Part shown: positions 1-64,000 of the stretch, piece by piece
How the letters are laid out: every line of letters starts with the position of its first letter
How positions within the stretch are numbered: position 1 is the stretch's first letter
Position numbers and translations under genes: made by a program
The notes under the pieces: generated by a model
The model's database searches: none
Told to the model about the DNA's origin: nothing
What the model saw: the letters and a program-made list of their open reading frames with translations, nothing else
Assembly: GCF_001484685.1 (NCBI RefSeq)
Contig: NZ_CP012200.1
Span: forward strand, 118,321-182,320
DNA from: Thermococcus sp. 2319x1
GTDB lineage: Archaea; Methanobacteriota_B; Thermococci; Thermococcales; Thermococcaceae
DNA length: 64,000 nucleotides
Direction of reading: 5' to 3'

Positions 1-456
1 TATCTTCTTTTCGGCGTCCGCTAAATCCAAGTTTCCTTCGTTGTCTCCCTCGATTATCTCAAGCTTTAGACCAAGCTTTTTAGCCAGCCTTTGCCATGGA
101 AGTAAATCGGAATGATGCTCATAGGGGGTGGTGACTATTTTATCGCCTTTCTTAAAAATTCCTTCTAACCCGAGGGCTGTTAAATTTAGGCTTTCGCTGG
201 TATTTTTTGTGAAAACAACCTCTTCAAAATTTGCCCCAATAAACCTGGCTGTTATCTCCCTTGCCTTCTCATATTCATGGGTCGCCTTTTGAGAGAGCCT
301 GTGAACTCCACGGTGGACGTTTGCCCTGTATTTCAAATAATACTCATCCATGGCCTCAACAACCGGTTTAGGGGTTAGAGAGGTTGCGGTGTTGTCAAAA
401 TATATGACCTCCTGCGTTAAAGGGATATCTTTCCGAACATCTTCGGGTATTCTCAT
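1..456 (-). CDS. Cysteine desulfurase-like class V aminotransferase (3' end beyond window)
   Basis: The first 152 codons of a PLP-dependent aminotransferase class V enzyme of the SufS/Csd type, which takes sulfur from cysteine for Fe-S clusters or thio-modifications. Visible family motifs are YFDNTATS near residue 19, ANVHRGVHRLSQKAT near 46, the TKNTSESLNL loop and the HHSDLLPW segment. These match the N-terminal half of group II desulfurases. The PLP lysine and active cysteine lie outside the window, so a related aminotransferase cannot be excluded. The gene starts at the ATG at 454-456 and is divergent from the ECF-type gene, with about 130 bases of AT-rich promoter space between them. Confidence 0.85.
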   Translation of the reverse strand, partial: MRIPEDVRKDIPLTQEVIYFDNTATSLTPKPVVEAMDEYYLKYRANVHRGVHRLSQKATHEYEKAREITARFIGANFEEVVFTKNTSESLNLTALGLEGIFKKGDKIVTTPYEHHSDLLPWQRLAKKLGLKLEIIEGDNEGNLDLADAEKKI

Positions 457-547
457 GCCAACCACCGTAGAATTTATTTTCATAGAACATATAAATGCTT
501 TGCTTCTCATTTTTGTTCTCCCAAATATTCCCAGTGCGGAACAAAAT

Positions 548-582
548 TTTATAAAGTTTGGAACAAAAAAAGCTGGCGGTGG
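548..582 (+). promoter_or_regulatory. TATA box and RBS for the ECF-type gene
   Basis: A TTTATAAAG box lies at about 549-557 and a GGTGG ribosome site at 578-582, six bases before the ATG at 588. The short distance implies a very short leader. This placement decides the start at 588 over an upstream ATG at 558. Confidence 0.5.
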
Positions 583-587
583 TTCAA

Positions 588-1175
588 ATGAAGGCCAGAG
601 AGATAGGGGTAATAGGACTGCTGCTGGGCTTATCTCTGGTATTGCAGAGTTCCCCTCTTAAGGTTCCGACTCAATGGGGAATGACGATTGACCTTGTGGC
701 CGTTCCGATAGTGGTCATCTACATTTTGTTGGGCTTCTGGAGCAGTGTAACAGCTCTAATATTATTGTTTCTGGGCTTGAGTTTAATATCATCCGCTTCT
801 TGGTTGGGAGCCAGTATGAAGTTCTTTGCAACCTTGAGTGTGTTAATAGGCCTTGAAATTGCTAAAAGGATTACAAGGTTTGACCTCAAGAACTACAAGA
901 AGGAGAGGAACCTTGTAACATTTGTGCTTACTGCTTATCTGGTAGGAATTGCAATAAGGATCCCTCTAATGGTTGCAATGAACTACTACTACGCCCTACC
1001 GTTGTGGCTGGGCATTCCAAAAGAGCAGGTGATCCCAACTATTGAAGAGTGGTTCCACATCCCATTCTGGCTCGTGATAGGCATTCCGAATGCCATTCAA
1101 AGTGCTGTGGACGTTGTGATCGGTATTCTCGTCGCTCTGCCGGTTATTAGATCGCTACCGTACATCCTTGAGTGA
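588..1175 (+). CDS. ECF transporter S component-like membrane protein
   Basis: A 195-residue, very hydrophobic protein with about five or six membrane segments (roughly residues 5-20, 30-55, 57-80, 100-125, 150-190). Size, helix pattern and the N-terminal AREIGVIGLLLGLSLVLQ segment followed by a short loop resemble substrate-binding S components of ECF vitamin transporters. The ligand cannot be read from the sequence. A thiamine-type regulator (2955-3851) and YjbQ lie 2 kb downstream, which makes thiamine one possible ligand, but this is inference. No ECF ATPase or T component is adjacent, so it would use shared ones encoded elsewhere. Confidence 0.65.
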   Translation: MKAREIGVIGLLLGLSLVLQSSPLKVPTQWGMTIDLVAVPIVVIYILLGFWSSVTALILLFLGLSLISSASWLGASMKFFATLSVLIGLEIAKRITRFDLKNYKKERNLVTFVLTAYLVGIAIRIPLMVAMNYYYALPLWLGIPKEQVIPTIEEWFHIPFWLVIGIPNAIQSAVDVVIGILVALPVIRSLPYILE

Positions 1176-1322
1176 TTTCTTCCATTTTTCTGCATATTGT
1201 TTGAAAATCTCCTCTTTCGTTTTTTCATAGAGCCACTCTGAGAGATCTACATGTAATTTGTGGTATTTTTCCATGGCCTTCCCGTGGATATTTGAATACA
1301 AACTTCAGCCATTTTCATCAAA
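1155..1322 (-). pseudogene. Decayed 3' end of a second epimerase-like gene
   Basis: Reading the minus strand from 1322 gives FDENG-stop-SLYSNIHGKAMEKYHKLH and on to ...FKQYAEKWKKSLKDVR, ending at a TAG at 1155-1157. This aligns residue by residue with the tail of the neighbouring lipoprotein (FDTNSWSRYSNIHGDASEFYHRLH... and YFLNYARKWNNYL). A TGG tryptophan codon has become TGA. The fragment starts directly at the stop codon of the intact gene and overlaps the end of the ECF-type gene by about 20 bases. It is best read as the remnant of an old tandem copy whose body was deleted. Confidence 0.75.
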
Positions 1323-1323
1323 G

Positions 1324-2859
1324 TCACCCGAGCTTTTCAGATGGCAGACCTCTGTAAACGAGGTAATTGTTCCATTTTCTGGCATAATTCAGAAAGTACT
1401 CATCGCCGGTAACATCGTATAGCCATTTTAAGAGCCTTATATGAAGTCTGTGGTAGAACTCGCTCGCGTCCCCGTGAATGTTTGAGTATCTACTCCACGA
1501 GTTGGTGTCAAAGATTGGAAGTGCCCTCTTTGTGCTCTCGACACCGGCCTTGAATAGTTTCCAGGCTTTTTCGTCTTTTGTGACCCCCCAGTAGTAGTAG
1601 AGGCCTTGCAAGGCTATTATGTGGCCGTTTAAGACCAGCTCGTTTGGATTGTAGTTGTATTCGAGATACCATGGCCCATATTTCGTATCTGCGACAAATC
1701 CGTTCATTTCCAAAGGCAGGTCAAAGGAATTGAGGAGAAGTTTTGCTGTTTTTAGGTATGTTTTGTTTCCTGTTAGCTGGTAGGCTTTGGCATATAACCC
1801 CGCTCCCAAGCCTTGGGCATAACCAGAAACCCAGGGAACAGAAGAATTCTCAAAATGAAAATAATTCAAAAACAAAGCGTAATCTTCGCCGTTGTAATTT
1901 CCGTAATAGGGGAGCCCCTGAAGTTCGTCCAAAAGCTTAAGGGCTTTTTCGTTATCCCCCCTTTGGAAATACAGGTCAACCCAGTGAAGGGCACTCACCG
2001 CATAGAGGTTTATCCCCCTTCCCCGGTAGTATATGAAGGGCAAGGAGGTGTTTAGTCCGCCCTTTATCCTTATGGGGGAATAATAGGGGGTATTGTCGGA
2101 GAATATCACGGTAGAAAAGTCCTTTTGTGGTGAAGTAAAGCGGGAGTAGTACTCGTTGTTGGCCTTAAGAGTTAGATTGAAGACCTTTATATCAATGGCT
2201 GAGAGGGATTTCCATTTTGCAAGCTCCCCAAAAGCCCGTAGTACATAGGAGGAATCCCTATAGGATATGAGATACGTGATGTTGCCTGTTTCAGAGTACT
2301 TTTGCAGGAAAAAGCTGCTCAATTTTTTGTTTCTCTCGATTTCCCTCAGAATATCTTCTGGGATTTCTCCATAGAGGTCTCTTATCTCCCCAAGTAGAGC
2401 TTCTTCTGGAGATAAAAAAACGTCTTTTGGAATGCTCTCGCCGATAATCCCTGATTTATCCCTATCCGCTCTTATCCTAATGCTCCCATCTTGATAGTAG
2501 AGCTCCAAGGTAACAAGTACTTCTTCTCCATAGGGGAGCTTAAGTGTAATCAGGTTCTTAGCATCCTCTCTTTTCCCATACCAATTCTTTACTCTTGCTT
2601 CCGCAATGAAGGCAACGTTGACTTCTCCGTTATCTCCTCTTGCATATCCAACAAAAACGGGCTTATTGAATTCACGTATCGTTTTATCCCCCACTTTTAT
2701 TTCCACTTCTGAAAAGTCAAAAACTGCGCTTTTTTCTTCTATTTGCACGTATACTTTGACATTAGAGTTTACGGGGGATGAGTAGAGCCCCTCTTCAACG
2801 GTAATGCATCCGAGAGAAAAAATTATCAGGAAAATCGGTATTATTTTAATTAGTTTCAT
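1324..2859 (-). CDS. Secreted lipoprotein with D-glucuronyl C5-epimerase-like C-terminal domain
   Basis: A 511-residue protein starting with an archaeal lipoprotein signal (hydrophobic residues 4-17, then SLGC, cysteine about 18). Residues from about 270 to 505 form an alpha/alpha-toroid like the D-glucuronyl C5-epimerase C-terminal family: PWVSGYAQGLGAGLYAKAY, NGHIIALQGLYYYWG, and YSNIHGDASEFYHRLH followed by LLKWLYDVTGDEYFLNYA. In animals and bacteria this family epimerises uronic acids in polysaccharides. Here the substrate is unknown; an extracellular glycan is a fair guess. The N-terminal 250 residues are beta-rich and not recognised. Its TATA box (reverse of GAAATATAAGC near 2890-2900) is divergent from the ThiR-like gene. 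Confidence 0.7.
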   Translation of the reverse strand: MKLIKIIPIFLIIFSLGCITVEEGLYSSPVNSNVKVYVQIEEKSAVFDFSEVEIKVGDKTIREFNKPVFVGYARGDNGEVNVAFIAEARVKNWYGKREDAKNLITLKLPYGEEVLVTLELYYQDGSIRIRADRDKSGIIGESIPKDVFLSPEEALLGEIRDLYGEIPEDILREIERNKKLSSFFLQKYSETGNITYLISYRDSSYVLRAFGELAKWKSLSAIDIKVFNLTLKANNEYYSRFTSPQKDFSTVIFSDNTPYYSPIRIKGGLNTSLPFIYYRGRGINLYAVSALHWVDLYFQRGDNEKALKLLDELQGLPYYGNYNGEDYALFLNYFHFENSSVPWVSGYAQGLGAGLYAKAYQLTGNKTYLKTAKLLLNSFDLPLEMNGFVADTKYGPWYLEYNYNPNELVLNGHIIALQGLYYYWGVTKDEKAWKLFKAGVESTKRALPIFDTNSWSRYSNIHGDASEFYHRLHIRLLKWLYDVTGDEYFLNYARKWNNYLVYRGLPSEKLG

Positions 2860-2914
2860 ATTTCCTCACAGTGGTTAAAAAGATGGTTAGAAATATAAGC
2901 TTTTCTGGAAAAGG

Positions 2915-2949
2915 TTTATAACCTGGTTTTAAAAAGGAACAACTGGTGA
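2915..2949 (+). promoter_or_regulatory. Promoter and RBS of thiR-like gene
   Basis: GGAAAAGG followed by TTTATAAC at 2915-2922 fits BRE plus TATA. A GGTGA ribosome site at 2945-2949 lies five bases before the ATG at 2955, so a GTG at 2946 inside that site is not the start. Confidence 0.55.
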
Positions 2950-2954
2950 AGAAC

Positions 2955-3851
2955 ATGAAAACCCCCTGTGAATTCTGGGCCGAGGAGGTTATGCCCAACC
3001 TTAGGGCAAACGTCGCTCGGATCTTATACTCCAAAGGCTTAGCTCAGACAAAAATAGCGGAACACCTTGGAATTACTCAGGCGATGGTTAGCAAATACCT
3101 GAGCGGCAAGTATAGAGGATTAGGTGGTGAACTTGGTAGGGAAATTGAAAAGGTTGCCCAAGAGGTTGCGGGACTCATTTTGTATGGGGCAAAAAAAGAA
3201 GATTTGGTAAGGTTTTTGAACAGAAAGTTCTTTGAAATGTTCAGGAGTGGCATTCTGTGCAAAGGTTATCTGGATTACATTGGTGGTAGTGATGAATCTC
3301 TATGCAGGGAAATATTCACCGAAGAGCCTTCAAGAACTCAGATTTTAGAAGAGCTTTCGCTGGCCTTGAATGAGTTGCTTCGTGATGAGGAGTTTTTGAA
3401 GCTCATACCAGAGATCAGAAGTAACCTTGCCTATTCTCTTCCAAAACCAAAAGAAAAGAACGATGTTGCCGCCGTTCCGGGGAGGATAACAGTGGTAAAG
3501 GGAAAAGCCTACGCTTTGCCTCCGGAATTTGGGGTGAGTGAACACATGGCAGAGGTGTTAATTGAGCTTTCTGAAATTTTCCCCGAAGTTAGAAGTGTTT
3601 TGAACATAAGGTACGATGAAGAAATATCCAATGCTCTCAAAAAGGCAGGTTTTAAAGTTGGAACTGTGGAAAAAAGCAAGAGAAGCGAGGAAGAAACCGT
3701 TAAACTGATTGTTGATGAGTTTAAGAAAAAAGGGATTCTTGATGCCGTGATAGATAAGGGAGGGTTTGGAATAGAACCTTGTGTTTATATCTTTGGCAAA
3801 AGCCCAATAGAGGTTGTTGAAAAAGTTAAAAAACTGGAGCGTTTCCTATGA
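2955..3851 (+). CDS. thiR: ThiR-like HTH / ThiN-domain regulator of thiamine metabolism
   Basis: A 298-residue protein with an N-terminal helix-turn-helix (about residues 32-51, KIAEHLGITQAMVSKYLSG) and a C-terminal ThiN-type domain (about 165-298; NIRYDEEISNALKKAGFKVG and the GFGIEPCVYIFG segment). In other archaea this domain pair without a ThiD kinase is a transcription factor that senses thiamine phosphates; the ThiD-ThiN fusion is the enzyme. The central part resembles other archaeal HTH regulators and has several cysteines. It overlaps the VanZ-like gene by four bases (ATGA) and forms a likely operon with VanZ-like and YjbQ genes. Function is assigned by family; the direct targets cannot be seen here. 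Confidence 0.75.
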   Translation: MKTPCEFWAEEVMPNLRANVARILYSKGLAQTKIAEHLGITQAMVSKYLSGKYRGLGGELGREIEKVAQEVAGLILYGAKKEDLVRFLNRKFFEMFRSGILCKGYLDYIGGSDESLCREIFTEEPSRTQILEELSLALNELLRDEEFLKLIPEIRSNLAYSLPKPKEKNDVAAVPGRITVVKGKAYALPPEFGVSEHMAEVLIELSEIFPEVRSVLNIRYDEEISNALKKAGFKVGTVEKSKRSEEETVKLIVDEFKKKGILDAVIDKGGFGIEPCVYIFGKSPIEVVEKVKKLERFL

Positions 3852-4147
3852 GGCCTTTGAGGTATCTCTACCTAATCGTTCTAATTTATGCCAATCTCTC
3901 TCCCAAGGTGCCCTCGGCTGGAATAGCGGGAGGGGACAAAATAGCGCATTTCTTTGAGTTCTTATTTCTCGGTCTGATTAGTGAGAACAAGTTTTACATA
4001 GTTTTTCCGGTTATCCTTGAATCTCTGCAGGTCTTTGTCCCGGGAAGGAGCTTTTCCTTTATGGACATGGCCGCAAACCTAATGGGGTTTGGTGCCGGTT
4101 ATTTGCTCTGGAGGTGGTGGAATGAAGGTAGTAACAGAGGAGCTTAG
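3848..4147 (+). CDS. VanZ-like small membrane protein
   Basis: A 99-residue protein with three or four membrane segments and the VanZ-family pattern: GGDKIAHFFEF near residue 28, an E-x-x-Q motif in ESLQVF and DMAANLMGFGAG near the end. The biochemical role of small VanZ-like proteins is unknown. Its start overlaps the stop of the ThiR-like gene as ATGA, and its 3' end overlaps the YjbQ gene by 26 bases, so the three are probably translated from one message. Confidence 0.75.
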   Translation: MRPLRYLYLIVLIYANLSPKVPSAGIAGGDKIAHFFEFLFLGLISENKFYIVFPVILESLQVFVPGRSFSFMDMAANLMGFGAGYLLWRWWNEGSNRGA

Positions 4148-4535
4148 ATTCTCTACAAAGGGGGAAATAGATTTGGTGGACATAACATCTGAAGTGGAGG
4201 GGATAGTAGAACGGAGCGAAATAAAAAACGGCCAAGTTCTTGTGTTTGTTCCCGGGGCAACCGGAGCCGTTGTAACAATAGAACACGAGAGCGGTCTTCT
4301 TGAGGATTTTAAAAGAATTCTAAAGGAACTTGTCCCGAGAGGTGCTGGTTACAGGCATGATTTGATAGACAACAACGCCCACTCTCACCTAAGGGCTACT
4401 ATCTTGGGACCCTCACTTGTACTCCCAGTTGTTGAAGGAAAAGTTGTCAGGGGTATATGGCAGCAGATATTTTTTGTGGAGCTCGATGTAAGGCCAAGGA
4501 GGAGAAGGCTTGTTGTTCAGGTGATGGGTGAGTGA
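4122..4535 (+). CDS. YjbQ / UPF0047 family protein
   Basis: A 137-residue protein matching the whole YjbQ family: FVPGATGAVV, a conserved histidine set in GYRHDLIDNNAHSHLRA (His79, 87, 89), GIWQ near 111 and the closing FVELDVRPRRR. Bacterial YjbQ shows weak thiamine-phosphate synthase activity, so its place two genes behind a ThiN-type regulator is suggestive, though the true function is not settled. Start chosen at ATG 4122 behind GGTGGTGG; an upstream in-frame ATG at 4089 lacks a ribosome site. Confidence 0.85.
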   Translation: MKVVTEELRFSTKGEIDLVDITSEVEGIVERSEIKNGQVLVFVPGATGAVVTIEHESGLLEDFKRILKELVPRGAGYRHDLIDNNAHSHLRATILGPSLVLPVVEGKVVRGIWQQIFFVELDVRPRRRRLVVQVMGE

Positions 4536-4617
4536 GATTATTTCTCCGGATATTATTTTTTGGGCGGCTCTTGCACATCCTACTGCCATAGAGGGTGAGT
4601 TGTTATGGTGTGTATCA

Positions 4618-5373
4618 CTAAATTCTCAAAATCATGAAGTCCCTTCCAACTATTCCTGCCTCTCCGACCTTTTCTTCCAGCTCCTCATGGGGGTAGTTTG
4701 AATGGCTTATATGCACGAAGAGCGTTTTTACTGCATTTACTTTTTGTGCGAGCTTAACAGCATCTTCCACCCCGAGATGGGTTCTGGGAATTGAATGTTT
4801 GTGGGTCATCTCTGCTACGAGAAGATCGGCTCCGTGGATTTCTTTTAATGTTTCCTCGTCTTCCAAAATTTCTGGCCCCGTGTCTCCAGTTATGGCGATC
4901 CTTTTCTCCCCCATCTCTAAGATGAATCCCCCGGCAACTTCTCCGGGCTGGTGAATGACAGAAAAGTGCTTTACCTTGAGGTTTCCAAAATCATACCATC
5001 TGTTGAACTCTAAGGGGATGTACCTCCACTCTCTCTGACCCAAAAAAGTTTCTTGGAGGAGCTTCGCAATGCTGAGGGTTTTCTCATGGGAGTAAAGGAT
5101 AATCTCTTTAAAAACCTGCAGTTCTGGAAGTCCGGCAATGTGGTCAAAGTGGAGATGGGTTATGAAAACCCTCTCGATTTTTTCATTCAGATGCTTTAGA
5201 TGGTAATATAGGTCTGGAGAGGGATCTATGAGGGCTTTTATCTTTGGGATGTACATTGAAAACCTTGTTCTTCTGTATTGTGGGAACTTTCTCGCCCTTG
5301 TGCAGTTCTCACAGTTGCACAATGCCTTGGGAGTCCCGCTGTAAGAGCCGGAGCCCAAAAGGATGACCTTCAT
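4618..5373 (-). CDS. PhnP-like metallo-beta-lactamase-fold phosphodiesterase
   Basis: A 251-residue MBL-fold hydrolase. Residues 6-24 hold LGSGSYSGTP and a cysteine group (C19, C21, C24) typical of the PhnP branch, where it binds a structural zinc. The metal site HLHFDH is at 73-78, with GDTGP near 177 and HISHSNYPH toward the end. PhnP is a cyclic phosphodiesterase in phosphonate breakdown; no other phosphonate genes are here, so the substrate is open. The start ATG at 5373 overlaps the stop of the upstream protease gene as ATGA, so the two are translationally coupled. Confidence 0.8.
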   Translation of the reverse strand: MKVILLGSGSYSGTPKALCNCENCTRARKFPQYRRTRFSMYIPKIKALIDPSPDLYYHLKHLNEKIERVFITHLHFDHIAGLPELQVFKEIILYSHEKTLSIAKLLQETFLGQREWRYIPLEFNRWYDFGNLKVKHFSVIHQPGEVAGGFILEMGEKRIAITGDTGPEILEDEETLKEIHGADLLVAEMTHKHSIPRTHLGVEDAVKLAQKVNAVKTLFVHISHSNYPHEELEEKVGEAGIVGRDFMILRI

Positions 5374-6029
5374 CCCCTTACCCCCAGTATCTCCCTCCAG
5401 ATGGGATTGTTGTGGACAATTATCCACCACTCCTTAAGTTCTTTTCTCTTTTTCCTCCAGTCTGGGTGGAATTTCCCAACCAACGTCCAAAATTTTTTGG
5501 AGTGATTCATCTCTATAAGATGAGCTACCTCGTGTGTTACGAGATAGTCAATGAGCTCAGGGGGCAGGGCAAGCATTGCTAAATTGAAGCTTAGGTTCCC
5601 CTTTGGGGAGCAGCTTCCCCATCTCGTTCTCTGTTTTCGGATGAAAATTCTTTTTGGCTTGACACCTAAACTCGCAGCACGTTCTTCAACAAGGGGCACC
5701 AATAATGTTCTAAGCTCGTTTTTTAGAGTTTTCTCAAGCTTTCTTTTGTCTGAAACTTCTAAAACTTTGTTATCGGTGAAAATCTTTCCATCCCTAAATG
5801 GGTAGAACTTTCCCAGATAAGGAAACCCTCGAATGTTTTTTGCCCTCTCAATTTTCTCAAGCTTTGAGAGTATCCAATCCTCCTTTTCTTTTAGGAACCT
5901 TTCAACTCTTCTCGTTGGAGAGACGATGTAGAGTTTTCCCTCTGGACTTACGTAGATTCTCACATATCTTACCCTTCTCACGCTGACTTCGTACTGGATC
6001 TTCTTCCCATTAAGGTCTATTTCCGGCAT
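5370..6029 (-). CDS. YgjP/SprT-like zinc metalloprotease
   Basis: A 219-residue protein of the YgjP (DUF45, M48-related) family. HEVAH at 166-170 plus a third ligand in EMNHSKKFW (His176) form a gluzincin-type zinc site. RWGSCS at 136-141 is the family hallmark before the catalytic helix. E. coli YgjP has also been reported as a UTP pyrophosphatase, so proteolysis is not certain. It is the first gene of a two-gene unit with the PhnP-like hydrolase. Confidence 0.8.
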   Translation of the reverse strand: MPEIDLNGKKIQYEVSVRRVRYVRIYVSPEGKLYIVSPTRRVERFLKEKEDWILSKLEKIERAKNIRGFPYLGKFYPFRDGKIFTDNKVLEVSDKRKLEKTLKNELRTLLVPLVEERAASLGVKPKRIFIRKQRTRWGSCSPKGNLSFNLAMLALPPELIDYLVTHEVAHLIEMNHSKKFWTLVGKFHPDWRKKRKELKEWWIIVHNNPIWREILGVRG

Positions 6030-6113
6030 ATTATCTCTTTGAAGCTTGAAGCTTAAGTATTTATCTAATGAGAACGATTTAATATCTTGGAGTCAAACTT
6101 CTGTGGGGTAAAC

Positions 6114-6836
6114 ATGAAGAAGATACTTTACGCAATCCTAATAGCAGGATTTTTTGCAATACTCGGCTCTACCATGAGTAAATCTCCAACCTTGCCACTC
6201 TATGCTCAAAGTTTGGGGTTAAGCAGGGGAGAGATTGGAATTGTTGCGGCGGCATCAACTATAACGGGTATTTTTATGAACTTTGTCTCAGGGCTTTTGA
6301 GCGATATCTATGGGCGAAAAAAGCTTCTTAAAATAAGCGGCTTTGTATTCTTCTCTGCGCCCCTTCTTTACTTCTTTGCTAACAATGCTATAGCGTTAGC
6401 TTTGGTAAGGGCCTACTATGGGATAGCAACTGCTATATTTGTTCCTGTTTCCCTTGCTTTAATCAGTGACTTATATTCTGAAAAGAAAGGTACTTTTATG
6501 GGGATTTTAAGTTCTGCAACTCTCGTGGGGAGAGCCATTGCTCCGTTATTGGCAGGGAGCTTAATATATTTCGCAGGATTTTGGATTGTTTTTATTTTGT
6601 GTTCTTTCTTTGGATTTATTACCTTTGCAATAACTTTTACGTTACCTGAAGCAGAAGGAGAATTAGAGAAGTTTGAGTTTTCATTTAGTTCCACCCTCTT
6701 TCTTCTTGGTCTGTTGGATGCAGCTGTTTATATGGCTTATCAAAGTATTGAAACATTTTTACCTCTTTTCTACTTTCTTGAAGACAAAGCTTGTTAGGGT
6801 TTATTAAGTGGCTGTTTGCTAGCTATTCCAATCCTG
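6114..6836 (+). pseudogene. Truncated MFS transporter
   Basis: An N-terminal MFS half, starting at ATG 6114 behind GGGG. It has about six membrane helices and the signature loop GLLSDIYGRKKLLK near residue 60. The reading frame stops at a TAG at 6795-6797 (228 codons), whereas MFS proteins usually have about 400. Reading on in the same frame gives GLLSGCLLAIPILLFF, which looks like the next helix, so the TAG is probably a nonsense mutation. The homology then ends exactly where the minus-strand ABC gene begins at 6837. The remaining half of the transporter is not found on the far side of the island. Confidence 0.75.
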
Positions 6837-7739
6837 CTATTTTTCTAGGATTCCGGTGAATATTTTCTCTATAGGAGTCTCTTTTGGTTTCACTTCATAT
6901 ACATTAATCCCTTGGGTGAGCAATATCTTCATGATCGCTGGAACTTCATCATTATACCTTGAAACCATCACAGAAATTCCCGTGTTTTCCACGTTAACGT
7001 TATACCCAAACTTCTCTAAGAGTTCTTTTGCCCTTATTTTTTTATCAACTTTAAACACCACTTCAATGCTACTAACTTTACTTAGTAAATTCTCCAATCT
7101 TTCCTCCAAAACGAGCTTTCCCTCCTTCATTATTGCAACCCTGCATTTTACCCCCTCAAAATTCTGGAGCTCGCTTAGAATGTGGGTCGAAAACAGAATG
7201 ATTTTGCCTTCTTTCAGCATCTCAAAAATTTTGTCTCTTAAGCTTAAAGCTGTTGGAATGTCCAAATTGCTAAACGGTTCATCCAAAACTAGAATGTCTG
7301 GATTGTGAAGCAATGCTCTCGCTAAAGCGAGCCTCTTTCTAAAGCCTCTACTTAGATATCCGGCTTTTGTATTTTTGTATTTTTCAAGTCTAAATTCTTT
7401 TAGAAGTTCATTAATCCGTTCTTCTTCAACATCATAGATCTTGGCGAAAAATCGCAGATTCTTGTAGACCGTTAGATCTGGATAAACTCTCTCTCCCTCC
7501 GGCAGATACCCCATCTTTCTTTTAGCGTTTTCGGGTTCCACCCAAAGATCAATTCCATCAACTACGACCCTACCACTGGAAAGCGGCAAAATACCGGTGA
7601 TTGCTCTAAATGTTGTGGTTTTACCTGCACCATTGGCTCCCAATAATACATAAATTTCCTTTTTTATTGCGATAAAGCTTAGATTTTCTATAACATCGCC
7701 GTTACCATAACCTGCACTGATATTTTCGACCTCAAGCAT
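6837..7739 (-). CDS. ABC transporter ATP-binding protein of the RiPP-like operon
   Basis: A 300-residue ABC-2-type ATPase. Walker A GANGAGKTT is at 34-42, Walker B ILVLDEP at 149-155 and an H-loop in FSTHIL. The signature motif is degenerate, LSRGF (129-133) instead of LSGGQ. A C-terminal domain of about 90 residues follows, as in exporters of the BcrA/NatA type. It is the last gene of the seven-gene operon and starts at ATG 7739 behind GGGGTGA, 11 bases after the permease stop. Export of the modified peptide or self-immunity is the likely role; this is inference from context. Confidence 0.8.
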   Translation of the reverse strand: MLEVENISAGYGNGDVIENLSFIAIKKEIYVLLGANGAGKTTTFRAITGILPLSSGRVVVDGIDLWVEPENAKRKMGYLPEGERVYPDLTVYKNLRFFAKIYDVEEERINELLKEFRLEKYKNTKAGYLSRGFRKRLALARALLHNPDILVLDEPFSNLDIPTALSLRDKIFEMLKEGKIILFSTHILSELQNFEGVKCRVAIMKEGKLVLEERLENLLSKVSSIEVVFKVDKKIRAKELLEKFGYNVNVENTGISVMVSRYNDEVPAIMKILLTQGINVYEVKPKETPIEKIFTGILEK

Positions 7740-7750
7740 GAAATCACCCC

Positions 7751-8554
7751 TTAATTTGTAATGAATGCCAAGCGATTGATGACACGCTTGCCCAACATTG
7801 CTATTATTAGTGAAGCTACCAAAGAACAAATCCCCAGGAGCAGATATATCTGGAATGTTCTGTTTAACCCTAATTTTGCCGATGCAAAGGATATTATAAT
7901 TGGCGTCAAAACTAAAGGCAAGCTCATTAGGTTTATAAGCTCTGAGCTCTTTATTTTTACACTCACTACTAGTCCTGTGCTAATAGAGAACATCATCATT
8001 GAAAAAGGAACGAACACTGTGATGATAATGAAGTATAGTGTGGGATGCCATATACTTCCTAGTGCTTTTAGATGTAGATACTGGATGAGGAAGAAAAGAG
8101 ATGCAAAAGCAAAGCCCCATGAGAGCAAACTGAAGAACACTGTCGATAACAATTTCCCCAGGAGTATCTCGGATTCTGAAAGAGGAGATGAAAAAAGGAT
8201 TTCCATAGTTTTATTTAATTTCTCATTGAAAAAAGAGGAGACAATTGAAGCATAAGAACTCAAGGCAGATACTAATATTACAACTACCGATAATTGGGAT
8301 ATCAGGGCGGCAAATGTTATTGCATCTTCGCCCATTTTTGCTACTTCATTTTCAGAAAGTCCAAACACTAAAGGGCTCTCAGATATTTGCTCCATGGCAA
8401 GCTGTTTTGAATAGGATGTTAAGTACCTTGGTCCACTCACAATCAACAACATTCCAATAACAAGTATAATTACAGCATTTGCTAATAGTCCAGCCAACTG
8501 TTTGTTTGCAAAGTACTGCCAGACCTCTTTCATGAGTACTGGCTTAATTCCCAT
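7751..8554 (-). CDS. ABC-2 type permease of the RiPP-like operon
   Basis: A 267-residue membrane protein with six predicted helices (about 22-42, 85-108, 140-160, 170-195, 210-227, 235-257). A soluble loop between the first two helices and the segment SSFFNEKLNKTMEILFSSPLSESEILLGK are typical of ABC-2 exporters of the NatB/YhaP kind. Its ATG shares one base with the TAA of the upstream gene (TAATG). It would form the membrane half with the ATPase that follows, dimerising or pairing with itself because only one permease is encoded. Confidence 0.8.
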   Translation of the reverse strand: MGIKPVLMKEVWQYFANKQLAGLLANAVIILVIGMLLIVSGPRYLTSYSKQLAMEQISESPLVFGLSENEVAKMGEDAITFAALISQLSVVVILVSALSSYASIVSSFFNEKLNKTMEILFSSPLSESEILLGKLLSTVFFSLLSWGFAFASLFFLIQYLHLKALGSIWHPTLYFIIITVFVPFSMMMFSISTGLVVSVKIKSSELINLMSLPLVLTPIIISFASAKLGLNRTFQIYLLLGICSLVASLIIAMLGKRVINRLAFITN

Positions 8555-8991
8555 TATTTTCTCACCTCTATGACTTTTTCTTTTATGCTTTCGTCCAGTA
8601 TAGCATCTATAACCTCATGAATATTATCAAAAGCTAGGTAGTATCTTTTCCCGTCTGTGGCCTCTATGAGCAAGCCAGAATCTGAACTGGCATAGGAAAC
8701 TACCTCTCCATATTTACCTTTGTATTTGCCAATTCTATACCGGCCAAATTCTAGCCCCCCAAGTCTCCAGACAAGCACATCTCGGTAATCTTTAACTTGG
8801 AAATCTCTAACTCTAATTGGAACTGTTCTCCTTTTTGTTTTTATTACAAGAATTACTTGGTTGTTCTCATGTCGAATAATAACTGCATGGGGCACATATG
8901 CATCAAAAAAGCCATATTTTATGAGTGCAAGGACTAGCCCAACTATTCCTAATGTAATAAATAAGGACAACAAAATAGAATTATCCACCAT
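8554..8991 (-). CDS. Membrane-anchored PH-like domain protein in the RiPP-like operon
   Basis: About 145 residues: one N-terminal membrane helix (residues 4-24), a basic beta-rich stretch (VIIRHENNQVILVIKTKRR) and a C-terminal segment, RYRIGKYKGKYGEVVSYAS then GKRYYLAFDN and a closing helix. The C-terminal part resembles the bacterial PH-like fold (bPH_5 group) often seen in membrane proteins next to exporters. Assignment is by pattern only. A GTG at 9000 is an alternative start; ATG 8991 fits the GTGAG ribosome-like site better. In this operon it is a candidate immunity or exporter accessory protein. Confidence 0.5.
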   Translation of the reverse strand: MVDNSILLSLFITLGIVGLVLALIKYGFFDAYVPHAVIIRHENNQVILVIKTKRRTVPIRVRDFQVKDYRDVLVWRLGGLEFGRYRIGKYKGKYGEVVSYASSDSGLLIEATDGKRYYLAFDNIHEVIDAILDESIKEKVIEVRK

Positions 8992-9412
8992 TATTCTCAC
9001 GCTCTTTGTTGTTGTTTTGCATGATGTCCCTCAGTATATCTACGAAGTGGATATCGGTATTCTGCTTCTGGAGATATATAAATTCGTTGGTAAATAACCA
9101 TAATATGGCGTTTTTTAAGTCATTTTTTATTATCCTCCTTGGGGTTTCTGGATAGATAAGACACAGATGCGTGACAAGGTCTGAAAATTTTACACTCCCT
9201 TTTTTCTGGAGTATTTTTATGATCTCCCCCATGGTTGGATTCATCACGGTGATTTTCCATGTAATTGGATTAAATCCCACAACTCTCCCATCTCTCTCGA
9301 ATCTAAATTTTAAATTTTTGAGTAAGCTGATCATATATTTATCAGAGCTTACTTCAGTTAGCAAACCGTTAATATGCTTATCAATATTGGTTATCAAGCT
9401 ATTAGTTATCAT
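8981..9412 (-). CDS. PqqD-like RiPP recognition protein
   Basis: A 143-residue soluble protein. Residues about 36-115 follow the PqqD/RRE layout: a beta hairpin (FERDGRVVGFNPITWKITV), the common MNPT turn at 57-60, a helix (MGEIIKIL), then two more helices in the winged-helix part (SVKFSDLVTHLCLIYPE and KNAILWLFTNEFI). RREs bind the leader of a precursor peptide and hand it to the modifying enzyme. It overlaps the radical SAM gene as ATGA (9409-9412), as expected for a partner. The N- and C-terminal extensions are unlike free-standing PqqD, which is about 90 residues. Confidence 0.7.
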   Translation of the reverse strand: MITNSLITNIDKHINGLLTEVSSDKYMISLLKNLKFRFERDGRVVGFNPITWKITVMNPTMGEIIKILQKKGSVKFSDLVTHLCLIYPETPRRIIKNDLKNAILWLFTNEFIYLQKQNTDIHFVDILRDIMQNNNKERENNGG

Positions 9413-10593
9413 GTTGATAACACCTCCCTAATATTTCTTGCTAGAATGGACAAATCTTCTTCATTTAATTGTAATATATCCAAGTAATCTGAACCTATCC
9501 TTGTCATAAAGAGAGATTTCAACTTGAGGATATCTCTCTCAGTTTTTAGATAGGAGGATATTGATAAAAGCACAGGGTTATCTCTCCATGCATATTCCAA
9601 ACCTTCTTTCCATAGTTTTTCTATTCCATCTGAAACATGACCGTAAGCCAAACTCAAATATGGAGTGGGAAGAATATAACCTTCTGCACTTATTGAAAGG
9701 GAAATCAGTGAGACATATGGACCTATTATGATATGCTCTGTTGGATCGCCAAATTCAATTCTAGTGGAATACTCAAAACTATGTTCGAATATCCACGTTA
9801 TTAATTTCCTGTATTGATCATCAGTCGGCATTAGTTTCACATGTTCGAAGGTTTCAGGAACAAAATACATTGTGCGAACAGATAAAACCTCAAGTTTGTC
9901 ACATAACTCAACAGTTTCTGGAAAGTTATCTATATTTAGTTTTGTTGAACAGAAACTTACAATTGTTGGAATATTGTATTCGATCAGATTCTTTATTGCG
10001 TTGATAGCTCTGTTGTATGAACCTTTAGGTCTTAGTTTTTCCATAATCTCAGGTCTGGAGCCATCTAAAGATACTTGGACAGCGGCAATACCACTTTCAG
10101 CAAGTTTTGAAGCAAAGTTGTCGGATATTAATGAGCCATTAGTTACCATGTTAACATCGATCCCCCTTTCGTTAGCATATTGTATAATATCAAACAAATC
10201 CCTACGAAGTGTTGGCTCACCTCCACATAAACATAAGACCAGAACATTTAATTTCGCCAGTTCGTCTATGACATTAAATATCTCCTCTCTGCTGAGTTCT
10301 CTGCGAATTACATCTGGAGAACAACCAATGTAACAATAGGGACAATTGTAGTTACATCGATATGTAACATCGATTGCTGCAGAAACAGGGCCCTTTAGAT
10401 TTTCCGGCCAGATGCGATACTTACGATAAAGACTTCTAAGCTCGCTAAATATCTCTGGGATCTCTTTTAATTCCCCAGCCCTGTAAGGTACATTTGTACC
10501 AGTTGACATTTGAATAAATCTGCTGAGAATATTCGAAAAAGAATAATAAAACGTTTGAAGTTCATTTGATAGACTGCCAACACCCAGTCTCAT
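9409..10593 (-). CDS. Radical SAM peptide-modifying enzyme
   Basis: A 394-residue radical SAM protein. The cluster-binding motif CNYNCPYC has cysteines at 80, 84 and 87, GGEP follows near 133, and the barrel continues to about 290. The C-terminal part, EGYILPTPYLSLAYGHVSDG then IEKLW, has the outline of a SPASM/PqqE tail but the usual cysteine is threonine and no other SPASM cysteines are present. An N-terminal extension of about 70 residues precedes the barrel. The gene follows two small peptide genes by 12 bases and overlaps a PqqD-like gene, the classical setting of a RiPP maturase. Start ATG 10593 lies behind AGGTGA; an upstream GTG sits inside that site. Confidence 0.85.
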   Translation of the reverse strand: MRLGVGSLSNELQTFYYSFSNILSRFIQMSTGTNVPYRAGELKEIPEIFSELRSLYRKYRIWPENLKGPVSAAIDVTYRCNYNCPYCYIGCSPDVIRRELSREEIFNVIDELAKLNVLVLCLCGGEPTLRRDLFDIIQYANERGIDVNMVTNGSLISDNFASKLAESGIAAVQVSLDGSRPEIMEKLRPKGSYNRAINAIKNLIEYNIPTIVSFCSTKLNIDNFPETVELCDKLEVLSVRTMYFVPETFEHVKLMPTDDQYRKLITWIFEHSFEYSTRIEFGDPTEHIIIGPYVSLISLSISAEGYILPTPYLSLAYGHVSDGIEKLWKEGLEYAWRDNPVLLSISSYLKTERDILKLKSLFMTRIGSDYLDILQLNEEDLSILARNIREVLST

Positions 10594-10605
10594 TATCTTC
10601 ACCTT

Positions 10606-10866
10606 TTATGTCAAGTTTTTACTCAAGGTGCTATGCTGTATCTTTGGATCTCTAATTAGGGAAGCATTGCCATGTAAAAGCCACTTTGCTATCCATGCTG
10701 CTACTCCCCAAACAACTGCGACATACATTGCAGCAATAACCCATACTGCCGCAGCCGCCATAACCGTACCGCCAACATTTAATACATACGCATGGCTTAT
10801 TGCTATTTCTTTGGTAATTCCTGAAGTAATACCAACATCACCCCCAACAGGAGGCAAATAGCTCAT
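10606..10866 (-). CDS. Candidate RiPP precursor peptide B (86 aa)
   Basis: A short peptide starting at ATG 10866 behind a perfect GGAGGTGA. The N-terminus reads YLPPVGGDVG, matching YIPPIGEDLG in the gene before it. Residues 31-33 are VGG, followed by a strongly hydrophobic stretch (about 35-63) rich in Ala, Val and Trp (Trp42, 53, 58, 62) and a polar basic tail. There is no cysteine, so thioether sactipeptides and lanthionines are excluded. Its start overlaps the stop of the first peptide gene (ATGA) and the radical SAM gene follows 12 bases later. A small membrane protein unrelated to RiPPs is the alternative. Confidence 0.7.
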   Translation of the reverse strand: MSYLPPVGGDVGITSGITKEIAISHAYVLNVGGTVMAAAAVWVIAAMYVAVVWGVAAWIAKWLLHGNASLIRDPKIQHSTLSKNLT

Positions 10867-11033
10867 GCACTTTCACCTCCTGAGGTTTTGTCTTTTAACG
10901 GTAAGGACCAAATAACTACGAAAAGGACTGGCATAATCTGAGTGAATATTGGTCCTGGGCCACCGACTTCAACTACAACACTTCCAAGCCCGTGTCCAAG
11001 ATCCTCTCCGATGGGAGGGATATACTCTCCCAT
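10863..11033 (-). CDS. Candidate RiPP precursor peptide A (56 aa)
   Basis: A 56-residue peptide starting at ATG 11033 behind GGAGGGAG; a longer frame from 11063 lacks a ribosome site. The N-terminus EYIPPIGEDLG matches peptide B, and VGG occurs at 23-25 before a hydrophobic stretch (IFTQIMPVLFVVIWSLPL) and a polar tail. It has no cysteine, serine appears at 18, 43, 51 and 55, and glycine and proline are frequent. It is the first gene of the operon, just behind the promoter, where precursor genes usually lie. The shared head and differing hydrophobic tail suggest leader and core, but cleavage and modification are inferred. Confidence 0.7.
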   Translation of the reverse strand: MGEYIPPIGEDLGHGLGSVVVEVGGPGPIFTQIMPVLFVVIWSLPLKDKTSGGESA

Positions 11034-11078
11034 TAATACTCCCTCCAGTTTAACATTATGCATAATTTGATATGTTGC

Positions 11079-11097
11079 TATAAATATTTATTCTTTT
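11079..11097 (-). promoter_or_regulatory. Promoter of the RiPP-like operon
   Basis: On the minus strand the stretch reads GAAAAGAATAAATATTTATA, a good BRE plus TATA box. Transcription would begin near 11055, about 20 bases before the first precursor gene. The seven genes downstream have gaps of at most 12 bases or overlap, so this is the only evident promoter. Confidence 0.55.
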
Positions 11098-11227
11098 CGT
11101 AAACTCTAAGTTACCAACTTCAAGTTTCTAAATTTCTTAAAAAAAAGTAAGTCCTTAAAAAGCTCCTTCTTCTAGATTACAAATGAGTAACTATATAAAA
11201 CTTTGAATAGTAAATAAAAATTTAATT

Positions 11228-11279
11228 CTTTATAAGCATCTCATCCAAAGATAGTGATGGAAGCTAAGATTTAAATCTT
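11228..11279 (+). promoter_or_regulatory. TATA box and 14-bp palindrome before the MBL gene
   Basis: TTTATAAG at 11228-11235 is followed by the perfect palindrome AAGATTTAAATCTT at 11266-11279, which would lie just after the start of transcription. The placement fits a repressor site, but AT-rich palindromes also arise by chance. The rest of the 11064-11298 gap is AT-rich and holds no reading frame I can support. Confidence 0.4.
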
Positions 11280-11298
11280 GGAGGATTAACTTCATAAC

Positions 11299-12428
11299 AT
11301 GGTACTCTCCTTTAAGCCTGTGTGGTTTGATTCCTTGGGATCCAAGAGTTCATGTGTCTTCGTTAAAACACCTGACATCTCGATCTTAATAGATCCGGGT
11401 GTCGCTATTATGCATCCAAGTTTTCCAGCCACTGAAGAAGAGAAAATCGAATGGCTTATTGAGGGGGAGAAGGCAATAAAAAAGGCCAGTGAAAAGGCCG
11501 ATATTATTGTAATTTCTCACTATCACTACGATCACTACTTTCCAAGCGATTTAGATATGTATGGGGAAAAACACTCTTAGTTAAGAACCCAAATGAGTAT
11601 ATAAACGATTCCCAGAGAGAACGAGCCGAGTATTTTTATTCCAATTTCTACAGGTATTATGGAGAATTAAAGTTGGAGGATATCTGGAAAGAACCAGAAT
11701 CGCGAGAATATCCAAATCCAATGGAAGAGCTACCAATAGCATTCTCCAAGGATTTCGGAGATTACAACAAGCGAAGGAAACAACTCCTTGAAAAAGGCCT
11801 TAAGTGGTTCAGAAATAGGGTCAATAAATGGAATCGAAACCCAAAAATTCCTGAGATGAGTTTCAAGAATCTTCGAGTTGTGTTTGCTGATGGGAGAGAA
11901 TTTCAGTTTGGAGACACAAAAGTCAAATTTACGAAACCTCTCTTTCATGGAATAGAGTTTTCAAGAGTGGGTTGGGTGATTTCAACTGTTATTGAACATG
12001 AAGAAGAAAAGTTAATCCATTCAAGTGATTTAAATGGCCCTATAATAGAAGACTATGCGGAGTGGATAATTAGAGAAAATCCAGATATCTTAGTCTTAGA
12101 CGGCCCTATGACATATATGCTTGGTTACCTCCTCAATAAAATCAATTTAAGAAGAGCAATTGAAAATGCGGTTAGAATTGTGAAAGAGACAGATGCAGAG
12201 ACTATTATCTACGATCACCACCTCCCGCGAGAGCGTCATTTTAGGGAGCATACGAGAGAGGTGTGGGAAGTTGGAGAAAAGCTCAACAAAAGTGTTTTAA
12301 CGGCCGCCGAGTTCTTGGGAAAGAAGCCAAAAGTTCTGGAAGTCACTCTTAAAAATAAAAAAAGGAGATCAGTTCAGAGAATGCAAATGATGTCATCTTT
12401 TTGGTGGAAAAACACCAAGCTGTCGTAA
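11299..12428 (+). pseudogene. UPF0282-like MBL-fold hydrolase, frameshifted
   Basis: Two reading frames form one archaeal metallo-beta-lactamase-fold protein of the UPF0282 type. The first (11299-11580) holds SLGSKSSCVFV and the metal motif SHYHYDHYFPSD. At about 11568 the frame breaks in GGGGAAAAA; one extra base would restore GKTLLVKNPNEYIND and join the second part, which has LFHGIEFSRVGWVI, HSSDLNGP and the closing YDHHLPRERHF histidines. Together they give about 375 residues, near family size. The last 25 or so residues overlap the convergent SnoaL-like gene and look unrelated, so the 3' end may also be damaged. A sequencing error is a real alternative. Confidence 0.75.
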
Positions 12429-12812
12429 AATAGCAATCTCGTTGCTTACCCACCACATTTCTGCAACTTTATCTCCTTCGAAGCGGTATACAGTCATACC
12501 TTCAAAGCGGACCTTTTTTCCAGTAGGTGGAATTCCCATAAACTCGCCCTTTTGGGTTCCAGTTACTGTCCACCGTACCGCAATTTTATCTTCCTCAGCT
12601 ATCATGTCTTCGATAGTTGCGTGAAAATCTGGAAGCGTCTTGTGAACTTCAACTACCCATTTTTTAAATGAGGCAAAGTCTGAAACCTCAGGAATATTAG
12701 GATGGTGATTTTTGAAATTTGGTGTGTAAAACTTGTCTATTACTTCCACATTTCCCCTGTTCCAGATTTCGTCGATTATCGTTTGGAGGATTCTTTTTCT
12801 TTCTGTGCTCAT
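12393..12812 (-). CDS. SnoaL-like polyketide cyclase family protein
   Basis: A 139-residue protein with the SnoaL/NTF2-like pattern: IIDEIWNRGNVEVIDKFYTPNFKNHHP at the start, DFHATIEDMIAEEDKIAVRWTVTGTQKG in the middle, GIPPTGKKVRFEGMTVYRFEGDKVAEMWW near the end (each shortened here to recognise the family). Members include ester cyclases and proteins of unknown activity, so no reaction is assigned. It starts at ATG 12812 behind GAGGGGGTGA. The family is more common in bacteria and soil archaea than in Thermococcales, so transfer with the adjoining accessory region is possible. Confidence 0.8.
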   Translation of the reverse strand: MSTERKRILQTIIDEIWNRGNVEVIDKFYTPNFKNHHPNIPEVSDFASFKKWVVEVHKTLPDFHATIEDMIAEEDKIAVRWTVTGTQKGEFMGIPPTGKKVRFEGMTVYRFEGDKVAEMWWVSNEIAILRQLGVFPPKR

Positions 12813-12843
12813 TTATTTTCACCCCCTCTTACGCTGTGTATCT

Positions 12844-12906
12844 GAGTTATTTGAGAACCAGCCTTTTGATAGCCTTTTGGTAAGGTACCAGGCACTCAAA
12901 AAACTC
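12844..12906. repeat. 16-bp imperfect inverted repeat with internal direct repeats
   Basis: GAGTTATTTGAGAACC at 12844-12859 is mirrored by GGCACTCAAAAAACTC at 12891-12906, with 13 of 16 pairs matching. Inside it AGCCTTTTG occurs twice, at 12860-12868 and 12871-12879. It lies in the leader of the SnoaL-like gene and could fold as an RNA hairpin or be the remnant of a small mobile element. The rest of the gene-free stretch to 13122 holds a possible TATA (AATATATAC near 12935) and nothing else I can support. Confidence 0.45.
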
Positions 12907-13122
12907 AACTTATTACTATGAATAGGACTTAGGTAATATATACTTTTGTATTATGTGGGAATGTAGTAATTATGACGTTTACAAAGAATTAGAGCATTTT
13001 GACAAATTCAAACAAAACTTTAAACAAAGTTTCATGTAAACTCGCGCCTTACAAAAACAGAACTTCAAATATCGAATTATGGAAGAAAAATAAAATGAGG
13101 GTGGATTATTTTTCTGCAGAGA

Positions 13123-13830
13123 CTACTTCAAAATTATCCTTGCGTCCACTATAACTGCCCCTTCTCCCTCGGGATAAACGAAGACCGGGTTCAAGTCCAT
13201 CTCTTTGATGTAATCCTTGAGGTCATCAACGAGCTGTGAAACTTTTAGCATCATGTCCACAATTGCTTTCATGTCTGCCGGTGGTTCTCCCCTTGCCCCA
13301 GCGAGGATCGGGTATCCCTTGATGCTCCTTATCATCGCCCAAGCATCTTTTTCCTCAATTGGGATTATCCTGAAGGTTACGTCTTTAAGGATCTCCACGA
13401 AGATTCCACCGAGACCGAACATTATTGCGTGGCCAAACTGTGGATCCTCAGTTACACCGATAATGATCTCTCTTCCAGGCTTGAGCATTGGGGCTATCAA
13501 TACACCCAAGATTTCAGCATCTGGCCGGTATTTCCTTGCATTTTCGTGAATTTCTTCCCACTTCTGCTTGAGCTCTTCATCGTTTTTTATGTTGAGCATA
13601 ACGACTTTTGCATCGCTTTTGTGGAGAATCTGTGGAGACATGAGTTTCATAACGACTGGATACCCTATTTCGTTTGCGTATTTTATGGCCTCATCGAGGG
13701 TTTTCGCAAGCTTTTCCTCTGGAAGTGGCAAGCCATAGGCTTTTAAAACCTGCTTTGCTTCATATTCAACCAAAGCCTTCCTACCTTGAGCCAAAACTCC
13801 TTCAATCACTTTTAAAGCTTCGTCTTTCAT
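13123..13830 (-). CDS. acdB: Acyl-CoA synthetase (ADP-forming) beta subunit
   Basis: A 235-residue ATP-grasp subunit. With the alpha subunit it converts an acyl-CoA, ADP and phosphate to the acid, CoA and ATP, the main substrate-level ATP step of sugar and peptide fermentation in Thermococcales. The ATP-grasp fold is seen in EIGYPVVMKLMSPQILHKSD, with His70 in the position of the second phosphohistidine, and in MFGLGGIFVEILKDV and the final EMDLNPVFVY. Start ATG 13830 is chosen over an upstream ATG because of the GGGGGG site. It follows acdA with a gap of 35 bases. Confidence 0.9.
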   Translation of the reverse strand: MKDEALKVIEGVLAQGRKALVEYEAKQVLKAYGLPLPEEKLAKTLDEAIKYANEIGYPVVMKLMSPQILHKSDAKVVMLNIKNDEELKQKWEEIHENARKYRPDAEILGVLIAPMLKPGREIIIGVTEDPQFGHAIMFGLGGIFVEILKDVTFRIIPIEEKDAWAMIRSIKGYPILAGARGEPPADMKAIVDMMLKVSQLVDDLKDYIKEMDLNPVFVYPEGEGAVIVDARIILK

Positions 13831-13865
13831 AATTAACCCCCCATAATAAGGAAATAAGGAGTGAA

Positions 13866-15287
13866 TCACTCCTCCTTTAACTTTTCAAGATATTTAGCGT
13901 ATTGAACTAAGCCTGCTAAAGCTCTAACCCCTCTCTCCGGTGTTGGATACACTGGAACTCCCCTCTCTTCAAGTATCTTTGCATAATACTCCGTCTTTTT
14001 ACCGCCCATGGCAACCGCAACTATTGGTTTTTCGCTCTTCTTTGCGTAGTCCGCTAAGATTTCTATTATTTCCTCCTCATCCAAGAGCGGCACCTGGAAG
14101 AGAACGATTACCACTATTGCATCAACGTTTGGATCGTTTACAAAAGCTTCAATTGCATACTTGTACCTCTGGGCATCGGTATCTCCAACGACATCAGTCG
14201 GATTTCCTGCAACCGCGTGTGGTGGGAAGTGCTCCTTTAGGTATTCGATGGTATCTTCGCTAAGTTCGGCCATTTTTAGACCAAATTTGGCAACGGCATC
14301 ACTTGCCATAACTCCCGCTCCACCACCGTCTGTAATTATTCCAACCCTGTCTCCCTTTGGAAGCTTGCACTTTGCAAATGCCTTTGCTACATCAAACATG
14401 TGCTCAAAGTCCTCTGCCCTTAGAATCCCAGTCTGCTTGAAAACTGCATCATAAATCACATCGGCCCCAGCTAAGCTTCCGGTGTGGGATGAAGCGGCCT
14501 TTGCACCGTATTCCGTCCTTCCGCTCTTAAGGGCTATAACGGGCTTTACCTTTGTTATCCTCTTTGCAGCTTCGATGAATTTTCTGCCCTCTTTCACTCC
14601 CTCTATATAGAAGGTGACAACCCTTATGGAGTCATCGTAAATGAAATAATCCATCAGATCAGCATCGTCTACGTCTATTTTGTTACCGTAGCTTACCATC
14701 TTTCCGATTCCTATTCCAGCTAAGGCTGCCCAATCGAGCATTGCCGCAGCAAAAGCCCCGCTTTGAGAAACGAAAGCTATTGGGCCGCTCTTAGGTCTGT
14801 CCATTTTTTCCTCAGGCAGGAAAACCGTGTCGACACCGGTGTCGGGCACGTAAACTCCAACGCAGTTAGGCCCTATGACCCTTATCCCGTTTTCCCTTGC
14901 TATTTGAAGGATCTCCTCTTCCATTTTCTTTCCTTCTTCGCCGAGCTCTCCAAAACCTCCAGTAATAATTACTACTGCCTTTATCCCCTTTTCTGCGATT
15001 TCTCTCATTGTGTTTGGCACAAAGGGAGCTGGAATTGATATTACCGCTAAATCAGTGTCATCTGGGAGTTCTTTGACGCTCTTGTATACTTTATACCCCT
15101 CGATTTCATCAAGCTTGGGGTTTACGGGGTAAATGTTGCCCTTGAAAATACCCTGCTCTTTGTTCCTTTTAAAGTTCTCAAAAATAACGTTTCCAACTTT
15201 TCCTTTTTTGTTTGTGGCTCCTATGATTGCGACAGCCTTGGGTTCGAAGAAGGGCTTGAGTTCTTCGACAATTTTTGGGCTTTTCAT
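13866..15287 (-). CDS. acdA: Acyl-CoA synthetase (ADP-forming) alpha subunit
   Basis: A 473-residue alpha subunit with the CoA-binding Rossmann domain (AVAIIGATNKKGKVGNVIF, residues 18-36) and two succinyl-CoA-ligase-like domains. His268 in ASSHTGSLAG is the phosphorylated catalytic histidine. The GPNCVGVY loop near 139 is typical. Alpha and beta genes are adjacent here, while in some Pyrococcus isozymes they are apart, so substrate preference (acetyl, aryl or branched acyl) cannot be told. The gene starts behind GAGGTGATACC and is preceded by a strong inverted repeat. Confidence 0.9.
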   Translation of the reverse strand: MKSPKIVEELKPFFEPKAVAIIGATNKKGKVGNVIFENFKRNKEQGIFKGNIYPVNPKLDEIEGYKVYKSVKELPDDTDLAVISIPAPFVPNTMREIAEKGIKAVVIITGGFGELGEEGKKMEEEILQIARENGIRVIGPNCVGVYVPDTGVDTVFLPEEKMDRPKSGPIAFVSQSGAFAAAMLDWAALAGIGIGKMVSYGNKIDVDDADLMDYFIYDDSIRVVTFYIEGVKEGRKFIEAAKRITKVKPVIALKSGRTEYGAKAASSHTGSLAGADVIYDAVFKQTGILRAEDFEHMFDVAKAFAKCKLPKGDRVGIITDGGGAGVMASDAVAKFGLKMAELSEDTIEYLKEHFPPHAVAGNPTDVVGDTDAQRYKYAIEAFVNDPNVDAIVVIVLFQVPLLDEEEIIEILADYAKKSEKPIVAVAMGGKKTEYYAKILEERGVPVYPTPERGVRALAGLVQYAKYLEKLKEE

Positions 15288-15311
15288 GGTATCACCTCTA
15301 AAATTTTATGA

Positions 15312-15350
15312 ATAAAGTTCCACTTGAACTTTATCTTCTTGTGTATAAAA
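15312..15350 (-). promoter_or_regulatory. acdAB promoter with perfect 9-bp inverted repeat
   Basis: On the minus strand TTTTATACAC (15341-15350) is a TATA box. Just downstream, ATAAAGTTC (15312-15320) and GAACTTTAT (15326-15334) form a perfect inverted repeat around CACTT, spanning the expected transcription start. This is the position of an archaeal repressor site. The factor is unknown; it does not match the SurR (GTTn3AAC) or TGM (TATCACn5GTGATA) sites as I know them. Confidence 0.6.
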
Positions 15351-15420
15351 GTTTTATGTAGGTAAAATAAGCTCCCTGATGAATCAATAAAGGCATTATT
15401 GCCCAAAAATTGGAAGAATA

Positions 15421-16188
15421 TCAAATATTGCCCTGAAGTTCACTCAAAAATTTGAGACTTTTAACAGCATCATCGAGAGTTTTTACCTCTAAAGACATGG
15501 GAACTTTGGGTAGTTTTTTCATTACCTCCCTCCAAGGGATTATACCCTCTCCCAGAGCCAAATGAGAGTCTTTTGTGCCGTCATTGTCGCTTAAGTGTAT
15601 GTACACTATTCTGTCTCTTAAGAGCTCAATAAACTCATCAAAGTTTCCAGTTGTTGTGTTTAAGTGCCCCACATCAAATGTCACGCCTATATTGGTTCCG
15701 TCAACGAGTTCCGCTATCCTCTCGGGAGTTTGAGCATCGAGAATCCAGAAGGAGGGCATATTCTCCAAAGCAACCTTCACGCCTATCTTTTCTCCCACTC
15801 TGTCTATTTCTTCTAGGGAGCGTTTTTGGACTTTTTCGTAGGCTTTGGGAAACTTTCCGCTTAGTGGGGACTTGTGTGCTGGATGAATTACCACAAGCAA
15901 GGATTCCATTCTATGTGCTACCTCCAGAGTCTCAAAGATAATGTTGAGAGAAGCCCTTCTTATTTTTTCGTTTAGTGACCCTATGTTTATATCGCTGAAT
16001 GGAGCGTGAATAGTGCTTTTCAATCCGTTGTTCTCTAAAAACTCCATATGCACCTTGTAGTTGTACTTGTTAAGCTCATGATAACCTTCGTTAACAATTT
16101 CAACGAAATCAACGTTGAGATTCTTAATTTTATGGAGGGCGAGGCTTAAGCTTTTGTCAAATAGGCACTGGCTCGAAATCCCAATCAC
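15421..16188 (-). CDS. Sugar phosphate isomerase/epimerase-like TIM barrel protein
   Basis: About 255 residues of the xylose-isomerase-like TIM barrel (AP endonuclease family 2) superfamily. Visible strands and metal ligands include STIHAPFSDINIGS, LLVVIHPAHKSP, VALENMPSF (metal Glu), VTFDVGHLNT (Asp, His) and VYIHLSDNDGTKDSHLALGEG. Members isomerise sugars or repair DNA; the specific reaction is unknown. The GTG start at 16188 puts strand 1 (VIGISS) at the N-terminus with GGTGA five bases upstream. A longer start at 16233 overlaps the AIM24-like gene as ATGA and is possible. Confidence 0.75.
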   Translation of the reverse strand: MIGISSQCLFDKSLSLALHKIKNLNVDFVEIVNEGYHELNKYNYKVHMEFLENNGLKSTIHAPFSDINIGSLNEKIRRASLNIIFETLEVAHRMESLLVVIHPAHKSPLSGKFPKAYEKVQKRSLEEIDRVGEKIGVKVALENMPSFWILDAQTPERIAELVDGTNIGVTFDVGHLNTTTGNFDEFIELLRDRIVYIHLSDNDGTKDSHLALGEGIIPWREVMKKLPKVPMSLEVKTLDDAVKSLKFLSELQGNI

Positions 16189-16229
16189 TCTTCTCACCGG
16201 AGAGGTATAAAGAAGAGGGTATAAAAACA

Positions 16230-16898
16230 TCATCCTTGAGACTTTGGCAGGAAGGGAATGAGCCAGCTTAAAAAGCTATCTATGCTTCTTGTTTGTATGT
16301 ATAATGTCCCAGTACCATAGAACTCCGCTACAAGTCCTTCGCCACCAAAGATAGTGCTTTTTATTCCCCCGACCCTTTTTACCTTAAAATCGAGACCCTC
16401 TGTAAAGGCCACTAAATGGCCGGTGTCTATTATGAAGCGCTCATCTCTAAGCTCCTTTTTATATATTGCTCCAAAGCTTGAAAGGAATACCGTTCCTTCC
16501 CCGGTTAGTTTAAGCAGAAAAAGCCCTTCTCTTGAGAAAAAGGTCTTTGCACCGCCGAATTTAGTGTCTATCTCTATATTCTCAGAACTAGCTAAAAATG
16601 CCCCGCTCTGGGCATATAGGGTTCCTCTCAGTTCTAACGCCTCTATGTCACCCATATACGGCGGGGCTAGGCCAATATTTCCTTTACCCCCTCTGGCTCT
16701 AAAGGTGTTTATGAATATGCTTTCTCCTCCAAGCATTGACCTTTTTAGGGCTTTAAAAACTCCGCCTGTCTTTGTTTCTATTTCCACGTTTGGGCTCATA
16801 TGAACCATTGCTCCGGGTTCTGCCTTAATGGCTTCCCCATCCTCCAATTCTATCTCAACCAAGCTAAAACTTGGTCTTTGAATAATTTCGTATCTCAT
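16230..16898 (-). CDS. AIM24 / TIGR00266 family protein
   Basis: A 222-residue beta-rich protein of the AIM24 family: AEPGAMVHMSPNVEIETKTG near residue 25, then LGGESIFINTF, GNIGLAPPYMGDIEAL and VFLSSFGAIY, with a final IKSTIFGGEGLVAEF. The family forms a trimeric beta-barrel-like structure and its cellular role in prokaryotes is not known; the yeast member is mitochondrial. It lies upstream of the TIM-barrel gene and may share its transcript. The last 15 residues (SFLSWLIPFLPK) look like a membrane-associated tail. Confidence 0.85.
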   Translation of the reverse strand: MRYEIIQRPSFSLVEIELEDGEAIKAEPGAMVHMSPNVEIETKTGGVFKALKRSMLGGESIFINTFRARGGKGNIGLAPPYMGDIEALELRGTLYAQSGAFLASSENIEIDTKFGGAKTFFSREGLFLLKLTGEGTVFLSSFGAIYKKELRDERFIIDTGHLVAFTEGLDFKVKRVGGIKSTIFGGEGLVAEFYGTGTLYIQTRSIDSFLSWLIPFLPKSQG

Positions 16899-16943
16899 TT
16901 ATAACACCAAAAGAAATTTGGTGATTTAGGTATATAAGCCCTT

Positions 16944-17657
16944 TTATCTTATTTCTCTCTTGTCTATTTGACCTTTTGCGTAGGGGCAGAGATCCTGCAG
17001 GGGACACTCGTTGCATTTGGGGTTTATAGGCTTGCATATTCGTTTTCCGTGGTCAACCATTGCATGATTCACATATATCCATAAATCCTTGGGTATTAAT
17101 TGTTTGAGGTATTCCTCGACTTTCTCCGGTGAAACCTTCGGAGGAGCTAAGCCGAGCCTTTTGCTGATTCTGTTTACATGGGTATCCACGGGGATTGTTT
17201 GTTTTCCAAAGCCGTAAGCCAAAACGATATTTGCACACTTTCTTCCTATGCCTGGGAGCTTCATGAGCTCGTTGATGTCGTCGGGCACTTTACCGCCATA
17301 TTTCTTGAGAATTATCTGAGAAGCTCTCACTATCCACTCTCCCTTAGTTTTCCAGAGACCGACACCATTCTTTCTCAAAAATTCCCGCATCTCTTCAATG
17401 GGTGTGTTCGCTATCGTCTCGATGTTCTTGTATTTTTTAAACAGCTCCCTCCACACTTTGTAGGTCACTTCATCCCTCATCCTCTGAGATATTATACAGT
17501 GAACCAACGTTTTGTATGGGTCCCCAATGAGGATTTTTTCCCTGGGATAGCTCTCCATGAGTTTTTTGATGATCTCTTGGGCACGCTTTTTCTTTTCTTC
17601 CCAGCTCTCGTTAAATGTAAACCCATCAGAGTTGGATAATTGTAAGTTTGTTTTCAT
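16944..17657 (-). CDS. nth: Endonuclease III (DNA glycosylase/AP lyase)
   Basis: A 237-residue base-excision enzyme that removes oxidised pyrimidines. The helix-hairpin-helix LPGIGRKCANIVL holds the catalytic lysine, IPVDTHVNRI the catalytic aspartate, and C-x6-C-x2-C-x5-C in ICKPINPKCNECPLQDLC binds the Fe-S cluster. The N-terminal part carries GDPYKTLVHCIISQRMRDE. Its start overlaps the preceding gene by about 30 bases; the second of two ATGs (17657) has better spacing from GGTGG. Confidence 0.92.
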   Translation of the reverse strand: MKTNLQLSNSDGFTFNESWEEKKKRAQEIIKKLMESYPREKILIGDPYKTLVHCIISQRMRDEVTYKVWRELFKKYKNIETIANTPIEEMREFLRKNGVGLWKTKGEWIVRASQIILKKYGGKVPDDINELMKLPGIGRKCANIVLAYGFGKQTIPVDTHVNRISKRLGLAPPKVSPEKVEEYLKQLIPKDLWIYVNHAMVDHGKRICKPINPKCNECPLQDLCPYAKGQIDKREIR

Positions 17658-18057
17658 CATGAACCACCAATACGGTATTTTTTGTAACCCTAACTTCTTT
17701 AAGTTTCTCGAATTTCCGGTTAAAAATCTTGTGCCCTCTTTGGTTCAAAATTAAAACCTCATCGTCAAAGACAACTGCAATAATGCTTTCTCCGAGAAGT
17801 AAATCTTCAATTTCCTTTTCAAATTTAAGTGTTGTGAAAAATATCTCTTCTCTGCTTAGCTCTATTGCCGTTGAATCGGTGATCTTGACAACTTCCGGCT
17901 CTGCATACACCACTTTAAATTTAAGGGGTTTTCCCAGCAGATCTATTTCCAGAACATCACCTTCTCTGACTTCTTTTCCCTTGAGTTTTGCCCTTATAAC
18001 CTCAATAAAATCGGGAGTCAAGGACGCTTCAAATAGGGGTTTTAGCATAACCCTCAT
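17626..18057 (-). CDS. Uncharacterised protein with Cdc48-N-like segment
   Basis: A 143-residue soluble protein I cannot name. Residues about 15-75 (IRAKLKGKEVREGDVLEIDL, then FKVVYAEPEVVKITDST) resemble the second half of the Cdc48/VAT N-terminal substrate-binding domain. The C-terminal half is a set of short beta strands (ESIIAVVFDDEVLILNQRG, NTVLVVHDENKLTIIQL) that look like half of a small repeat barrel. There is no ATPase domain. It overlaps nth and is probably co-transcribed, but no functional link is evident. Confidence 0.55.
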   Translation of the reverse strand: MRVMLKPLFEASLTPDFIEVIRAKLKGKEVREGDVLEIDLLGKPLKFKVVYAEPEVVKITDSTAIELSREEIFFTTLKFEKEIEDLLLGESIIAVVFDDEVLILNQRGHKIFNRKFEKLKEVRVTKNTVLVVHDENKLTIIQL

Positions 18058-18109
18058 AGCCCCACCTTAGAAAATGTACTCCCGAACCAATTAAGGGTTT
18101 TGGGATAAG

Positions 18110-18136
18110 TTTATAAAGATATATCTTTTGATATAT
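18110..18136 (+). promoter_or_regulatory. padR promoter with operator palindrome
   Basis: TTTATAAA at 18110-18117 is a TATA box. Directly behind it ATATATC (18119-18125), TTTT and GATATAT (18130-18136) make a perfect inverted repeat covering the core promoter. PadR regulators commonly repress themselves and their transporter genes from such sites. A GGTGAT ribosome site follows at 18139. Confidence 0.6.
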
Positions 18137-18148
18137 TTGGTGATATTA

Positions 18149-18604
18149 ATGGAAAGACCGAAGTACCGAGGATATCTGAAACTTCTAATCCTTAATTTGC
18201 TTGAAGAGAAGCCTTTGCACGGCTATGGTATAATGGCGGAGCTTGAGAAAAGGTACGAAATACCGGGCCCAAGTGCTGGAGCGATATACCCTTTGCTGGC
18301 TAATTTAAAGAGGAACAATCTTATTGAGGTTGTTGAGACAGAAAAAAGAGAGAAAAAACTCTATAAAATCACAGAAAAGGGAAGGGCATATCTTCAGGAG
18401 CATCAAAATGAGCTGAAGGAGGCTCTTGAGAAGGTTGAGCGTTTTAGAGAATTTTCCAGACTTGGGGGCAGGGAATTGTTTAAAACGATAAAAGAGGTCA
18501 TGGAAGCTTTACCCTCACTTTCTGACTCTCAAAAGGTTGAAATCTCGGAAGAAATTGAGAATTTTACGAAGAGAATAAAGCTGATACTTCTCGGAGGTGA
18601 GTAG
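18149..18604 (+). CDS. PadR family transcriptional regulator
   Basis: A 151-residue PadR repressor: winged helix in residues 5-90 ([61 protein letters not shown] are the family blocks, given here in part) and a C-terminal helical dimer arm. It lies directly upstream of a DrrA/DrrB-like exporter, with the ATPase ribosome site overlapping its stop region, so it likely controls that operon through the palindrome at 18119-18136. The ligand is unknown. Confidence 0.88.
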
Positions 18605-18605
18605 A

Positions 18606-19586
18606 ATGCATGCCATTGAAGTTGAAAATCTCGTCAAGAAATACGGTGACTTTGAGGCTGTAAAGGGGATTTCCTTTAAGGTCAAGAGAGGAGAAATATT
18701 TGCCTTTTTGGGGCCGAATGGTGCGGGTAAAACAACTACGGTTCACGTTCTAACTACTCTCCTAAAATTGACCTCGGGAAAGGCCATTGTTGCTGGGCAT
18801 GATGTTGTCAGGGAACCAATGGAAGTGAGAAAGAGGATAGGAATAGTGTTCCAAGACCCAAGCCTTGATAGAGAGCTCACCGCTTGGGAGAACATGTATA
18901 TTCACGGAAGGATATATGGATTGGGAGGGAATGAGCTTAAAAACAAAATAGAGGAGCTTTTGAAGTTTGTGGAGCTTTGGGAGTTTAGGGATAAGCCTGT
19001 AAAATACTTTTCAGGCGGTATGCAGAGAAGACTTGAAATTGCAAGGGCTCTTCTTCATGAACCAGAGGTGTTATTTTTGGATGAGCCGACAATAGGACTT
19101 GACCCTCAAACAAGGGCCCACATCTGGGACTACATCAAAGCCATGAAGGAAGAGCACAACATGACGATCTTTCTGACAACCCATTATATGGATGAAGCGG
19201 AGCAGTTGGCGGATAGGATAGCGATTATGGATCATGGCAAGATAATCGCCGAAGGAACGGCAGAGGACCTCAAAAAGCTTGTCGGCAATGATGTTATATA
19301 CCTCAAACTTGAGGCTCCGGAGGATGTTAAGTGTCTTAAGGCTGAATTCATTAGAGGATGCAAACTTTTATCGGATGGAAGGGTTGGACTTGAAGTTGTA
19401 AACGCTGCAGAGGCTTTGCCTAAGATATTTGATCTTGCTAAAGAGCGGAATGTGAAAATTATCGAAGTAACTTACCACAGACCAACGCTTAACGACGTCT
19501 TCCTGTATCTAACGGGGAGGGAGATTAGGGATGAGGGAGAGGCGAATAGTTTCGCGTCAATGATAAGGATGAGAATGAGGAGGTGA
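18606..19586 (+). CDS. DrrA-like ABC exporter ATP-binding protein
   Basis: A 326-residue ATPase with Walker A GPNGAGKTTT, signature FSGGMQRR, Walker B VLFLDEPTIGLD and TTHYMDEAEQLADR. The C-terminal extension (VTYHRPTLNDVFLYLTGREI) is typical of the daunorubicin-resistance type. With the following permease it would export a hydrophobic compound. The ATG at 18606 follows GGAGGTGA that overlaps the end of padR; the next gene begins six bases after its stop. Confidence 0.9.
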   Translation: MHAIEVENLVKKYGDFEAVKGISFKVKRGEIFAFLGPNGAGKTTTVHVLTTLLKLTSGKAIVAGHDVVREPMEVRKRIGIVFQDPSLDRELTAWENMYIHGRIYGLGGNELKNKIEELLKFVELWEFRDKPVKYFSGGMQRRLEIARALLHEPEVLFLDEPTIGLDPQTRAHIWDYIKAMKEEHNMTIFLTTHYMDEAEQLADRIAIMDHGKIIAEGTAEDLKKLVGNDVIYLKLEAPEDVKCLKAEFIRGCKLLSDGRVGLEVVNAAEALPKIFDLAKERNVKIIEVTYHRPTLNDVFLYLTGREIRDEGEANSFASMIRMRMRR

Positions 19587-19591
19587 AACAA

Positions 19592-20362
19592 ATGAGAGCT
19601 TTAACAACGATGGCATACAGACAGCTAAAGCGATTTACAAGAGCAAGATCAAGAGTTTTTGGAATGATAATCAATCCCCTAATATGGCTCGTGTTCTTTG
19701 GACTTGGATGGAGTAAGGTTTTCGACAATCCAATGGCCAGGGCGATATTTGGAGGCGTTGACTACCTAACTTTCCTCGCTCCGGGTATATTTGCAATGAC
19801 GATCTTCAATCAGAGCTTTATAGGTGGAGTCAGTGTCATATGGGACAAGCAGTTTGGCTTTCTTAAGGAAGTTTTGGTAGCTCCGGCTTCCAGAAAGGAA
19901 GGGATACTGGGCAGAATCCTTGGCGATTCATTGGTGACCTTGACACAGGGGACGGTAATTCTCCTTTTGACGTTCCTCTTAGCTGAGAATCTTAAAATAA
20001 GTGGCATCTTGCCATCTCTGGGCATTGGATTTCTCCTTGCGGTTGCGTTTTCAGGATTTGGAGTTAGCTTGGCCTTGAGGATGGAGAGCATGGAGGGGTT
20101 CCAGATGATAATGATGGTTCTCATGATGCCTTTAATATTCCTCAGTGGTGCAATGTATCCAATAGATACAATGCCCTCATGGATGAAAGCCTTGGCTTAC
20201 ATCAATCCCCTAACCTATGCGGTTGATGGAGCAAGGCATTTCCTTGTTGGGGAAAACGTAACAAAATTTGCCCTACCAACTGACGTTGGAATTCTTGCTT
20301 TGCTGGCCCTTTTCCTTGTGGGAATAGCCATGGCTGAATTTGAAAAAGCTACAATAGGTTGA
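19592..20362 (+). CDS. DrrB-like ABC-2 permease
   Basis: A 256-residue permease with six helices and the ABC-2 signature region: NPLIWLVFFGLGWSKVF at the N-terminus, a tight block LMMPLIFLSGAMYPIDTMP before helix 5 and INPLTYAVDGARHFL after it. It pairs with the upstream ATPase and completes a PadR-controlled export operon. Start ATG 19592 is set by GAGGAGGTGA; an upstream GTG lies inside this site. The gene converges on pgk with only two bases between the stops. Confidence 0.9.
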   Translation: MRALTTMAYRQLKRFTRARSRVFGMIINPLIWLVFFGLGWSKVFDNPMARAIFGGVDYLTFLAPGIFAMTIFNQSFIGGVSVIWDKQFGFLKEVLVAPASRKEGILGRILGDSLVTLTQGTVILLLTFLLAENLKISGILPSLGIGFLLAVAFSGFGVSLALRMESMEGFQMIMMVLMMPLIFLSGAMYPIDTMPSWMKALAYINPLTYAVDGARHFLVGENVTKFALPTDVGILALLALFLVGIAMAEFEKATIG

Positions 20363-20364
20363 TT

Positions 20365-21600
20365 TTAACTCTTTTTTGCATTTTTAAATTTTTCATAGCT
20401 TATTTTAAGTGCCTCAACGAGAGGAAGCTTTTCTCCAGCAAAAAACGTTAACATAGCCCCACCGCCCGTGCTTATGTGGGAGATTCCCTTTATGTTGTAC
20501 TTATATATGCTTGCTATTGAATGTCCCCCGCCAACAACTGAGAATGCCCCACTTTCCCCTATTGCCTTGAAGACCTCCACAGTGCCCTTTGCAAACTCTT
20601 CTACCTCAAAAACTCCCATGGGGCCGTTTGCGACTATTATGGCAGCCTCCTGGAGTATTTCCCTGTATTTTTCTATTGTTCTGCCCCCTATGTCCATAAT
20701 TGGTTTTTCATCAAAAATCCATTTTTTATCGCTCAACAGATCTATTTCGACTCTCTCACCTTTGTATTCAACTGCAAAATCTACTGGAGTCCTCACATAG
20801 GGATAAAACTCATTCAATATCTTTTCCGCCCAATCTGTGAGTTCTATTAGTCCTTTTTTCTCGAGAAAACTTATGTTAGCATCTCCAAGATCAAATCCTT
20901 TTGCCAGGGTGAATATTTGGCCCACCAAACCGCCTGTTAAAATCAAGTCGGCTTTCCCGTTCCTCAAAACATTCTCTGCAACCTTAAGCGAATCATCAAC
21001 TTTTGCCCCACCCAGTACATAGATTTTGGGCCTTTCTTCACTTTCATATGCTTTATTCAATGCTTTTAGTTCGCTCTCCATTAAAAATCCGGGTATCATT
21101 GGTTTTAACCTTGCAAAACCAACTAAAGAGGGCTGGGATCTGTGAGAGGCGGCAAATGCGTCTGTAACCACGTAGTCTATTAGGGGGCTAAGCTTCCTAA
21201 CAAAGTGCGTTTTTTCGCACTTTTCTAAGGGGGCTTGTTTAGTTTCCTCCGCCGCAAATCTGAGGTTCTCCAACATAAGTATTTCACCGGGTTTTAGAGA
21301 TGATATTGCTTCCCTTGCACATTTTCCGAAGACATCCTCCACATATTTTACTTCGATACCGAGCAGGGAACTCAGTATTTCGGCATGCTGTTCAGTGGTT
21401 AGGTAGTCTTCTTCATAGGGCTTGCTTTGGTGAGTTCCAACAACAACCTTTGCGTTGTGTTCGAGTAAATACCTTATGGTGGGTAGAACAGCCCTAAATC
21501 GAGCATCGCTGATTATCTTCCCATTCTTGACAGGTGAGTTTAAATCCGCCCTAAAAAAGACTGTTTTGCCGTGATAGTTAAATTCTGTCAGCTTAAACAT
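20365..21600 (-). CDS. pgk: Phosphoglycerate kinase
   Basis: A 411-residue archaeal-type phosphoglycerate kinase, which interconverts 1,3-bisphosphoglycerate and 3-phosphoglycerate with ATP. Motifs include FFRADLNSPV near residue 15, THQSKP, LENLRFAAEE, VTDAFAASHRSQPS, YVLGGAKVDDSLKV and the nucleotide site VVGGGHSIAS near 360. In Thermococcales glycolysis largely bypasses this step with GAPOR/GAPN, so the enzyme serves mainly gluconeogenesis; that is general knowledge, not seen here. Only a half-match (GTGATA near 21659) to the glycolytic TGM motif lies upstream. Confidence 0.95.
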   Translation of the reverse strand: MFKLTEFNYHGKTVFFRADLNSPVKNGKIISDARFRAVLPTIRYLLEHNAKVVVGTHQSKPYEEDYLTTEQHAEILSSLLGIEVKYVEDVFGKCAREAISSLKPGEILMLENLRFAAEETKQAPLEKCEKTHFVRKLSPLIDYVVTDAFAASHRSQPSLVGFARLKPMIPGFLMESELKALNKAYESEERPKIYVLGGAKVDDSLKVAENVLRNGKADLILTGGLVGQIFTLAKGFDLGDANISFLEKKGLIELTDWAEKILNEFYPYVRTPVDFAVEYKGERVEIDLLSDKKWIFDEKPIMDIGGRTIEKYREILQEAAIIVANGPMGVFEVEEFAKGTVEVFKAIGESGAFSVVGGGHSIASIYKYNIKGISHISTGGGAMLTFFAGEKLPLVEALKISYEKFKNAKKS

Positions 21601-21723
21601 TTTCTCACCTGAGAGAATGTAAATGGGAAATAGTTAAAAGATTATTTTAAACACCAGTGGTGATAGGTGTATTATGCAAAACGAATTTATAGAGAAGAAT
21701 CCCCTATTATGTGGGGGAGTACC

Positions 21724-23871
21724 ATGGAATGGACGGTGAAAATATTAAACTCCGCCTCTGATGGGGATATAATTCGTATTGTTCAAGGGCTTGTTGAATC
21801 TTTGGGGTTTAAAGAAGCCGAGAGGGTAAGAGCTAAAGAGTGGAAAATCGACTTCATAGCCCTCCGCGAAGACCCAATCTCTGGACTTGAGAAGTATGCA
21901 ATAAAGGTAAAAACAAAAGGGTTGGCATCTTCTAAGGAAGTTGAAGAATTTGCAGAGGCCATCATAAAAGCCAAAGCCGATAGAGGGATTTTTCTTTCTG
22001 TTAGTGGATTCACAAAGGATGCAAAAGTGCTCCTGGAGAGGGAGTACAAGGGGAAGATAATCCCTTGGGATGGGGAAAGGCTCGTTAAGGAATTAAACGA
22101 CAAGAAAATTCCAGTAGCCTATGAGTTGGTTGAAAGGCTCAAAAAGGAGGAGATGGGGAAGGAAGAGGAAAAAAGAATGGGTATGCTAAAGGTTATACGG
22201 CTGGATGCACCATTGTTATACTCTTTCTCGCCCAATAAAGTTCTTGAAAGGGTAGTGTCGGTTATAGAATCTCGGTATAAAATCAAACGAGAGGATATTT
22301 TTCTGGAAGAGCTGGTAGTTGAGCTTTCTACCGGTTATGTAATTTTGTGGTCTGCTAAAAAAGACACGAAGGAGGTAAAAGACAAGGCGGTAGTTCTGTC
22401 AAGGGAAGAAGTAATCCCCTTTGTAAGCGGAGACGTTGAGTTGGAGAGAAAGGTATCAAGAGCCCTCTTGGAAAGCGAGTCTACAATAAAGGCTAGTGAA
22501 GTTGAAATAACATCCGCAATTTCCCAAAATGAGGCGGTGATAGCCCTCAAATTAAAACTTGCAGATGAACTTGAGACTCCCCAAACGAATATCTATCTAA
22601 GTTCCAGAAGAAAGGTTTATGTTCCGAAGAAAGCTTTGTTGAACCTTAAGGTGGGCATCAACTCCGCCAAAGCTGAAGTTGATCTTAAAACGAATGACAT
22701 CAAGATAAACATGGCTCCTCTTCCAAAGGAAAAGCTCGTTGAAATAGCCAGAGAAGAATGCAAAAAATATCTCGGAGAGGATACAGAAGAAATTTCCGTA
22801 GAGGAAAAAGATTCCGTAGCTATTATAAGTGGACAAACTAAGCGGTTTGTTTTTAGGATTGCTTTGCACGTCTACAGTGGTAGGGTTGTGAAAAGAAAGT
22901 CAAAAATGAAACGGGAGGCAATATTCTCTGAGATTGCCAAACTGTATCCTGATGGAGAGGTGATATTCTTTGATGAAAAAGAAAATAGAGCAATAGTAGA
23001 TGTGATGACTCCAAAGGAAGTCGTGGTTCTTGAGTTCAACTTAGAAAATGGGGGGCATAGAGTAGTTGCAAATCTAATTCATCCTTATCAAATTGCAAAT
23101 TCTGCCAGGAACATTATTGAAAGGAATTTTGACATAAAGGGACTTGAGCTTGTTGACTTTAAACTCCATAATACAACCCATTTGGAGCTACTCCTTGAGA
23201 GTGTTGACGGGAAGATTAAGGTAAATGCCGATGGAAAAACGGGAGATATAATAGATTACTTCGTTGAAATAAGCCCTCAGAAAGCCAGAGAGGTAATCCT
23301 CCAAAAATATAAGGGGTGGGAAATAAAGAAGCTGGAGAAGAATGAAGCTTATGAGGCTGAGCTTGAGAATGACAAATCTATCCTAAGAATATCCCTTAGC
23401 AAAGATGGGAAAATCCTAAATGAACTGGATAGACGGCTGAAAATTGATGTAGTGAGAGAGATAGCGGAGAAGTTCTTGAAAGAGAAGGGCATATCTGCAA
23501 CCATTAAAGAGATAAAGCTCAATGAAAACTGGTTAATCAAGTTTGTTGGAGAGGAAAGAGTAGGGGAACTGGTAATAGGGAGGAGCTCTGGAGAGATCTT
23601 AAAGAGCGATGTATTTTTGACTGAGATAGCGATTGAGGAGAGCTACAAGAGGTATATACTGGAAAAGTTCAATGAAAAGAACCTCAATACGGAAAGGATA
23701 GTCCTCTACAAGGAAAAGGGGTATGCAGTGATAAAGCTAATAGGTGACAAGTCGGTTTACTATGCAAAAATAGACCTGAGAAGTGGCAAGATTTTGGAAG
23801 AAGATAGACTGCCCAGGAAAGGTTTGATGGCAAAGATAAAGAAAATTCAATTGGAAGCAAAATACAAATAA
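21724..23871 (+). CDS. Mrr-nuclease-like domain fused to PepSY-like repeats
   Basis: A 715-residue cytoplasmic protein. Residues 1-135 resemble the Mrr-type restriction nuclease fold (DGDIIRIVQGLVESLGF, KIDFIALRED, YAIKVKTKG, ADRGIFLSVSGFTKDA). The usual Q-x-K is K-x-K, so cleavage is uncertain. After a charged linker near 160, residues about 190-715 contain several 80-residue units with a helix (REIAEKFLKEKGI), strands and a turn ending in SG-x-I-L or TG-x-I, which resemble PepSY domains. There is no signal peptide. Start at ATG 21724 behind GGGGGAG. No methylase is nearby, so this is not a classical restriction system. Confidence 0.6.
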   Translation: MEWTVKILNSASDGDIIRIVQGLVESLGFKEAERVRAKEWKIDFIALREDPISGLEKYAIKVKTKGLASSKEVEEFAEAIIKAKADRGIFLSVSGFTKDAKVLLEREYKGKIIPWDGERLVKELNDKKIPVAYELVERLKKEEMGKEEEKRMGMLKVIRLDAPLLYSFSPNKVLERVVSVIESRYKIKREDIFLEELVVELSTGYVILWSAKKDTKEVKDKAVVLSREEVIPFVSGDVELERKVSRALLESESTIKASEVEITSAISQNEAVIALKLKLADELETPQTNIYLSSRRKVYVPKKALLNLKVGINSAKAEVDLKTNDIKINMAPLPKEKLVEIAREECKKYLGEDTEEISVEEKDSVAIISGQTKRFVFRIALHVYSGRVVKRKSKMKREAIFSEIAKLYPDGEVIFFDEKENRAIVDVMTPKEVVVLEFNLENGGHRVVANLIHPYQIANSARNIIERNFDIKGLELVDFKLHNTTHLELLLESVDGKIKVNADGKTGDIIDYFVEISPQKAREVILQKYKGWEIKKLEKNEAYEAELENDKSILRISLSKDGKILNELDRRLKIDVVREIAEKFLKEKGISATIKEIKLNENWLIKFVGEERVGELVIGRSSGEILKSDVFLTEIAIEESYKRYILEKFNEKNLNTERIVLYKEKGYAVIKLIGDKSVYYAKIDLRSGKILEEDRLPRKGLMAKIKKIQLEAKYK

Positions 23872-24483
23872 TCAGGTCATCAGGAGGCTTTCAATTAATT
23901 TTATCGCCTCTACTATTTTTGTTTCTGGTACTTCTTCCTCTGGGAGTTCCAGGTTAATTACAAGCCTTTCTTCTTGTGCTTCCTCATCTAACCCGTAAAC
24001 CTCGAGTTCTTCTACATCTACGTCTTCAAAGAAGTTCTCGATCTCTGGCCCTATTACCTTCTTGTCGTTTCCGTAAACCTCTACCCTGATAAGATCATCT
24101 TTGGACGAAGCAACAACTGCTATCTCGTAATCACCAACCCTTTTTGTGAACTTGATAAGGTTTCCGTAACCTAAAACCTCTTCAGTGAACCCAAGGTTTT
24201 TCATGACTCCCCTTATTCTCTCAATCTTTGCCTTCATCCTGTTTAATATCTTATCCCTCAATTTATAACTCTCTTCGAGGGCTTTCTTTATGCCCTCTCC
24301 AGCTTTTTCCACCTCGCCTTCCCATATTCCAACAATCTTTATCCCAGAAGAGGTCGGTTTAAGCTCAATTTTTAGGTTCTCTATGTCAAAATCTTTTAAG
24401 TCTTCAATCTTAAGCTCGCTAAGGCTGAGTATTTCAAATTCGATTCTAACTAGATTGCCAAAAGCTTTCCCCTTAAATTTCAA
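23872..24483 (-). CDS. Conserved hypothetical protein
   Basis: A 203-residue acidic protein I do not recognise. It has an N-terminal beta sheet (VRIEFEILSLSELKIEDL), a long charged helix (GIKKALEESYKLRDKILNRM), then strands with alternating Glu and Val and a last helix (KIVEAIKLIESLLMT). No catalytic motif, cysteine or membrane segment is visible. It ends against the preceding convergent gene with no gap. Confidence 0.6.
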   Translation of the reverse strand: MKFKGKAFGNLVRIEFEILSLSELKIEDLKDFDIENLKIELKPTSSGIKIVGIWEGEVEKAGEGIKKALEESYKLRDKILNRMKAKIERIRGVMKNLGFTEEVLGYGNLIKFTKRVGDYEIAVVASSKDDLIRVEVYGNDKKVIGPEIENFFEDVDVEELEVYGLDEEAQEERLVINLELPEEEVPETKIVEAIKLIESLLMT

Positions 24484-24564
24484 AGGGCATCACCTAGAAT
24501 GGGGAGGATAAGTGGGTTTAAAAACTCTTCTATATGGGATAATGAAAATAATAAAAGAGAGCAA

Positions 24565-26529
24565 TCATTTTCTTCTTCTAAATAGGGCAAGCGGGATTAG
24601 AGAGAATGCTAAAAGGGCCGCAGGCCCGCACGTTGATTTGCTCTCTGTTGGAGATGTTGCTTTACTTGTAGTTTGTGCCCCTCCTATCGTCTTTTCGAAT
24701 GTTGCTTTGTTTCCATAGAAGTCCACAGCTACTGCTCTTATGGTGTATTCATCTGCATCAACCCCTGGAATTTCTGCTATGAAGTAGTCTGCCTGCCCCC
24801 CGCTTGACTGCACTGCCGGATATTTTGTGACTTTTCCGTTGGCTTCTATTTCCACGTAGATGTCCCTAATTCCAAGGTTATCCTTGGCACTTATGTAAAC
24901 CTTAAATGGTTTTCCTTTCGTTGGTTTTGAAGGAGTCAAGTAGGGAATGCTTATTTCGGGTTTTTCGGTGTCCTTGCCTTTGCTTATCACCAGCTGGGAT
25001 ACTCCTTCTGGGACAGTTATTTCAAACAGTTCGTAGGTCTTGTCTCCAATCTTTCTTTCTCCAAGAAGCTTGTAGGTGACGTTTGTAACACTTGCATCGA
25101 CTTGTGCTCCTTCTGGGACTTCTATCGCAAACTTTCCGCTCTCTTCTCCGAGTAGGTTTATGAACTTGACGGCACTTCCAAAGTCTGTCGTCCACCTAAA
25201 CGTAATGAACTCCTGCGGGACTGGAAGCGAAATGAAGTCGTTGAAGAGTGTTCCAAACATCTCTTCAATCTCTGGTAGTCTAACGTTGCCATTTTCATCT
25301 ATTTCAATTATTTTTGAGCCATACCATGTTGGACTTCTATTGGGTCTTGGGGGGTTTGTTTCTTTGTCTGGAGCTCCTGTGGATGTTGATGTTACAAACC
25401 AGTGCTCATTGCCGTTTTTATCTACGTAGATGTGAAGCTTGTCGTGGTGAATGTGCCCGCTCATAACAAGCTTTATGTTGTACTTCTCGACATCTTGGAG
25501 GAATCTCCTTGCTATGTCTTCTGTCGTCTTCTCTGGACCTCCAATCCAGTAATAACCAACGTACTGAGTTAGGTTTGCCCAATCTTTGTCGTCAAATGCT
25601 GTGAATCCTTCAATTCTTCCTCCAATCCATCCTTGAGGAGCGGAGTACCAGTATGGGTGATGGACAATCACTATTGGGATCTTGTCTTTGTGCTCTTCAA
25701 GGACTTTCTCCATCCATTCGAGCTGGTTCATGTAGGGATGGGCTTCGTCTCCGTGGGAGTCCAGAGCTATAATAAGGAACTTTCCTATGGTGAGGTAATA
25801 GTCTGTTGGACCTATTAGCTTGGGATAATAGTTCGGTGGATCATCATGGTTTCCTTTCACGATTATTGTGGGTCTTCCAGCCGCAGCTGCTCTGGAGATT
25901 ATGTCAAAGAGCATTTTGTATCCTTTGCTATCTCCTGCGGTATCAACAACGTCCCCCGTGTTTATTATAACGTCAACTCTATCATCCATGCTCCAGTAGG
26001 TGTATACGCTGTCCGTGGCAACGTAGCTGTGGAGTGGAACGATTAAACCTCCGTCACAGAGTTCTTGTATCTTTGTTATATCCCTCTGGAAGTATTCGCC
26101 ACATACGTAGCCGAATTTGGCGCCGCTGGTAACGTGGGTATCGCTTACGTGTGCTATCCTAAGCACCTTTGGGTATTCCTTGAGAACCCATACTCCGTTG
26201 GGTATAACTACCTCTCCTTTGTTTGATTTAACTTGAAGGAAGTAAACATCTGGAACGACATTTTCGGGTATTTTGGCTTTTATTATATTCCCTTTTTCTA
26301 AAATTTCAAGCTTATATGGGCCGTTCATAACTGAGACAATTGTAAGCTCTGCAATATCAACGCCTTCTTGGGGCTGTATCTCTATTGTTTCCCCCGGAAG
26401 TGCTATAGCTGGAGCTCCGGGCATTGGCATCTTTAGGACATCTCCCGGGAGTGCTTCTGCACTTGCTGGGTTTACATTAATCAAGGACAAAGTCAGGAAC
26501 GCCAGCAAAAATGCAAGTGTTCGCCTCAT
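24565..26529 (-). CDS. Secreted calcineurin-like phosphoesterase with CGP-CTERM anchor
   Basis: A 654-residue exported metallophosphoesterase. A signal peptide (residues 1-24) is followed by a beta domain and the metal-binding blocks HVSDTH, GDVVDTAGD, KGNHDDPP, IVHHPYW and SGHIHHDKLH (about 130-420). Two C-terminal beta domains follow, then a Thr/Ser linker and TCGPAALLAFSLIPLALF with RRRK, the CGP-CTERM sorting signal of Thermococcales, so it is held on the cell surface. The substrate is unknown. It lies downstream of an ABC importer in the same direction, which suggests release of phosphate or another moiety outside the cell for uptake. Confidence 0.85.
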   Translation of the reverse strand: MRRTLAFLLAFLTLSLINVNPASAEALPGDVLKMPMPGAPAIALPGETIEIQPQEGVDIAELTIVSVMNGPYKLEILEKGNIIKAKIPENVVPDVYFLQVKSNKGEVVIPNGVWVLKEYPKVLRIAHVSDTHVTSGAKFGYVCGEYFQRDITKIQELCDGGLIVPLHSYVATDSVYTYWSMDDRVDVIINTGDVVDTAGDSKGYKMLFDIISRAAAAGRPTIIVKGNHDDPPNYYPKLIGPTDYYLTIGKFLIIALDSHGDEAHPYMNQLEWMEKVLEEHKDKIPIVIVHHPYWYSAPQGWIGGRIEGFTAFDDKDWANLTQYVGYYWIGGPEKTTEDIARRFLQDVEKYNIKLVMSGHIHHDKLHIYVDKNGNEHWFVTSTSTGAPDKETNPPRPNRSPTWYGSKIIEIDENGNVRLPEIEEMFGTLFNDFISLPVPQEFITFRWTTDFGSAVKFINLLGEESGKFAIEVPEGAQVDASVTNVTYKLLGERKIGDKTYELFEITVPEGVSQLVISKGKDTEKPEISIPYLTPSKPTKGKPFKVYISAKDNLGIRDIYVEIEANGKVTKYPAVQSSGGQADYFIAEIPGVDADEYTIRAVAVDFYGNKATFEKTIGGAQTTSKATSPTESKSTCGPAALLAFSLIPLALFRRRK

Positions 26530-26580
26530 GGTATCACCAAAATAGTAGAGAACTCGAACGTTAAAAAGTTGCCGCTCTTC

Positions 26581-27183
26581 TCAAGGGTTCCATCGTAAGG
26601 CTGCGGTTGCAAAGCCCATAATTTTCTCCGCAAGTTCACTCTCGCCCCCAAGCTTTTTGTAAAGCCTATAGCCTTCCCAAATCTTGGAATAGAGCTTTTG
26701 GGCTTCCTTTACGTTTAATGCTCTGGTTGCCACGTACAATCTTGTGAGGTGTATGGCCATTTCCAGCAAGTAGAAGTCGGCTCGACTGATAGGGGGGAAG
26801 GATAACGGATGTATATCCTCATATGTTGGAACCAGTGAACACTCTAAAACACGCGCTCTTCCCAATTCGTCCTCTATTTTCCTCTCAACGAATTCTATTC
26901 TTCCTTCTATGCTGGGAAGACCCTTTATCTTCTTGATAGGGATCGATTTCGCATTTTCAAATTCCACTTCAACTGGCAGGTTAAGGGCGGCTTTTACCAA
27001 TAGCTCGACGTCCCACGTTATGTGGAGTACTCCATAAGGATGCTCTTTTATATCATTGGCGCTCTTGCCTTCAAAAAGCCTGAAATTCAATCTGTTGCCC
27101 TTTCTGTTAATTCCTACTGGGGTTATATTTGACCTTGTTGTAAGAAGCACTTCGTAAATCTTTCCCTCTTTTAAAATTTCCAT
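26581..27183 (-). CDS. DUF447 family protein (flavin-reductase-like fold)
   Basis: A 200-residue archaeal DUF447 protein: YEVLLTTRSNITPVGINRKG at the N-terminus, LHITWDVELLVKAAL near 75 and RADFYLLEMAIHLTRLYVATRAL in the C-terminal helices. Family structures show an FMN-binding split barrel, so a flavin is likely bound, but the reaction is unknown. It sits between the ABC importer genes and the secreted phosphoesterase, 27 bases from the ATPase gene. Confidence 0.75.
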   Translation of the reverse strand: MEILKEGKIYEVLLTTRSNITPVGINRKGNRLNFRLFEGKSANDIKEHPYGVLHITWDVELLVKAALNLPVEVEFENAKSIPIKKIKGLPSIEGRIEFVERKIEDELGRARVLECSLVPTYEDIHPLSFPPISRADFYLLEMAIHLTRLYVATRALNVKEAQKLYSKIWEGYRLYKKLGGESELAEKIMGFATAALRWNP

Positions 27184-27210
27184 TGCTCAACCTCCAGAGG
27201 AAAAAAAGGA

Positions 27211-28275
27211 TTAGAGGCTTTGTTTTGGAAGCACAAGGATGTCATTTCTGTCTATGTAGAAGGTCACTTCTCCTTGGGGTCTTAGATGGGCAACGTCTTT
27301 ATCGTTTATTGTTCTGGCGATTATCCTCTTTTCTCCAAAGAGTCCAACGACTTCAATGAAAAATCCGTAGTACTCTATAAGGTCAACTTTGCCCGTTATT
27401 GCCGCAGCATTTTCAATAGGATGCAGGCTGATGCGCTCTGGTCTTATCACTACGACAACTTTGTCGCTTTTGTCTTTGTATGTAAGCCCATCAAGCCTGA
27501 AGTTTCCAAATTCAACCGTTACTTTATCTCCCTCTCTTTCCACAACTTCGGCTGGGATTACGTTGGTTTTTCCCATAAACGATGCGACAAACTCAGTTTT
27601 TGGCTCTTCGTAGATTTCCTTTGGTGTGCCCACTTGTTCTATTTGCCCTATGTTCATCACGGCTATCCTATCGCTTATCGCCATTGCCTCTTCCTGGTCG
27701 TGAGTGACGTAGAGAACTGTGATTCCAAGCTCCCTCTGTATTCTTCTTATTTCCGATCTCATCTCCAGCCTAAGTTTTGCATCCAGGTTTGAAAGGGGCT
27801 CGTCAAGCAGGAGTAGCTTTGGCTCTACTACGAGAGCCCTTGCTATCGCAACCCTCTGCTGCTGACCTCCGCTGAGCTGTGTGGGGTATCTATCTTCATA
27901 TCCTTGGAGTTTAACTAATTCAAGGGCCCACTTTACTCTCTTTTCGATTTCTTGTTTGGGTAGCTTTCTTATTTTGAGTCCGTAGGCAATGTTGTCGTAA
28001 ACTGTCATGTGGGGCCATAATGCGTAGTTCTGGAAAACAAGGACGGCTCCCCTTTCACTTGAGCTTTTGTAAGTTACCTCTTCATCGTCGAAGTACAGAT
28101 GCCCTTCGTCGGGGAAATCTAAGCCTGCGATTATCCTCAAGGTGGTTGATTTTCCGCATCCACTGGGCCCGAGTAATGTAAACAGTTCTCCGTGTTTTAT
28201 GTGAAGGTCAATCCCTTTCAGGGCAACGGTTTCACCGAAAGTTTTCACTACGCCCTCAAGCTTGACTTCAACCAT
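27211..28275 (-). CDS. ABC importer ATP-binding protein (FbpC/PotA-like)
   Basis: A 354-residue ATPase with Walker A GPSGCGKST, signature LSGGQQQR, Walker B LLLLDEPLSNLDAKLR and the H-loop VTHDQEEA. The C-terminal TOBE-like domain (about 240-354) marks the ferric/polyamine/sulfate importer group. It ends an operon with a binding protein and a fused permease. The permease just upstream is frameshifted, so the system may be inactive unless the shift is an error. Confidence 0.9.
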   Translation of the reverse strand: MVEVKLEGVVKTFGETVALKGIDLHIKHGELFTLLGPSGCGKSTTLRIIAGLDFPDEGHLYFDDEEVTYKSSSERGAVLVFQNYALWPHMTVYDNIAYGLKIRKLPKQEIEKRVKWALELVKLQGYEDRYPTQLSGGQQQRVAIARALVVEPKLLLLDEPLSNLDAKLRLEMRSEIRRIQRELGITVLYVTHDQEEAMAISDRIAVMNIGQIEQVGTPKEIYEEPKTEFVASFMGKTNVIPAEVVEREGDKVTVEFGNFRLDGLTYKDKSDKVVVVIRPERISLHPIENAAAITGKVDLIEYYGFFIEVVGLFGEKRIIARTINDKDVAHLRPQGEVTFYIDRNDILVLPKQSL

Positions 28276-28284
28276 CTTCTCACC

Positions 28285-30128
28285 TCATGTTAATCCAATG
28301 AAGGAGTACCTTTGCTTTGTGATAACATTAACCACCACAATCGCGGTTATCTGAACCACTATAAGCAAGACTCCCAACGCTGCTGCTATGTTTATGCTAC
28401 CCGCTGCGGACATCAAGACTTCTTTCATGAACGCTGTTATCGGAGCTTGTGCCATGTTTATTGAACCAAGGGTTATTCCAACGCTTGTTTCGCTCATTGA
28501 ATAGACAAAGCTCAGCATTGCCCCGCCAAAGACGTTCAGAGATATTAGCGGCATTAAAATTCCTGTTATCGTCTTCCATCTTGAAGCGCCGAGGTTTATG
28601 GATGATTCCTCTAGGGATACATGAACCTGCTGCAGGCCGCATAAACAGATCTTGCTGCAAATGGGAGCCTTCTTATGGAGTAGGCAAGTATCAACACCAA
28701 CGCCGGATTAAATCCATAGAGTGATGTTGGATTTAGCGGTGAATTCTCTGGAGTCACCGCTGAGAAGAAGTAGAAGTATCCCATTGCAACTACAATTCCC
28801 GGCACTGCGATCGGGAGTATCACTATACTCTCCAGTATGGGACTTAGAACGCCTTTGAATCTGCTTGTGGCATATGAAGAGGTTATTGAAAGGAGCACTA
28901 TGAGGATTACAGCAGCTCCGGAATATATAAGGCTGTTTACGATGAACCTTCTGACATCCGGGTTTAATATCATCTCCTTGATGTAGTCAATTGTAAAGCC
29001 CTGTGGAAGGACCGTTGTGGTCCATCTCTCAGAAAAGGCAAGCATTATCACGCCCAGTTGTGGGAATATAGTAATAAGCAACGCTGGGAGGAGGACCAAG
29101 TATATTAAGAGGGCTTGCCATGGTTTTGGATCACTTACTCTCGGCTTCCACCTTCCACCTTTGCTTAGCATTGCATACTGTCTCAAGCTTACGTACTTTC
29201 TTATGCCAAGGAAAGCAATTACTGCTAGGGTAAGCATTATTATTGAAAGAGCCGCTATTTCGGGGCTTCTTTCTCCAAGGCCATAGATGAACTTGCTGAA
29301 TATTTGGTATGACATAAGTTTTTTGGCCAATGGGTCTCCATGGAAGACGATTGGTGCCGCCAAGTCTTCAAGGCTGAATATAAAGACTAAGGTTGCTCCC
29401 GCAGCAATTCCGGGGAGAGCGAGGGGGAATGTTACCGTTCTGAAGAGGTGAAATCCCTTGCTTCCAAGGTTTTCTGCCTGCTCCTCAAGGGTTGGATCTA
29501 TGTTGATAAAGCTTGCGTAAGCATTCAAGTAAACGATTGGGTAATAGGCCATAGACTGGGCTAAAACCACACCCGCTAAACCGTCTATTTTGATTCTAAA
29601 CGGAAGGATGTGGAGGACTTCGTGGAAGATGTAGTTTATGAGCCCAAATTCGCTAAACATCTGCTTTATGACGTAAGCATTCACGAAAGGAGTTACCAGC
29701 AGTGGGATGAAAAGGGCGATTCTGAAGAAGTTCTTCCCTTTGAAGTTGTATCTCGCCATTACAAAGGCAAAGACAGTTCCCAAAATTGCCGTAAATAGCG
29801 TTACCAACGCGGCAACGACGAGGGAGTTCAGCACAACTCCAAAATCCAAGCCCCTAATTAAATATAGGCTCTCACCAGTTGAGGTTGTTAACTTTTGGGC
29901 GAAATCTCCCCGTGGAGGGAGTTGGATGTAGTAAGAATCCATCAATATGCTCTTAAACCAGTGGAGGGAGATATTTCCATCATAAGTAAAGGCAATAAGC
30001 AGCATGGACAAAACGGGGACTATTAAGAAGACTATCAAATACAAGAGGGGAAAAATATAGGAGAAGGCAACAAGGGGCTCAAACAATGGAGTTCCGAACA
30101 GTCTTTCACTCCATTTGCTAACCTTCAT
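28285..30128 (-). pseudogene. Fused FbpB-like ABC permease, frameshifted
   Basis: A permease of about 614 residues with two consecutive MetI-like halves. The first frame starts at ATG 30128 behind GGAGGTG and contains the first EAA loop (LEEQAENLGSKGFHLFRTVTFP). It breaks near 28636 in GCGGCC; one extra G would restore YAAGLQQVHVSLEESSINLG, the second EAA loop, and continue in the frame ending at 28285. The missing base is in a G run. If real, the second transmembrane half is lost and the importer is dead. It overlaps the binding-protein gene as ATGA. Confidence 0.85.
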
Positions 30129-31519
30129 CCTTGCACCTCCGTGAGGACGCTTTGGTATTTTTCTCTTGCAGCATCTCTCCATTCTTGCATTAGGGTGTCT
30201 CTAAATGAGGAATCCTTTGCAAGTCTGTCATTTATCTTCTTTGCGTACTCTTCGGTTAAGGTTACGGTTTCTCCAGTGTCTGGGTCTTTAAATTTCACTG
30301 GCTCAAGAAGCTTGGCTTTTAACTCTCTGTACTTCTCTTCGCTTATCCTCCCTTCCCTGTAAGCATTTACCAATGAAACCCATGCCCTGTGGAGCTCTTG
30401 GTTCGCATCGACAAGTGTAGCCTTGAAGTAGAGCTGCATTGAGTTAACCGTGGCTAAGGCCTCGTTGTCATCGAATTCTATTCCCTGTGTCTTCAAGGCA
30501 CTCTCATAGGCCTTCTTTAGGTCGGGTCTCTTTTGTCCTTCGGGAGTATCAAAGACACTTGGATTGACTGGCAGTCTGTTTATCTCCTCATCAAGCCATA
30601 TCTTCTGTCCCTCTGTTAGAACCCAATAGATGAACGCTTGTGCAGCTTCTTTGTTTTGGGAGTTTACAAGAAGGGCTATGGGGTCACCGTTTATAATGCT
30701 CTGTCCCTTTGGAATGATATATTCACAAGCTGGATTCAGCTTCATTGCGGTGTATCCATAAAAGTCAATTGTGTTTCCAACGGCTATATCTCCGGCAATT
30801 ACGGCCTCTCTGACTGCATCACTGGCATCGTAGATCTTTGAATTTGCAGCAATTAGTGTGAGAATCTTCCATCCTTCGTCCCATCCAAAGGCCTGAAGAA
30901 TTATCTGGTAAATCCTTGTGTTTGAAGTACTTCTTGTAGGATCGGCAATTCCCACCTGAGGTGGATCCATTGCAAAGGTCTCGCTTGCTATTTCTTCCCA
31001 TGTCTGGGGAACAGGAAGGTTCCATCTCTTAAGAACGTCGTGGTTCACGGTAAATCCAAATGAGGATAAAGCAGCTGCAATCCAGTATATTTTTCCATCA
31101 TTTCCTTTTCTTACCATGGGCATTCCAGCAATTGTTTCTTGAATCTGGGCGCCAATAAGTCCCAGAACTTTTTGATCATCTATGGGAGCAAGGTAATTGT
31201 TCTTGAAAAGGTCATCAAAGAGTGTTGGGCCTCCTCCCCATCCAACATCGGCTCCCTTTTCTATGTAAGTTGGCCACAACGACTCAGGAGCTTTTATGAA
31301 CTTTATATCCCTAATATTGTACTGTTTTGCTATGTCGCTTTGGAGGAACATCCTCTTTGCCATTACTTGTATTGTTACATCATGTCTCGTTAAAACGACA
31401 AGGGTTATTCCTTTTCCTTCCGTCTGTGTTCCTGTTTTGGTTTCTCCCCCTATACATCCTGCGGCAACCACACTGAACAACAGGATGAACAAAACTGAAA
31501 GGCTCGCAAATTTTTTCAT
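30125..31519 (-). CDS. ABC transporter solute-binding lipoprotein
   Basis: A 464-residue extracellular binding protein with a lipoprotein signal (hydrophobic 5-18, then AAGC). The fold of ferric/phosphonate-type binding proteins is seen in ADVGWGGGPTLFDDL, FGFTVNHDVLKRWNLPVPQTW and GDPIALLVNSQNKEAAQAFIYWVL. A C-terminal helical extension of about 90 residues is unusual. The ligand cannot be read; a metal, phosphate ester or small anion is possible given the neighbouring secreted phosphoesterase. Start ATG 31519 lies five bases behind GGTGAG. Confidence 0.88.
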   Translation of the reverse strand: MKKFASLSVLFILLFSVVAAGCIGGETKTGTQTEGKGITLVVLTRHDVTIQVMAKRMFLQSDIAKQYNIRDIKFIKAPESLWPTYIEKGADVGWGGGPTLFDDLFKNNYLAPIDDQKVLGLIGAQIQETIAGMPMVRKGNDGKIYWIAAALSSFGFTVNHDVLKRWNLPVPQTWEEIASETFAMDPPQVGIADPTRSTSNTRIYQIILQAFGWDEGWKILTLIAANSKIYDASDAVREAVIAGDIAVGNTIDFYGYTAMKLNPACEYIIPKGQSIINGDPIALLVNSQNKEAAQAFIYWVLTEGQKIWLDEEINRLPVNPSVFDTPEGQKRPDLKKAYESALKTQGIEFDDNEALATVNSMQLYFKATLVDANQELHRAWVSLVNAYREGRISEEKYRELKAKLLEPVKFKDPDTGETVTLTEEYAKKINDRLAKDSSFRDTLMQEWRDAAREKYQSVLTEVQG

Positions 31520-31608
31520 CAATGCTCACCCCTTTTGAAGTTCAGGTACCCATTTTTAAATTTTGTCATAAAAATGTTAAAAGTTTAAAAGAAGGGAAAG
31601 ATGCAAGA

Positions 31609-32673
31609 TTACTTCCTTCTAAAGACCAGTGGGATTAGGATTAGTCCTACCAAAGCTGCTGGGCCGCAAACTCCTCCTCCACCACCACCGGTTTGGATTT
31701 CCGTTTTTGCCGCTTGCTCTAATGCCCAGTGTATCATGTTTGTGACGAACGCTGGGCCATCTAAGTCAACACCGTGGTACTTTGCCTCCCATGTTGGGGT
31801 GTAGTCACCGTATGGGCTCTCACCGCTTACGATGAGAACGCTTTGCTTTCCATTGTCGAATTTAATTATCTCAACCGCCAAGAGTGTGAATACCCCAGTT
31901 TCTCCAGCTGTATAAGCATTTGCCTGTGGGTCGTTGTTCTCCACAATAGTACCGTCTTGTGAGGTCTTTACAATCCTATAAACGTTCTCTGGAATGTTTC
32001 CATCAACGAGTTTTTGCCAGTTTCTATTATCATCAACCCACGCAACTACTGCCGGGCCGTGATAGAGGACTTTTCCTCCGTGCTGGAAGTTTTGTGTGAG
32101 CTTTTCTTTGTCTGGGGTGTTGTCATCTGGTTGTACAAGGCCAACAACTCTGTAAGATGCTCCGGCGTTGCTTGTTGGGTCTTCAACAGAACAGAGGTCA
32201 ATCCTCAAGTGTCCAACACCGAGTTGTTCAAGAACGGAGTTTGCGATGTCCTGGGCATTGGGACCGCTGCCATAGTCGCTATCAGCGGCGACCCAAAGAA
32301 CTTTCCCTCCCTGCTTAAACCATTCTGCAATGGCTTGAATTTCATCTGGCTGGAATGGGCTTGTTGGCTGGCCGAGGATAAGCATGTCAACGTTTGCAAG
32401 GGCATCGGCGGTTATCTTTTCTCCGAGGTGCTTAATGCCCAGAGTATCTGCAGCCATTGGATCGCCGAAGTAGCCCCACTCGACATCTGTGATGGTTTTA
32501 ACTATCCCGTGGGCGAGGGTTTTGTTGGTTCCGTATTCAAGGACGTCCTCTGCAAGGTACTTCTCGTTTTCTCCGTGGGCCAAATCTACAGCAACTGTTG
32601 CAGCACTGGCAAAGGCCATACCAAAAAGACCAAACAACACAAAAACTGGGATTAGTATCGAAAGCTTCCTCAT
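31609..32673 (-). CDS. Secreted GATase1/ThuA-like protein with CGP-CTERM anchor
   Basis: A 354-residue exported protein with a signal peptide (about 1-24, ending ASA), a Rossmann-like domain similar to the DUF4350/ThuA group of the glutamine amidotransferase-like fold (VDMLILGQPTSPFQPDEIQA, FKQGGKVLWVAADSDYG), and the tail GGGGGGVCGPAALVGLILIP with RRK, a CGP-CTERM signal. The function is unknown; ThuA-like proteins often bind sugars or lack activity. It is encoded upstream of the ABC importer, on the same strand, with about 90 bases in between that may hold its own promoter. Confidence 0.75.
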   Translation of the reverse strand: MRKLSILIPVFVLFGLFGMAFASAATVAVDLAHGENEKYLAEDVLEYGTNKTLAHGIVKTITDVEWGYFGDPMAADTLGIKHLGEKITADALANVDMLILGQPTSPFQPDEIQAIAEWFKQGGKVLWVAADSDYGSGPNAQDIANSVLEQLGVGHLRIDLCSVEDPTSNAGASYRVVGLVQPDDNTPDKEKLTQNFQHGGKVLYHGPAVVAWVDDNRNWQKLVDGNIPENVYRIVKTSQDGTIVENNDPQANAYTAGETGVFTLLAVEIIKFDNGKQSVLIVSGESPYGDYTPTWEAKYHGVDLDGPAFVTNMIHWALEQAAKTEIQTGGGGGGVCGPAALVGLILIPLVFRRK

Positions 32674-32787
32674 GGCGTTCACCAAAGTATCTTATAAAAC
32701 TTGGAAGTTATAAGATTTTTGACTGTGATAGATGTTTCAAAGAAATGCTTAAAAGAATCGTTTAATATGTGTGGGTAGGTGGTGTAG

Positions 32788-33915
32788 ATGGATATTGAAG
32801 AGAAAATAAGCTTGATAACGAGGAAACCTACTGAGGAAGTTCTGACGCTTGAGAATCTTAGGCATTTGCTGGAAATTGGAATGCCCTTGCAACATTACAT
32901 CGGATTTGAGATAAGCGGTTACATTCACCTTGGCACTGGATTAATGGCTGGTGCAAAAATAGCCGACTTCCAAAAAGCGGGGATAAAAACGAGGATATTC
33001 CTTGCGGACTGGCACAGCTGGATTAACGATAAGCTCGGTGGGGATCTTGAGGTTATACAGAAAGTTGCCCTAACTTATTTCAAGGAGGGCATGAAGCAAA
33101 GCATTAAAGTCATGGGTGGGGATCCGGATAAGGTGGAATTCGTTCTGGCAAGTGAGATACTCGAGAAGGGTGACTACTGGAGGACGGTCATTGATATATC
33201 AAAAAACGTCACCCTGGCAAGGATGATGCGATCTATAACGATTATGGGAAGACAGATGGGGGAAGCAATTGATTTTGCGAAGCTCATCTATCCAGCCATG
33301 CAGGTTGCCGATATCTTTTACCAAGGAGTCAATATAGCACATGCTGGAATGGATCAAAGAAAAGCCCACGTCATTGCCATTGAAGTTGCTCCAAAGTTGA
33401 AATATCATCCCCTCATTTGGGAAGGGGAAAAGGTAAAACCCGTTGCCGTGCACCACCACCTCCTCTTAGGTCTTCAAGAACCTCCAAAATGGCCAATTGA
33501 AAGTGAAGAAGAGTTTAAAGAGATCAAGGCAGCAATGAAAATGAGCAAGAGCAAGCCGTATTCAGCTGTCTTCATTCATGACAGTCCGGAGGAGATAAAG
33601 CAGAAGCTTAGAAAGGCTTTCTGCCCAGCAAGGGAAGTTAACTACAACCCAGTGCTTGACTGGGCGGAGCATATAATCTTTAGGGAAGAGCCAACGGAGT
33701 TCACAATTCACAGACCGGCAAAGTTTGGCGGAGATGTGACGTATACGACGTTTAATGACCTTAAAAGAGACTTTGCCGAGGGCAAGGTACATCCCCTCGA
33801 TTTGAAGAATGCCGTTGCAGACTACCTAATAGAACTACTCAAACCAATTAGGGAGTACTTTGAGAAGCATCCAGAACCGCTGGAGCTTATGAAAGAAGTG
33901 CAGATAACCAGATGA
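32788..33915 (+). CDS. tyrS: Tyrosyl-tRNA synthetase
   Basis: A 375-residue archaeal/eukaryal-type TyrRS. The HIGH-like motif is HLGT at 47-50 and KMSKS is at 251-255. QVADIFYQGVNIAHAGMDQRK contains the tyrosine and tRNA-binding residues and follows the archaeal pattern. TTTAATAT at 32761-32768 is a likely TATA box giving almost no leader, with GGTGGTG as ribosome site. Confidence 0.95.
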   Translation: MDIEEKISLITRKPTEEVLTLENLRHLLEIGMPLQHYIGFEISGYIHLGTGLMAGAKIADFQKAGIKTRIFLADWHSWINDKLGGDLEVIQKVALTYFKEGMKQSIKVMGGDPDKVEFVLASEILEKGDYWRTVIDISKNVTLARMMRSITIMGRQMGEAIDFAKLIYPAMQVADIFYQGVNIAHAGMDQRKAHVIAIEVAPKLKYHPLIWEGEKVKPVAVHHHLLLGLQEPPKWPIESEEEFKEIKAAMKMSKSKPYSAVFIHDSPEEIKQKLRKAFCPAREVNYNPVLDWAEHIIFREEPTEFTIHRPAKFGGDVTYTTFNDLKRDFAEGKVHPLDLKNAVADYLIELLKPIREYFEKHPEPLELMKEVQITR

Positions 33916-33918
33916 GCC

Positions 33919-33931
33919 TTTTTTCTTTTTT
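33919..33931 (+). terminator. T-rich terminator after tyrS
   Basis: TTTTTTCTTTTTT directly after the tyrS stop matches the archaeal oligo-T type of intrinsic terminator. Confidence 0.5.
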
Positions 33932-33946
33932 AAAATTTGAAGAGAA

Positions 33947-34034
33947 TGGTGCGGGGGCGGGGATTTGAACCCCGGAACCCCTGCGGGACGGGACCCTGAA
34001 TCCCGCGCCTTTGACCAGGCTCGGCAACCCCCGC
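33947..34034 (-). tRNA. tRNA-Leu (anticodon CAG)
   Basis: On the minus strand the gene begins GCGGGGG and ends CCCCCGC-A-CCA, giving a full seven-pair acceptor stem and an encoded CCA. The anticodon arm is CGGGA-TTCAGGG-TCCCG, so the anticodon is CAG (codon CUG). A long variable arm and the T loop GGTTCAAATCC are present, as expected for a class II leucine tRNA. No intron is seen. Confidence 0.93.
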
Positions 34035-34091
34035 GCGTTAGTAGATGAATTCTGCAGAACTTTTAAATCTTTCTGATGGGTATAGCCGATT

Positions 34092-34736
34092 CTAATCCTC
34101 AAGCCATATCTCTATTCTCTGAACTCCTTTTCCTATGCTTGAGCGTTTGAGCTTTTTTATGTGGCCGATTTCTCTAATGTCCTTTACGTGTGTCCCTCCA
34201 CACGGAAGGACTTCAAAGTCCCTGATTTGGGTTAACCTCTTCTCTCCTTCCCACCAGATTTTGACTTCGCCTCCTTCATCAACGTAGCGGTTAAAGAGCC
34301 CGATTATCTTTTCTTTGTACTGGTTAAGGTTTTCGGGATATTCTACATCGTATCTACCCTTCTCTGGACTCATGCCGCTTCCATGTAGCTGCCAGTTTCC
34401 TTTCCCGAGAACTTCATTAAATACGTGGTCTAAGAGGTGCAAAGCTGTGTGTATTCTCATGAGCTTATAGCGCCTTTCCCAATCGAGTTTTAATTCTACT
34501 TCATCCCCGACGCTGAAGGCACCTGCATCTTCAACGACATGCCAGATATTCCCATCTTCATCTTTGTGGACATCCAGAACTCTAACTCCATTTATAGTTC
34601 CCGTATCGTGGGGTTGTCCCCCTCCAGTGGGGTAAAATATGGTCTGGTCTAAAAGCATGGCATTCTCCTTTATCTCGACTATCTTTGCTCTGGCTTCCTT
34701 TAGATATGCATCATCATAATAAAGTTTCCTCGTCAT
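34092..34736 (-). CDS. alaX: Alanyl-tRNA editing protein AlaX
   Basis: A 214-residue free-standing editing domain that removes serine or glycine from mischarged tRNA-Ala. The zinc site consists of H96 and H100 in HTALH and C179 and H183 in CGGTH. Length and the N-terminal TIFYPTGGGQPHDTG region fit the AlaX-M type. ATG 34736 follows GGTGG. It lies near tyrS and a tRNA gene but on the opposite strand. Confidence 0.92.
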   Translation of the reverse strand: MTRKLYYDDAYLKEARAKIVEIKENAMLLDQTIFYPTGGGQPHDTGTINGVRVLDVHKDEDGNIWHVVEDAGAFSVGDEVELKLDWERRYKLMRIHTALHLLDHVFNEVLGKGNWQLHGSGMSPEKGRYDVEYPENLNQYKEKIIGLFNRYVDEGGEVKIWWEGEKRLTQIRDFEVLPCGGTHVKDIREIGHIKKLKRSSIGKGVQRIEIWLED

Positions 34737-34783
34737 TTGTACCACCTACTCAAAGAATATTAAAGAGAAATTAAAACCTAATG

Positions 34784-36211
34784 CTATTTCTTTAACATGA
34801 AAAGGGCAATTCCTATTAAAACTGCCGCTCCTGCTATTCCGGCTATTTGGGGGGCTGTTAAATTCATTCTCTCTTCTGAGGGCACTCTGTACCTAATATA
34901 AGCCCTTGTAACGTTCCCTAAAAGGGACTGTATGTCCTCAAAGGGGGCACCGTATCTGACGAATACGTTTGCCGTTATCAAAATTTTGTTCCCCTCTATT
35001 TCTGTTAAGAGAGTGTATCTGTTCCCCTTGACTTCCTTGCTTATATTCCCTGGAACTTCAACAATTTCCGCCTCTGGTGGAAGAATAAATTCAATTCTTA
35101 GGCTCTGATTTATCTCGTTTTGGGCTCTGTAGCCCAGCTGTGAAGGGCTTAAAAGCGTTGGATCAAAGGAATATTCGTAGGTTCCGTTTACTAACTTGGT
35201 GAAGTTCTTCAGGACATAGTTGGCCTCTATTGTCAATGGGCCCTCTTTGTCCAAGCCTAATATGCTTGCGTTTGCATCCTCCACGGTTATTCCTTGAGCT
35301 GCCATTCTTTGGAGGTAGTTTTGGAGTATCATGTTGGTAACATTTTCGCCTCCCATAAGGTTTATTTGGAGCTTCATGAGCTCTATCTGCTCCATTGGCT
35401 CAAGGTATGTTTCCCTTACAAGAAGGTTGGTAGTTCCATCCTTTGAAATCTCTGCTTTTATGTACTGCTCGGTCTTTACAGGTTGATATGTTTCCTCCCC
35501 TTTATAGGGGGCTGTGTAATGAATATAAAATGCATTGTAGTCCCCGAAGAGCGCCCTGAATCCGTCTGGAGATAGGTTTTCTTCCAAGTAAATATCGGAG
35601 CTTACAGTAATTTTGTTTCCTTCAACTTTTGACCTTACGTAGAATTTGCTCTGTCCGAATTCTCTTGTGTAGGCTTTTGGGTACTCAACCAGCTCTGCTC
35701 CTTCCGGAAGCTCTATGATAAACACGTTGTGGAGTTCTATTTTTTGAGGCAGTCCGGTGTCTGGAACTGGCATTGTTCCATATCCCCTAGTTGGATCCAC
35801 CACCATCTCCCAGTAGCCGTCGTAGGAGTAGTACTTGGCAAACTTTTCTGCATATGCCGTAAAAACTATTGTGAAGTTATCTTCCTTAATGCTGGCCAGT
35901 TTGAACGTTTGGTTTTTAGTCCTTATTCCCGCATTTGCTAAACTGGCAATGTAGTTGTTCAGCTGCTCTTTTTCGAACTTTGCTATTGCTTCTTCCTCAG
36001 TAAGGTTTGTTTGGTTTAATATGCTTGCGATCTCTTCTTTTATCTTCTCTTTTGGCCCCAGGATGGAGATTATTACGGTTATTTGAGCGTCTCCATTTTG
36101 GAGTACCTTAACTTTGAGCGTAAATTCTTCTTTATAGTAATCCACAGTCTCTGCTTGAACAAAAGAAAGGCCCAGAAGGAGAATTACTAAAAAACTTCCT
36201 AACTTTTTCAT
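34784..36211 (-). CDS. Secreted, C-terminally anchored protein made of two tandem copies
   Basis: A 475-residue protein with a signal peptide (1-20), many N-x-T/S sites and a C-terminal helix ending in KK. It is an internal duplication: ELPEGAELVEYPKAYTREF... SSDIYLEENLSPDGFRALFG ... YIHYTAPY in the first half aligns with ILPPEAEIVEVPGNISKEV ... TANVFVRYGAPFEDIQSLLG ... YIRYRVPS in the second, and the preceding helix-strand parts also align around FDPT/VDPT. I do not recognise the family; a cell-surface structural or adhesion role would fit but is a guess. Start ATG 36211. Confidence 0.6.
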   Translation of the reverse strand: MKKLGSFLVILLLGLSFVQAETVDYYKEEFTLKVKVLQNGDAQITVIISILGPKEKIKEEIASILNQTNLTEEEAIAKFEKEQLNNYIASLANAGIRTKNQTFKLASIKEDNFTIVFTAYAEKFAKYYSYDGYWEMVVDPTRGYGTMPVPDTGLPQKIELHNVFIIELPEGAELVEYPKAYTREFGQSKFYVRSKVEGNKITVSSDIYLEENLSPDGFRALFGDYNAFYIHYTAPYKGEETYQPVKTEQYIKAEISKDGTTNLLVRETYLEPMEQIELMKLQINLMGGENVTNMILQNYLQRMAAQGITVEDANASILGLDKEGPLTIEANYVLKNFTKLVNGTYEYSFDPTLLSPSQLGYRAQNEINQSLRIEFILPPEAEIVEVPGNISKEVKGNRYTLLTEIEGNKILITANVFVRYGAPFEDIQSLLGNVTRAYIRYRVPSEERMNLTAPQIAGIAGAAVLIGIALFMLKK

Positions 36212-36299
36212 TTTTATCCCCCAATTTCTTTTTCTAAAAACCAAACGGTGATGGGGTATTTAACTCTATCCCTCACAAATTGAAAAGAAGAAGAGGAAA

Positions 36300-37575
36300 T
36301 CACCACTTACTCTCGGCAAGTTCTCCCTCAGTTTTTGCGACTATTGTTGTTCCCACTAGGTCACCGGTAACGTTGACCATTGTTCTGCCCATGTCGAGGA
36401 TGGCATCAATTCCGAGTATCATTGCGTAGGCCAAGGCGACTGGACTTCCCGGCTCTAGGTGAAGTCCGACGCTCTCCAAGACCATTGCGAGCATTATTGC
36501 TCCAGCTCCGGGCACGCCGGCGGTTCCAATTGAAGCCAGAACTGCCGTGACCACTATCACTAACTGCTGGCTAAATGATAAGGGCTGTCCAATTGCGAAG
36601 GCTATAAACATTGCGCAAACACCTTGGTACAGAGCGGTTCCGTCCATGTTGATTGTCGCCCCTAGTGGAAGAGTAAAGGAATAGATGCCTCTTGGCACGC
36701 CCATGTTCTCCTCTGCAACACGCATTGTGACTGGCAGAGTACCGCTTGAGCTTCTTGTAACAAAAGCCGTTATCATGGCGTCCTTAGCCTTGCTGAGGAA
36801 CTTGACTAAGTCTAAGCCAAATATTTTGAGGAGAATTCCGTAGACAACCACTATCTGAATTGCCAAGCCTAGGTAAACTGCTACTGTAACTTTTGCCAGA
36901 GGTCCGACGACTTTTACCCCTTGGGTTGCCATGATGTAGGCTATTAAGGCGAATACACCTATTGGGGCGTACTGCATAACTCCTCTAACGATCTTGTACA
37001 TCGCTTCCGCTAATCCATCAAAAGCATTGTAGAGTGTTGTTGCTGAATTTTTGATCCTCTCGTTTTCGCTGTTCATGAGATAGCTAAGGGCTATTCCCAA
37101 GACAATGGCGAAGAATATCGTTGGTAGGACTGCATCACTTGCAAGGGATGCAAACGGATTGGTGGGAACGATGTTTAGGAGGGTCTCCACGAGAGAAGGT
37201 GCCTGTGCCTGTATTGCCTTCCCTTCCCCTGTTCCAAGTTGTAGCCCAAGGCCGGGCTTGAAGAGGTTGGCCATTATAAGTCCTATGAACACTGCAAAGG
37301 CCGATGTTACTAAATAGTAGAGCACTATCTTTACACCCACTCTTCCAAGTCTTGCCGGACTTATGCTTGCGGCACCGACGACCAATGAAGCTAGAACGAT
37401 TGGCATCACTAACATCTTTAAGAGCCTAACAAAGAGGTCTCCAAGAGGTTTTATTGCGGTTGCTGCTCCCGGGTGTCCGATGGCTCCCACTATCAGCCCG
37501 TACACTGCACCTAAAATCAGCCCAATAAATATTTTTCTCAATTGGGTATTCAAGATAGCTTTTTAGGAGCCCCAT
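36300..37575 (-). CDS. Na+/aspartate symporter (GltPh family), 5' frameshift
   Basis: Close to GltPh/GltTk, which import aspartate with three sodium ions as trimers. Typical blocks are [13 protein letters not shown] (HP1), [10 protein letters not shown] (helix 7), [12 protein letters not shown] (HP2) and [20 protein letters not shown]. The continuous frame starts at a TTG at 37553 without ribosome site. Upstream, ATG 37575 behind GGTGG reads [12 protein letters not shown], which matches the native N-terminus, but runs out of frame. Two missing bases near 37540 (or one extra A) would join them as [12 protein letters not shown]. Either the gene is damaged or the sequence has an error; translation from TTG could still give a nearly complete transporter. 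Confidence 0.85.
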
Positions 37576-37676
37576 AGGGCCCACCTCCGAACATTGATGT
37601 TATATGGCAGTCTATGGCGGAGAATTTTGTACTTTGTAGTATATAACTTTTTCCAAAAAATACAAAATGTGGGGGG

Positions 37677-38423
37677 CTATTCGAACCTTAATGAGACATC
37701 TCCATAAAGAATTTTTTCTTTTCTTCCATCTTCGAGCTCAAGAATTAATGCACCAAGCTCGTCAACATCCAAGGCTTTTCCTCGAATTTCTCCTTCCTCC
37801 CTTATCACCCTGACTTCCCTATTTAGGATGGCCTTCTCTCTCCACTTTTGCAGTATTTTCTCGTCATTTCCGCGTAGAAACTCCTCGTACCAGTACTCCA
37901 ACCGCTCTACAATGGTTTTAAATATCTCCTCTGTGGGAATTTGCACCCCTAGGACATTACTTATTGATGTTGAGGTGCTTGAGAGTTCTTCCGGAATTGG
38001 GTTGTTGACGTTTAGCCCAATGCCTAATACTATGTAGTAAACCTCCCTTTCTGAAAAACTCCCCTCTGCTAAGATACCGCATACCTTCTTTCCATTCACA
38101 AGGACATCGTTGGGCCATTTTATCTTTGCCTCTATCCCAAATTGTTCTAAGGTCTCAACAACGGCTATTGCTCCAAGAAAAACTATTTTAACTATATGAT
38201 TGGGAGTGGTTTTTGGTTTTAATATCACACTCATCCACAGCCCGCCCCTGGGAGATGCCCATGTTCTAAACTTCCTCCCATAGCCGCTTTTTTGAGTGTC
38301 AGCCACCACTATGGTTCCTTCTCCCTCACCAAGGGCTATTCTCTTAGCATATTCATTTGTCGAATCTATTTCCTGAAAGTATATCACCTTTTTCCCAATG
38401 TTTTTGGTGTTAAGTCCGAGCAT
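37677..38423 (-). CDS. birA: Biotin--protein ligase
   Basis: A 248-residue ligase without a DNA-binding domain, as in Pyrococcus horikoshii. It biotinylates carrier domains. Motifs are [32 protein letters not shown] (biotinyl-AMP site), [29 protein letters not shown] and the final [13 protein letters not shown]. The natural target, the biotin carrier at 39439-41202, is encoded 1 kb away, and the two genes flank the aldolase gene. Confidence 0.95.
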
Positions 38424-38517
38424 TTATCCCACCGTAATATATTTTGACATGCGGGATTATTTAGTTAACGATAGGTTTAAATTCTCCCTTTCTTATGTAT
38501 CACCAGAGGTGAGTAGT

Positions 38518-39366
38518 ATGGAAGCATACAACAACATTGGGATTAAGAGGAGGCTTAGAAGGTTTTTTAGAAGGGATGGGAGGGCTTTGATTTTTGCAAT
38601 GGATCATGGATTTGAACACGGGCCAACTGATTTTGAAGAAAACTGGGAACACATCAACCCCAGAATCATAATTCGAAAGGTCGTTAGAGCCGGGATAGAT
38701 GGAGTAATGATGCTTCCGGGGATAGCAAGAATAGCGGGAGAGGAGCTTGTTGGTAAGGATGTCGGTTTGATGGTAAAGCTTACCAGCAAAACAGAGCTTA
38801 GACCAAAGGAAGAGTGGCTTATGCAGGATCAGCTCGGCTTTGTTGAAGATGCGATTAAACTTGGAGCCGATGCCATAGCGGCAACGGTTTACTGGGGAAG
38901 TCCATATGAGGGAGCAATGATGAGACAGTTTGCGGAGATAGCAAGCTACGCTCACGATTTAGGTTACCCTGTTGTGCAGTTTGCCTATCCTAGGGGGCCG
39001 TACATCAGTGAAAAATACGGCAGGAAGGAGGACTATAGAGTTGTTATGTATGGAGCAAGGGCTGCTGCAGAGATGGGGGCAGATATGATTAAAACTTACT
39101 GGACTGGGTCAAGGGAAACATTTGCCAAGGTTGTGGATGCAGCGTCAGGCGTTCCGGTTCTCTTAAGTGGTGGAGCGAAGACGGATAATCCTCTGGATTT
39201 CTTAAAGCTCGTGTGGGAGGTAATTGAAGCTGGGGGTAGCGGAGCGGTTGTTGGAAGAAATATATTCCAGAGAGAAAATCCGGAGCCGATGATTAGAGCA
39301 CTTTTGAGGGTAATCCACAGAAATGAAGATCCAGAAGAGGCCGCAAAGGCTGAAGGGTTAATTTGA
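38518..39366 (+). CDS. Fructose-bisphosphate aldolase, archaeal class I
   Basis: A 282-residue archaeal aldolase of the DhnA type. It condenses or splits fructose 1,6-bisphosphate with a Schiff-base lysine, here Lys192 in [10 protein letters not shown]. Other blocks are [35 protein letters not shown] and GGAKTD...[14 protein letters not shown]. Start ATG 38518 follows AGAGGTGAG. TATCAC-CAGAG-GTGAGT at 38498-38514 resembles the Thermococcales TGM site (TATCACn5GTGATA), but it overlaps the ribosome site and the match is incomplete. Confidence 0.95.
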
Positions 39367-39367
39367 C

Positions 39368-39379
39368 TTTTTCTTTTTA
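39368..39379 (+). terminator. T-rich terminator after the aldolase gene
   Basis: TTTTTCTTTTT just behind the aldolase stop, before the promoter region of the carboxyltransferase gene. Confidence 0.45.
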
Positions 39380-39438
39380 TTCAAATTTGTCCAGTGTGAT
39401 TTTTAAACTCCTTTTTAAACATCTATCAGGTGGTGGGA

Positions 39439-41202
39439 ATGGTTGAGATAATTGATACCACATTTAGGGATGCTCATCAGTCACTTATTGCTACAAGGCT
39501 ATCAACAAGGGATATGCTTCCAATAGCTGAAAAAATGGACAAAATCGGCTTTTATTCCATGGAAGTATGGGGAGGAGCAACTTTTGATGCAGCTCTGAGG
39601 TTCCTGAGAGAAGACCCTTGGGAAAGGTTGAAACTTTTAAGAGAACACATAAAAAAGACAAAACTTCAAATGCTGCTTAGAGGACAAAACGTTGTTGGCT
39701 ACAAGCACTACCCGGATGATGTAGTGGAAAAATTCGTTGAACTTGCTTACAAAAAAGGTATTGACATCTTTAGGGTCTTTGATGCCTTAAATGACGTTAG
39801 GAATATGAAAACCGCAATCAAAAAGGCCAAGGAAGTGGGGGCAGAAGTTCAGGGGGCAATAAGCTACACCACCGGGAAGATATTCACTTTAGAGTATTAC
39901 CTCCAGAAAGTTGATGAGCTAATTGAGCTGGATGTTGATTATATCACAATCAAGGATATGGCAGCTCTTTTGGATCCCCAAATGGCCTATGAACTTGTGA
40001 AGGAAATTAAAGACCGCTATGGGGTAAAGGTCAATGTTCACACTCACGCAACAAGCGGTTTGGCCTCAGCAACGTACTTAAAGGCGGTTGAGGCTGGAGC
40101 GGATTTCATAGACACGGCAATTTATCCTTTAGCGAATGGTACAGCCCAGCCTGCAATCCAGAGCATCTATTACTCTTTAAAAAGCGAAGACAGGCCTAAA
40201 GTTGATATGAAGCTGATTTTTGAAATCTCCAAGTATCTGAGGAAGCTGCTTGAAGAGAAGTACGAACATTTAATGGACAAAAGGGCCCTTCACGGAGATC
40301 CAAACGTTCTGGTACATCAAATCCCCGGCGGTATGTATTCGAACCTTATATCCCAGCTTAGAGAAATGAAGGCTCTCGATAAGCTTGATGAAGTTTTAGA
40401 GGAAGTACCGAGGGTTAGGGAGGAACTCGGCTATCCGCCTTTAGTAACGCCAACTTCTCAAATAGTTGGCACTCAGGCAGTGTTCAACGTTCTGTTTGGA
40501 AGGTATAAGATGATAACCGGGGAAACAAAGAACTACGTAAAAGGTCTCTACGGCAGACCCCCCGCTCCAATAAAGGAGGAAATTAAGAAGCTTATCCTTG
40601 GAGATGAAGAACCGATAACTGTCAGGCCTGCCGATTTGCTTGAACCGATGCTTGAAAAAGCGAGAAGGGAACTTGAGGAAAAGGGTTATCTTGAGAAGGA
40701 AGAAGACGTTTTAACGTATTGTCTCTTCCCACAGGTAGCTTTGGAGTTCTTTGAACTTAGAAAGCAAGGGAAGCTCAAGCCAGTAGAAGAGAAGCCCAAA
40801 GGAAAGGTGATAAAGGTCTATGTGGGTGGAAGGGAGTATGAGATTGGGGTTGAAGGGGTAAAGCTTGAGGGGTTGCTTATTTCGGCTTATACCTCTTCTG
40901 AAGCTCCAGCTCTTGCTCCGGTTCCTTCAGTTTCTGCTTCAGCTCCTTCAGTGTCGGTTGAAGTTCCTGTTGCCCCGACATTAACTGGTGGGGATGTGGT
41001 TTCTGCGCCTATGCCGGGTAAGGTTCTTAGGGTTTTGGTTGGGGTGGGTGATGAGGTTAGGGTTGGTCAGGGGTTGGTCATTTTAGAGGCTATGAAGATG
41101 GAGAATGAGATTCCTTCGCCGAGGGATGGTGTTGTGAAGAGGATTCTTGTCAAGGAAGGAGACACCGTCGACACAGGACAACCACTAATAGAACTCGAAT
41201 AG
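39439..41202 (+). CDS. Pyruvate/oxaloacetate carboxyltransferase with fused biotin carrier
   Basis: A 587-residue protein like pyruvate carboxylase subunit B or the oxaloacetate decarboxylase alpha subunit. The carboxyltransferase barrel (1 to about 460) has DTTFRDAHQSLIATR, MEVWGGATFDAALRFL and the metal motif VNVHTHATSG. A Ala/Pro/Ser/Val hinge (490-515) leads to the biotin domain, with Lys553 in EAMKMENE. The direction of the reaction cannot be told: carboxylation needs a separate biotin carboxylase, decarboxylation a sodium-pump subunit, and neither is in the window. The carrier part (about 40975-41145) has unusual T/G-ending codons. Start ATG 39439 lies behind AGGTGGTG. Confidence 0.9.
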   Translation: MVEIIDTTFRDAHQSLIATRLSTRDMLPIAEKMDKIGFYSMEVWGGATFDAALRFLREDPWERLKLLREHIKKTKLQMLLRGQNVVGYKHYPDDVVEKFVELAYKKGIDIFRVFDALNDVRNMKTAIKKAKEVGAEVQGAISYTTGKIFTLEYYLQKVDELIELDVDYITIKDMAALLDPQMAYELVKEIKDRYGVKVNVHTHATSGLASATYLKAVEAGADFIDTAIYPLANGTAQPAIQSIYYSLKSEDRPKVDMKLIFEISKYLRKLLEEKYEHLMDKRALHGDPNVLVHQIPGGMYSNLISQLREMKALDKLDEVLEEVPRVREELGYPPLVTPTSQIVGTQAVFNVLFGRYKMITGETKNYVKGLYGRPPAPIKEEIKKLILGDEEPITVRPADLLEPMLEKARRELEEKGYLEKEEDVLTYCLFPQVALEFFELRKQGKLKPVEEKPKGKVIKVYVGGREYEIGVEGVKLEGLLISAYTSSEAPALAPVPSVSASAPSVSVEVPVAPTLTGGDVVSAPMPGKVLRVLVGVGDEVRVGQGLVILEAMKMENEIPSPRDGVVKRILVKEGDTVDTGQPLIELE

Positions 41203-41330
41203 TTATCTTTTCTAAACCTTTCATTACCCTTCATTTTTTACTCTAAACGGTGGGGAATTTGAGCGTTTTTGCCAATTTTTGGCCCACTCATCAAAATTTG
41301 TTCATAGAAATGCCCAGATTTCCGAAAGAC

Positions 41331-41340
41331 ATATATATTA
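41331..41340 (+). promoter_or_regulatory. TATA box of cstA
   Basis: GAAAGAC followed by ATATATATTA at 41331-41340, about 45 bases before the ATG and followed by a GGGGGTG ribosome site. The 41203-41330 stretch upstream holds no gene. Confidence 0.5.
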
Positions 41341-41384
41341 CATGACAGTAAAATTATGATGAATTTCCATTGGGGGTGCTCTAG

Positions 41385-43121
41385 ATGAACTCGACAGTTA
41401 TTATACTGGCGGCCGCAATTATATATGTGGCCATGTATTTTACTTATGGAAAGAGCCTACAAAGCAAAGTTGTCAAAGCAGACCCAAACAGACCAACACC
41501 AGCACACAAGCTTTACGATGGAGTTGACTACGTCCCAGCACACCCAGTAGTTCTTTATGGGCACCACTTCGCAAGTATTGCCGGAGCGGGGCCAATAGTT
41601 GGTCCAGCTGTGGCAATGGCGTGGGGATGGATACCATCACTGCTCTGGGTATGGTTTGGAAACGTCTTCATTGGAGCGGTGCATGATTACTTAGCCTTGA
41701 TGGCTTCAGTGAGATACGATGGTAAGTCAATACAGTGGATTGCTGGAAAGATAATGAGCAAGAGAACTGGAATTGCATTTGAAGTTTACATATGGTTTGC
41801 CCTGCTCTTAGTGGTTGCAGCGTTTGTAGCTGTTACGGCGAGATTGCTCGTGCTTACCCCACAAGCCGCAACGGCAACACTCCTCTTCCTAATAGTGGCA
41901 GTTATTCTGGGATGGATGATGTACAAGATGAACGTGAACTTCTACGTCGCAACTGCTATAGGCTTAATACTCCTCGTTGTTGCAGTATGGATTGGCTTTA
42001 AGAACCCATTAATTTTCGTCCCGGGACAGACAGACGCAACAAGTGCCGCTTACACCCAAGCATACCACTACTGGAACATCATACTGATGATTTACATCAT
42101 TGTGGCATCTTCACTGCCGGTATGGGTACTTCTCCAGCCCAGAGACTACCTGAACGCTTACATCCTCTGGTTCGGACTCTTAATTGGAGGTATAGCCTTC
42201 ATAGCTCTCGCAAAGCCATTTGAAGCCCCAGGATTTACAATGTGGTCAGCGAACGTTGTCGGTGAACAGCCATCACCGTTCTGGCCCACTGTTCCATTGG
42301 TTATAGCGTGCGGTGCTTTGAGCGGCTTCCACTCCATAGTTGGTTCTGGAACTTCATCAAAGCAGCTTGACAAGGAAATCCACGGATTGCTCGTTGGCTA
42401 CGGTGGAATGTTCACCGAGGGATTCCTTTCAACAGTAGTCATTACAGCTATAGCTGTTTACGGTGTTAAGCTCACCGGACTAAGCGCAAATGCAGTAGAA
42501 TGGGGAACCCAATACATCACCAAAGGCGGACTTGGTACTTTCATCGGAGGTTATGCTCAAGGACTTGCAGACATGTACGGAATCGATGTTACCTTAGGAA
42601 AGACATTCGCTACCCTCTGGGTCTCAGCGTTCACATTAACCTCTCTTGACACTGCTACAAGGCTTGGAAGGTTTGCATGGCAAGAGGTCTTTGGAATGGT
42701 AACCGATACAAGCCAAGGAATATGGAAGATCCTCACAAACAAGTGGGTTGCCTCAATAATAATTGCTGGTCTCGGTACCTGGATGGCGTGGGGTGCCGGA
42801 TACCAGGTTCTCTGGCCGGCATTTGCCGGTATGAACCAGCTATTAGCTTCAATTGCAATGATGACGGCCGCTCTATGGGCTTACAAGATACAGAAAGCTG
42901 GAACATGGAGCTATGCCGTCTTAATTCCAGCGCTCTTCCTATGGATAACAGTTACGGCAGGTCTTATATGGTACATAATAGTGGTTCCACTCAAGGGAAG
43001 CACATTGATAGCTGTGAAAGGTTCCCTCCTAGTAGGCTTAGTGCTAAACTTCCTCCTAGCGTATGACTTCTACATTGCCTGGAAGAGACCAGCTGAGGAA
43101 TATGAGGCAGTTCCAGCGTGA
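41385..43121 (+). CDS. cstA: CstA-family peptide/pyruvate transporter
   Basis: A 578-residue membrane protein with about 15 helices. CstA hallmarks are FTYGKSLQSKV near the start, HFASIAGAGPIVGPAVA, WVWFGNVFIGAVHDYLAL, FHSIVGSGTSSKQLDKE and SLDTATRLGRFAWQE. E. coli relatives carry peptides (CstA) or pyruvate with protons (BtsT, YhjX group). The gene follows a pyruvate/oxaloacetate carboxyltransferase gene, so pyruvate uptake or release is a plausible role here; this is inference from position. Confidence 0.9.
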   Translation: MNSTVIILAAAIIYVAMYFTYGKSLQSKVVKADPNRPTPAHKLYDGVDYVPAHPVVLYGHHFASIAGAGPIVGPAVAMAWGWIPSLLWVWFGNVFIGAVHDYLALMASVRYDGKSIQWIAGKIMSKRTGIAFEVYIWFALLLVVAAFVAVTARLLVLTPQAATATLLFLIVAVILGWMMYKMNVNFYVATAIGLILLVVAVWIGFKNPLIFVPGQTDATSAAYTQAYHYWNIILMIYIIVASSLPVWVLLQPRDYLNAYILWFGLLIGGIAFIALAKPFEAPGFTMWSANVVGEQPSPFWPTVPLVIACGALSGFHSIVGSGTSSKQLDKEIHGLLVGYGGMFTEGFLSTVVITAIAVYGVKLTGLSANAVEWGTQYITKGGLGTFIGGYAQGLADMYGIDVTLGKTFATLWVSAFTLTSLDTATRLGRFAWQEVFGMVTDTSQGIWKILTNKWVASIIIAGLGTWMAWGAGYQVLWPAFAGMNQLLASIAMMTAALWAYKIQKAGTWSYAVLIPALFLWITVTAGLIWYIIVVPLKGSTLIAVKGSLLVGLVLNFLLAYDFYIAWKRPAEEYEAVPA

Positions 43122-43124
43122 AAG

Positions 43125-43138
43125 TTTTTTTTCTTTTT
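43125..43138 (+). terminator. T-rich terminator after cstA
   Basis: TTTTTTTTCTTTTT immediately after the cstA stop codon, a strong archaeal oligo-T terminator candidate. Confidence 0.55.
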
Positions 43139-43169
43139 AACATTATTTTAATTTTGTTGAGGTGGTTTG

Positions 43170-43456
43170 ATGAAAACTTTCTTAAAAAGGACTCTTTACT
43201 GGATCTCTATGCCTATCCGGGTTTTGTGGGAATTCAACAAGGGATTTAGGCTTTATTATCTTAGGGGGCTCCGGTGGGGGAAGAAGAACTTGAGGATGTT
43301 TTTGCCCTTCTTCTGCTTGGAAGTTACATTGGGTTTCCAAACCTTCCTGTGGACCTTAGCTATAGGCTTCTCCCTCATATGGTCAGGGAGATGTATGTTA
43401 TGCAGGAGAAATCCCCTAATCCATTAAAGATGAAAACGGGGTGGTTAAATGTTTGA
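43170..43456 (+). pseudogene. Small ATPase-associated protein, paralogue 1, frameshifted
   Basis: Starts at ATG 43170 behind GAGGTGG. The first frame gives a basic helix (FLKRTLYWISMPIRVLWEF) and breaks in the GGGGG run at 43276-43280. One more G would continue into EEELEDVFALLLLGSYIGFP, then LLPHMVREMYVMQ, in the frame ending at 43456. The joined 95-residue protein is a clear paralogue of the next gene (43449-43718). A sequencing error in the G run is a real possibility, in which case the gene is intact. It overlaps the next gene by eight bases. Confidence 0.8.
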
Positions 43457-43718
43457 AAATCTAAAGGCATTTTTTAGGGGGTTTTTTAGTGCGTTTAAGA
43501 CACGCTCTACGGAGTATCTTGAGTTTGAGGAGAGGGAGCTTGAAAATGTCTTCGCACTTGTGCTCATGGGATCGTTTGTGGGCATCCCTTCCCCGCCGAC
43601 GACACTTGTAATGAGGTTAATGCCCCATATGGTAAGGGAAATTTACGTAATGCAGAGAAGAGCGGGAGAAATGGACGACATATTTGGCGAAATTGCAGCG
43701 ATGTTTGAAATAACATGA
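43449..43718 (+). CDS. Small ATPase-associated protein, paralogue 2
   Basis: An 89-residue protein with an amphipathic N-terminus and the conserved core ERELENVFALVLMGSFVGIP, PPTTLVMRL, PHMVREIYVMQ. The same core is in the gene before it. No named family is known to me. It overlaps neither metal-binding nor catalytic motifs; cysteine is absent. Its stop is ten bases before the start of an ArsA/Get3-like ATPase, so it likely acts with that enzyme, perhaps as a regulator or cargo adaptor (inference). Confidence 0.7.
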   Translation: MFENLKAFFRGFFSAFKTRSTEYLEFEERELENVFALVLMGSFVGIPSPPTTLVMRLMPHMVREIYVMQRRAGEMDDIFGEIAAMFEIT

Positions 43719-43728
43719 GGTGGTAAGA

Positions 43729-44721
43729 TTGAAAGAGTATCTCATCCCAAAAGAAGGGTTTAGAGTTTTATTCTTCATTGGAAAGGGAGGAGTTGGAAAA
43801 ACGACGAGCTCAGCTGCGGTATCGGTTGCTCTCGCAAAAAAAGGATACAAAACTCTGATAGTCTCAATAGACCCGGCCCACAACTTGGGTGATGTGTTTG
43901 AGGTAAGGCTAAACGACAGGCCGAGGGAAATAGCTGAGAACCTTTATGCAATGGAACTCGACATGGAAAAGCTCATTAAAGCCTATTTGAAGCATCTTGA
44001 GGAGAATTTAAAGCATATGTATAGGTATCTTACCGTCATAAACCTTGAGAAGTATTTTGAAGTGCTCAGCTTTTCTCCAGGTATAGAAGAATACGCCACC
44101 CTTGAGGCTATCAGAGAGATACTGCAAAAAGGAGATGAATGGGACGTCATAGTATTTGATACACCTCCAACTGGATTAACTTTGAGGGTACTGGCCCTTC
44201 CTGAGATTGCCCTTATATGGACAGAGAAGCTCATAGAGATAAGAAGGAAGATTTTAGAAAAGAGAAGAGCGATTGAGAACATACAGGGAGAGAGGAAGTT
44301 TGTGATTGAAGGTGAAGAGTACAAGCTTCCAAGCAGGGAGGAAGAAGACCCTGTAATGAGGGAGCTCAAGCAGTATAAATCCGAGATTACTTTTGTCCGA
44401 AATGTTGTTACAGATCCAAAAAAGACCAGTGTTATAGCGGTGATGAATCCCGAAATGCTACCATTATATGAGACGGAGAGGGCTTACGAGGCTTTAAGAA
44501 AGTTCAAAATTCCCTTTAATCTGGTTGTTGTCAACAAAGTCATTGAGCTTGAGGAAGAAGTTCCAAGGATAAGGGTGAAGATGGAGGCTCAAAGAAAAGT
44601 GCTTGAGGAGATAGGGGAAAAGTTTAGGGGAATAGATATCGTTACAGTGCCCATGTTTGAAGAAGAGCCGAGAGGGCTGAACTGGCTTGAGAAAGTTGGA
44701 GGGTTAATAGTTGGAGATTGA
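43729..44721 (+). CDS. ArsA/Get3-like P-loop ATPase
   Basis: A 330-residue single-domain ATPase with the deviant Walker A GKGGVGKTT at 18-26, the switch block SIDPAHNLGDVF and DTPPTGLTLRVLALPE, which corresponds to DTAPTGHTLR of ArsA/Get3 with His replaced by Leu. There is no cysteine, so neither the arsenite site of ArsA nor the Get3 zinc pair is present. Arsenic transport is therefore unlikely. The TTG start at 43729 follows GAGGTGGT; a GTG at 43720 lies within it. It is clustered with two small paralogues and a MIP18-like gene. Confidence 0.82.
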   Translation: MKEYLIPKEGFRVLFFIGKGGVGKTTSSAAVSVALAKKGYKTLIVSIDPAHNLGDVFEVRLNDRPREIAENLYAMELDMEKLIKAYLKHLEENLKHMYRYLTVINLEKYFEVLSFSPGIEEYATLEAIREILQKGDEWDVIVFDTPPTGLTLRVLALPEIALIWTEKLIEIRRKILEKRRAIENIQGERKFVIEGEEYKLPSREEEDPVMRELKQYKSEITFVRNVVTDPKKTSVIAVMNPEMLPLYETERAYEALRKFKIPFNLVVVNKVIELEEEVPRIRVKMEAQRKVLEEIGEKFRGIDIVTVPMFEEEPRGLNWLEKVGGLIVGD

Positions 44722-45001
44722 TGAAATTTATGAAGAGCTCAGGAAGGTGAAGGAACCCATAAGTGGGGAGGATATAGTTAGCCTGGGAATTGTGAGTTTA
44801 ATCAGGAAAGAAGACAACAAAATAACAATCTTCCTTGGGTTGGCGAGAAGAACTCCCAGACATCCGTTTGAGATGGCTGTTAATTGGGCAGTTCATGCAA
44901 GGATAGTCAAAGATATAGTAAAGGTTTTAGAGGGAAAAGTAAACTTTGAGATAATCGATGACATGACGTTTCAAAGGTATTATCCGATAGAGGAGGTTTA
45001 A
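44711..45001 (+). CDS. MIP18/DUF59-like protein
   Basis: A 96-residue protein of the MIP18 family (IYEELRKVKEPISGEDIVSLGIVSLI, given in part; VNWAVHARIVKDIVKVLEG). Family members act in Fe-S cluster delivery together with P-loop ATPases of the Mrp/Nbp35 kind. This copy lacks the usual cysteine. It starts at a TTG at 44711 and overlaps the ArsA/Get3-like gene by 11 bases, supporting a joint function. Confidence 0.7.
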   Translation: MEIDEIYEELRKVKEPISGEDIVSLGIVSLIRKEDNKITIFLGLARRTPRHPFEMAVNWAVHARIVKDIVKVLEGKVNFEIIDDMTFQRYYPIEEV

Positions 45002-45003
45002 TC

Positions 45004-45660
45004 ATGAAGGTTACACCGGAATTGTTGCTTTTGATAATGGCACTGGGTGCTATAGCTACTTTGCAGTTTTACAAGGGAAGAAAGCTCAATTTGACTATAA
45101 TGGACTACTACCTGAGAACCATAGAGGGAGTTGTGAAGCCCAAGGACAAGGATTACGTGTGGATAGGGGGGTATGTTGGGTTCAGGGCGTTTTATAAAGT
45201 AAATGAAGGTAATATTGACAAGTTTGAATACACGTTAACCCTTTTGCCAAGGCAGAGCATTTTGTATTTCCCTATCTCGAAGCTGATAAACAGACATGAC
45301 AAGATATACTTTGTGGTAAAGCCCTATGCGGCAATCAGAAGGGAAGCACACCTAATACAAAAAGGATACTATCGCCTTAAGCCGAAGATCGAGGATGAGG
45401 AGCTTTTGCAGAGGGAAATAGTAGAGGTAAATGGAAAGCAGTACGAAGCCCTTTTTGAGAAGAGACGAGACGTTGAAATGCTAAAAGAGTTTCTACAGGG
45501 GTTTTCAAAAGTCGAAAACGTCAAGCATATATCATTAACTCCAAAGACAAACGTACTCTACGTTTTCATGAAGCCGGAGATAGAGACGATAGAGCAGGAT
45601 GTAAGACACATAGTACGCTTTGTCAATGAAAGCATAAGAGAAAACCCCTTTGAGCGGTAG
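45004..45660 (+). CDS. Membrane-anchored hypothetical protein
   Basis: A 218-residue protein with one N-terminal helix (LLLLIMALGAIATLQF) and a soluble domain with WIGGYVGFRAFYKV, FEYTLTLLPRQSILYFPISKLI and a C-terminal HIVRFVNESI helix. I do not recognise its family. It is two bases behind the MIP18-like gene and on the same strand, so it is likely the last member of the ATPase cluster. It overlaps a possible long start of the following methyltransferase gene. Confidence 0.65.
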   Translation: MKVTPELLLLIMALGAIATLQFYKGRKLNLTIMDYYLRTIEGVVKPKDKDYVWIGGYVGFRAFYKVNEGNIDKFEYTLTLLPRQSILYFPISKLINRHDKIYFVVKPYAAIRREAHLIQKGYYRLKPKIEDEELLQREIVEVNGKQYEALFEKRRDVEMLKEFLQGFSKVENVKHISLTPKTNVLYVFMKPEIETIEQDVRHIVRFVNESIRENPFER

Positions 45661-45697
45661 GGAAAATCTAATAAATCCCTCCTCTAAACTTTTCTCT

Positions 45698-46630
45698 ATG
45701 ATAGAGAGACTTTTCAGCCTTGGATATTCCAAGCAATTTGCGGAGAGATATTTTGAGTTGTGGGGGGATAGAGCATTAAAAATAGCTGAAGCCATGGAGA
45801 AGCCCTTACCTAGGTGTTTCAGGGTTAATACTCTCCGTGTTGAGATTCCCAAGCTCACTAAAATGCTGAACAAGAAGGGTTTTCAATTTAAGCGTGTTCC
45901 CTGGGCAAAAGAAGGCTTCTGCCTAACAAGGGAGCCTTTTTCCATAACTTCTACTCCGGAATATCTTGGCGGTCTGCTTTATATCCAGGAGGCATCCTCT
46001 ATGTATCCCCCAATAGCCTTAGACCCAAAACCGGGAGAAGTTGTTGCAGATATGGCGGCGGCTCCGGGTGGTAAAACCTCTTACCTCGCCCAGCTTATGA
46101 AAAATGAAGGAATTATATATGCATTCGATGTTGGGGAAGAGAGGCTCAAGGAAACAAGGCTAAACCTCTCTCGGCTTGGAGTTACAAACACAATTCTCCT
46201 CCACAAAAGCTCTCTCTATATGGGGGAATTGGGGATTGAGTTTGATAAAATTCTCCTTGATGCCCCCTGCACTGGCTCTGGAACTATCCATAAAAATCCA
46301 GAGAGAAAGGCGAACAGAACGCTGGAGGATGTGAAGTTCTGTCAAAACCTGCAGATGCAGATGGTAAAAGTTGCTTTGGAAAACCTCAAAGAAGGGGGTG
46401 TGTTGGTTTATTCCACATGCTCTTTAGAGCCGGAGGAGAATGAATTTGTTGTTCAGTGGGCTCTGGACAACTTTGACATTGAGCTTTTACCCCTTAGACA
46501 TGGCGAACCTGCCCTAACGGCACCCTTTGGGATAGAGCTTAGCGAGGAGCTCAGCAAGGCGAGAAGGTTCTATCCCGACGCTCATAACACAAGCGGGTTC
46601 TTTGTTGCTAAAATAAGAAAGAAGGGCTGA
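45698..46630 (+). CDS. RNA cytosine-C5 methyltransferase (NOL1/NOP2/Sun family)
   Basis: A 310-residue SAM-dependent m5C methyltransferase for tRNA or rRNA. It has PRCFRVNTLR, the SAM site DMAAAPGGKTSYLAQL, the catalytic motif IV LDAPCTGSGT and motif VI STCSLEPEENE with the second cysteine. No PUA domain is present. ATG 45698 matches the usual N-terminus of archaeal homologues; an in-frame TTG at 45650 would add 16 residues but lies inside the preceding gene. The target RNA is unknown. Confidence 0.88.
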   Translation: MIERLFSLGYSKQFAERYFELWGDRALKIAEAMEKPLPRCFRVNTLRVEIPKLTKMLNKKGFQFKRVPWAKEGFCLTREPFSITSTPEYLGGLLYIQEASSMYPPIALDPKPGEVVADMAAAPGGKTSYLAQLMKNEGIIYAFDVGEERLKETRLNLSRLGVTNTILLHKSSLYMGELGIEFDKILLDAPCTGSGTIHKNPERKANRTLEDVKFCQNLQMQMVKVALENLKEGGVLVYSTCSLEPEENEFVVQWALDNFDIELLPLRHGEPALTAPFGIELSEELSKARRFYPDAHNTSGFFVAKIRKKG

Positions 46631-46636
46631 GAAGGT

Positions 46637-47629
46637 TTATTCATTGGAAACTTTCTCTTCTAAGAGTCTATCTTCAATCTCGTGCAGTCTTTTCTTTGTA
46701 TCATTGCTTAACAGGCTTTCGAGCTCTTCTCTTGCTGCCTTCGCGAGTTCAAACTTAGATGCGTACTCCTTGGACACTTCTACCCATGGAATCTTCTTTT
46801 CCTCGACAAATACATCTATATCTGCAAACCTCCGATAGTCTCTGTACTCCAGTCCTTTGAGAAGGAACTTTATTCTGAGGGGATCTTCCCACGTTATTAG
46901 CTTTATTTTGTAAACCTTGATCCTCATGAATGGTCTTGGGTAATCCCAGTCCCACCCTTCACTTACGACATAGCCGAGGTCGAGATCTTCAAGAACTAGA
47001 AGTACCCTTTCTATGTTCTCTTCGTATCTCTTTTCGGTGTCATAGATTCTTATAGTGATCTCTTTCCAGCCCTCCGGGAGCAGTTTAAAGAGTATAATTG
47101 GCAAGTCAGTTCTTAAGGTTCTGTATACTTCCATGAAATTTTTTCTGATCAAAAACGCTTCTTTTATATCTCTTATGCTTAAAGGCTCGCTTAGTTTCTT
47201 GTCCGTCACCAGAAGGAGAGTGTCCTGCTCTTCGCCCTCGTTAATACCTCTGGCAAAGCTTGTTTTTATCCCTCCATATCTTTTCGGGATTATTTCGGAA
47301 GTTTTTTCGGCCTCTTTTGGCACTCTCAGAAGAATTATCTGGGGCCCAAGGTTTGCCCTGTCAAAAGGGGCTTTTGCATTTAAGAGCTCTTTTAAAACGC
47401 TGTCACTCCTCATTCTAACTAAAAAGGCGCCTCTCTTTGGATTCAGTATAGTTTTCCATTCTTCTGCAGGGGTTACAAAGATTATTGTATCGAGTTCTCC
47501 ACTTTGATTCCACGCCTCGTCGACGGAGAGTTCTTCTACTCCAAAAAGATTTTTTAGGAAACTTTCGCCGCCTTCAACATCTGATGTCCTTAAAAAGAGC
47601 ATTGAAGGGCCAAAACGCATTAATCTCAT
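46637..47629 (-). CDS. Conserved hypothetical protein
   Basis: A 330-residue soluble protein I cannot place. The N-terminal part reads FGPSMLFLRTSDVEGGESFLKNLFG; later blocks are IIFVTPAEEWKTILNPKRGA, KRYGGIKTSFARGINEGEE, GWDWDYPRPFMRIKVY and a charged C-terminal coil (FELAKAAREELESLLSNDTKKRLHEI, in part). No catalytic motif is clear. Its ATG overlaps the TGA of the phosphoesterase gene by one base, so both are coupled. Confidence 0.6.
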   Translation of the reverse strand: MRLMRFGPSMLFLRTSDVEGGESFLKNLFGVEELSVDEAWNQSGELDTIIFVTPAEEWKTILNPKRGAFLVRMRSDSVLKELLNAKAPFDRANLGPQIILLRVPKEAEKTSEIIPKRYGGIKTSFARGINEGEEQDTLLLVTDKKLSEPLSIRDIKEAFLIRKNFMEVYRTLRTDLPIILFKLLPEGWKEITIRIYDTEKRYEENIERVLLVLEDLDLGYVVSEGWDWDYPRPFMRIKVYKIKLITWEDPLRIKFLLKGLEYRDYRRFADIDVFVEEKKIPWVEVSKEYASKFELAKAAREELESLLSNDTKKRLHEIEDRLLEEKVSNE

Positions 47630-48219
47630 CACAATCCCCTCATAAGTTTATATCCCCTTTCGAAATTTGTTCCATCGGGATATTTGACCCTAACAACCTT
47701 CTTACTTCCCAAAAGGATGAAGTTCACATTTAAAACTCCATTTAGTCCTCGTCGGAGGGTTCTGAAGTTGTGACCGTAGAGAATGAAATCAACATCTTTG
47801 GGAGGATTCAGCTGACTGGGGTCATGTGCTAAGGCAAGCTTTACCTTACCTATCTTAACAATTTCCCCAGATTTTACTATCCGGGCCTTTCTGACGAGCT
47901 CTTTGAGAATTTCTTCACTATCCTCGTTTCCCGGAACAATGTACACGTCAGCCCCGGAATTTTCGAGTATATCCAACAGCTCTTTTACCCTTTCCCTGTA
48001 TCGCTCTTTTAATTCGGGCTTTCTTTCAAGTTTTATGTTGTCCACCAGGTCGCCGGTATGAATAATATACTCCGGTCTGCTTTTTTCTATTAGGTTTAGG
48101 ATGAAAGAATATATATTATCCGGAGTGTCGCTTATGTGCATTACCTTGGCCTCTTTACTCTCCAGTAATTCTTTTGGAAGCCCTCTTCTTCTTAAAAAGC
48201 TGGGTAAGTTTAATCTCAT
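47629..48219 (-). CDS. YfcE/MJ0936-like metallophosphoesterase
   Basis: A 196-residue phosphodiesterase of the calcineurin-like fold: KVMHISDTPDN (shifted form of D-x-H), IIHTGDLVD, VPGNEDSEEIL, LALAHDP and FILYGHNF. It lacks a signal peptide and is cytoplasmic. The second metal motif SDT-P differs from the usual SDTH, so metal binding may be altered. It precedes the unknown gene 46637-47629 in one unit. Confidence 0.78.
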   Translation of the reverse strand: MRLNLPSFLRRRGLPKELLESKEAKVMHISDTPDNIYSFILNLIEKSRPEYIIHTGDLVDNIKLERKPELKERYRERVKELLDILENSGADVYIVPGNEDSEEILKELVRKARIVKSGEIVKIGKVKLALAHDPSQLNPPKDVDFILYGHNFRTLRRGLNGVLNVNFILLGSKKVVRVKYPDGTNFERGYKLMRGL

Positions 48220-48239
48220 CACAATAATTCCAGAGCAAT

Positions 48240-48250
48240 ATTTTATATAC
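48240..48250 (+). promoter_or_regulatory. TATA box of the dehydrogenase-nep1 operon
   Basis: ATTTTATATAC at 48240-48250, with AGGAGGTGGGG as ribosome site before the GTG at 48281. It lies in the divergent gap to the phosphoesterase gene. Confidence 0.5.
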
Positions 48251-48280
48251 CTTTGGTTCTACTTTAAGGAGGTGGGGTGT

Positions 48281-50009
<1,729 letters not shown>

Positions 50010-50079
50010 AATCTTCTTCAAAAATTTTTTAAATGGTTGAACTAAATCACACCAAGAACGTTTGTGGGAGGTAAGGAAA

Positions 50080-50496
50080 ATGGGAGACAAAACCAAAGTT
50101 CAGGTTAGTAAGCTCAAACCCGGAAGATACATCCTTATTGATGACGAGCCGTGCAAAATAGTCAACATTGCGGTTTCATCCCCGGGAAAGCACGGTTCAG
50201 CAAAGGCAAGAATTGAGGCCGTTGGAATATTTGACGGCAAGGTTAGGAGCATTGTGAAGCCAACAAGCGCTGAAGTTGATGTCCCAATTATCGACAAGAG
50301 AACGGGTCAGATAATAGCTCTCACACCGGACACAGTCCAGCTCATGGACATGGAGACATACGAAATCTTCGATGTTCCGATAGCAACGGGCGTTGATGAT
50401 GAAATCAAGGACAAGATTAAAGAAGGTATTAACGTTGAATACTGGGAGACCCTTGGCAGAATAAAGATAATGAAGCTCAAAGGAGAAAGCGAGTGA
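50080..50496 (+). CDS. Translation initiation factor aIF5A
   Basis: A 138-residue factor that eases peptide-bond formation at proline runs. The hypusine site is Lys37 in [14 protein letters not shown], and [14 protein letters not shown]-like residues form the C-terminal OB fold. ATG 50080 lies behind GGAGGTAAGG; an upstream in-frame TTG is unlikely. The polyamine gene speB follows, relevant because hypusination uses spermidine. Confidence 0.96.
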
Positions 50497-50499
50497 TTC

Positions 50500-50505
50500 T
50501 TTTTT
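50500..50505 (+). terminator. T-run after the aIF5A gene
   Basis: TTTTTT followed by AAATTTTTG directly behind the stop, before the promoter region of the agmatinase gene. Confidence 0.35.
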
Positions 50506-50578
50506 AAATTTTTGACCTCTTGCTTGGTCTTGCAAAACTTTTTAACCTCCATTCTAAACTCCCTCCGGGTGAAGGATG

Positions 50579-51436
50579 ATGGAACTCCTCTATACCTATG
50601 AGACGCTAAAGCTTGAATTTCCAATGAGCGATATTGAGGAAGCTGACTTTGTGATCCTTGGCATTCCCTTTGATGGAACAACTTCCTATAAACCTGGAAC
50701 AAGGTTCGGGCCTACGCTGATAAGACAAGCCACGCTCAATTTGGAGAGCTATATTTTAGATTACGACACTGACCTTGCAGAGGTAAAGATAGCTGACGTT
50801 GGCGATTTAGCCATCGTCGCTGGTAACCCCCTCGAGACTATAAAAAGAGGCATTGAGACAATAGAAGAAATCAAGAAAATAAACCCTAAGGCAGTGCCTA
50901 TAGTTTTGGGCGGTGAGCACTCAATGACTTTTGCCCCGGTGAAGGCGTTGAAGCCGAAAAGCTATCTTGTTTTTGATGCCCACCTTGATTTAAGGGAGAG
51001 TTATGAAGACAACCCCTGGAATCACGCATGTGTTGCCAGAAGGATTTCAGAACTTGGAATAAAAGTTGCCGAGTTTGGAATAAGAAGTGGTACAAAAGAG
51101 GAAGTGGAATATGCCAAAAAGGCTGACGTACCTTGGGTTCATGCAAGGGAGTACACCCTTGAAAGGTTCATAGAGGTCGTAAAAGACCTCCCAGAGCCGG
51201 TATATGTGTCTGTGGACATAGATGTCTTTGATCTTTCGATGGTTCCTTCAACTGGGACTCCAGAAGCCGGCGGATTGAGGTTTTGGGAGGTTGTGGAGGC
51301 ACTGGAATGGCTGGTGGAGAATAAAAAAATCGTTGGTTTTGATATTATGGAAGTGGCGGGAATGGAGCTTGGAGATATTACAGCCTTAACTGCCGCAAAA
51401 CTCCTCTTTTACATGATTGGAATGCTTTCAAAATGA
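50579..51436 (+). CDS. speB: Agmatinase/aminopropylagmatinase
   Basis: A 285-residue ureohydrolase that splits agmatine or N1-aminopropylagmatine in polyamine synthesis. Manganese ligands are in VLGGEHSMTF, VFDAHLDLRE and SVDIDVFDLS. PFDGTTSYKPGTRFGPTLIR is typical. In Thermococcus the preferred substrate is aminopropylagmatine, on the way to spermidine. The second of two ATGs (50579) has better spacing from GGTGA. It runs tail to tail with the ClC gene, one base apart. Confidence 0.92.
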   Translation: MELLYTYETLKLEFPMSDIEEADFVILGIPFDGTTSYKPGTRFGPTLIRQATLNLESYILDYDTDLAEVKIADVGDLAIVAGNPLETIKRGIETIEEIKKINPKAVPIVLGGEHSMTFAPVKALKPKSYLVFDAHLDLRESYEDNPWNHACVARRISELGIKVAEFGIRSGTKEEVEYAKKADVPWVHAREYTLERFIEVVKDLPEPVYVSVDIDVFDLSMVPSTGTPEAGGLRFWEVVEALEWLVENKKIVGFDIMEVAGMELGDITALTAAKLLFYMIGMLSK

Positions 51437-51437
51437 T

Positions 51438-53156
51438 TCACTCTTCTATGTACATTTCTCTTAATGCCCTATAATATGCCTTGTAGATGTCCCTCTTTGT
51501 TACAACACCGATAAGCCTTCTGTTTTCTGGACTTTCAACAATGGGAAGAAGGTTTTGGTCGTATTTCATCAGTTTTTCAAAGGCATCCTGAGCTGTTTCA
51601 TTTAAATATCCAACACCGTATTCCTTGCGCAAAAACCTCTCTATTGGTAACGTTTTTATTCTCTGGAAGAGGTTTAGGAAGTCTTTTATGCTCACTGTTC
51701 CCAATACGTTCATTTTTTCATCAACAACCGGGAAACAATCATGGCCGGTCTTTGCAACGAGCTCCTCAACATCCCTTAGGGTATTCCATTTGTAAACAAA
51801 CACGGGCTTTGCAGTCATTATCTCTCTAACTGGGATAGTCTCCAAAACAACGGGGCGGCCCGTTTTTATGCGAATTCCCCTCCGCTCAAGCTTTAGGGTA
51901 TATACCGAAGAGCCCTTGAGAATAAACCTGGCTGTTAAAAAGCTTGTCGTTGCGGAAGTTATAACTCCGGGAAGGAGGGCATAACCTCTGGTGAGCTCTG
52001 CCACCATAAGTATCTGGTTTATTGGTGCTTGAGTTAGTCCACTGAAGAACGCTGCCATACCCGCTATGGCATAAACGGCTGGATTGATACCTATGGTGGG
52101 GAAAAGCGGTTTTAAAATTGTTCCATATGCGGCCCCAAGTAGAGCACCGATGTAAAGACTTGGAGCAAAGATGCCGCCGCTGTGGCCGGAGGATATCATT
52201 ACAGACGTTGCCACCATCTTTCCAATTCCTAAAAGGATAAGGACTGCAAGGGGGAGCAATCCTGCAATGGCAAGCTCCATCCCCTCATAGCCGACCCCAA
52301 GTATTCCGTATTGGGGGAAGAACATCCCGATAAAACCCACACCTAGCCCTCCGATAAAAAGCTTTGTCCACAGTGGAGTTTTAATGCCCTCAAATTTATT
52401 TGTAAGCCAAAACAGAAACTTTGCCCAATATGCGGCTAAAACCCCAAACAGCAAGCCCATAAGGAACAGAAAGAAAAGTTCAATGTGTTCATGGGCAATC
52501 TGAAGGGGAATATTGACTTCAAAAGCCTCCCCCAGGAGCAGCAACGTCACGGTATTGCCGACCACGGCAGATAGGAATATCGGGACGAGGTTTATTGAAA
52601 ATATCCCCATGTAAACGACTTCAAGGGCGAACATCGCTCCGGCAAATGGAGTATTAAAAGTCCCCGCTATTCCTGCGGCTAAACCGCATGTGGTTAGGAG
52701 CTTTTTCATTTCTGGAGAGAGTTTAAAAGTCTGCGTTAATGCCGATGCCAGTGAAGCTCCGATGAAACCTATAGGGCCTTCTCTACCAACGCTTCCCCCG
52801 CTTCCGATGGTAATTGAAGTTACCAGTGCCTTTAAGATTGCCAGTATCCCCTTTATTTCTCCCTTTTTGAATATAACCGCTTCTATAACTTCAGGTATGC
52901 CGTTTCCCTTTAATTCGGGATAATTTTTGATTACTGGCGCAATTATGAGGCTCCCTATTGCTGGAAGCAGGATATATCCGAAGTTGTAACCTCGGTAATA
53001 GAAGGAGATGTGGGGGAGTAGAATTTCAAAAAACAGCAATCTCGTGAGAAGTGTTAGCTTTCTGAAGATAACTGCCCCCAGTCCACCGACTACCCCCGTG
53101 AGTATAGAGAGGAAAAGAATAGTTGCCCACTTCTTTACATACTCTTCTCTTCTCAT
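51438..53156 (-). CDS. ClC chloride channel/antiporter with CBS domains
   Basis: A 572-residue ClC protein. The selectivity motifs are GNGIPEV (GSGIP variant), GREGPIG with the gating glutamate and GGIFAPSLYIGA. Two CBS domains follow (about 435-560; IMTAKPVFVYKWNTLRDVEEL and PIVESPENRRLIGVVTKRDI), which may bind adenine nucleotides. Whether it is a channel or a Cl-/H+ antiporter cannot be decided: the proton glutamate position was not clearly identified. Confidence 0.92.
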   Translation of the reverse strand: MRREEYVKKWATILFLSILTGVVGGLGAVIFRKLTLLTRLLFFEILLPHISFYYRGYNFGYILLPAIGSLIIAPVIKNYPELKGNGIPEVIEAVIFKKGEIKGILAILKALVTSITIGSGGSVGREGPIGFIGASLASALTQTFKLSPEMKKLLTTCGLAAGIAGTFNTPFAGAMFALEVVYMGIFSINLVPIFLSAVVGNTVTLLLLGEAFEVNIPLQIAHEHIELFFLFLMGLLFGVLAAYWAKFLFWLTNKFEGIKTPLWTKLFIGGLGVGFIGMFFPQYGILGVGYEGMELAIAGLLPLAVLILLGIGKMVATSVMISSGHSGGIFAPSLYIGALLGAAYGTILKPLFPTIGINPAVYAIAGMAAFFSGLTQAPINQILMVAELTRGYALLPGVITSATTSFLTARFILKGSSVYTLKLERRGIRIKTGRPVVLETIPVREIMTAKPVFVYKWNTLRDVEELVAKTGHDCFPVVDEKMNVLGTVSIKDFLNLFQRIKTLPIERFLRKEYGVGYLNETAQDAFEKLMKYDQNLLPIVESPENRRLIGVVTKRDIYKAYYRALREMYIEE

Positions 53157-53228
53157 CGCCTTAGGAATAATCTTGGGAGTATTTAAAGATTGAAGAAACC
53201 AAAGGTGGGCACATTAAAGTTTAAAAAG

Positions 53229-54602
53229 TCAAGCCTTTAAGGCTTCCTCCAGCAGCTTTAGTCCTACGTTGAGGTATTCCTGCGCCTTTTCTTCGCTTCT
53301 TGCCTCTGCAAAGATTCTTATTATTGGCTCTGTTCCGCTTGCCCTTACGAGCACCCACCCCTCTTCGAAAAGAACCTTTGTCCCATCGGTTGTGTCGATT
53401 TTTAGCCCTTCTTTCTCTGCAATCTCCGCAACCTTTGCCACTATTGCCTTTCTATCCCCCTCAACGTGTCTTTTGGTTTTTACCTGGTAGAACTTTGGAA
53501 GCTCGTCTATCAGTTCGCTAAACTTTTTACCGCTTTTTGCAAAAATTTCAACTATCTTTGCGGCTGTCATGGCCCCATCTCTGCCCAAAACGTGGTCTGG
53601 AAAGATAACTCCCCCGTTTTCCTCTCCCCCAACTAAACCGTTGTGCTCAAGCAGTGCCCTCGAAACTATTAGGTCCCCAACTTTTGTCTTCAGAACTTTT
53701 CCTCCGTAGATTTTGGCAAGCTCGTCTATTATGTGAGAGGTTGCTACGGTTGTTACAACCAAACCTCCCTTGTTCTCTTCGAGCATTGCTTTCACAACTA
53801 AGGCGAAGGTTTTGTCTCCTTGTATGAAGTTTCCGTTCTCGTCTATGAAGACTGATCGGTCCGCATCGCCGTCTTGGGCGATTCCAAAGTCCGCTCCAAG
53901 TGCTTTCACGATCCTCATAAACCCTTGGAGATTCTCTTCATTGGGTTCTGGGTTTCTTGCGGGGAAGTGTCCGTCTGGATGGGCATTTACGCTAACGACT
54001 TTACAGCCGAGCTCTCTCAAGAGATAGGGGAGCACTAAGGATCCTGCGCCATTTGAAGTATCCACCACTACAAAGGGTCTTCTCTTTCTTATTGCCTCCA
54101 CATCCACCCTCGCCTTTATTGCGTCTATGTAGGGTCTTATTATATCCCTCTCAACGAGCCGACCTATTTCGTCCCACTTAGCTCTGTAAAAGTCTTCTTT
54201 GAAGAATAACTCCTCCACAACTGCTTCCCTTTCTTTTTTGAGGCCTAAACCATTTGGCTCGAGGAGTTTTATCCCATTATATTCAGGTGGGTTGTGGCTT
54301 GCGGTTATCACAGCCCCTCCATCGACTTTGAAGTACTTGCATGCGAACTGAATCGCTGGAGTTGGTGCTATGCCCACATCTATGACGTTAACTCCAACGC
54401 TTAGAAGGCCGCTTATCAGGGCATTTTTGAGCATCTCTCCGCTAACTCTTGTGTCCCTTCCCACGACAACCCAGAGCTCCTTGTCAGGCTGTTCCCTTTT
54501 TAGGAGCGTTCCAAATGCCATTCCCATTTTGAGTGCAAATTCTGGAGTTATCTTTTCATTTGCGATTCCCCTAACTCCAAACGTTCCGAATATCTTGCCC
54601 AT
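53229..54602 (-). CDS. Phosphomannomutase/phosphoglucomutase
   Basis: A 457-residue alpha-D-phosphohexomutase. The phosphoserine is Ser102 in TASHNPPEYNG, the metal loop is DGDADRSVF, the sugar loop is GEENGGVIFP and the phosphate loop is RASGTEPIIRIF. It would convert mannose 6-phosphate to mannose 1-phosphate for GDP-mannose and is the last gene of the mannosylglycerate operon. ATG 54602 lies behind GAGGTGATG; two upstream starts fall in that site. Confidence 0.93.
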   Translation of the reverse strand: MGKIFGTFGVRGIANEKITPEFALKMGMAFGTLLKREQPDKELWVVVGRDTRVSGEMLKNALISGLLSVGVNVIDVGIAPTPAIQFACKYFKVDGGAVITASHNPPEYNGIKLLEPNGLGLKKEREAVVEELFFKEDFYRAKWDEIGRLVERDIIRPYIDAIKARVDVEAIRKRRPFVVVDTSNGAGSLVLPYLLRELGCKVVSVNAHPDGHFPARNPEPNEENLQGFMRIVKALGADFGIAQDGDADRSVFIDENGNFIQGDKTFALVVKAMLEENKGGLVVTTVATSHIIDELAKIYGGKVLKTKVGDLIVSRALLEHNGLVGGEENGGVIFPDHVLGRDGAMTAAKIVEIFAKSGKKFSELIDELPKFYQVKTKRHVEGDRKAIVAKVAEIAEKEGLKIDTTDGTKVLFEEGWVLVRASGTEPIIRIFAEARSEEKAQEYLNVGLKLLEEALKA

Positions 54603-54612
54603 TTTCATCACC

Positions 54613-55005
54613 TCACGCAAGTGCTTCTATAAGCTCAAGGATGATTGCTATGAAGGAATAGAATGCATAGGTAAAGACTGCAACCTGAATTAGTGCAACT
54701 CCCCCCTTTAGTGCCTTCATGTTTTCAGGCAGGAGGGGTGTAGGGATTCCAATTAACACCGTACCAGAGAGGAGTATTATAACCCTATACAATGCGTCGA
54801 AGTCCATCGGAAGCTCCATCTCCGGGTAGGTTATTTCCACATTAACCCCTTGAATGGGGACGGTGATCTTAGCGTTCCCAAGTCCCTTTAGAGTAAAGTA
54901 GCTTATCACAAGTACGAAGAGTATAGTGCCGAGTAGGCTAATTGAAAGGGAAGAGAGCGTTTCGCTGAGTCTTTCCCATCTGTCTTTGCAGCTTTCTTTT
55001 CCCAT
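54613..55005 (-). CDS. Small membrane protein in the mannosylglycerate operon
   Basis: A 130-residue protein with three helices (about 20-42, 77-95, 103-127), the first two separated by a beta segment (NAKITVPIQGVNVEITYPEMELP). No family is known to me. It starts at ATG 55005, three bases after the manC stop, and ends 10 bases before pmm. An unknown gene in the same place occurs, from memory, in Pyrococcus, which hints at a conserved role in this pathway or in solute retention. Confidence 0.65.
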   Translation of the reverse strand: MGKESCKDRWERLSETLSSLSISLLGTILFVLVISYFTLKGLGNAKITVPIQGVNVEITYPEMELPMDFDALYRVIILLSGTVLIGIPTPLLPENMKALKGGVALIQVAVFTYAFYSFIAIILELIEALA

Positions 55006-55007
55006 TT

Positions 55008-56390
55008 TCACTCTCTCCCGAAGTCATCCTGGAACCTTTCAATGTCATCTTCCCCCAGATATTCCCCGATCTGAGTCTCTATGACCTCAAGGATCACTTT
55101 TCCCGGATTTTCGAGCCTGTGGACAACCCCTGCTGGAATGAATGTGCTCTCACCTGGCCTTAGCAGTAGTTCCTTCTCTCCGATTTTTACCTTTGCGGTG
55201 CCTCTGACAACAACCCAATGCTCCGAACGATGATAATGCCTTTGGAGGGATAGTCTTTTGCCAGGTAAGACCGTTAGGCGCTTTATTTTATACCTCTCTC
55301 CCTCTTCAAGAACTGTATAGGCTCCCCAGGGTCTGTAGGCAGTTCTGTGTACTAAGGCTCTCTCATCTCCTTTTTCTATTAGCTTTTTATAGACCTCTTT
55401 GACCTTTTGGGTTTCGCCCTTCTTAGCTACGAGCAGGGCATCTCCGGTGTCTATTATCACTAGGTCTTCTACTCCCACCGTTGCGGTTAGCCTCTCCGTT
55501 ATTATTAAGTTGTCCTTTGAATCCACGTTTATATAGCCTCCCTTAAATCCGCTTATTCTGATGGCATTTCCGTTTTCATCTTTTTCAAAGGCCTCGTATA
55601 TTGCATCAAAGCTTCCCAAGTCATTCCAGTAAGTGTTTAGCGGCACTACAGCTGCTTTGTCAGTCTTTTCCATGATGCCGTAGTCTACGGAAATTTCCGG
55701 AACCTTTTCATATGCTTCTTCTATGCTTTTCGCCTCTTTAAAGGCGTTGTAGACCTCTGGAGCGAGAGTCTTTACCTCTTCAATGAACAGTGAGCTATCG
55801 AAAAGGAACATACCGCTGTTCCAGTAGTAGCCCTCCTCAACATAGCGCTTTGCGGTTTCGTAGTCCGGCTTTTCTTTGAACTCCTCAACTTTGTACCCCC
55901 CTTCAAGTTTCTCTCCCGGTTTTATGTAGCCATAGCCGGTGTGGGGTTTTGTTGGCTTAATGCCGAATGTTATGAAATAACTATCCGCAAGTTTTTCGGC
56001 ATTTTCAAACGCCCTTACATAGTCTTCGTTAACCCTTATTAGATGATCTGATGGCAGAACAGCAACTTTTGACTTCCCGTAGTTCTCTTCTATAACCCTC
56101 ATTCCCCAGAAAATTGCGGGCAGAGTATTTTTTCCAACAGGTTCAAGAAGAATATTCTCCTCCGGAACTTCTATACCAAGCTCCTTTAAATCATCTAGAA
56201 CCCTAAACTTGTACTCCCTGTTTGTAACGATGAATATCTCCTTGGGCTTTGAGAATTTTAACGCTCTTTCAACGGTCTTTTGGAAGAGGGATGCACTGTT
56301 GAAAATTCTTATAAACTGCTTTGGCATTAACTCTCTACTCAATGGCCACAATCTTGTCCCTTTTCCTCCAGCAAGGATAAGTGTTTTCAC
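55008..56390 (-). CDS. manC: Mannose-1-phosphate guanylyltransferase/mannose-6-phosphate isomerase
   Basis: A 460-residue bifunctional enzyme. The N-terminal nucleotidyltransferase has LAGGKGTRLWPLSRE and VAVLPSDHLI; FKEKPDYETA and GYYWNSGMF also fit. The C-terminal cupin (about 340-455) carries the isomerase metal site LQRHYHRSEHWVVVRG and ESTFIPAGVVHRLENPG. It makes mannose 6-phosphate and GDP-mannose. The GTG start shares bases with the mpgP stop (GTGA). Confidence 0.94.
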   Translation of the reverse strand: MKTLILAGGKGTRLWPLSRELMPKQFIRIFNSASLFQKTVERALKFSKPKEIFIVTNREYKFRVLDDLKELGIEVPEENILLEPVGKNTLPAIFWGMRVIEENYGKSKVAVLPSDHLIRVNEDYVRAFENAEKLADSYFITFGIKPTKPHTGYGYIKPGEKLEGGYKVEEFKEKPDYETAKRYVEEGYYWNSGMFLFDSSLFIEEVKTLAPEVYNAFKEAKSIEEAYEKVPEISVDYGIMEKTDKAAVVPLNTYWNDLGSFDAIYEAFEKDENGNAIRISGFKGGYINVDSKDNLIITERLTATVGVEDLVIIDTGDALLVAKKGETQKVKEVYKKLIEKGDERALVHRTAYRPWGAYTVLEEGERYKIKRLTVLPGKRLSLQRHYHRSEHWVVVRGTAKVKIGEKELLLRPGESTFIPAGVVHRLENPGKVILEVIETQIGEYLGEDDIERFQDDFGRE

Positions 56391-57118
56391 CCTATCACCT
56401 CCATAAGTTCTTTTATTGTCCTTATGTTCTTAGCTCTTTTGTGTGAAAGGTTTATAGCAAATGGGTGGCCAACAACTTCAAGCATTGGAATATCGTTTTC
56501 TCCATCCCCCACGGCGTAGCTTTCTACTTTTCCAGTCTTTGAGTATAAACCTATAAGCATTTTTGCGGCTTTCCCCTTATCAGTGTCTCCGGTAACAGTG
56601 TAAAATCTGCTGCCTTTTGTGATCCTAAGCTTTCTCTGCTCTATCTCTTTTTGGAATCCCTCTTTTGCCCATTTGAAAATTGTCTCTGAATATTCTCTCT
56701 TCACAGCGAGTTCTGCAAGTTCCTTTGGGAGACCAGTAAATTCGATAATCTCTTCAATTGTTGAATTCCCATAGTATTTTAGCCCAAAGCGGCTGCTTAT
56801 TTCATCTAAAGCTTTTTTTATGATATCATACTTTGTGCCGAGTTCGATGACATAGTAACCCTCATCTTCCCGGCTGTATGGGAATTCAAAGTTGAAGTAC
56901 CCTTCTGGAATGTAAATTGCACTCCCATTCTCAACTATGAAGGGATCCGAGACTTTGAGTGCTTTTCTGTAATACTCCTGCTCTGCCTTTGTTTTTGAAG
57001 AGTTAAAGACTATTTTGAACCCTTTTTCCTTCAGGAAACTCACTATCTCCTTTGCTGGTTCTGGAGAGTAGTCATTTCCAATTAGGGTTTTATCTAAATC
57101 CAGAAAGATTACCTTCAT
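56387..57118 (-). CDS. mpgP: Mannosyl-3-phosphoglycerate phosphatase
   Basis: A 243-residue HAD-superfamily phosphatase: [12 protein letters not shown] (D-x-D-x-T), [23 protein letters not shown] and [13 protein letters not shown]. It removes the phosphate from mannosyl-3-phosphoglycerate to give mannosylglycerate, a thermo- and osmoprotectant. It overlaps mpgS as ATGA and manC as GTGA. Confidence 0.93.
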
Positions 57119-58299
57119 AAATCAAACCTCAAGAGAGTCTCTTGGTTCGATTCGAGAGTTTTCATCCACTTTTTGGTGTCTATGTCCTTTATTGGTCTCA
57201 TAACCCTTGGTTTTGGCAATTCTTCGTCCTCTTTTATTATCCCATGCATTCTGAGGTCTTCCAAAATCTGCCTCTTCAACTGTTCTGATGCGAGTTTTGA
57301 GTGGTATATTGTGGTTAAAGACAGCAGCACCATCTCCTTTACATGTTCCTGCCCCTTATCCTCGTGGAAGTGGGGGTTTAACGTTTCTATCTGGAATATT
57401 TCTATTCCTTGGTCAAAAACATCTTGGAACTCTTCTACATTTTCCCAACTACCAAAGCGCTCAAGGAGATACACTATCTCATAGGGCTCTATGGAGTAAC
57501 CTGTTGAAAATGGCATGATTTCTGCAAGCTTCATTGTCATTGCATGCTCTCCAGCATTGCCGGTTACCATTATCGTGGTTTCAAATGCAGTCTTCTCACT
57601 TATCAGCTGATTCAGATAGCGATTGGTTATCTCACTCACCCTTCCCCACTTCTTGAAATAAAGCGTTCCTCTGCTAACTTTGGGCTTGTGCCTCCAGTGG
57701 AGCCTTACCATCGTGTATTCGCTTTCACTCATCAAGAATCCAGCGGCATAGTCCTTGACATATTCATTAACCGCTCCGGGTATGTAGTTGTCCGCATCAA
57801 CGAATCCCACGTATTTGGCTCCTATTGCTCTGGCAAGCATTATTCCTATGAGCATGCCCTCCCCTTTTCCACTTCTCACAAGTCCCTTTTCGTCTAAGAT
57901 GTCCTCGTACCCTGTCTCTCTAAATGCCTCCGCTAACCCGGGGTCTCTCTGGTGAATCATGATAACTTTCGAGTGTGTCAAATTGTAGAAGTGTTTTACC
58001 AAGTCTACCTCCTGCTTGAATCTGTTGGGTCCCTTTCTTTTGCTGTTGGAGACTATTATGATTGGTGATTTGTGGGGTATTGCTTTGAGGACTCCATCAA
58101 CTAAGTGTAGCTTTTCGTTTTTCATCGGCACGACTATTGCCATTTCCCCGATGGTTTTGTAGATATTCTCCCTGGGAATATTTTGAACAGTGAACATAGG
58201 AACGTCTTCAGTTTCCGTGTCCATCTTGATAACTTTTTGTAGTTCGTAAATCTTCACAGCTCCAAAGATTTCTTTATAAACCGGAGCTTCTAGAAGCAT
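57115..58299 (-). CDS. mpgS: Mannosyl-3-phosphoglycerate synthase
   Basis: A 394-residue GT55 glycosyltransferase that joins GDP-mannose to 3-phosphoglycerate. Visible are [18 protein letters not shown]-like residues near 70, [31 protein letters not shown], the metal motif [10 protein letters not shown] and [11 protein letters not shown]. It heads the operon; ATG 58299 follows GGGAGGTGATA. No clear osmotic regulatory site is seen in the 110 bases before it. Confidence 0.95.
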
Positions 58300-58411
58300 A
58301 TTATCACCTCCCAAGTGATTAGAGCAAGCAGAATAATGAAAACACTCTGCCGGATACTTTTTATTTTTTCCCATATATAAATTTTACCCTAGGTTAAAAA
58401 AATAAAGAAGG

Positions 58412-59818
<1,407 letters not shown>

Positions 59819-59903
59819 TTATCACCTCCAGTGTTGGTATGCATTCAAAATTAATAAAGGTTAGCCAAAGATAAACTTCAAAAACTTCCGGCATAAACTA
59901 CGG

Positions 59904-60770
59904 ATGATGATAATCAAAGGTATTGGGTTGGATTCTTCATCAAAAATTGCCTTTCAAAGTCATGCTCACACCGATCATTTTGTTAGTGGGGAGTTTATAG
60001 TATCCACAAAACCCACGAAGTTCCTCAGCCATCTCAAAAAAGGTGGATTCTACAAGACCTACCGGTTTGGAGAGAGTTTTTACATAGGTGATTATAAAGC
60101 AAAGCTCTATCCAGCAGGCCACATGCTGGGCTCTGCTCAAATCTACATCAAGTTCGATGAGTTTTCGCTCCTCTACACAGGGGATGTAAAGTGGTTCAAG
60201 CTTAGGACAGCAGAAAAGAGCAAATTCAGAAAGGCTGATGTCTTGGTTATTGAGGCCACTTATGGCATCCCAATGTATAATTTTCCAACTCCAAGAGAGG
60301 CAGAGAAAAAGCTCATTGCCTTTGTAGAGGAAGCATTGGACAGAAAAAAGGTTCCGACGCTCTACGCAAATCAAATGGGGAAGGCTCAGGAACTGCTTAA
60401 AATTCTGGACGTTCATGGCTATTCTGCGAGGGTCTCGAGTGATGTGAGAAAGGTTGCCAGAGTTTATGAAAAATTTGGAATTAGGTTTAGGAATATTTCA
60501 AATGACGGGGAGGTTGTTGTCAGGGGTTTTGGGAGTCAAAAGCCCATTAACGGCATCCATCCTTCTGAACTGTTTGTTTCTGGGTTTGGGAATCTAAAGC
60601 TCAGCAGTCATGCGGATTTCTGGGAGCTTATAAGGATAGTGGAGAGGGTTAAGCCCGAAAAAATTTACACACGATACGGCTATAATAGGGAATTTGCAAG
60701 GATTTTGAGAGGATTGGGATATGAAGCAAGGCCTGTAGAAGATGTTTTGCTTTCAGGAGAATTAATTTGA
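59904..60770 (+). CDS. MBL-fold exonuclease-like protein
   Basis: A 288-residue beta-lactamase-fold nuclease related to the ligase-associated exonuclease/CPSF group. The metal site is HAHTDH (20-25) and the next histidine is in YPAGHMLGSAQIYI; TGDVKW and LVIEATYG follow. The C-terminal half has LYANQMGKAQELLKIL and LSSHADFWELIRI, the CASP-type final histidine motif. It would act on DNA or RNA ends. No ribosome site precedes ATG 59904, so a leaderless transcript is likely. Confidence 0.8.
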   Translation: MMIIKGIGLDSSSKIAFQSHAHTDHFVSGEFIVSTKPTKFLSHLKKGGFYKTYRFGESFYIGDYKAKLYPAGHMLGSAQIYIKFDEFSLLYTGDVKWFKLRTAEKSKFRKADVLVIEATYGIPMYNFPTPREAEKKLIAFVEEALDRKKVPTLYANQMGKAQELLKILDVHGYSARVSSDVRKVARVYEKFGIRFRNISNDGEVVVRGFGSQKPINGIHPSELFVSGFGNLKLSSHADFWELIRIVERVKPEKIYTRYGYNREFARILRGLGYEARPVEDVLLSGELI

Positions 60771-60782
60771 AAGAAGAAGAAA

Positions 60783-61187
60783 TCAGAGTGATTCCAAGTA
60801 TTCGGCATAAGCGTTAGCATCCATAAGCTCTTCCAATTCCTCTTCAAGATTGCTTGGCTTTATCTTAACAATCCAAGCTCCATACGGGTCTTCGTTGATT
60901 TTTTCTGGAGCGTCTTTAAGCTCTTCGTTAACTTCAATTACCTCGCCGCTAACTGGTGCGTAGACTTCGCTTACGGCTTTTACGCTTTCCACTTCGCAGA
61001 GTACATCCCCTTTTGCCACCTCCTTCCCAACCTCTGGAAGCTCTACATAAGCGAGGTCACCAAGTTCCTTTTGTGCATAGTCTGTTATTCCCACCAAAAC
61101 CGTGCCATCTTCAAGCACTTGGACCCATTCGTGGTCCTTGGTGTAGTATAATCCCTCTTTAATCTTGTATTCTCCAACCTCAATCAT
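60783..61187 (-). CDS. gcvH: Glycine cleavage system H protein
   Basis: A 134-residue lipoyl carrier. The lipoylated lysine is Lys70 in [15 protein letters not shown], with [18 protein letters not shown] and [14 protein letters not shown] before and after. No other glycine-cleavage genes are in the window. ATG 61187 follows GGTGATC, a full match to the 16S anti-SD; an ATG at 61199 lies upstream of it. Confidence 0.94.
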
Positions 61188-61270
61188 AGCGATCACCATA
61201 GCCTTTTATGGCTAAAAAACATTTAAAGCTTTTCCTAATTGTAGCAGTTTCAGATTCCCATCCAAAAGAT

Positions 61271-61398
61271 TTAAATACTCCAATGTCAAGATAAAGGGCG
61301 ATGCTTATGAGGGGGGATCGAGTTCTCCATAACTTGGTATCCCTTTGCTAATCAACTCATTTATCCCCTTAGACGTAAATCCGAGTCTTTTTCCTCGG
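61271..61398 (+). ncRNA. Possible structured RNA or leader before leuS
   Basis: TTTAAATAC at 61271-61279 is a good TATA box, predicting a transcript from about 61300. Downstream GGGGAT (61313-61318) pairs with ATCCCC (61363-61368) and GAGTT (61320-61324) with AACTC (61354-61358), followed by a second hairpin CCGAG/CTCGG (61381-61385, 61394-61398) with a T run in its loop. leuS has its own TATA (TTTTAAAAG, 61408-61416), so this may be an independent small RNA. No clear C/D boxes or ACA are seen; the call is tentative. Confidence 0.4.
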
Positions 61399-61447
61399 TG
61401 CAAACTCTTTTAAAAGACGTTTTTAACAACATCAGGGAGGTTGGAAT

Positions 61448-64000
61448 ATGGTAGATTTCAAGGCTATTGAAGAAAAATGGCAGCAGAAGTGGCTGGAAGA
61501 GAAGGTATTCGAGCCTCAGATAGACAAAGAGAAACCAAAGTTCTACATAACGGTTGCGTTCCCCTATTTGTCAGGCCACCTTCACGTGGGGCATGCAAGA
61601 ACCTATACAATACCTGACGTTATTGCAAGGTTCAAGAGAATGCAGGGATACAACGTCTTGTTCCCAATGGCGTGGCATATAACCGGCTCTCCAATAGTCG
61701 GGATAGCGGAAAGGATAAAGCATAGAGACCCCCAGACAATCTACGTTTATAGGGACGTCTACAAAGTTCCAGAGGATATTCTATGGACATTTGAAGATCC
61801 AGTGAACATAGTTAAGTATTTCATGAAGGCTGCAAAGGAGACCTTCATAAGGGCTGGTTTCAGTGTTGATTGGAGCAGAGAGTTCCACACGACATCGCTC
61901 TTCCCACCTTTCAGCAAGTTCATTGAGTGGCAGTTCTTGAGATTAAAAGAAAAGGGGCTGATCGTCAAGGGAACCCATTATGTTAGGTGGGATCCTGTTG
62001 TTGGAACCCCCTTGGGAGACCATGACCTGATTGAGGGTGAAGACGTTCAAATACTGGACTACGTTTTGATAAAGTTCGTTCTTGAAGAGGAGGGTGAAGT
62101 TTACTACCTACCAGCGGCGACCCTAAGGCCCGAAACCGTTTATGGAGTAACCAACATGTGGTTAAATCCAGAGGCAACTTATGTGAAGGCTAAAGTAAAA
62201 AGCGGTGAAAAAGAGGAGAAGTGGATAATTAGCAAGGAAGCCGCTTACAAATTGAGCTTCCAAGATAAAGAGATTGAAGTTCTGGAAGAGTTTAAAGGAG
62301 AGAAACTAATTGGAAAGTGGGTCAGGAATCCAGTGACTGGAGATGAGATAATTATTCTGCCCGCTGACTTCGTTGATCCGGATAACGCTACCGGAGTAGT
62401 CATGAGCGTTCCGGCACATGCACCCTTTGACCATGCCGCCTTGGAAGATATAAAGAAGAATACCGAGATTCTGCTTAAGTATGATATCGACCCGAGGATT
62501 GTTGAGGGAATAAGCTATATCTCTCTGATTGAGCTCGAAGGTTACGGTGAGTTCCCAGCCGTCGAAGAAAGTAAAAAATTGGGTGTAAAGGACCAAAAAG
62601 ATGTGGAGAAGCTTGAACAGGCCACGAAAAACATCTACAAGGCTGAATACCACAAGGGCATTTTCAAAATTGAGCCCTATAAAGGAAAACCCGTTAGTGA
62701 GGTAAAGGAACTGGTAGCTAGGGAGATGTTCGAGAAAGGAATAGCCGATAGGATGTATGAATTCTCGGACAAGAACGTCATCTCGAGGTTTGGAAACAGG
62801 GCGGTTATAAAAATTATCCACGATCAGTGGTTTATCGACTATGGAAACCCAGAATGGAAGGCAAAAGCAAGAGAGGCTTTGGCACAAATGAAAATCCTAC
62901 CGGAATCAAGGAGGGCGCAGTTTGAGGCCATAATAGAGTGGTTGGATAAGAAGGCATGTGCAAGGAAGGTTGGCTTTGGAACTCCTTTGCCATGGGATCC
63001 GGAGTGGGTGATCGAGAGCCTGAGCGACTCAACAATCTACATGGCCTACTACACCATAAGCAGGGCCATAAATAAGTATGGCATTAAAGGCGAGCAATTG
63101 ATCCCGGAGGTTTTCGACTACGTATTCCTTGAGAACTTCAGCGAGGAGAAAGAAAAGCAGCTAAGCGAAAAAACGGGCATTCCAAAGGAAGTTATAAGGG
63201 AAATGAAGGAGGAATTTGAGTACTGGTATCCGCTCGACTGGCGCTGTTCAGCCAAAGACCTCATCCCGAACCACCTGACGTTCTTTATCTTCAACCACGT
63301 TGCCATATTCAGAAAAGAGCACTGGCCGAAAGGAATAGCGGTCAACGGCTTTGGAACTCTCGAAGGACAGAAAATGAGCAAGAGCAAGGGGAACGTGCTC
63401 AACTTCATCGATGCCATTGAAGAGAACGGTGCAGATGTGGTTAGACTTTACATAATGAGCTTAGCGGAGCACGACAGCGACTTTGACTGGAGAAGAGCGG
63501 AAGTTGGAAAGCTAAGAAAGCAGGTGGAGAGATTCTATGAGCTTATAACTGAATTTGCAACTTATGAGGACAAAGACGTTGAGCTAATGGGCATTGATAA
63601 GTGGCTCCTTCACCGCTTAAACAAAGCCATAAAAGGTGCCACTGAGGCTTTGGAGGAATTCAGAACAAGAACCGCTGTCCAGTGGGCGTTTTACAGCATA
63701 CTGAACGACCTAAGGTGGTACATGAGGAGAACCGAGGGAAGGGATGACGAGGCAAAGAGGGCAACCTTAAGGAGACTTGCGGATGTATGGGTTAGGCTAA
63801 TGGCTCCGTTTACCCCCCATATAGCGGAAGAACTCTGGAAAAAGCTCGGCGGAGAGGGCTTTGTAAGCCTTGCCAAGTGGCCAGAGCCGGTTGAAGAATG
63901 GTGGAACGAAACAATAGAACTTGAAGAAGAGTACATCAAAGGACTAATCGATGATATAAAGGAAATTATCACCGTTGCAAAGCTTGAGGATGCAAAGAGA
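61448..64000 (+). CDS. leuS: Leucyl-tRNA synthetase (3' end beyond window)
   Basis: The first 851 codons of an archaeal/eukaryal-type LeuRS. HIGH motif HLHVGH is at 44-49 and KMSKS at 642-646. The CP1 editing domain is visible ([31 protein letters not shown]) with the editing aspartate in [25 protein letters not shown] is the archaeal tail of the catalytic part. Archaeal LeuRS is about 960 residues, so roughly 110 are missing. It starts at ATG 61448 behind GGGAGGTTGG. Confidence 0.97.

Follow-up and report, generated by a model that had tools for sequence, protein, structure and literature searches.

Seven head-to-tail genes of Thermococcus sp. 2319x1 likely encode a RiPP pathway in which modification is guided by an RRE protein, both the binding and the modification being inferred. 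It is probable, though with less assurance, that the set as a whole is a cassette for biosynthesis and export, in which the RRE presents the leader of each precursor, a radical SAM enzyme modifies the peptide and a membrane-active pair is exported. The discrete RRE would bind the YxxP leader (YxPPxGx[DE]xG) as the RREs of lasso peptide and PQQ systems do and would present the precursor to the enzyme, which would abstract hydrogen in the Cys-free hydrophobic core. The first choice for the chemistry, although rather unlikely when judged on its own, is C-alpha epimerisation with C121 of the enzyme as hydrogen donor. The ABC-2 transporter would export the peptide pair, the bPH-like protein would aid transport or self-protection, and the leader would be removed in trans, plausibly by chromosomal TldD/TldE. 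The product would most likely be a membrane-active antagonist of close relatives; this is favoured by little more than an even call, activity being inferred.

To our knowledge hyperthermophilic archaea have radical SAM RiPPs that have hardly been characterised at all, and the cassette offers a compact, testable set of two precursors, one apparently one-cluster enzyme and one RRE. A RiPP-like operon had been proposed here from the DNA letters alone, and this sequence-only reading is now supported by a shared YxxP-type leader, a lasso-RRE/PqqD fold with candidate contacts, syntenic relatives and a locus in an archaeon of another phylum (G246). No description of the system was found in the literature; since a survey of archaeal antimicrobial peptides that may list some of the loci (mBio 2019, e00715-19) lay outside the search, it is probable, but not proven, that this type of operon is undescribed, as had been suggested.

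The operon and its putative precursors

The window, that is, the whole 64,000-nucleotide stretch analysed, comes from a genome consisting of one contig of 1.96 Mb. Between 6837 and 11033 on its minus strand, all seven open reading frames that had been claimed as one operon are present behind one promoter-like site, in the order pepA, pepB, radical SAM, RRE, bPH-like, ABC-2 permease and ATPase (Table 1). The junctions, too, are as claimed: ATGA overlaps join pepA to pepB and the radical SAM gene to the RRE gene, 12 bases separate pepB from the radical SAM gene and 11 bases the permease gene from the ATPase gene, and the bPH-like gene is joined to the permease gene by TAATG. The bPH-like gene also overlaps the RRE gene by 11 bases. 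The start of pepA at 11033 is supported by the GGAGGG and the BRE/TATA-like site upstream of it, and the region upstream of pepA resembles that of four related loci (L048, L066, L061 and L071). The seven genes are real: other Thermococcales carry them in the same order, and every dN/dS value that could be measured lies well under 1.

Table 1. Features of the seven-gene operon, in window coordinates and in order of transcription
Feature	Position	Strand	Product	Basis and remarks
BRE/TATA-like promoter element	11080..11099	minus		CGAAAAGAATAAATATTTAT; read directly, function inferred
Shine-Dalgarno-like GGAGGG of pepA	11041..11046	minus		read directly
pepA, putative precursor	10863..11033	minus	56 aa	MGEYIPPIGEDLG...; YxPP leader, hydrophobic core, no Cys
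pepB, putative precursor	10606..10866	minus	86 aa	MSYLPPVGGDVG...; YxPP leader, Ala/Val-rich core, no Cys
Radical SAM enzyme	9409..10593	minus	394 aa	CxxxCxxC; cluster cysteines missing from the SPASM-like region; C121 invariant
Discrete RRE	8981..9412	minus	143 aa	N58 and D98 invariant in the RRE family
bPH-like small membrane protein	8554..8991	minus	145 aa	Pfam bPH_5, 23.0 bits (cut-off 22.5)
ABC-2 type permease	7751..8554	minus	267 aa	Pfam ABC2_membrane_3, 34.2 bits (cut-off 31.6)
ABC transporter ATPase	6837..7739	minus	300 aa	Pfam ABC_tran, 102.9 bits

An MFS transporter gene (6087-6797, plus strand) ends early (FLEDKAC), immediately short of the operon's 3' end. The same protein in a relative (L068) runs on for more than 100 residues further, and the window copy therefore looks truncated by a deletion adjoining the cassette.

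Both peptides start with the motif YxPPxG[EG][DE]xG, and in a comparison of cassette peptides the intact members of both kinds begin Y[ILV]PPxG[EG][DE]. The leader is about 12 residues long; in one copy (L074) the similarity between pepA and pepB reaches as far as TVW[NT]S. The leader DNA pattern occurs 13 times in 115 genomes, every time at cassettes or their remnants, and the reversed pattern, used as a control, gave no match in them. The window and 24 related loci together contain 2746 ORFs of 30-120 aa; 15 of them have YxPP within the first 15 residues, and 10 of these 15 are cassette peptides. Had homologues of the peptides been widespread without radical SAM or RRE genes, the RiPP-like reading would have been refuted; this is not seen, the leader pattern being confined to cassettes, and the peptide copies without a radical SAM gene (L048 in the window genome and L061 of G109) are decayed remnants. 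YxxP is one recognition sequence of lasso RREs (PMC12710340), and in the LPP system mutagenesis shows that its Tyr and Pro matter for RRE binding (PMC13381572). Judged by sequence, the shared leader motif matches this recognition sequence as bound by RREs of the lasso/PQQ type.

The cores contain Trp, Tyr and Asn, and both peptides have hydrophobic helix-like stretches. The absence of cysteine claimed for pepA and pepB was borne out and extends to every intact precursor examined. No aromatic motif is conserved among the peptides, neither pepA nor pepB has a Pfam match, and pepA has no match in the PDB.

The RRE protein and the radical SAM enzyme

The description of the fourth gene product as a PqqD-like RRE was weak for the window sequence alone, which gave E=0.11 and 13.3 bits against Pfam PqqD, below the cut-off of 23.4; this counts against the main proposal. 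It is the relatives, the profile comparison and the predicted fold that uphold it. PqqD matches were obtained for 4 of the 8 members of the RRE family (best E=3.7e-4), and in the profile comparison the family matched PqqD-type proteins at E=3.4e-6, with N58 and D98 aligned with their Asn and Asp. The model of the window protein (pLDDT 89.6) is predicted to have a wHTH fold of the RRE type; when it was used to search the PDB by fold, the leader-bound lasso RRE TbiB1 came top and PqqD next (E around 2e-3, probability 1.00), whereas a sequence search of the same database, made with the profile of the RRE family, gave no match. Asp and Asn residues in contact with the Tyr and Pro of the leader are reported (PMC13381572). 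N58, which closes the last strand of the sheet, and D98, in the third helix, are inferred from topology, without superposition, to sit where N33 and D70 of LppB contact Pro and Tyr. They are candidate YxxP-contact residues; there are no binding data, and binding is inferred.

The enzyme is a clear radical SAM protein (Pfam PF04055, 104.1 bits against a cut-off of 29.5) with an intact CxxxCxxC motif, in which C80, C84 and C87 are invariant. From Thermococcales through Collinsella there is no variation in GDPxxH, in PY or in C121, the last of which stands three residues ahead of GGE. The C-terminal half keeps a SPASM/twitch layout but the cluster ligands are gone (EGYILPTPYLSLAYGHV), with 0-2 C-terminal cysteines in this enzyme family against 3-11 in paralogues, and the SAM-binding cluster appears to be the enzyme's only one. 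The predicted structure (pLDDT 81) matches the folds of SkfB, SuiB, MoaA, PqqE and viperin. No model in Pfam, NCBIfam or PADLOC identifies the family: no NCBIfam model reached its cut-off, the best being the mycofactocin maturase (124 bits against 265), and the scores for PQQ, mycofactocin, WgkB, StsB and other NCBIfam maturase families all fell far below their curated cut-offs. Identity as a viperin, raised by PADLOC matches, was rejected as generic radical SAM similarity, against which the operon context also argues.

Proteusin epimerases combine one radical SAM cluster and one critical Cys with an RRE (PMC8326336), and C121 is a candidate active-site thiol, its role being inferred. It could, however, be structural, and L027/L028, outside the family, have a Cys in the same place, which weighs against the main proposal; against epimerisation itself stands the fact that no library match makes the epimerases recognisable homologues. 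Alternatively, the enzyme of the same RiPP cassette may install a C-C or C-O crosslink, or make another oxidative change, on Trp, Tyr or aliphatic side chains, as the Trp, Tyr and Asn of the cores and the presence of SuiB, SkfB and PqqE among the closest folds would allow. This remains a possibility short of being likely: known crosslinking and thioether enzymes require auxiliary SPASM clusters (PMC8326336), and crosslinking is made less likely by the loss of their ligands here, with no conserved aromatic motif across the peptides, while thioether chemistry is excluded because the precursors have no Cys.

It had been stated that no peptidase is encoded in the operon, and none is found among the seven genes, a point against the main proposal of a RiPP cassette. 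TldD/TldE removes the leader of microcin B17 (PMC5810440), and the window genome carries three chromosomal TldD/TldE gene pairs, so that leader removal in trans by one of these is plausible, though inferred. The ABC-2 transporter likely exports the peptides, export again being an inference, as is a role of the bPH-like protein in transport or immunity. This last protein was rejected as a hallmark of the system, because bPH_5-like proteins stand alone next to unrelated genes in many Thermococcales. The lone gene (L049, L050, L052, L056 and others) often lies between fibrillarin and HMG-CoA synthase genes.

Spread, decay and distant relatives of the cassette

A search for the same neighbours in other Thermococcales, proposed with the sequence-only reading, found the peptide/enzyme/RRE order again in 9 other genomes, where homologous enzymes lie in the same gene context, whole or decayed; any enzyme copy at all is present in 10 of the 94 family genomes. 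Those relatives of the locus that carry a name are Thermococcus MAGs. Complete cassettes were found in L066, L064, L067 and L070, the last having a divergent pepA; frameshifts occur in L054 and in pepB of L069, L065 and L071 are decayed, and L068 is cut by a contig end. A further complete copy (L074) is on a small contig labelled Thermotogota, whose standing as the true host is doubtful: the operon resembles those of Thermococcales and lies on one MAG contig of 4.4 kb, which is possibly mis-binned. No relatives were found in the viral_contigs set.

The window genome itself holds a second copy (L048, 6293-9877; G000:C1:1456000-1472000), in which pepA and the bPH, permease and ATPase genes remain but the enzyme gene and the greater part of the RRE gene are gone. 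Retention of the export genes after loss of the enzyme counts in favour of the main proposal, and a remnant of export and membrane genes is what would be expected, by inference, if these give immunity. This copy adjoins broken fragments of a thiazole-synthase-like (Thi4) gene, and related broken fragments flank the remnants in L065 and L071, which suggests a recurrent insertion site.

Pairwise NG86 estimates, made only where dS was measurable, gave dN/dS of 0.11-0.28 for pepA and 0.21-0.69 for pepB, that is, purifying selection wherever measurable. Adjacent cassette genes differ sharply in divergence. Between L066 and L048 the permease is nearly identical (dS 0.08) whereas dS is 0.92 for bPH and 0.61 for the ATPase; the stretch from bPH to ATPase is almost the same in the window and L068, against only 80-87% identity in the enzyme fragment and RRE; and between the window and L064 pepA and the ATPase are 83-85% identical and the genes in between 25-53%. 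Recombination between cassettes is the simplest reading of these sequence differences. Such mosaic inheritance supports the main proposal and suggests peptide-based antagonism among vent Thermococcales. It is improbable that the cassette instead makes a peptide-derived cofactor or signal, like PQQ or mycofactocin: the mycofactocin maturase is the best NCBIfam similarity, though far below cut-off, and PQQ clusters have discrete RREs, but patchy spread, decay and recombination, long hydrophobic cores, a dedicated exporter and the absence of downstream redox genes all argue against this.

Beyond Thermococcales, the archaeon G246 encodes a homologous enzyme (L086; C-terminal match E=1.5e-12), together with an RRE-rSAM fusion, a PqqD protein above the cut-off (44 bits) and TldD- and TldE-like peptidases. 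Five tandem small ORFs lie just upstream of the enzyme/RRE genes, all with YxPP (starts MSGYTPPAML, MRTYTPPALL, MRAYSPPTML, MERRAYAPPAML and MERKYVPPALM); four have short hydrophobic cores rich in Val, Ala, Ile and Trp, and the fifth may be frameshifted. With the YxPP ORFs, RRE-rSAM, rSAM, PqqD, TldD and TldE, L086 4751-11607 is a separate candidate RiPP cluster. No second relative was found in the class of G246. Collinsella aerofaciens encodes in a row a PqqD protein, a Cys-poor homologous enzyme (30%) and a 60-aa peptide (MYETPEVEKMDSKTGPVPVVVNFAAVVDNVVAAVYDAVVAAYAFWY...) with YxxP and a Val/Ala/Asn-rich composition. The peptide gene is L136 8493-8675 (NZ_OY725717.1); the annotated start (8520) is placed too far downstream and so cuts off the leader, although the upstream ATG is preceded by an AAGGAGA site.

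Other PqqD genes were noted apart from these. One (1918964) lies beside radical SAM matches in the window genome (G000:C1:1917861-1919730; L003, L007), possibly a second, unrelated RiPP-like locus, and G020 and G021 (same class, family f5) have 10 and 8 PqqD-domain matches. Several of these adjoin radical SAM genes or are fused to them, and both genomes appear to be rich in RiPP-like loci.

That pepA and pepB stay unmodified and act as bacteriocin-like two-peptide toxins, or as small membrane proteins, the enzyme and RRE serving something elsewhere, is very unlikely, since, for all the hydrophobic helix-like stretches, the dedicated exporter and a second copy that keeps pepA and exporter without the enzyme, two otherwise different peptides have an RRE-type leader in common, found only at cassettes and matching the RRE, the same association occurs in a distant archaeon and in Collinsella, and the enzyme-less copies are decayed.

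The RiPP reading might extend to a class shared by hyperthermophilic archaea, another archaeal phylum and Actinomycetota: a lasso-type YxxP/RRE module would hand Cys-free, aliphatic-rich peptides to a radical SAM enzyme whose SPASM clusters are gone, and the enzyme, perhaps epimerising them via C121, would give exported membrane-active products; this is a tentative generalisation. If it is true, archaea would make a peptide antagonist that bears D-amino acids or is radical-modified in some other way. The cassette combines a lasso-like YxxP leader and RRE with a radical SAM enzyme in archaea, and a gut Actinomycete has this type of enzyme next to YxxP peptides. This opens the questions of how recognition elements are swapped among RiPP classes and of what chemistry a SPASM-degenerate enzyme performs, both open to direct test with heat-stable proteins.

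Comparison with known systems

The operon is made up like a radical SAM/RRE RiPP cassette but fits no known class; it lacks defining features of lasso peptides, sactipeptides, ranthipeptides, lanthipeptides, proteusins and daptides and reaches none of the NCBIfam maturase cut-offs. The core Cys of sactipeptides, ranthipeptides and lanthipeptides is absent from every intact precursor examined. Daptide clusters encode an aminotransferase, a decarboxylating oxidoreductase, a methyltransferase and an M50 protease, and no such domains occur among the seven proteins.

Two-peptide class IIb bacteriocins likewise combine paired hydrophobic peptides, an exporter and a small membrane protein in one operon and have a patchy, mosaic distribution, but here a radical SAM enzyme and an RRE are added and no C39 peptidase was found in the operon. 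Epipeptides (YydF/EpeX with EpeE) share the radical SAM enzyme, ABC-2 type export and a Cys-free hydrophobic target, whereas EpeE carries a second cluster and lacks an RRE partner, and leader and enzyme differ (see also PMC8326336). The enzyme has the radical SAM core and C-terminal twitch-like layout of the SPASM-type maturases PqqE, MftC, SkfB and SuiB, but lacks their auxiliary-cluster cysteines and meets no NCBIfam cut-off.

The proteusin epimerases PoyD and OspD, which the enzyme may resemble, have a single cluster, an RRE, a conserved unique Cys and Cys-free cores rich in aliphatic residues and Asn (PMC8326336); the traits found in the operon are the missing auxiliary ligands, the adjacent RRE and the invariant C121, the role of which is inferred. 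The operon differs in its separate RRE, in an enzyme closer to SPASM-type maturases and in a leader of about 12 residues in place of the long nitrile-hydratase-like leader of proteusins, and epimerisation is inferred.

The lasso (TbiA-TbiB1, FusA-FusB1) and LPP (LppA-LppB) systems differ in other respects: neither an Asn-synthetase-like lasso cyclase nor a B2 leader peptidase is found among the seven proteins, the sole strong Asn_synthase match of the window genome being about 1.16 Mb from the operon, and there is a radical SAM enzyme instead, with a leader of some 12 residues and an archaeal host. They are alike in the N-terminal YxxP leader and the discrete wHTH RRE, for which the best fold match is to TbiB1-leader complexes, with Asn and Asp at the expected sites.

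What the first reader, a model, noticed from the sequence alone, without database searches (positions are those of the whole stretch)
10606..11033. Two precursor-like peptides share a head motif and a VGG step before different hydrophobic tails
Peptide A starts EYIPPIGEDLG and peptide B SYLPPVGGDVG. Each has VGG (residues 23-25 and 31-33) before a hydrophobic segment: PGPIFTQIMPVLFVV in A, a Trp/Ala/Val-rich stretch in B. This looks like a conserved leader, a double-glycine-like cleavage site and diverse cores, possibly a two-peptide bacteriocin.
Basis: partly seen in the sequence, partly recalled or inferred. Interest (0 to 1): 0.85.

Follow-up and report, generated by a model that had tools for sequence, protein, structure and literature searches.

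The report
Archaeal peptides with lasso-type leader motif
A heat-loving archaeon carries a small operon in which two short greasy peptides share a docking tag that probably brings them to a radical enzyme for chemical modification, and close copies of the operon are scattered and shuffled among its relatives like a weapon-and-immunity set, although no activity has been shown.

Summary
The peptides are real. Both begin with the same ten-residue head, Y-x-P-P-x-G-x-D-x-G. In a family-wide DNA scan the head pattern gave 14 matches in 8 of 94 Thermococcaceae genomes. Seven of those 8 carry the same operon; the eighth holds a remnant. The operon is peptide A, peptide B, radical SAM enzyme, discrete RiPP recognition element (RRE), small bPH membrane protein, ABC-2 permease, ABC ATPase. 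The RRE's predicted fold matches lasso-peptide B1 RREs solved with their leaders best. The head has the YxxP spacing that such RREs bind. So the head is most likely an RRE docking leader and the system a radical-SAM RiPP.

The VGG cleavage idea fails: VGG occurs at that place in 1 of 5 B peptides, and 10 genomes, including the 8 carriers, show no C39 peptidase. A's tail is as conserved as its head; only B has a fixed head and variable tail. Peptides without cysteine and an enzyme without SPASM cysteines make thioether chemistry unlikely.

A 7.36-kb substitution-free stretch shared with another species, mosaicism and a deleted paralogue suggest a mobile competition locus. Modification, killing and two-peptide synergy are inferred.

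The parts
11081..11090 (-). TATA-like box (TAAATATTTA) upstream of peptide A
   Evidence: read by eye; the region recurs at two places in the own genome's L062
10863..11033 (-). peptide A, 56 aa, head YIPPIGEDLG, VGG at 23-25, hydrophobic 19-mer from residue 28
   Evidence: dN/dS 0.11-0.18; GGAGGG before the ATG
10997..11024 (-). head motif DNA of peptide A
   Evidence: pattern match
10606..10866 (-). peptide B, 86 aa, head YLPPVGGDVG, VGG at 7-9 and 31-33, Ala/Val/Trp-rich hydrophobic part
   Evidence: dN/dS 0.21
10833..10860 (-). head motif DNA of peptide B
   Evidence: pattern match
9409..10602 (-). radical SAM enzyme (GTG start listed; ATG at 10593 after GGTGA is the likelier start)
   Evidence: PF04055 E 1.2e-29; nearest solved relative SkfB; no SPASM cysteines
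8981..9412 (-). discrete RRE, PqqD/lasso-B1-like, 143 aa
   Evidence: AF2 pLDDT 89.2; TbiB1 Z 9.4, PqqD Z 8.2
8554..9000 (-). small membrane protein with bPH_5 domain
   Evidence: PF10882 E 9.3e-5
7751..8554 (-). ABC-2 type permease
   Evidence: PF12698 E 2e-8
6837..7736 (-). ABC ATPase (start at the ATG of MLEVENIS; the longest ORF begins at 7829)
   Evidence: PF00005 E 3.7e-29; homologues align over 1-299

Best explanation
The locus is a radical-SAM RiPP operon of Thermococcaceae. Peptides A and B are precursors. Their shared head, YxPPxGxDxG, is the leader that docks on the discrete RRE through its YxxP element. The RRE hands the peptides to the cysteine-poor radical SAM enzyme, which modifies a residue or residues in the hydrophobic part; the chemistry is unknown, but thioether formation is unlikely because the peptides have no cysteine. 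The bPH membrane protein with the ABC-2 permease and ATPase exports the product or protects the producer. The product is most likely a membrane-active peptide used against related archaea. Shown here: operon, head motif, purifying selection, RRE fold (predicted), motif-operon linkage, mosaic exchange. Inferred: leader docking, modification, export or immunity, killing.
For: Operon with overlapping or abutting genes. Head pattern in 8 of 94 genomes, 7 of which are among the 8 of 94 with the RRE; the RRE genome without a head (G006) is cut at a contig start, and the head genome without an RRE (G034) holds a remnant with a bPH gene. RRE model pLDDT 89; best PDB matches are TbiB1 with TbiA leader (E 1.5e-3, Z 9.4), PqqD and another lasso B1 with leader. 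Lasso leaders carry YxxPxLxxxGxxxxxT (PMC6856326, passages); YxxP is the RRE contact in lasso and LPP leaders, and PQQ leaders are said to carry it too (PMC13381572, passages). A and B share Y, P and G at positions 1, 4 and 10 of that register; the L061 A peptide lacks the last G. Radical SAM core E 1.2e-29; closest solved relative is the maturase SkfB, E 2.1e-27. Purifying selection. Exchange between lineages: substitution-free block, L048 98-100% in bPH-ATPase but 81% in the radical SAM part present, L047 83% in A and 79-84% in the ATPase but 48-60% between them.
Against: Position 6 of the leader is Gly, not the hydrophobic residue of the lasso consensus. Foldseek found no match at E <= 0.001 for the RRE, and PqqD's Pfam model is reached at E <= 1 by only 3 of 7 members. 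No leader peptidase was identified. A's tail is as conserved as its head, unusual for a diversifying antimicrobial core. One carrier (L059) has frame breaks in the enzyme and the ATPase, and one (L060) in B. No product, modification or activity is known. The radical SAM model was poor (pLDDT 58.5).
Confidence: 0.62

Rival explanations
1. A and B are small membrane proteins, not precursors of a secreted product: the radical SAM enzyme modifies them (or something else) and they stay in the membrane as parts or partners of the ABC transporter complex; the head is a protein-protein contact site.
For: Hydrophobic 19-residue stretches (mean hydropathy 1.8 and 2.3); strong conservation of A's tail; no protease gene in the operon; peptide A and transporter kept in L062 without the enzyme.
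Against: Head linked to the RRE in 7 of 8 genomes; the head has the YxxP spacing of RRE leaders; L059 and L060 have the transporter but no A with the head.
Confidence: 0.2
2. Double-glycine two-peptide bacteriocin: leader removed after VGG during export, unmodified hydrophobic cores act together.
For: VGG in both window peptides; two tandem peptide genes; GG before the hydrophobic part in 4 of 5 A peptides with VGG and LGG in the fifth.
Against: GG at the site in 2 of 5 B peptides; no C39 peptidase in 10 of 10 genomes; A's tail not diverse; a pair is not present in L059 and L060.
Confidence: 0.07
3. The conserved head is itself the modified part, as in cofactor pathways, and the tails only anchor the peptide in the membrane; the product is a small head-derived compound or a signal.
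For: The head is the most conserved part of B; the enzyme's best NCBIfam hit is the mycofactocin maturase (124 bits, cut-off 265); RRE-radical SAM pair as in PQQ and mycofactocin.
Against: RRE-type leaders are normally conserved for binding; A's tail is conserved as well; cofactor models score far below cut-off.
Confidence: 0.08

Closest known systems
Lasso-peptide leader/RRE pairs (TbiA-TbiB1, FusA-FusB1) and linear polyphosphorylated peptides (LPP)
   Same: Discrete RRE; leader with Tyr and Pro three apart; for LPP also a conserved N-terminus with variable C-terminus (PMC13381572, passages)
   Different: No lasso leader peptidase (PF13471 in 0 of 8 carrier genomes), no cyclase or kinase gene in the operon; a radical SAM enzyme instead; Gly at leader position 6
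PQQ and mycofactocin pathways (PqqD/PqqE, MftB/MftC)
   Same: Discrete RRE plus radical SAM enzyme acting on a short precursor (recalled); best NCBIfam hit of the enzyme is MftC
   Different: 124 bits against a cut-off of 265 for MftC and 111.9 against 381.35 for PqqE; no SPASM cysteines; two long hydrophobic precursors; ABC transporter genes
Epipeptide locus yydFGHIJ of Bacillus subtilis
   Same: Radical SAM enzyme, short membrane-active peptide, two-gene ABC transporter once postulated for self-protection (PMC7026026, abstract and passages)
   Different: That locus has a membrane protease (YydH) and, as recalled, no separate RRE; YydG is only a distant match (E 7.7e-5). In that paper LiaIH, not YydIJ, is the main resistance factor
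Sporulation killing factor maturase SkfB
   Same: Closest solved relative of the enzyme by sequence (E 2.1e-27, positions 64-318)
   Different: Makes a Cys thioether (recalled); A and B have no Cys

Membership tests
RRE-dependent radical SAM RiPP | radical SAM tailoring enzyme with CxxxCxxC in the operon | tested here: met
   PF04055 E 1.2e-29; invariant C83, C87, C90 in 5 of 5 aligned
RRE-dependent radical SAM RiPP | RRE (PqqD-like) fold in the operon | tested here: met
   AF2 pLDDT 89.2; Z 9.4/9.3 to TbiB1, 8.2 to PqqD; Foldseek best E 1.5e-3; Pfam PqqD weak, 3 of 7 members at E <= 1
RRE-dependent radical SAM RiPP | short precursor(s) with conserved leader | tested here: met
   head linked to the operon; head/tail contrast present for B, absent for A
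RRE-dependent radical SAM RiPP | post-translational change of the core | not testable with these tools
   needs mass spectrometry
Lasso peptide | leader YxxPxLxxxG | tested here: inconclusive
   Y1 and P4 in 10 of 10 A/B peptides compared, G10 in 9 of 10 (not in the L061 A peptide); position 6 is Gly, not Leu/Val/Ile (motif)
Lasso peptide | transglutaminase-like leader peptidase (PF13471) | tested here: not met
   0 of 8 carrier genomes; control rings in 2 of 14
Double-glycine two-peptide bacteriocin (class IIb) | C39 peptidase transporter | tested here: not met
   0 of 10 genomes, control 8 of 14
Double-glycine two-peptide bacteriocin (class IIb) | conserved GG cleavage site in both precursors | tested here: not met
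   GG at the proposed site in 2 of 5 B peptides (VGG in the window, IGG in L058)
Sactipeptide / ranthipeptide | Cys residues in the core | tested here: not met
   0 Cys in 10 of 10 A/B peptides
Sactipeptide / ranthipeptide | SPASM/twitch auxiliary cluster cysteines | tested here: not met
   no column after C126 is Cys in all 5 enzymes, position 218 in 4 of 5; no SPASM among the Pfam hits; the SPASM pattern itself is recalled
Mycofactocin / PQQ | equivalog score of the radical SAM enzyme | tested here: not met
   124 vs 265 bits, 111.9 vs 381.35 bits
Epipeptide | radical SAM epimerase giving D-residues | not testable with these tools
   enzyme model too poor (pLDDT 58.5); YydG distant

The most novel reading that the evidence does not exclude
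A previously undescribed archaeal RiPP family in which a lasso-type RRE and leader serve a SPASM-less radical SAM enzyme that changes Ala/Val-rich membrane peptides, perhaps by epimerisation with the invariant CxC before the GGEP motif (C124/C126) as hydrogen source, to give a heat-stable, membrane-active archaeocin with its own ABC immunity, traded between Thermococcaceae as a cassette.
Probability: 0.12. Interest if true: 0.82.

Novelty: new variant of a known kind. Interest (0 to 1): 0.58.

Why it matters
If right, the YxxP leader with its discrete RRE, described for lasso, PQQ and LPP pathways, also works in hyperthermophilic archaea with a radical SAM partner, which shows how portable this docking module is. 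It would give archaea, for which few modified antimicrobial peptides are known (recalled), a testable radical SAM RiPP that may act on membranes at very high temperature, in a family with genetically tractable members (recalled).

Tried and rejected
Tried without gain: plasmid collection (456 records, all under 60% identity, general radical SAM relatives); viral contigs with the enzyme (3 distant loci, 27-33%) and with the RRE alignment (33 pattern hits, none confirmed); RRE profile against PDB sequences (0 hits); RRE profile in another archaeal phylum (0 of 23, no positive control); a fold of the enzyme (pLDDT 58.5, not used); PADLOC (enzyme hits are viperin models, E 2.8e-23, read as superfamily similarity). 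The genome-contig scan gave 12 loci, of which only L031 (84%) is the same system; the other 11 are 25-33% identical.

Rejected: double-glycine export, sacti/ranthipeptide, lasso peptide as such (see membership table). Weak leads not used: B of L047 and L061 against the SdpC family (E 0.55 and 3.4) and the L059 Cys-rich peptide against the halocin C8 domain (E 0.14), all far below cut-offs. A Thr at leader position 16 (lasso consensus) is present in B of the window, L058 and L047, but one residue earlier in L059, L060 and L061 (by eye), so I give it no weight.

Rows dropped: L046 (identical to the window) and L048 (contig starts inside the enzyme) were not put in the peptide alignments; L031 is the same record region as L058 and was used once; the L059 enzyme was left out of alignment A1 and L060's B out of A4 because their frames are broken; the truncated L088 A was left out of A3. 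Two saturated dS values (L047 enzyme and RRE) were discarded. In that script's global alignment L062's 5' part did not align because of its deletion; its peptide A identity comes.

Literature: 9 of 10 searches used. Searches looked for an account of such a system in Thermococcales, Pyrococcus, Thermococcus or archaea; searches returned 0 papers; no listed title or abstract start of 44, 45 and 58 describes it. From PMC4158269 and PMC6393860 I read passages only; none describes it. Many subscription papers and all bioRxiv preprints are not held, so this is not proof of absence.

Full report
What is there. The window lies in a 1.96-Mb genome (G000, C1:118321-182320). A close relative of the operon lies in a record named Thermococcus (L031). 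On the minus strand, 11033 down to 6837, seven genes follow one another with short overlaps or gaps: peptide A (56 aa), peptide B (86 aa), a radical SAM enzyme, a 143-aa protein, a 148-aa protein with a bPH_5 domain, an ABC-2 permease and an ABC ATPase. A and B overlap by four bases, and the ribosome site of B (AGGAGGTGA) lies inside the end of A. That explains part of the conservation of A's last residues (SGGESA); I take those residues as no evidence about the peptide.

Is it real. A degenerate DNA pattern for the head gives two matches in the window, both at the finding, and none in 100 shuffles. In 94 genomes of the family it gives 14 matches in 8 genomes, and none for the reversed pattern. 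The RRE protein is found in 8 of the same 94 genomes (the profile search finds the same 8, plus one weak hit in another genome, among 115 genomes of the phylum). Seven genomes are on both lists. The eighth with an RRE, G006, has a contig that begins inside the enzyme gene. The eighth with a head, G034, holds a truncated peptide A beside a bPH gene and an ATPase scrap. So the head belongs to the operon. Between the window and relatives, dN/dS is 0.11, 0.17 and 0.18 for A and 0.21 for B.

Head and tail. Identity to the window, head of ten residues versus aligned tail: A 9/10 vs 41/43 (L058), 9/10 vs 37/43 (L047), 10/10 vs 36/41 (L062), 4/10 vs 10/24 (L061); B 9/10 vs 46/66 (L058), 9/10 vs 17/69 (L047), 8/10 vs 25/67 (L059), 6/10 vs 8/36 (L061). 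A C39 peptidase, the usual double-glycine protease, is absent from 10 of 10 genomes searched, among them all 8 carriers; the same search rings in 8 of 14 control genomes.

What the head probably does. The 143-aa protein is predicted with confidence (pLDDT 89.2). Among solved structures its best matches are TbiB1, a lasso-peptide RRE solved with its leader (Foldseek E 1.5e-3 and 5.6e-3; Z 9.4 and 9.3), PqqD (Z 8.2) and a further lasso B1 with leader (Z 7.8). A histone-methyltransferase domain also reaches Z 8.3, and Foldseek gives no match at E <= 0.001, so the fold match alone is good but not overwhelming; the gene context and the leader add to it. Lasso leaders carry YxxPxLxxxGxxxxxT (PMC6856326, passages). 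Discrete RREs of lasso and LPP systems bind [Y/W]xxP, usually with a hydrophobic residue two further on, and PQQ precursors carry the like (PMC13381572, passages). A and B have Tyr at 1, Pro at 4 and Gly at 10 of this register (the L061 A peptide lacks the Gly), with Gly at position 6. I read the head as the RRE-docking leader, with a local variation.

The enzyme. It has the radical SAM core (E 1.2e-29). Its nearest solved relative is the maturase SkfB (E 2.1e-27), then PqqE (4.4e-18); the epimerase YydG is distant (7.7e-5). In the five aligned enzymes the only invariant cysteines are C83, C87 and C90 of the cluster and C124 and C126 just before GGEP. No column after 126 is Cys in all five (218 is in 4 of 5), no SPASM model is hit, and A and B contain no Cys in 10 of 10 peptides. 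Thioether chemistry and an auxiliary cluster are therefore unlikely. The CxC pair could supply hydrogen in an epimerisation; that is a guess from recalled enzymology. The enzyme's model was too poor to test it.

Behaviour in the population. Against G003, a different species of the same genus, 7360 bases (5572-12931) have no substitution and one single-base indel, while the remaining 5636 compared bases carry 454 substitutions. In L048 the bPH-ATPase part is 98-100% identical, but the radical SAM part held is 81%. In L047 peptide A is 83% and the ATPase 79-84% identical at DNA level, with 48-60% in between. The own genome holds a second locus (L062) with a peptide A copy at 87% protein identity, no peptide B or enzyme match, an RRE remnant, and bPH, permease and ATPase genes. 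Patchy presence, exchange of ends and middle, and a transporter kept after loss of the enzyme are what I would expect of a weapon-and-immunity locus, but they do not prove it.

Exceptions that count against a tidy story. L059 and L060 have only B with the head. In L059 a 33-residue Cys-rich peptide stands where A should be, joined to A's last bases, and the enzyme and ATPase genes have broken frames; in L060 B itself is broken. L061 has two short peptides with the head but much shorter tails. No leader peptidase was found.

Verdict. A new variant of a known kind: a radical SAM RiPP with lasso-type leader docking in hyperthermophilic archaea. Confidence is about 0.62 in the whole reading including membrane activity, higher in the RiPP part alone. 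The literature searches made (listed in Tried and rejected) gave no account of it in the open library held here.

Noticed in passing
L096:609-3494, L097:2318-5202, L099:2873-5754: A second, distinct Thermococcaceae RiPP-like locus: a ~50-aa Cys-rich peptide (repeated CxxxC) followed by two radical SAM-like genes (about 500 and 410 aa; only the first hits Pfam Radical_SAM) and, in two of the three, an ABC permease-like gene; sactipeptide-like by eye. L059 carries a short relative in front of peptide B.
   Followed up: partly
L062:6278-8860 (own genome, G000:C1 near 1463 kb): Paralogous locus with peptide A, no peptide B or enzyme, an RRE remnant, and kept bPH, permease and ATPase genes.
   Followed up: partly
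L062:10995-13000: A third copy of the peptide A upstream region (76% identical to window 11030-11223) stands before 32- and 55-aa ORFs and another ABC-2 transporter, hinting at shared regulation.
   Followed up: no
L089:4832-8347 (own genome): Another radical SAM/RRE neighbourhood: an enzyme split in two ORFs, a 94-aa RRE-like ORF, a radical SAM enzyme with SPASM-like cysteines (by eye) and an MFS transporter.
   Followed up: no
window 11299-12428 and 6087-6797: The flanking metallo-beta-lactamase-fold gene looks split between two frames, and the MFS gene on the other side is short (236 aa), as if both flanks were decayed.
   Followed up: no
L047:1255-2766: A 503-aa secreted-looking protein with GHG and ESCS motifs by eye (C25-peptidase-like, recalled; no Pfam hit at 1e-3) sits directly downstream of the L047 operon; a possible but untested leader peptidase.
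   Followed up: partly
L047:7225-9022 and L061:8174-10277: A second ABC transporter (ATPase and permease, 72% and 84% identical between the two) lies beside the operon in both genomes.
   Followed up: partly
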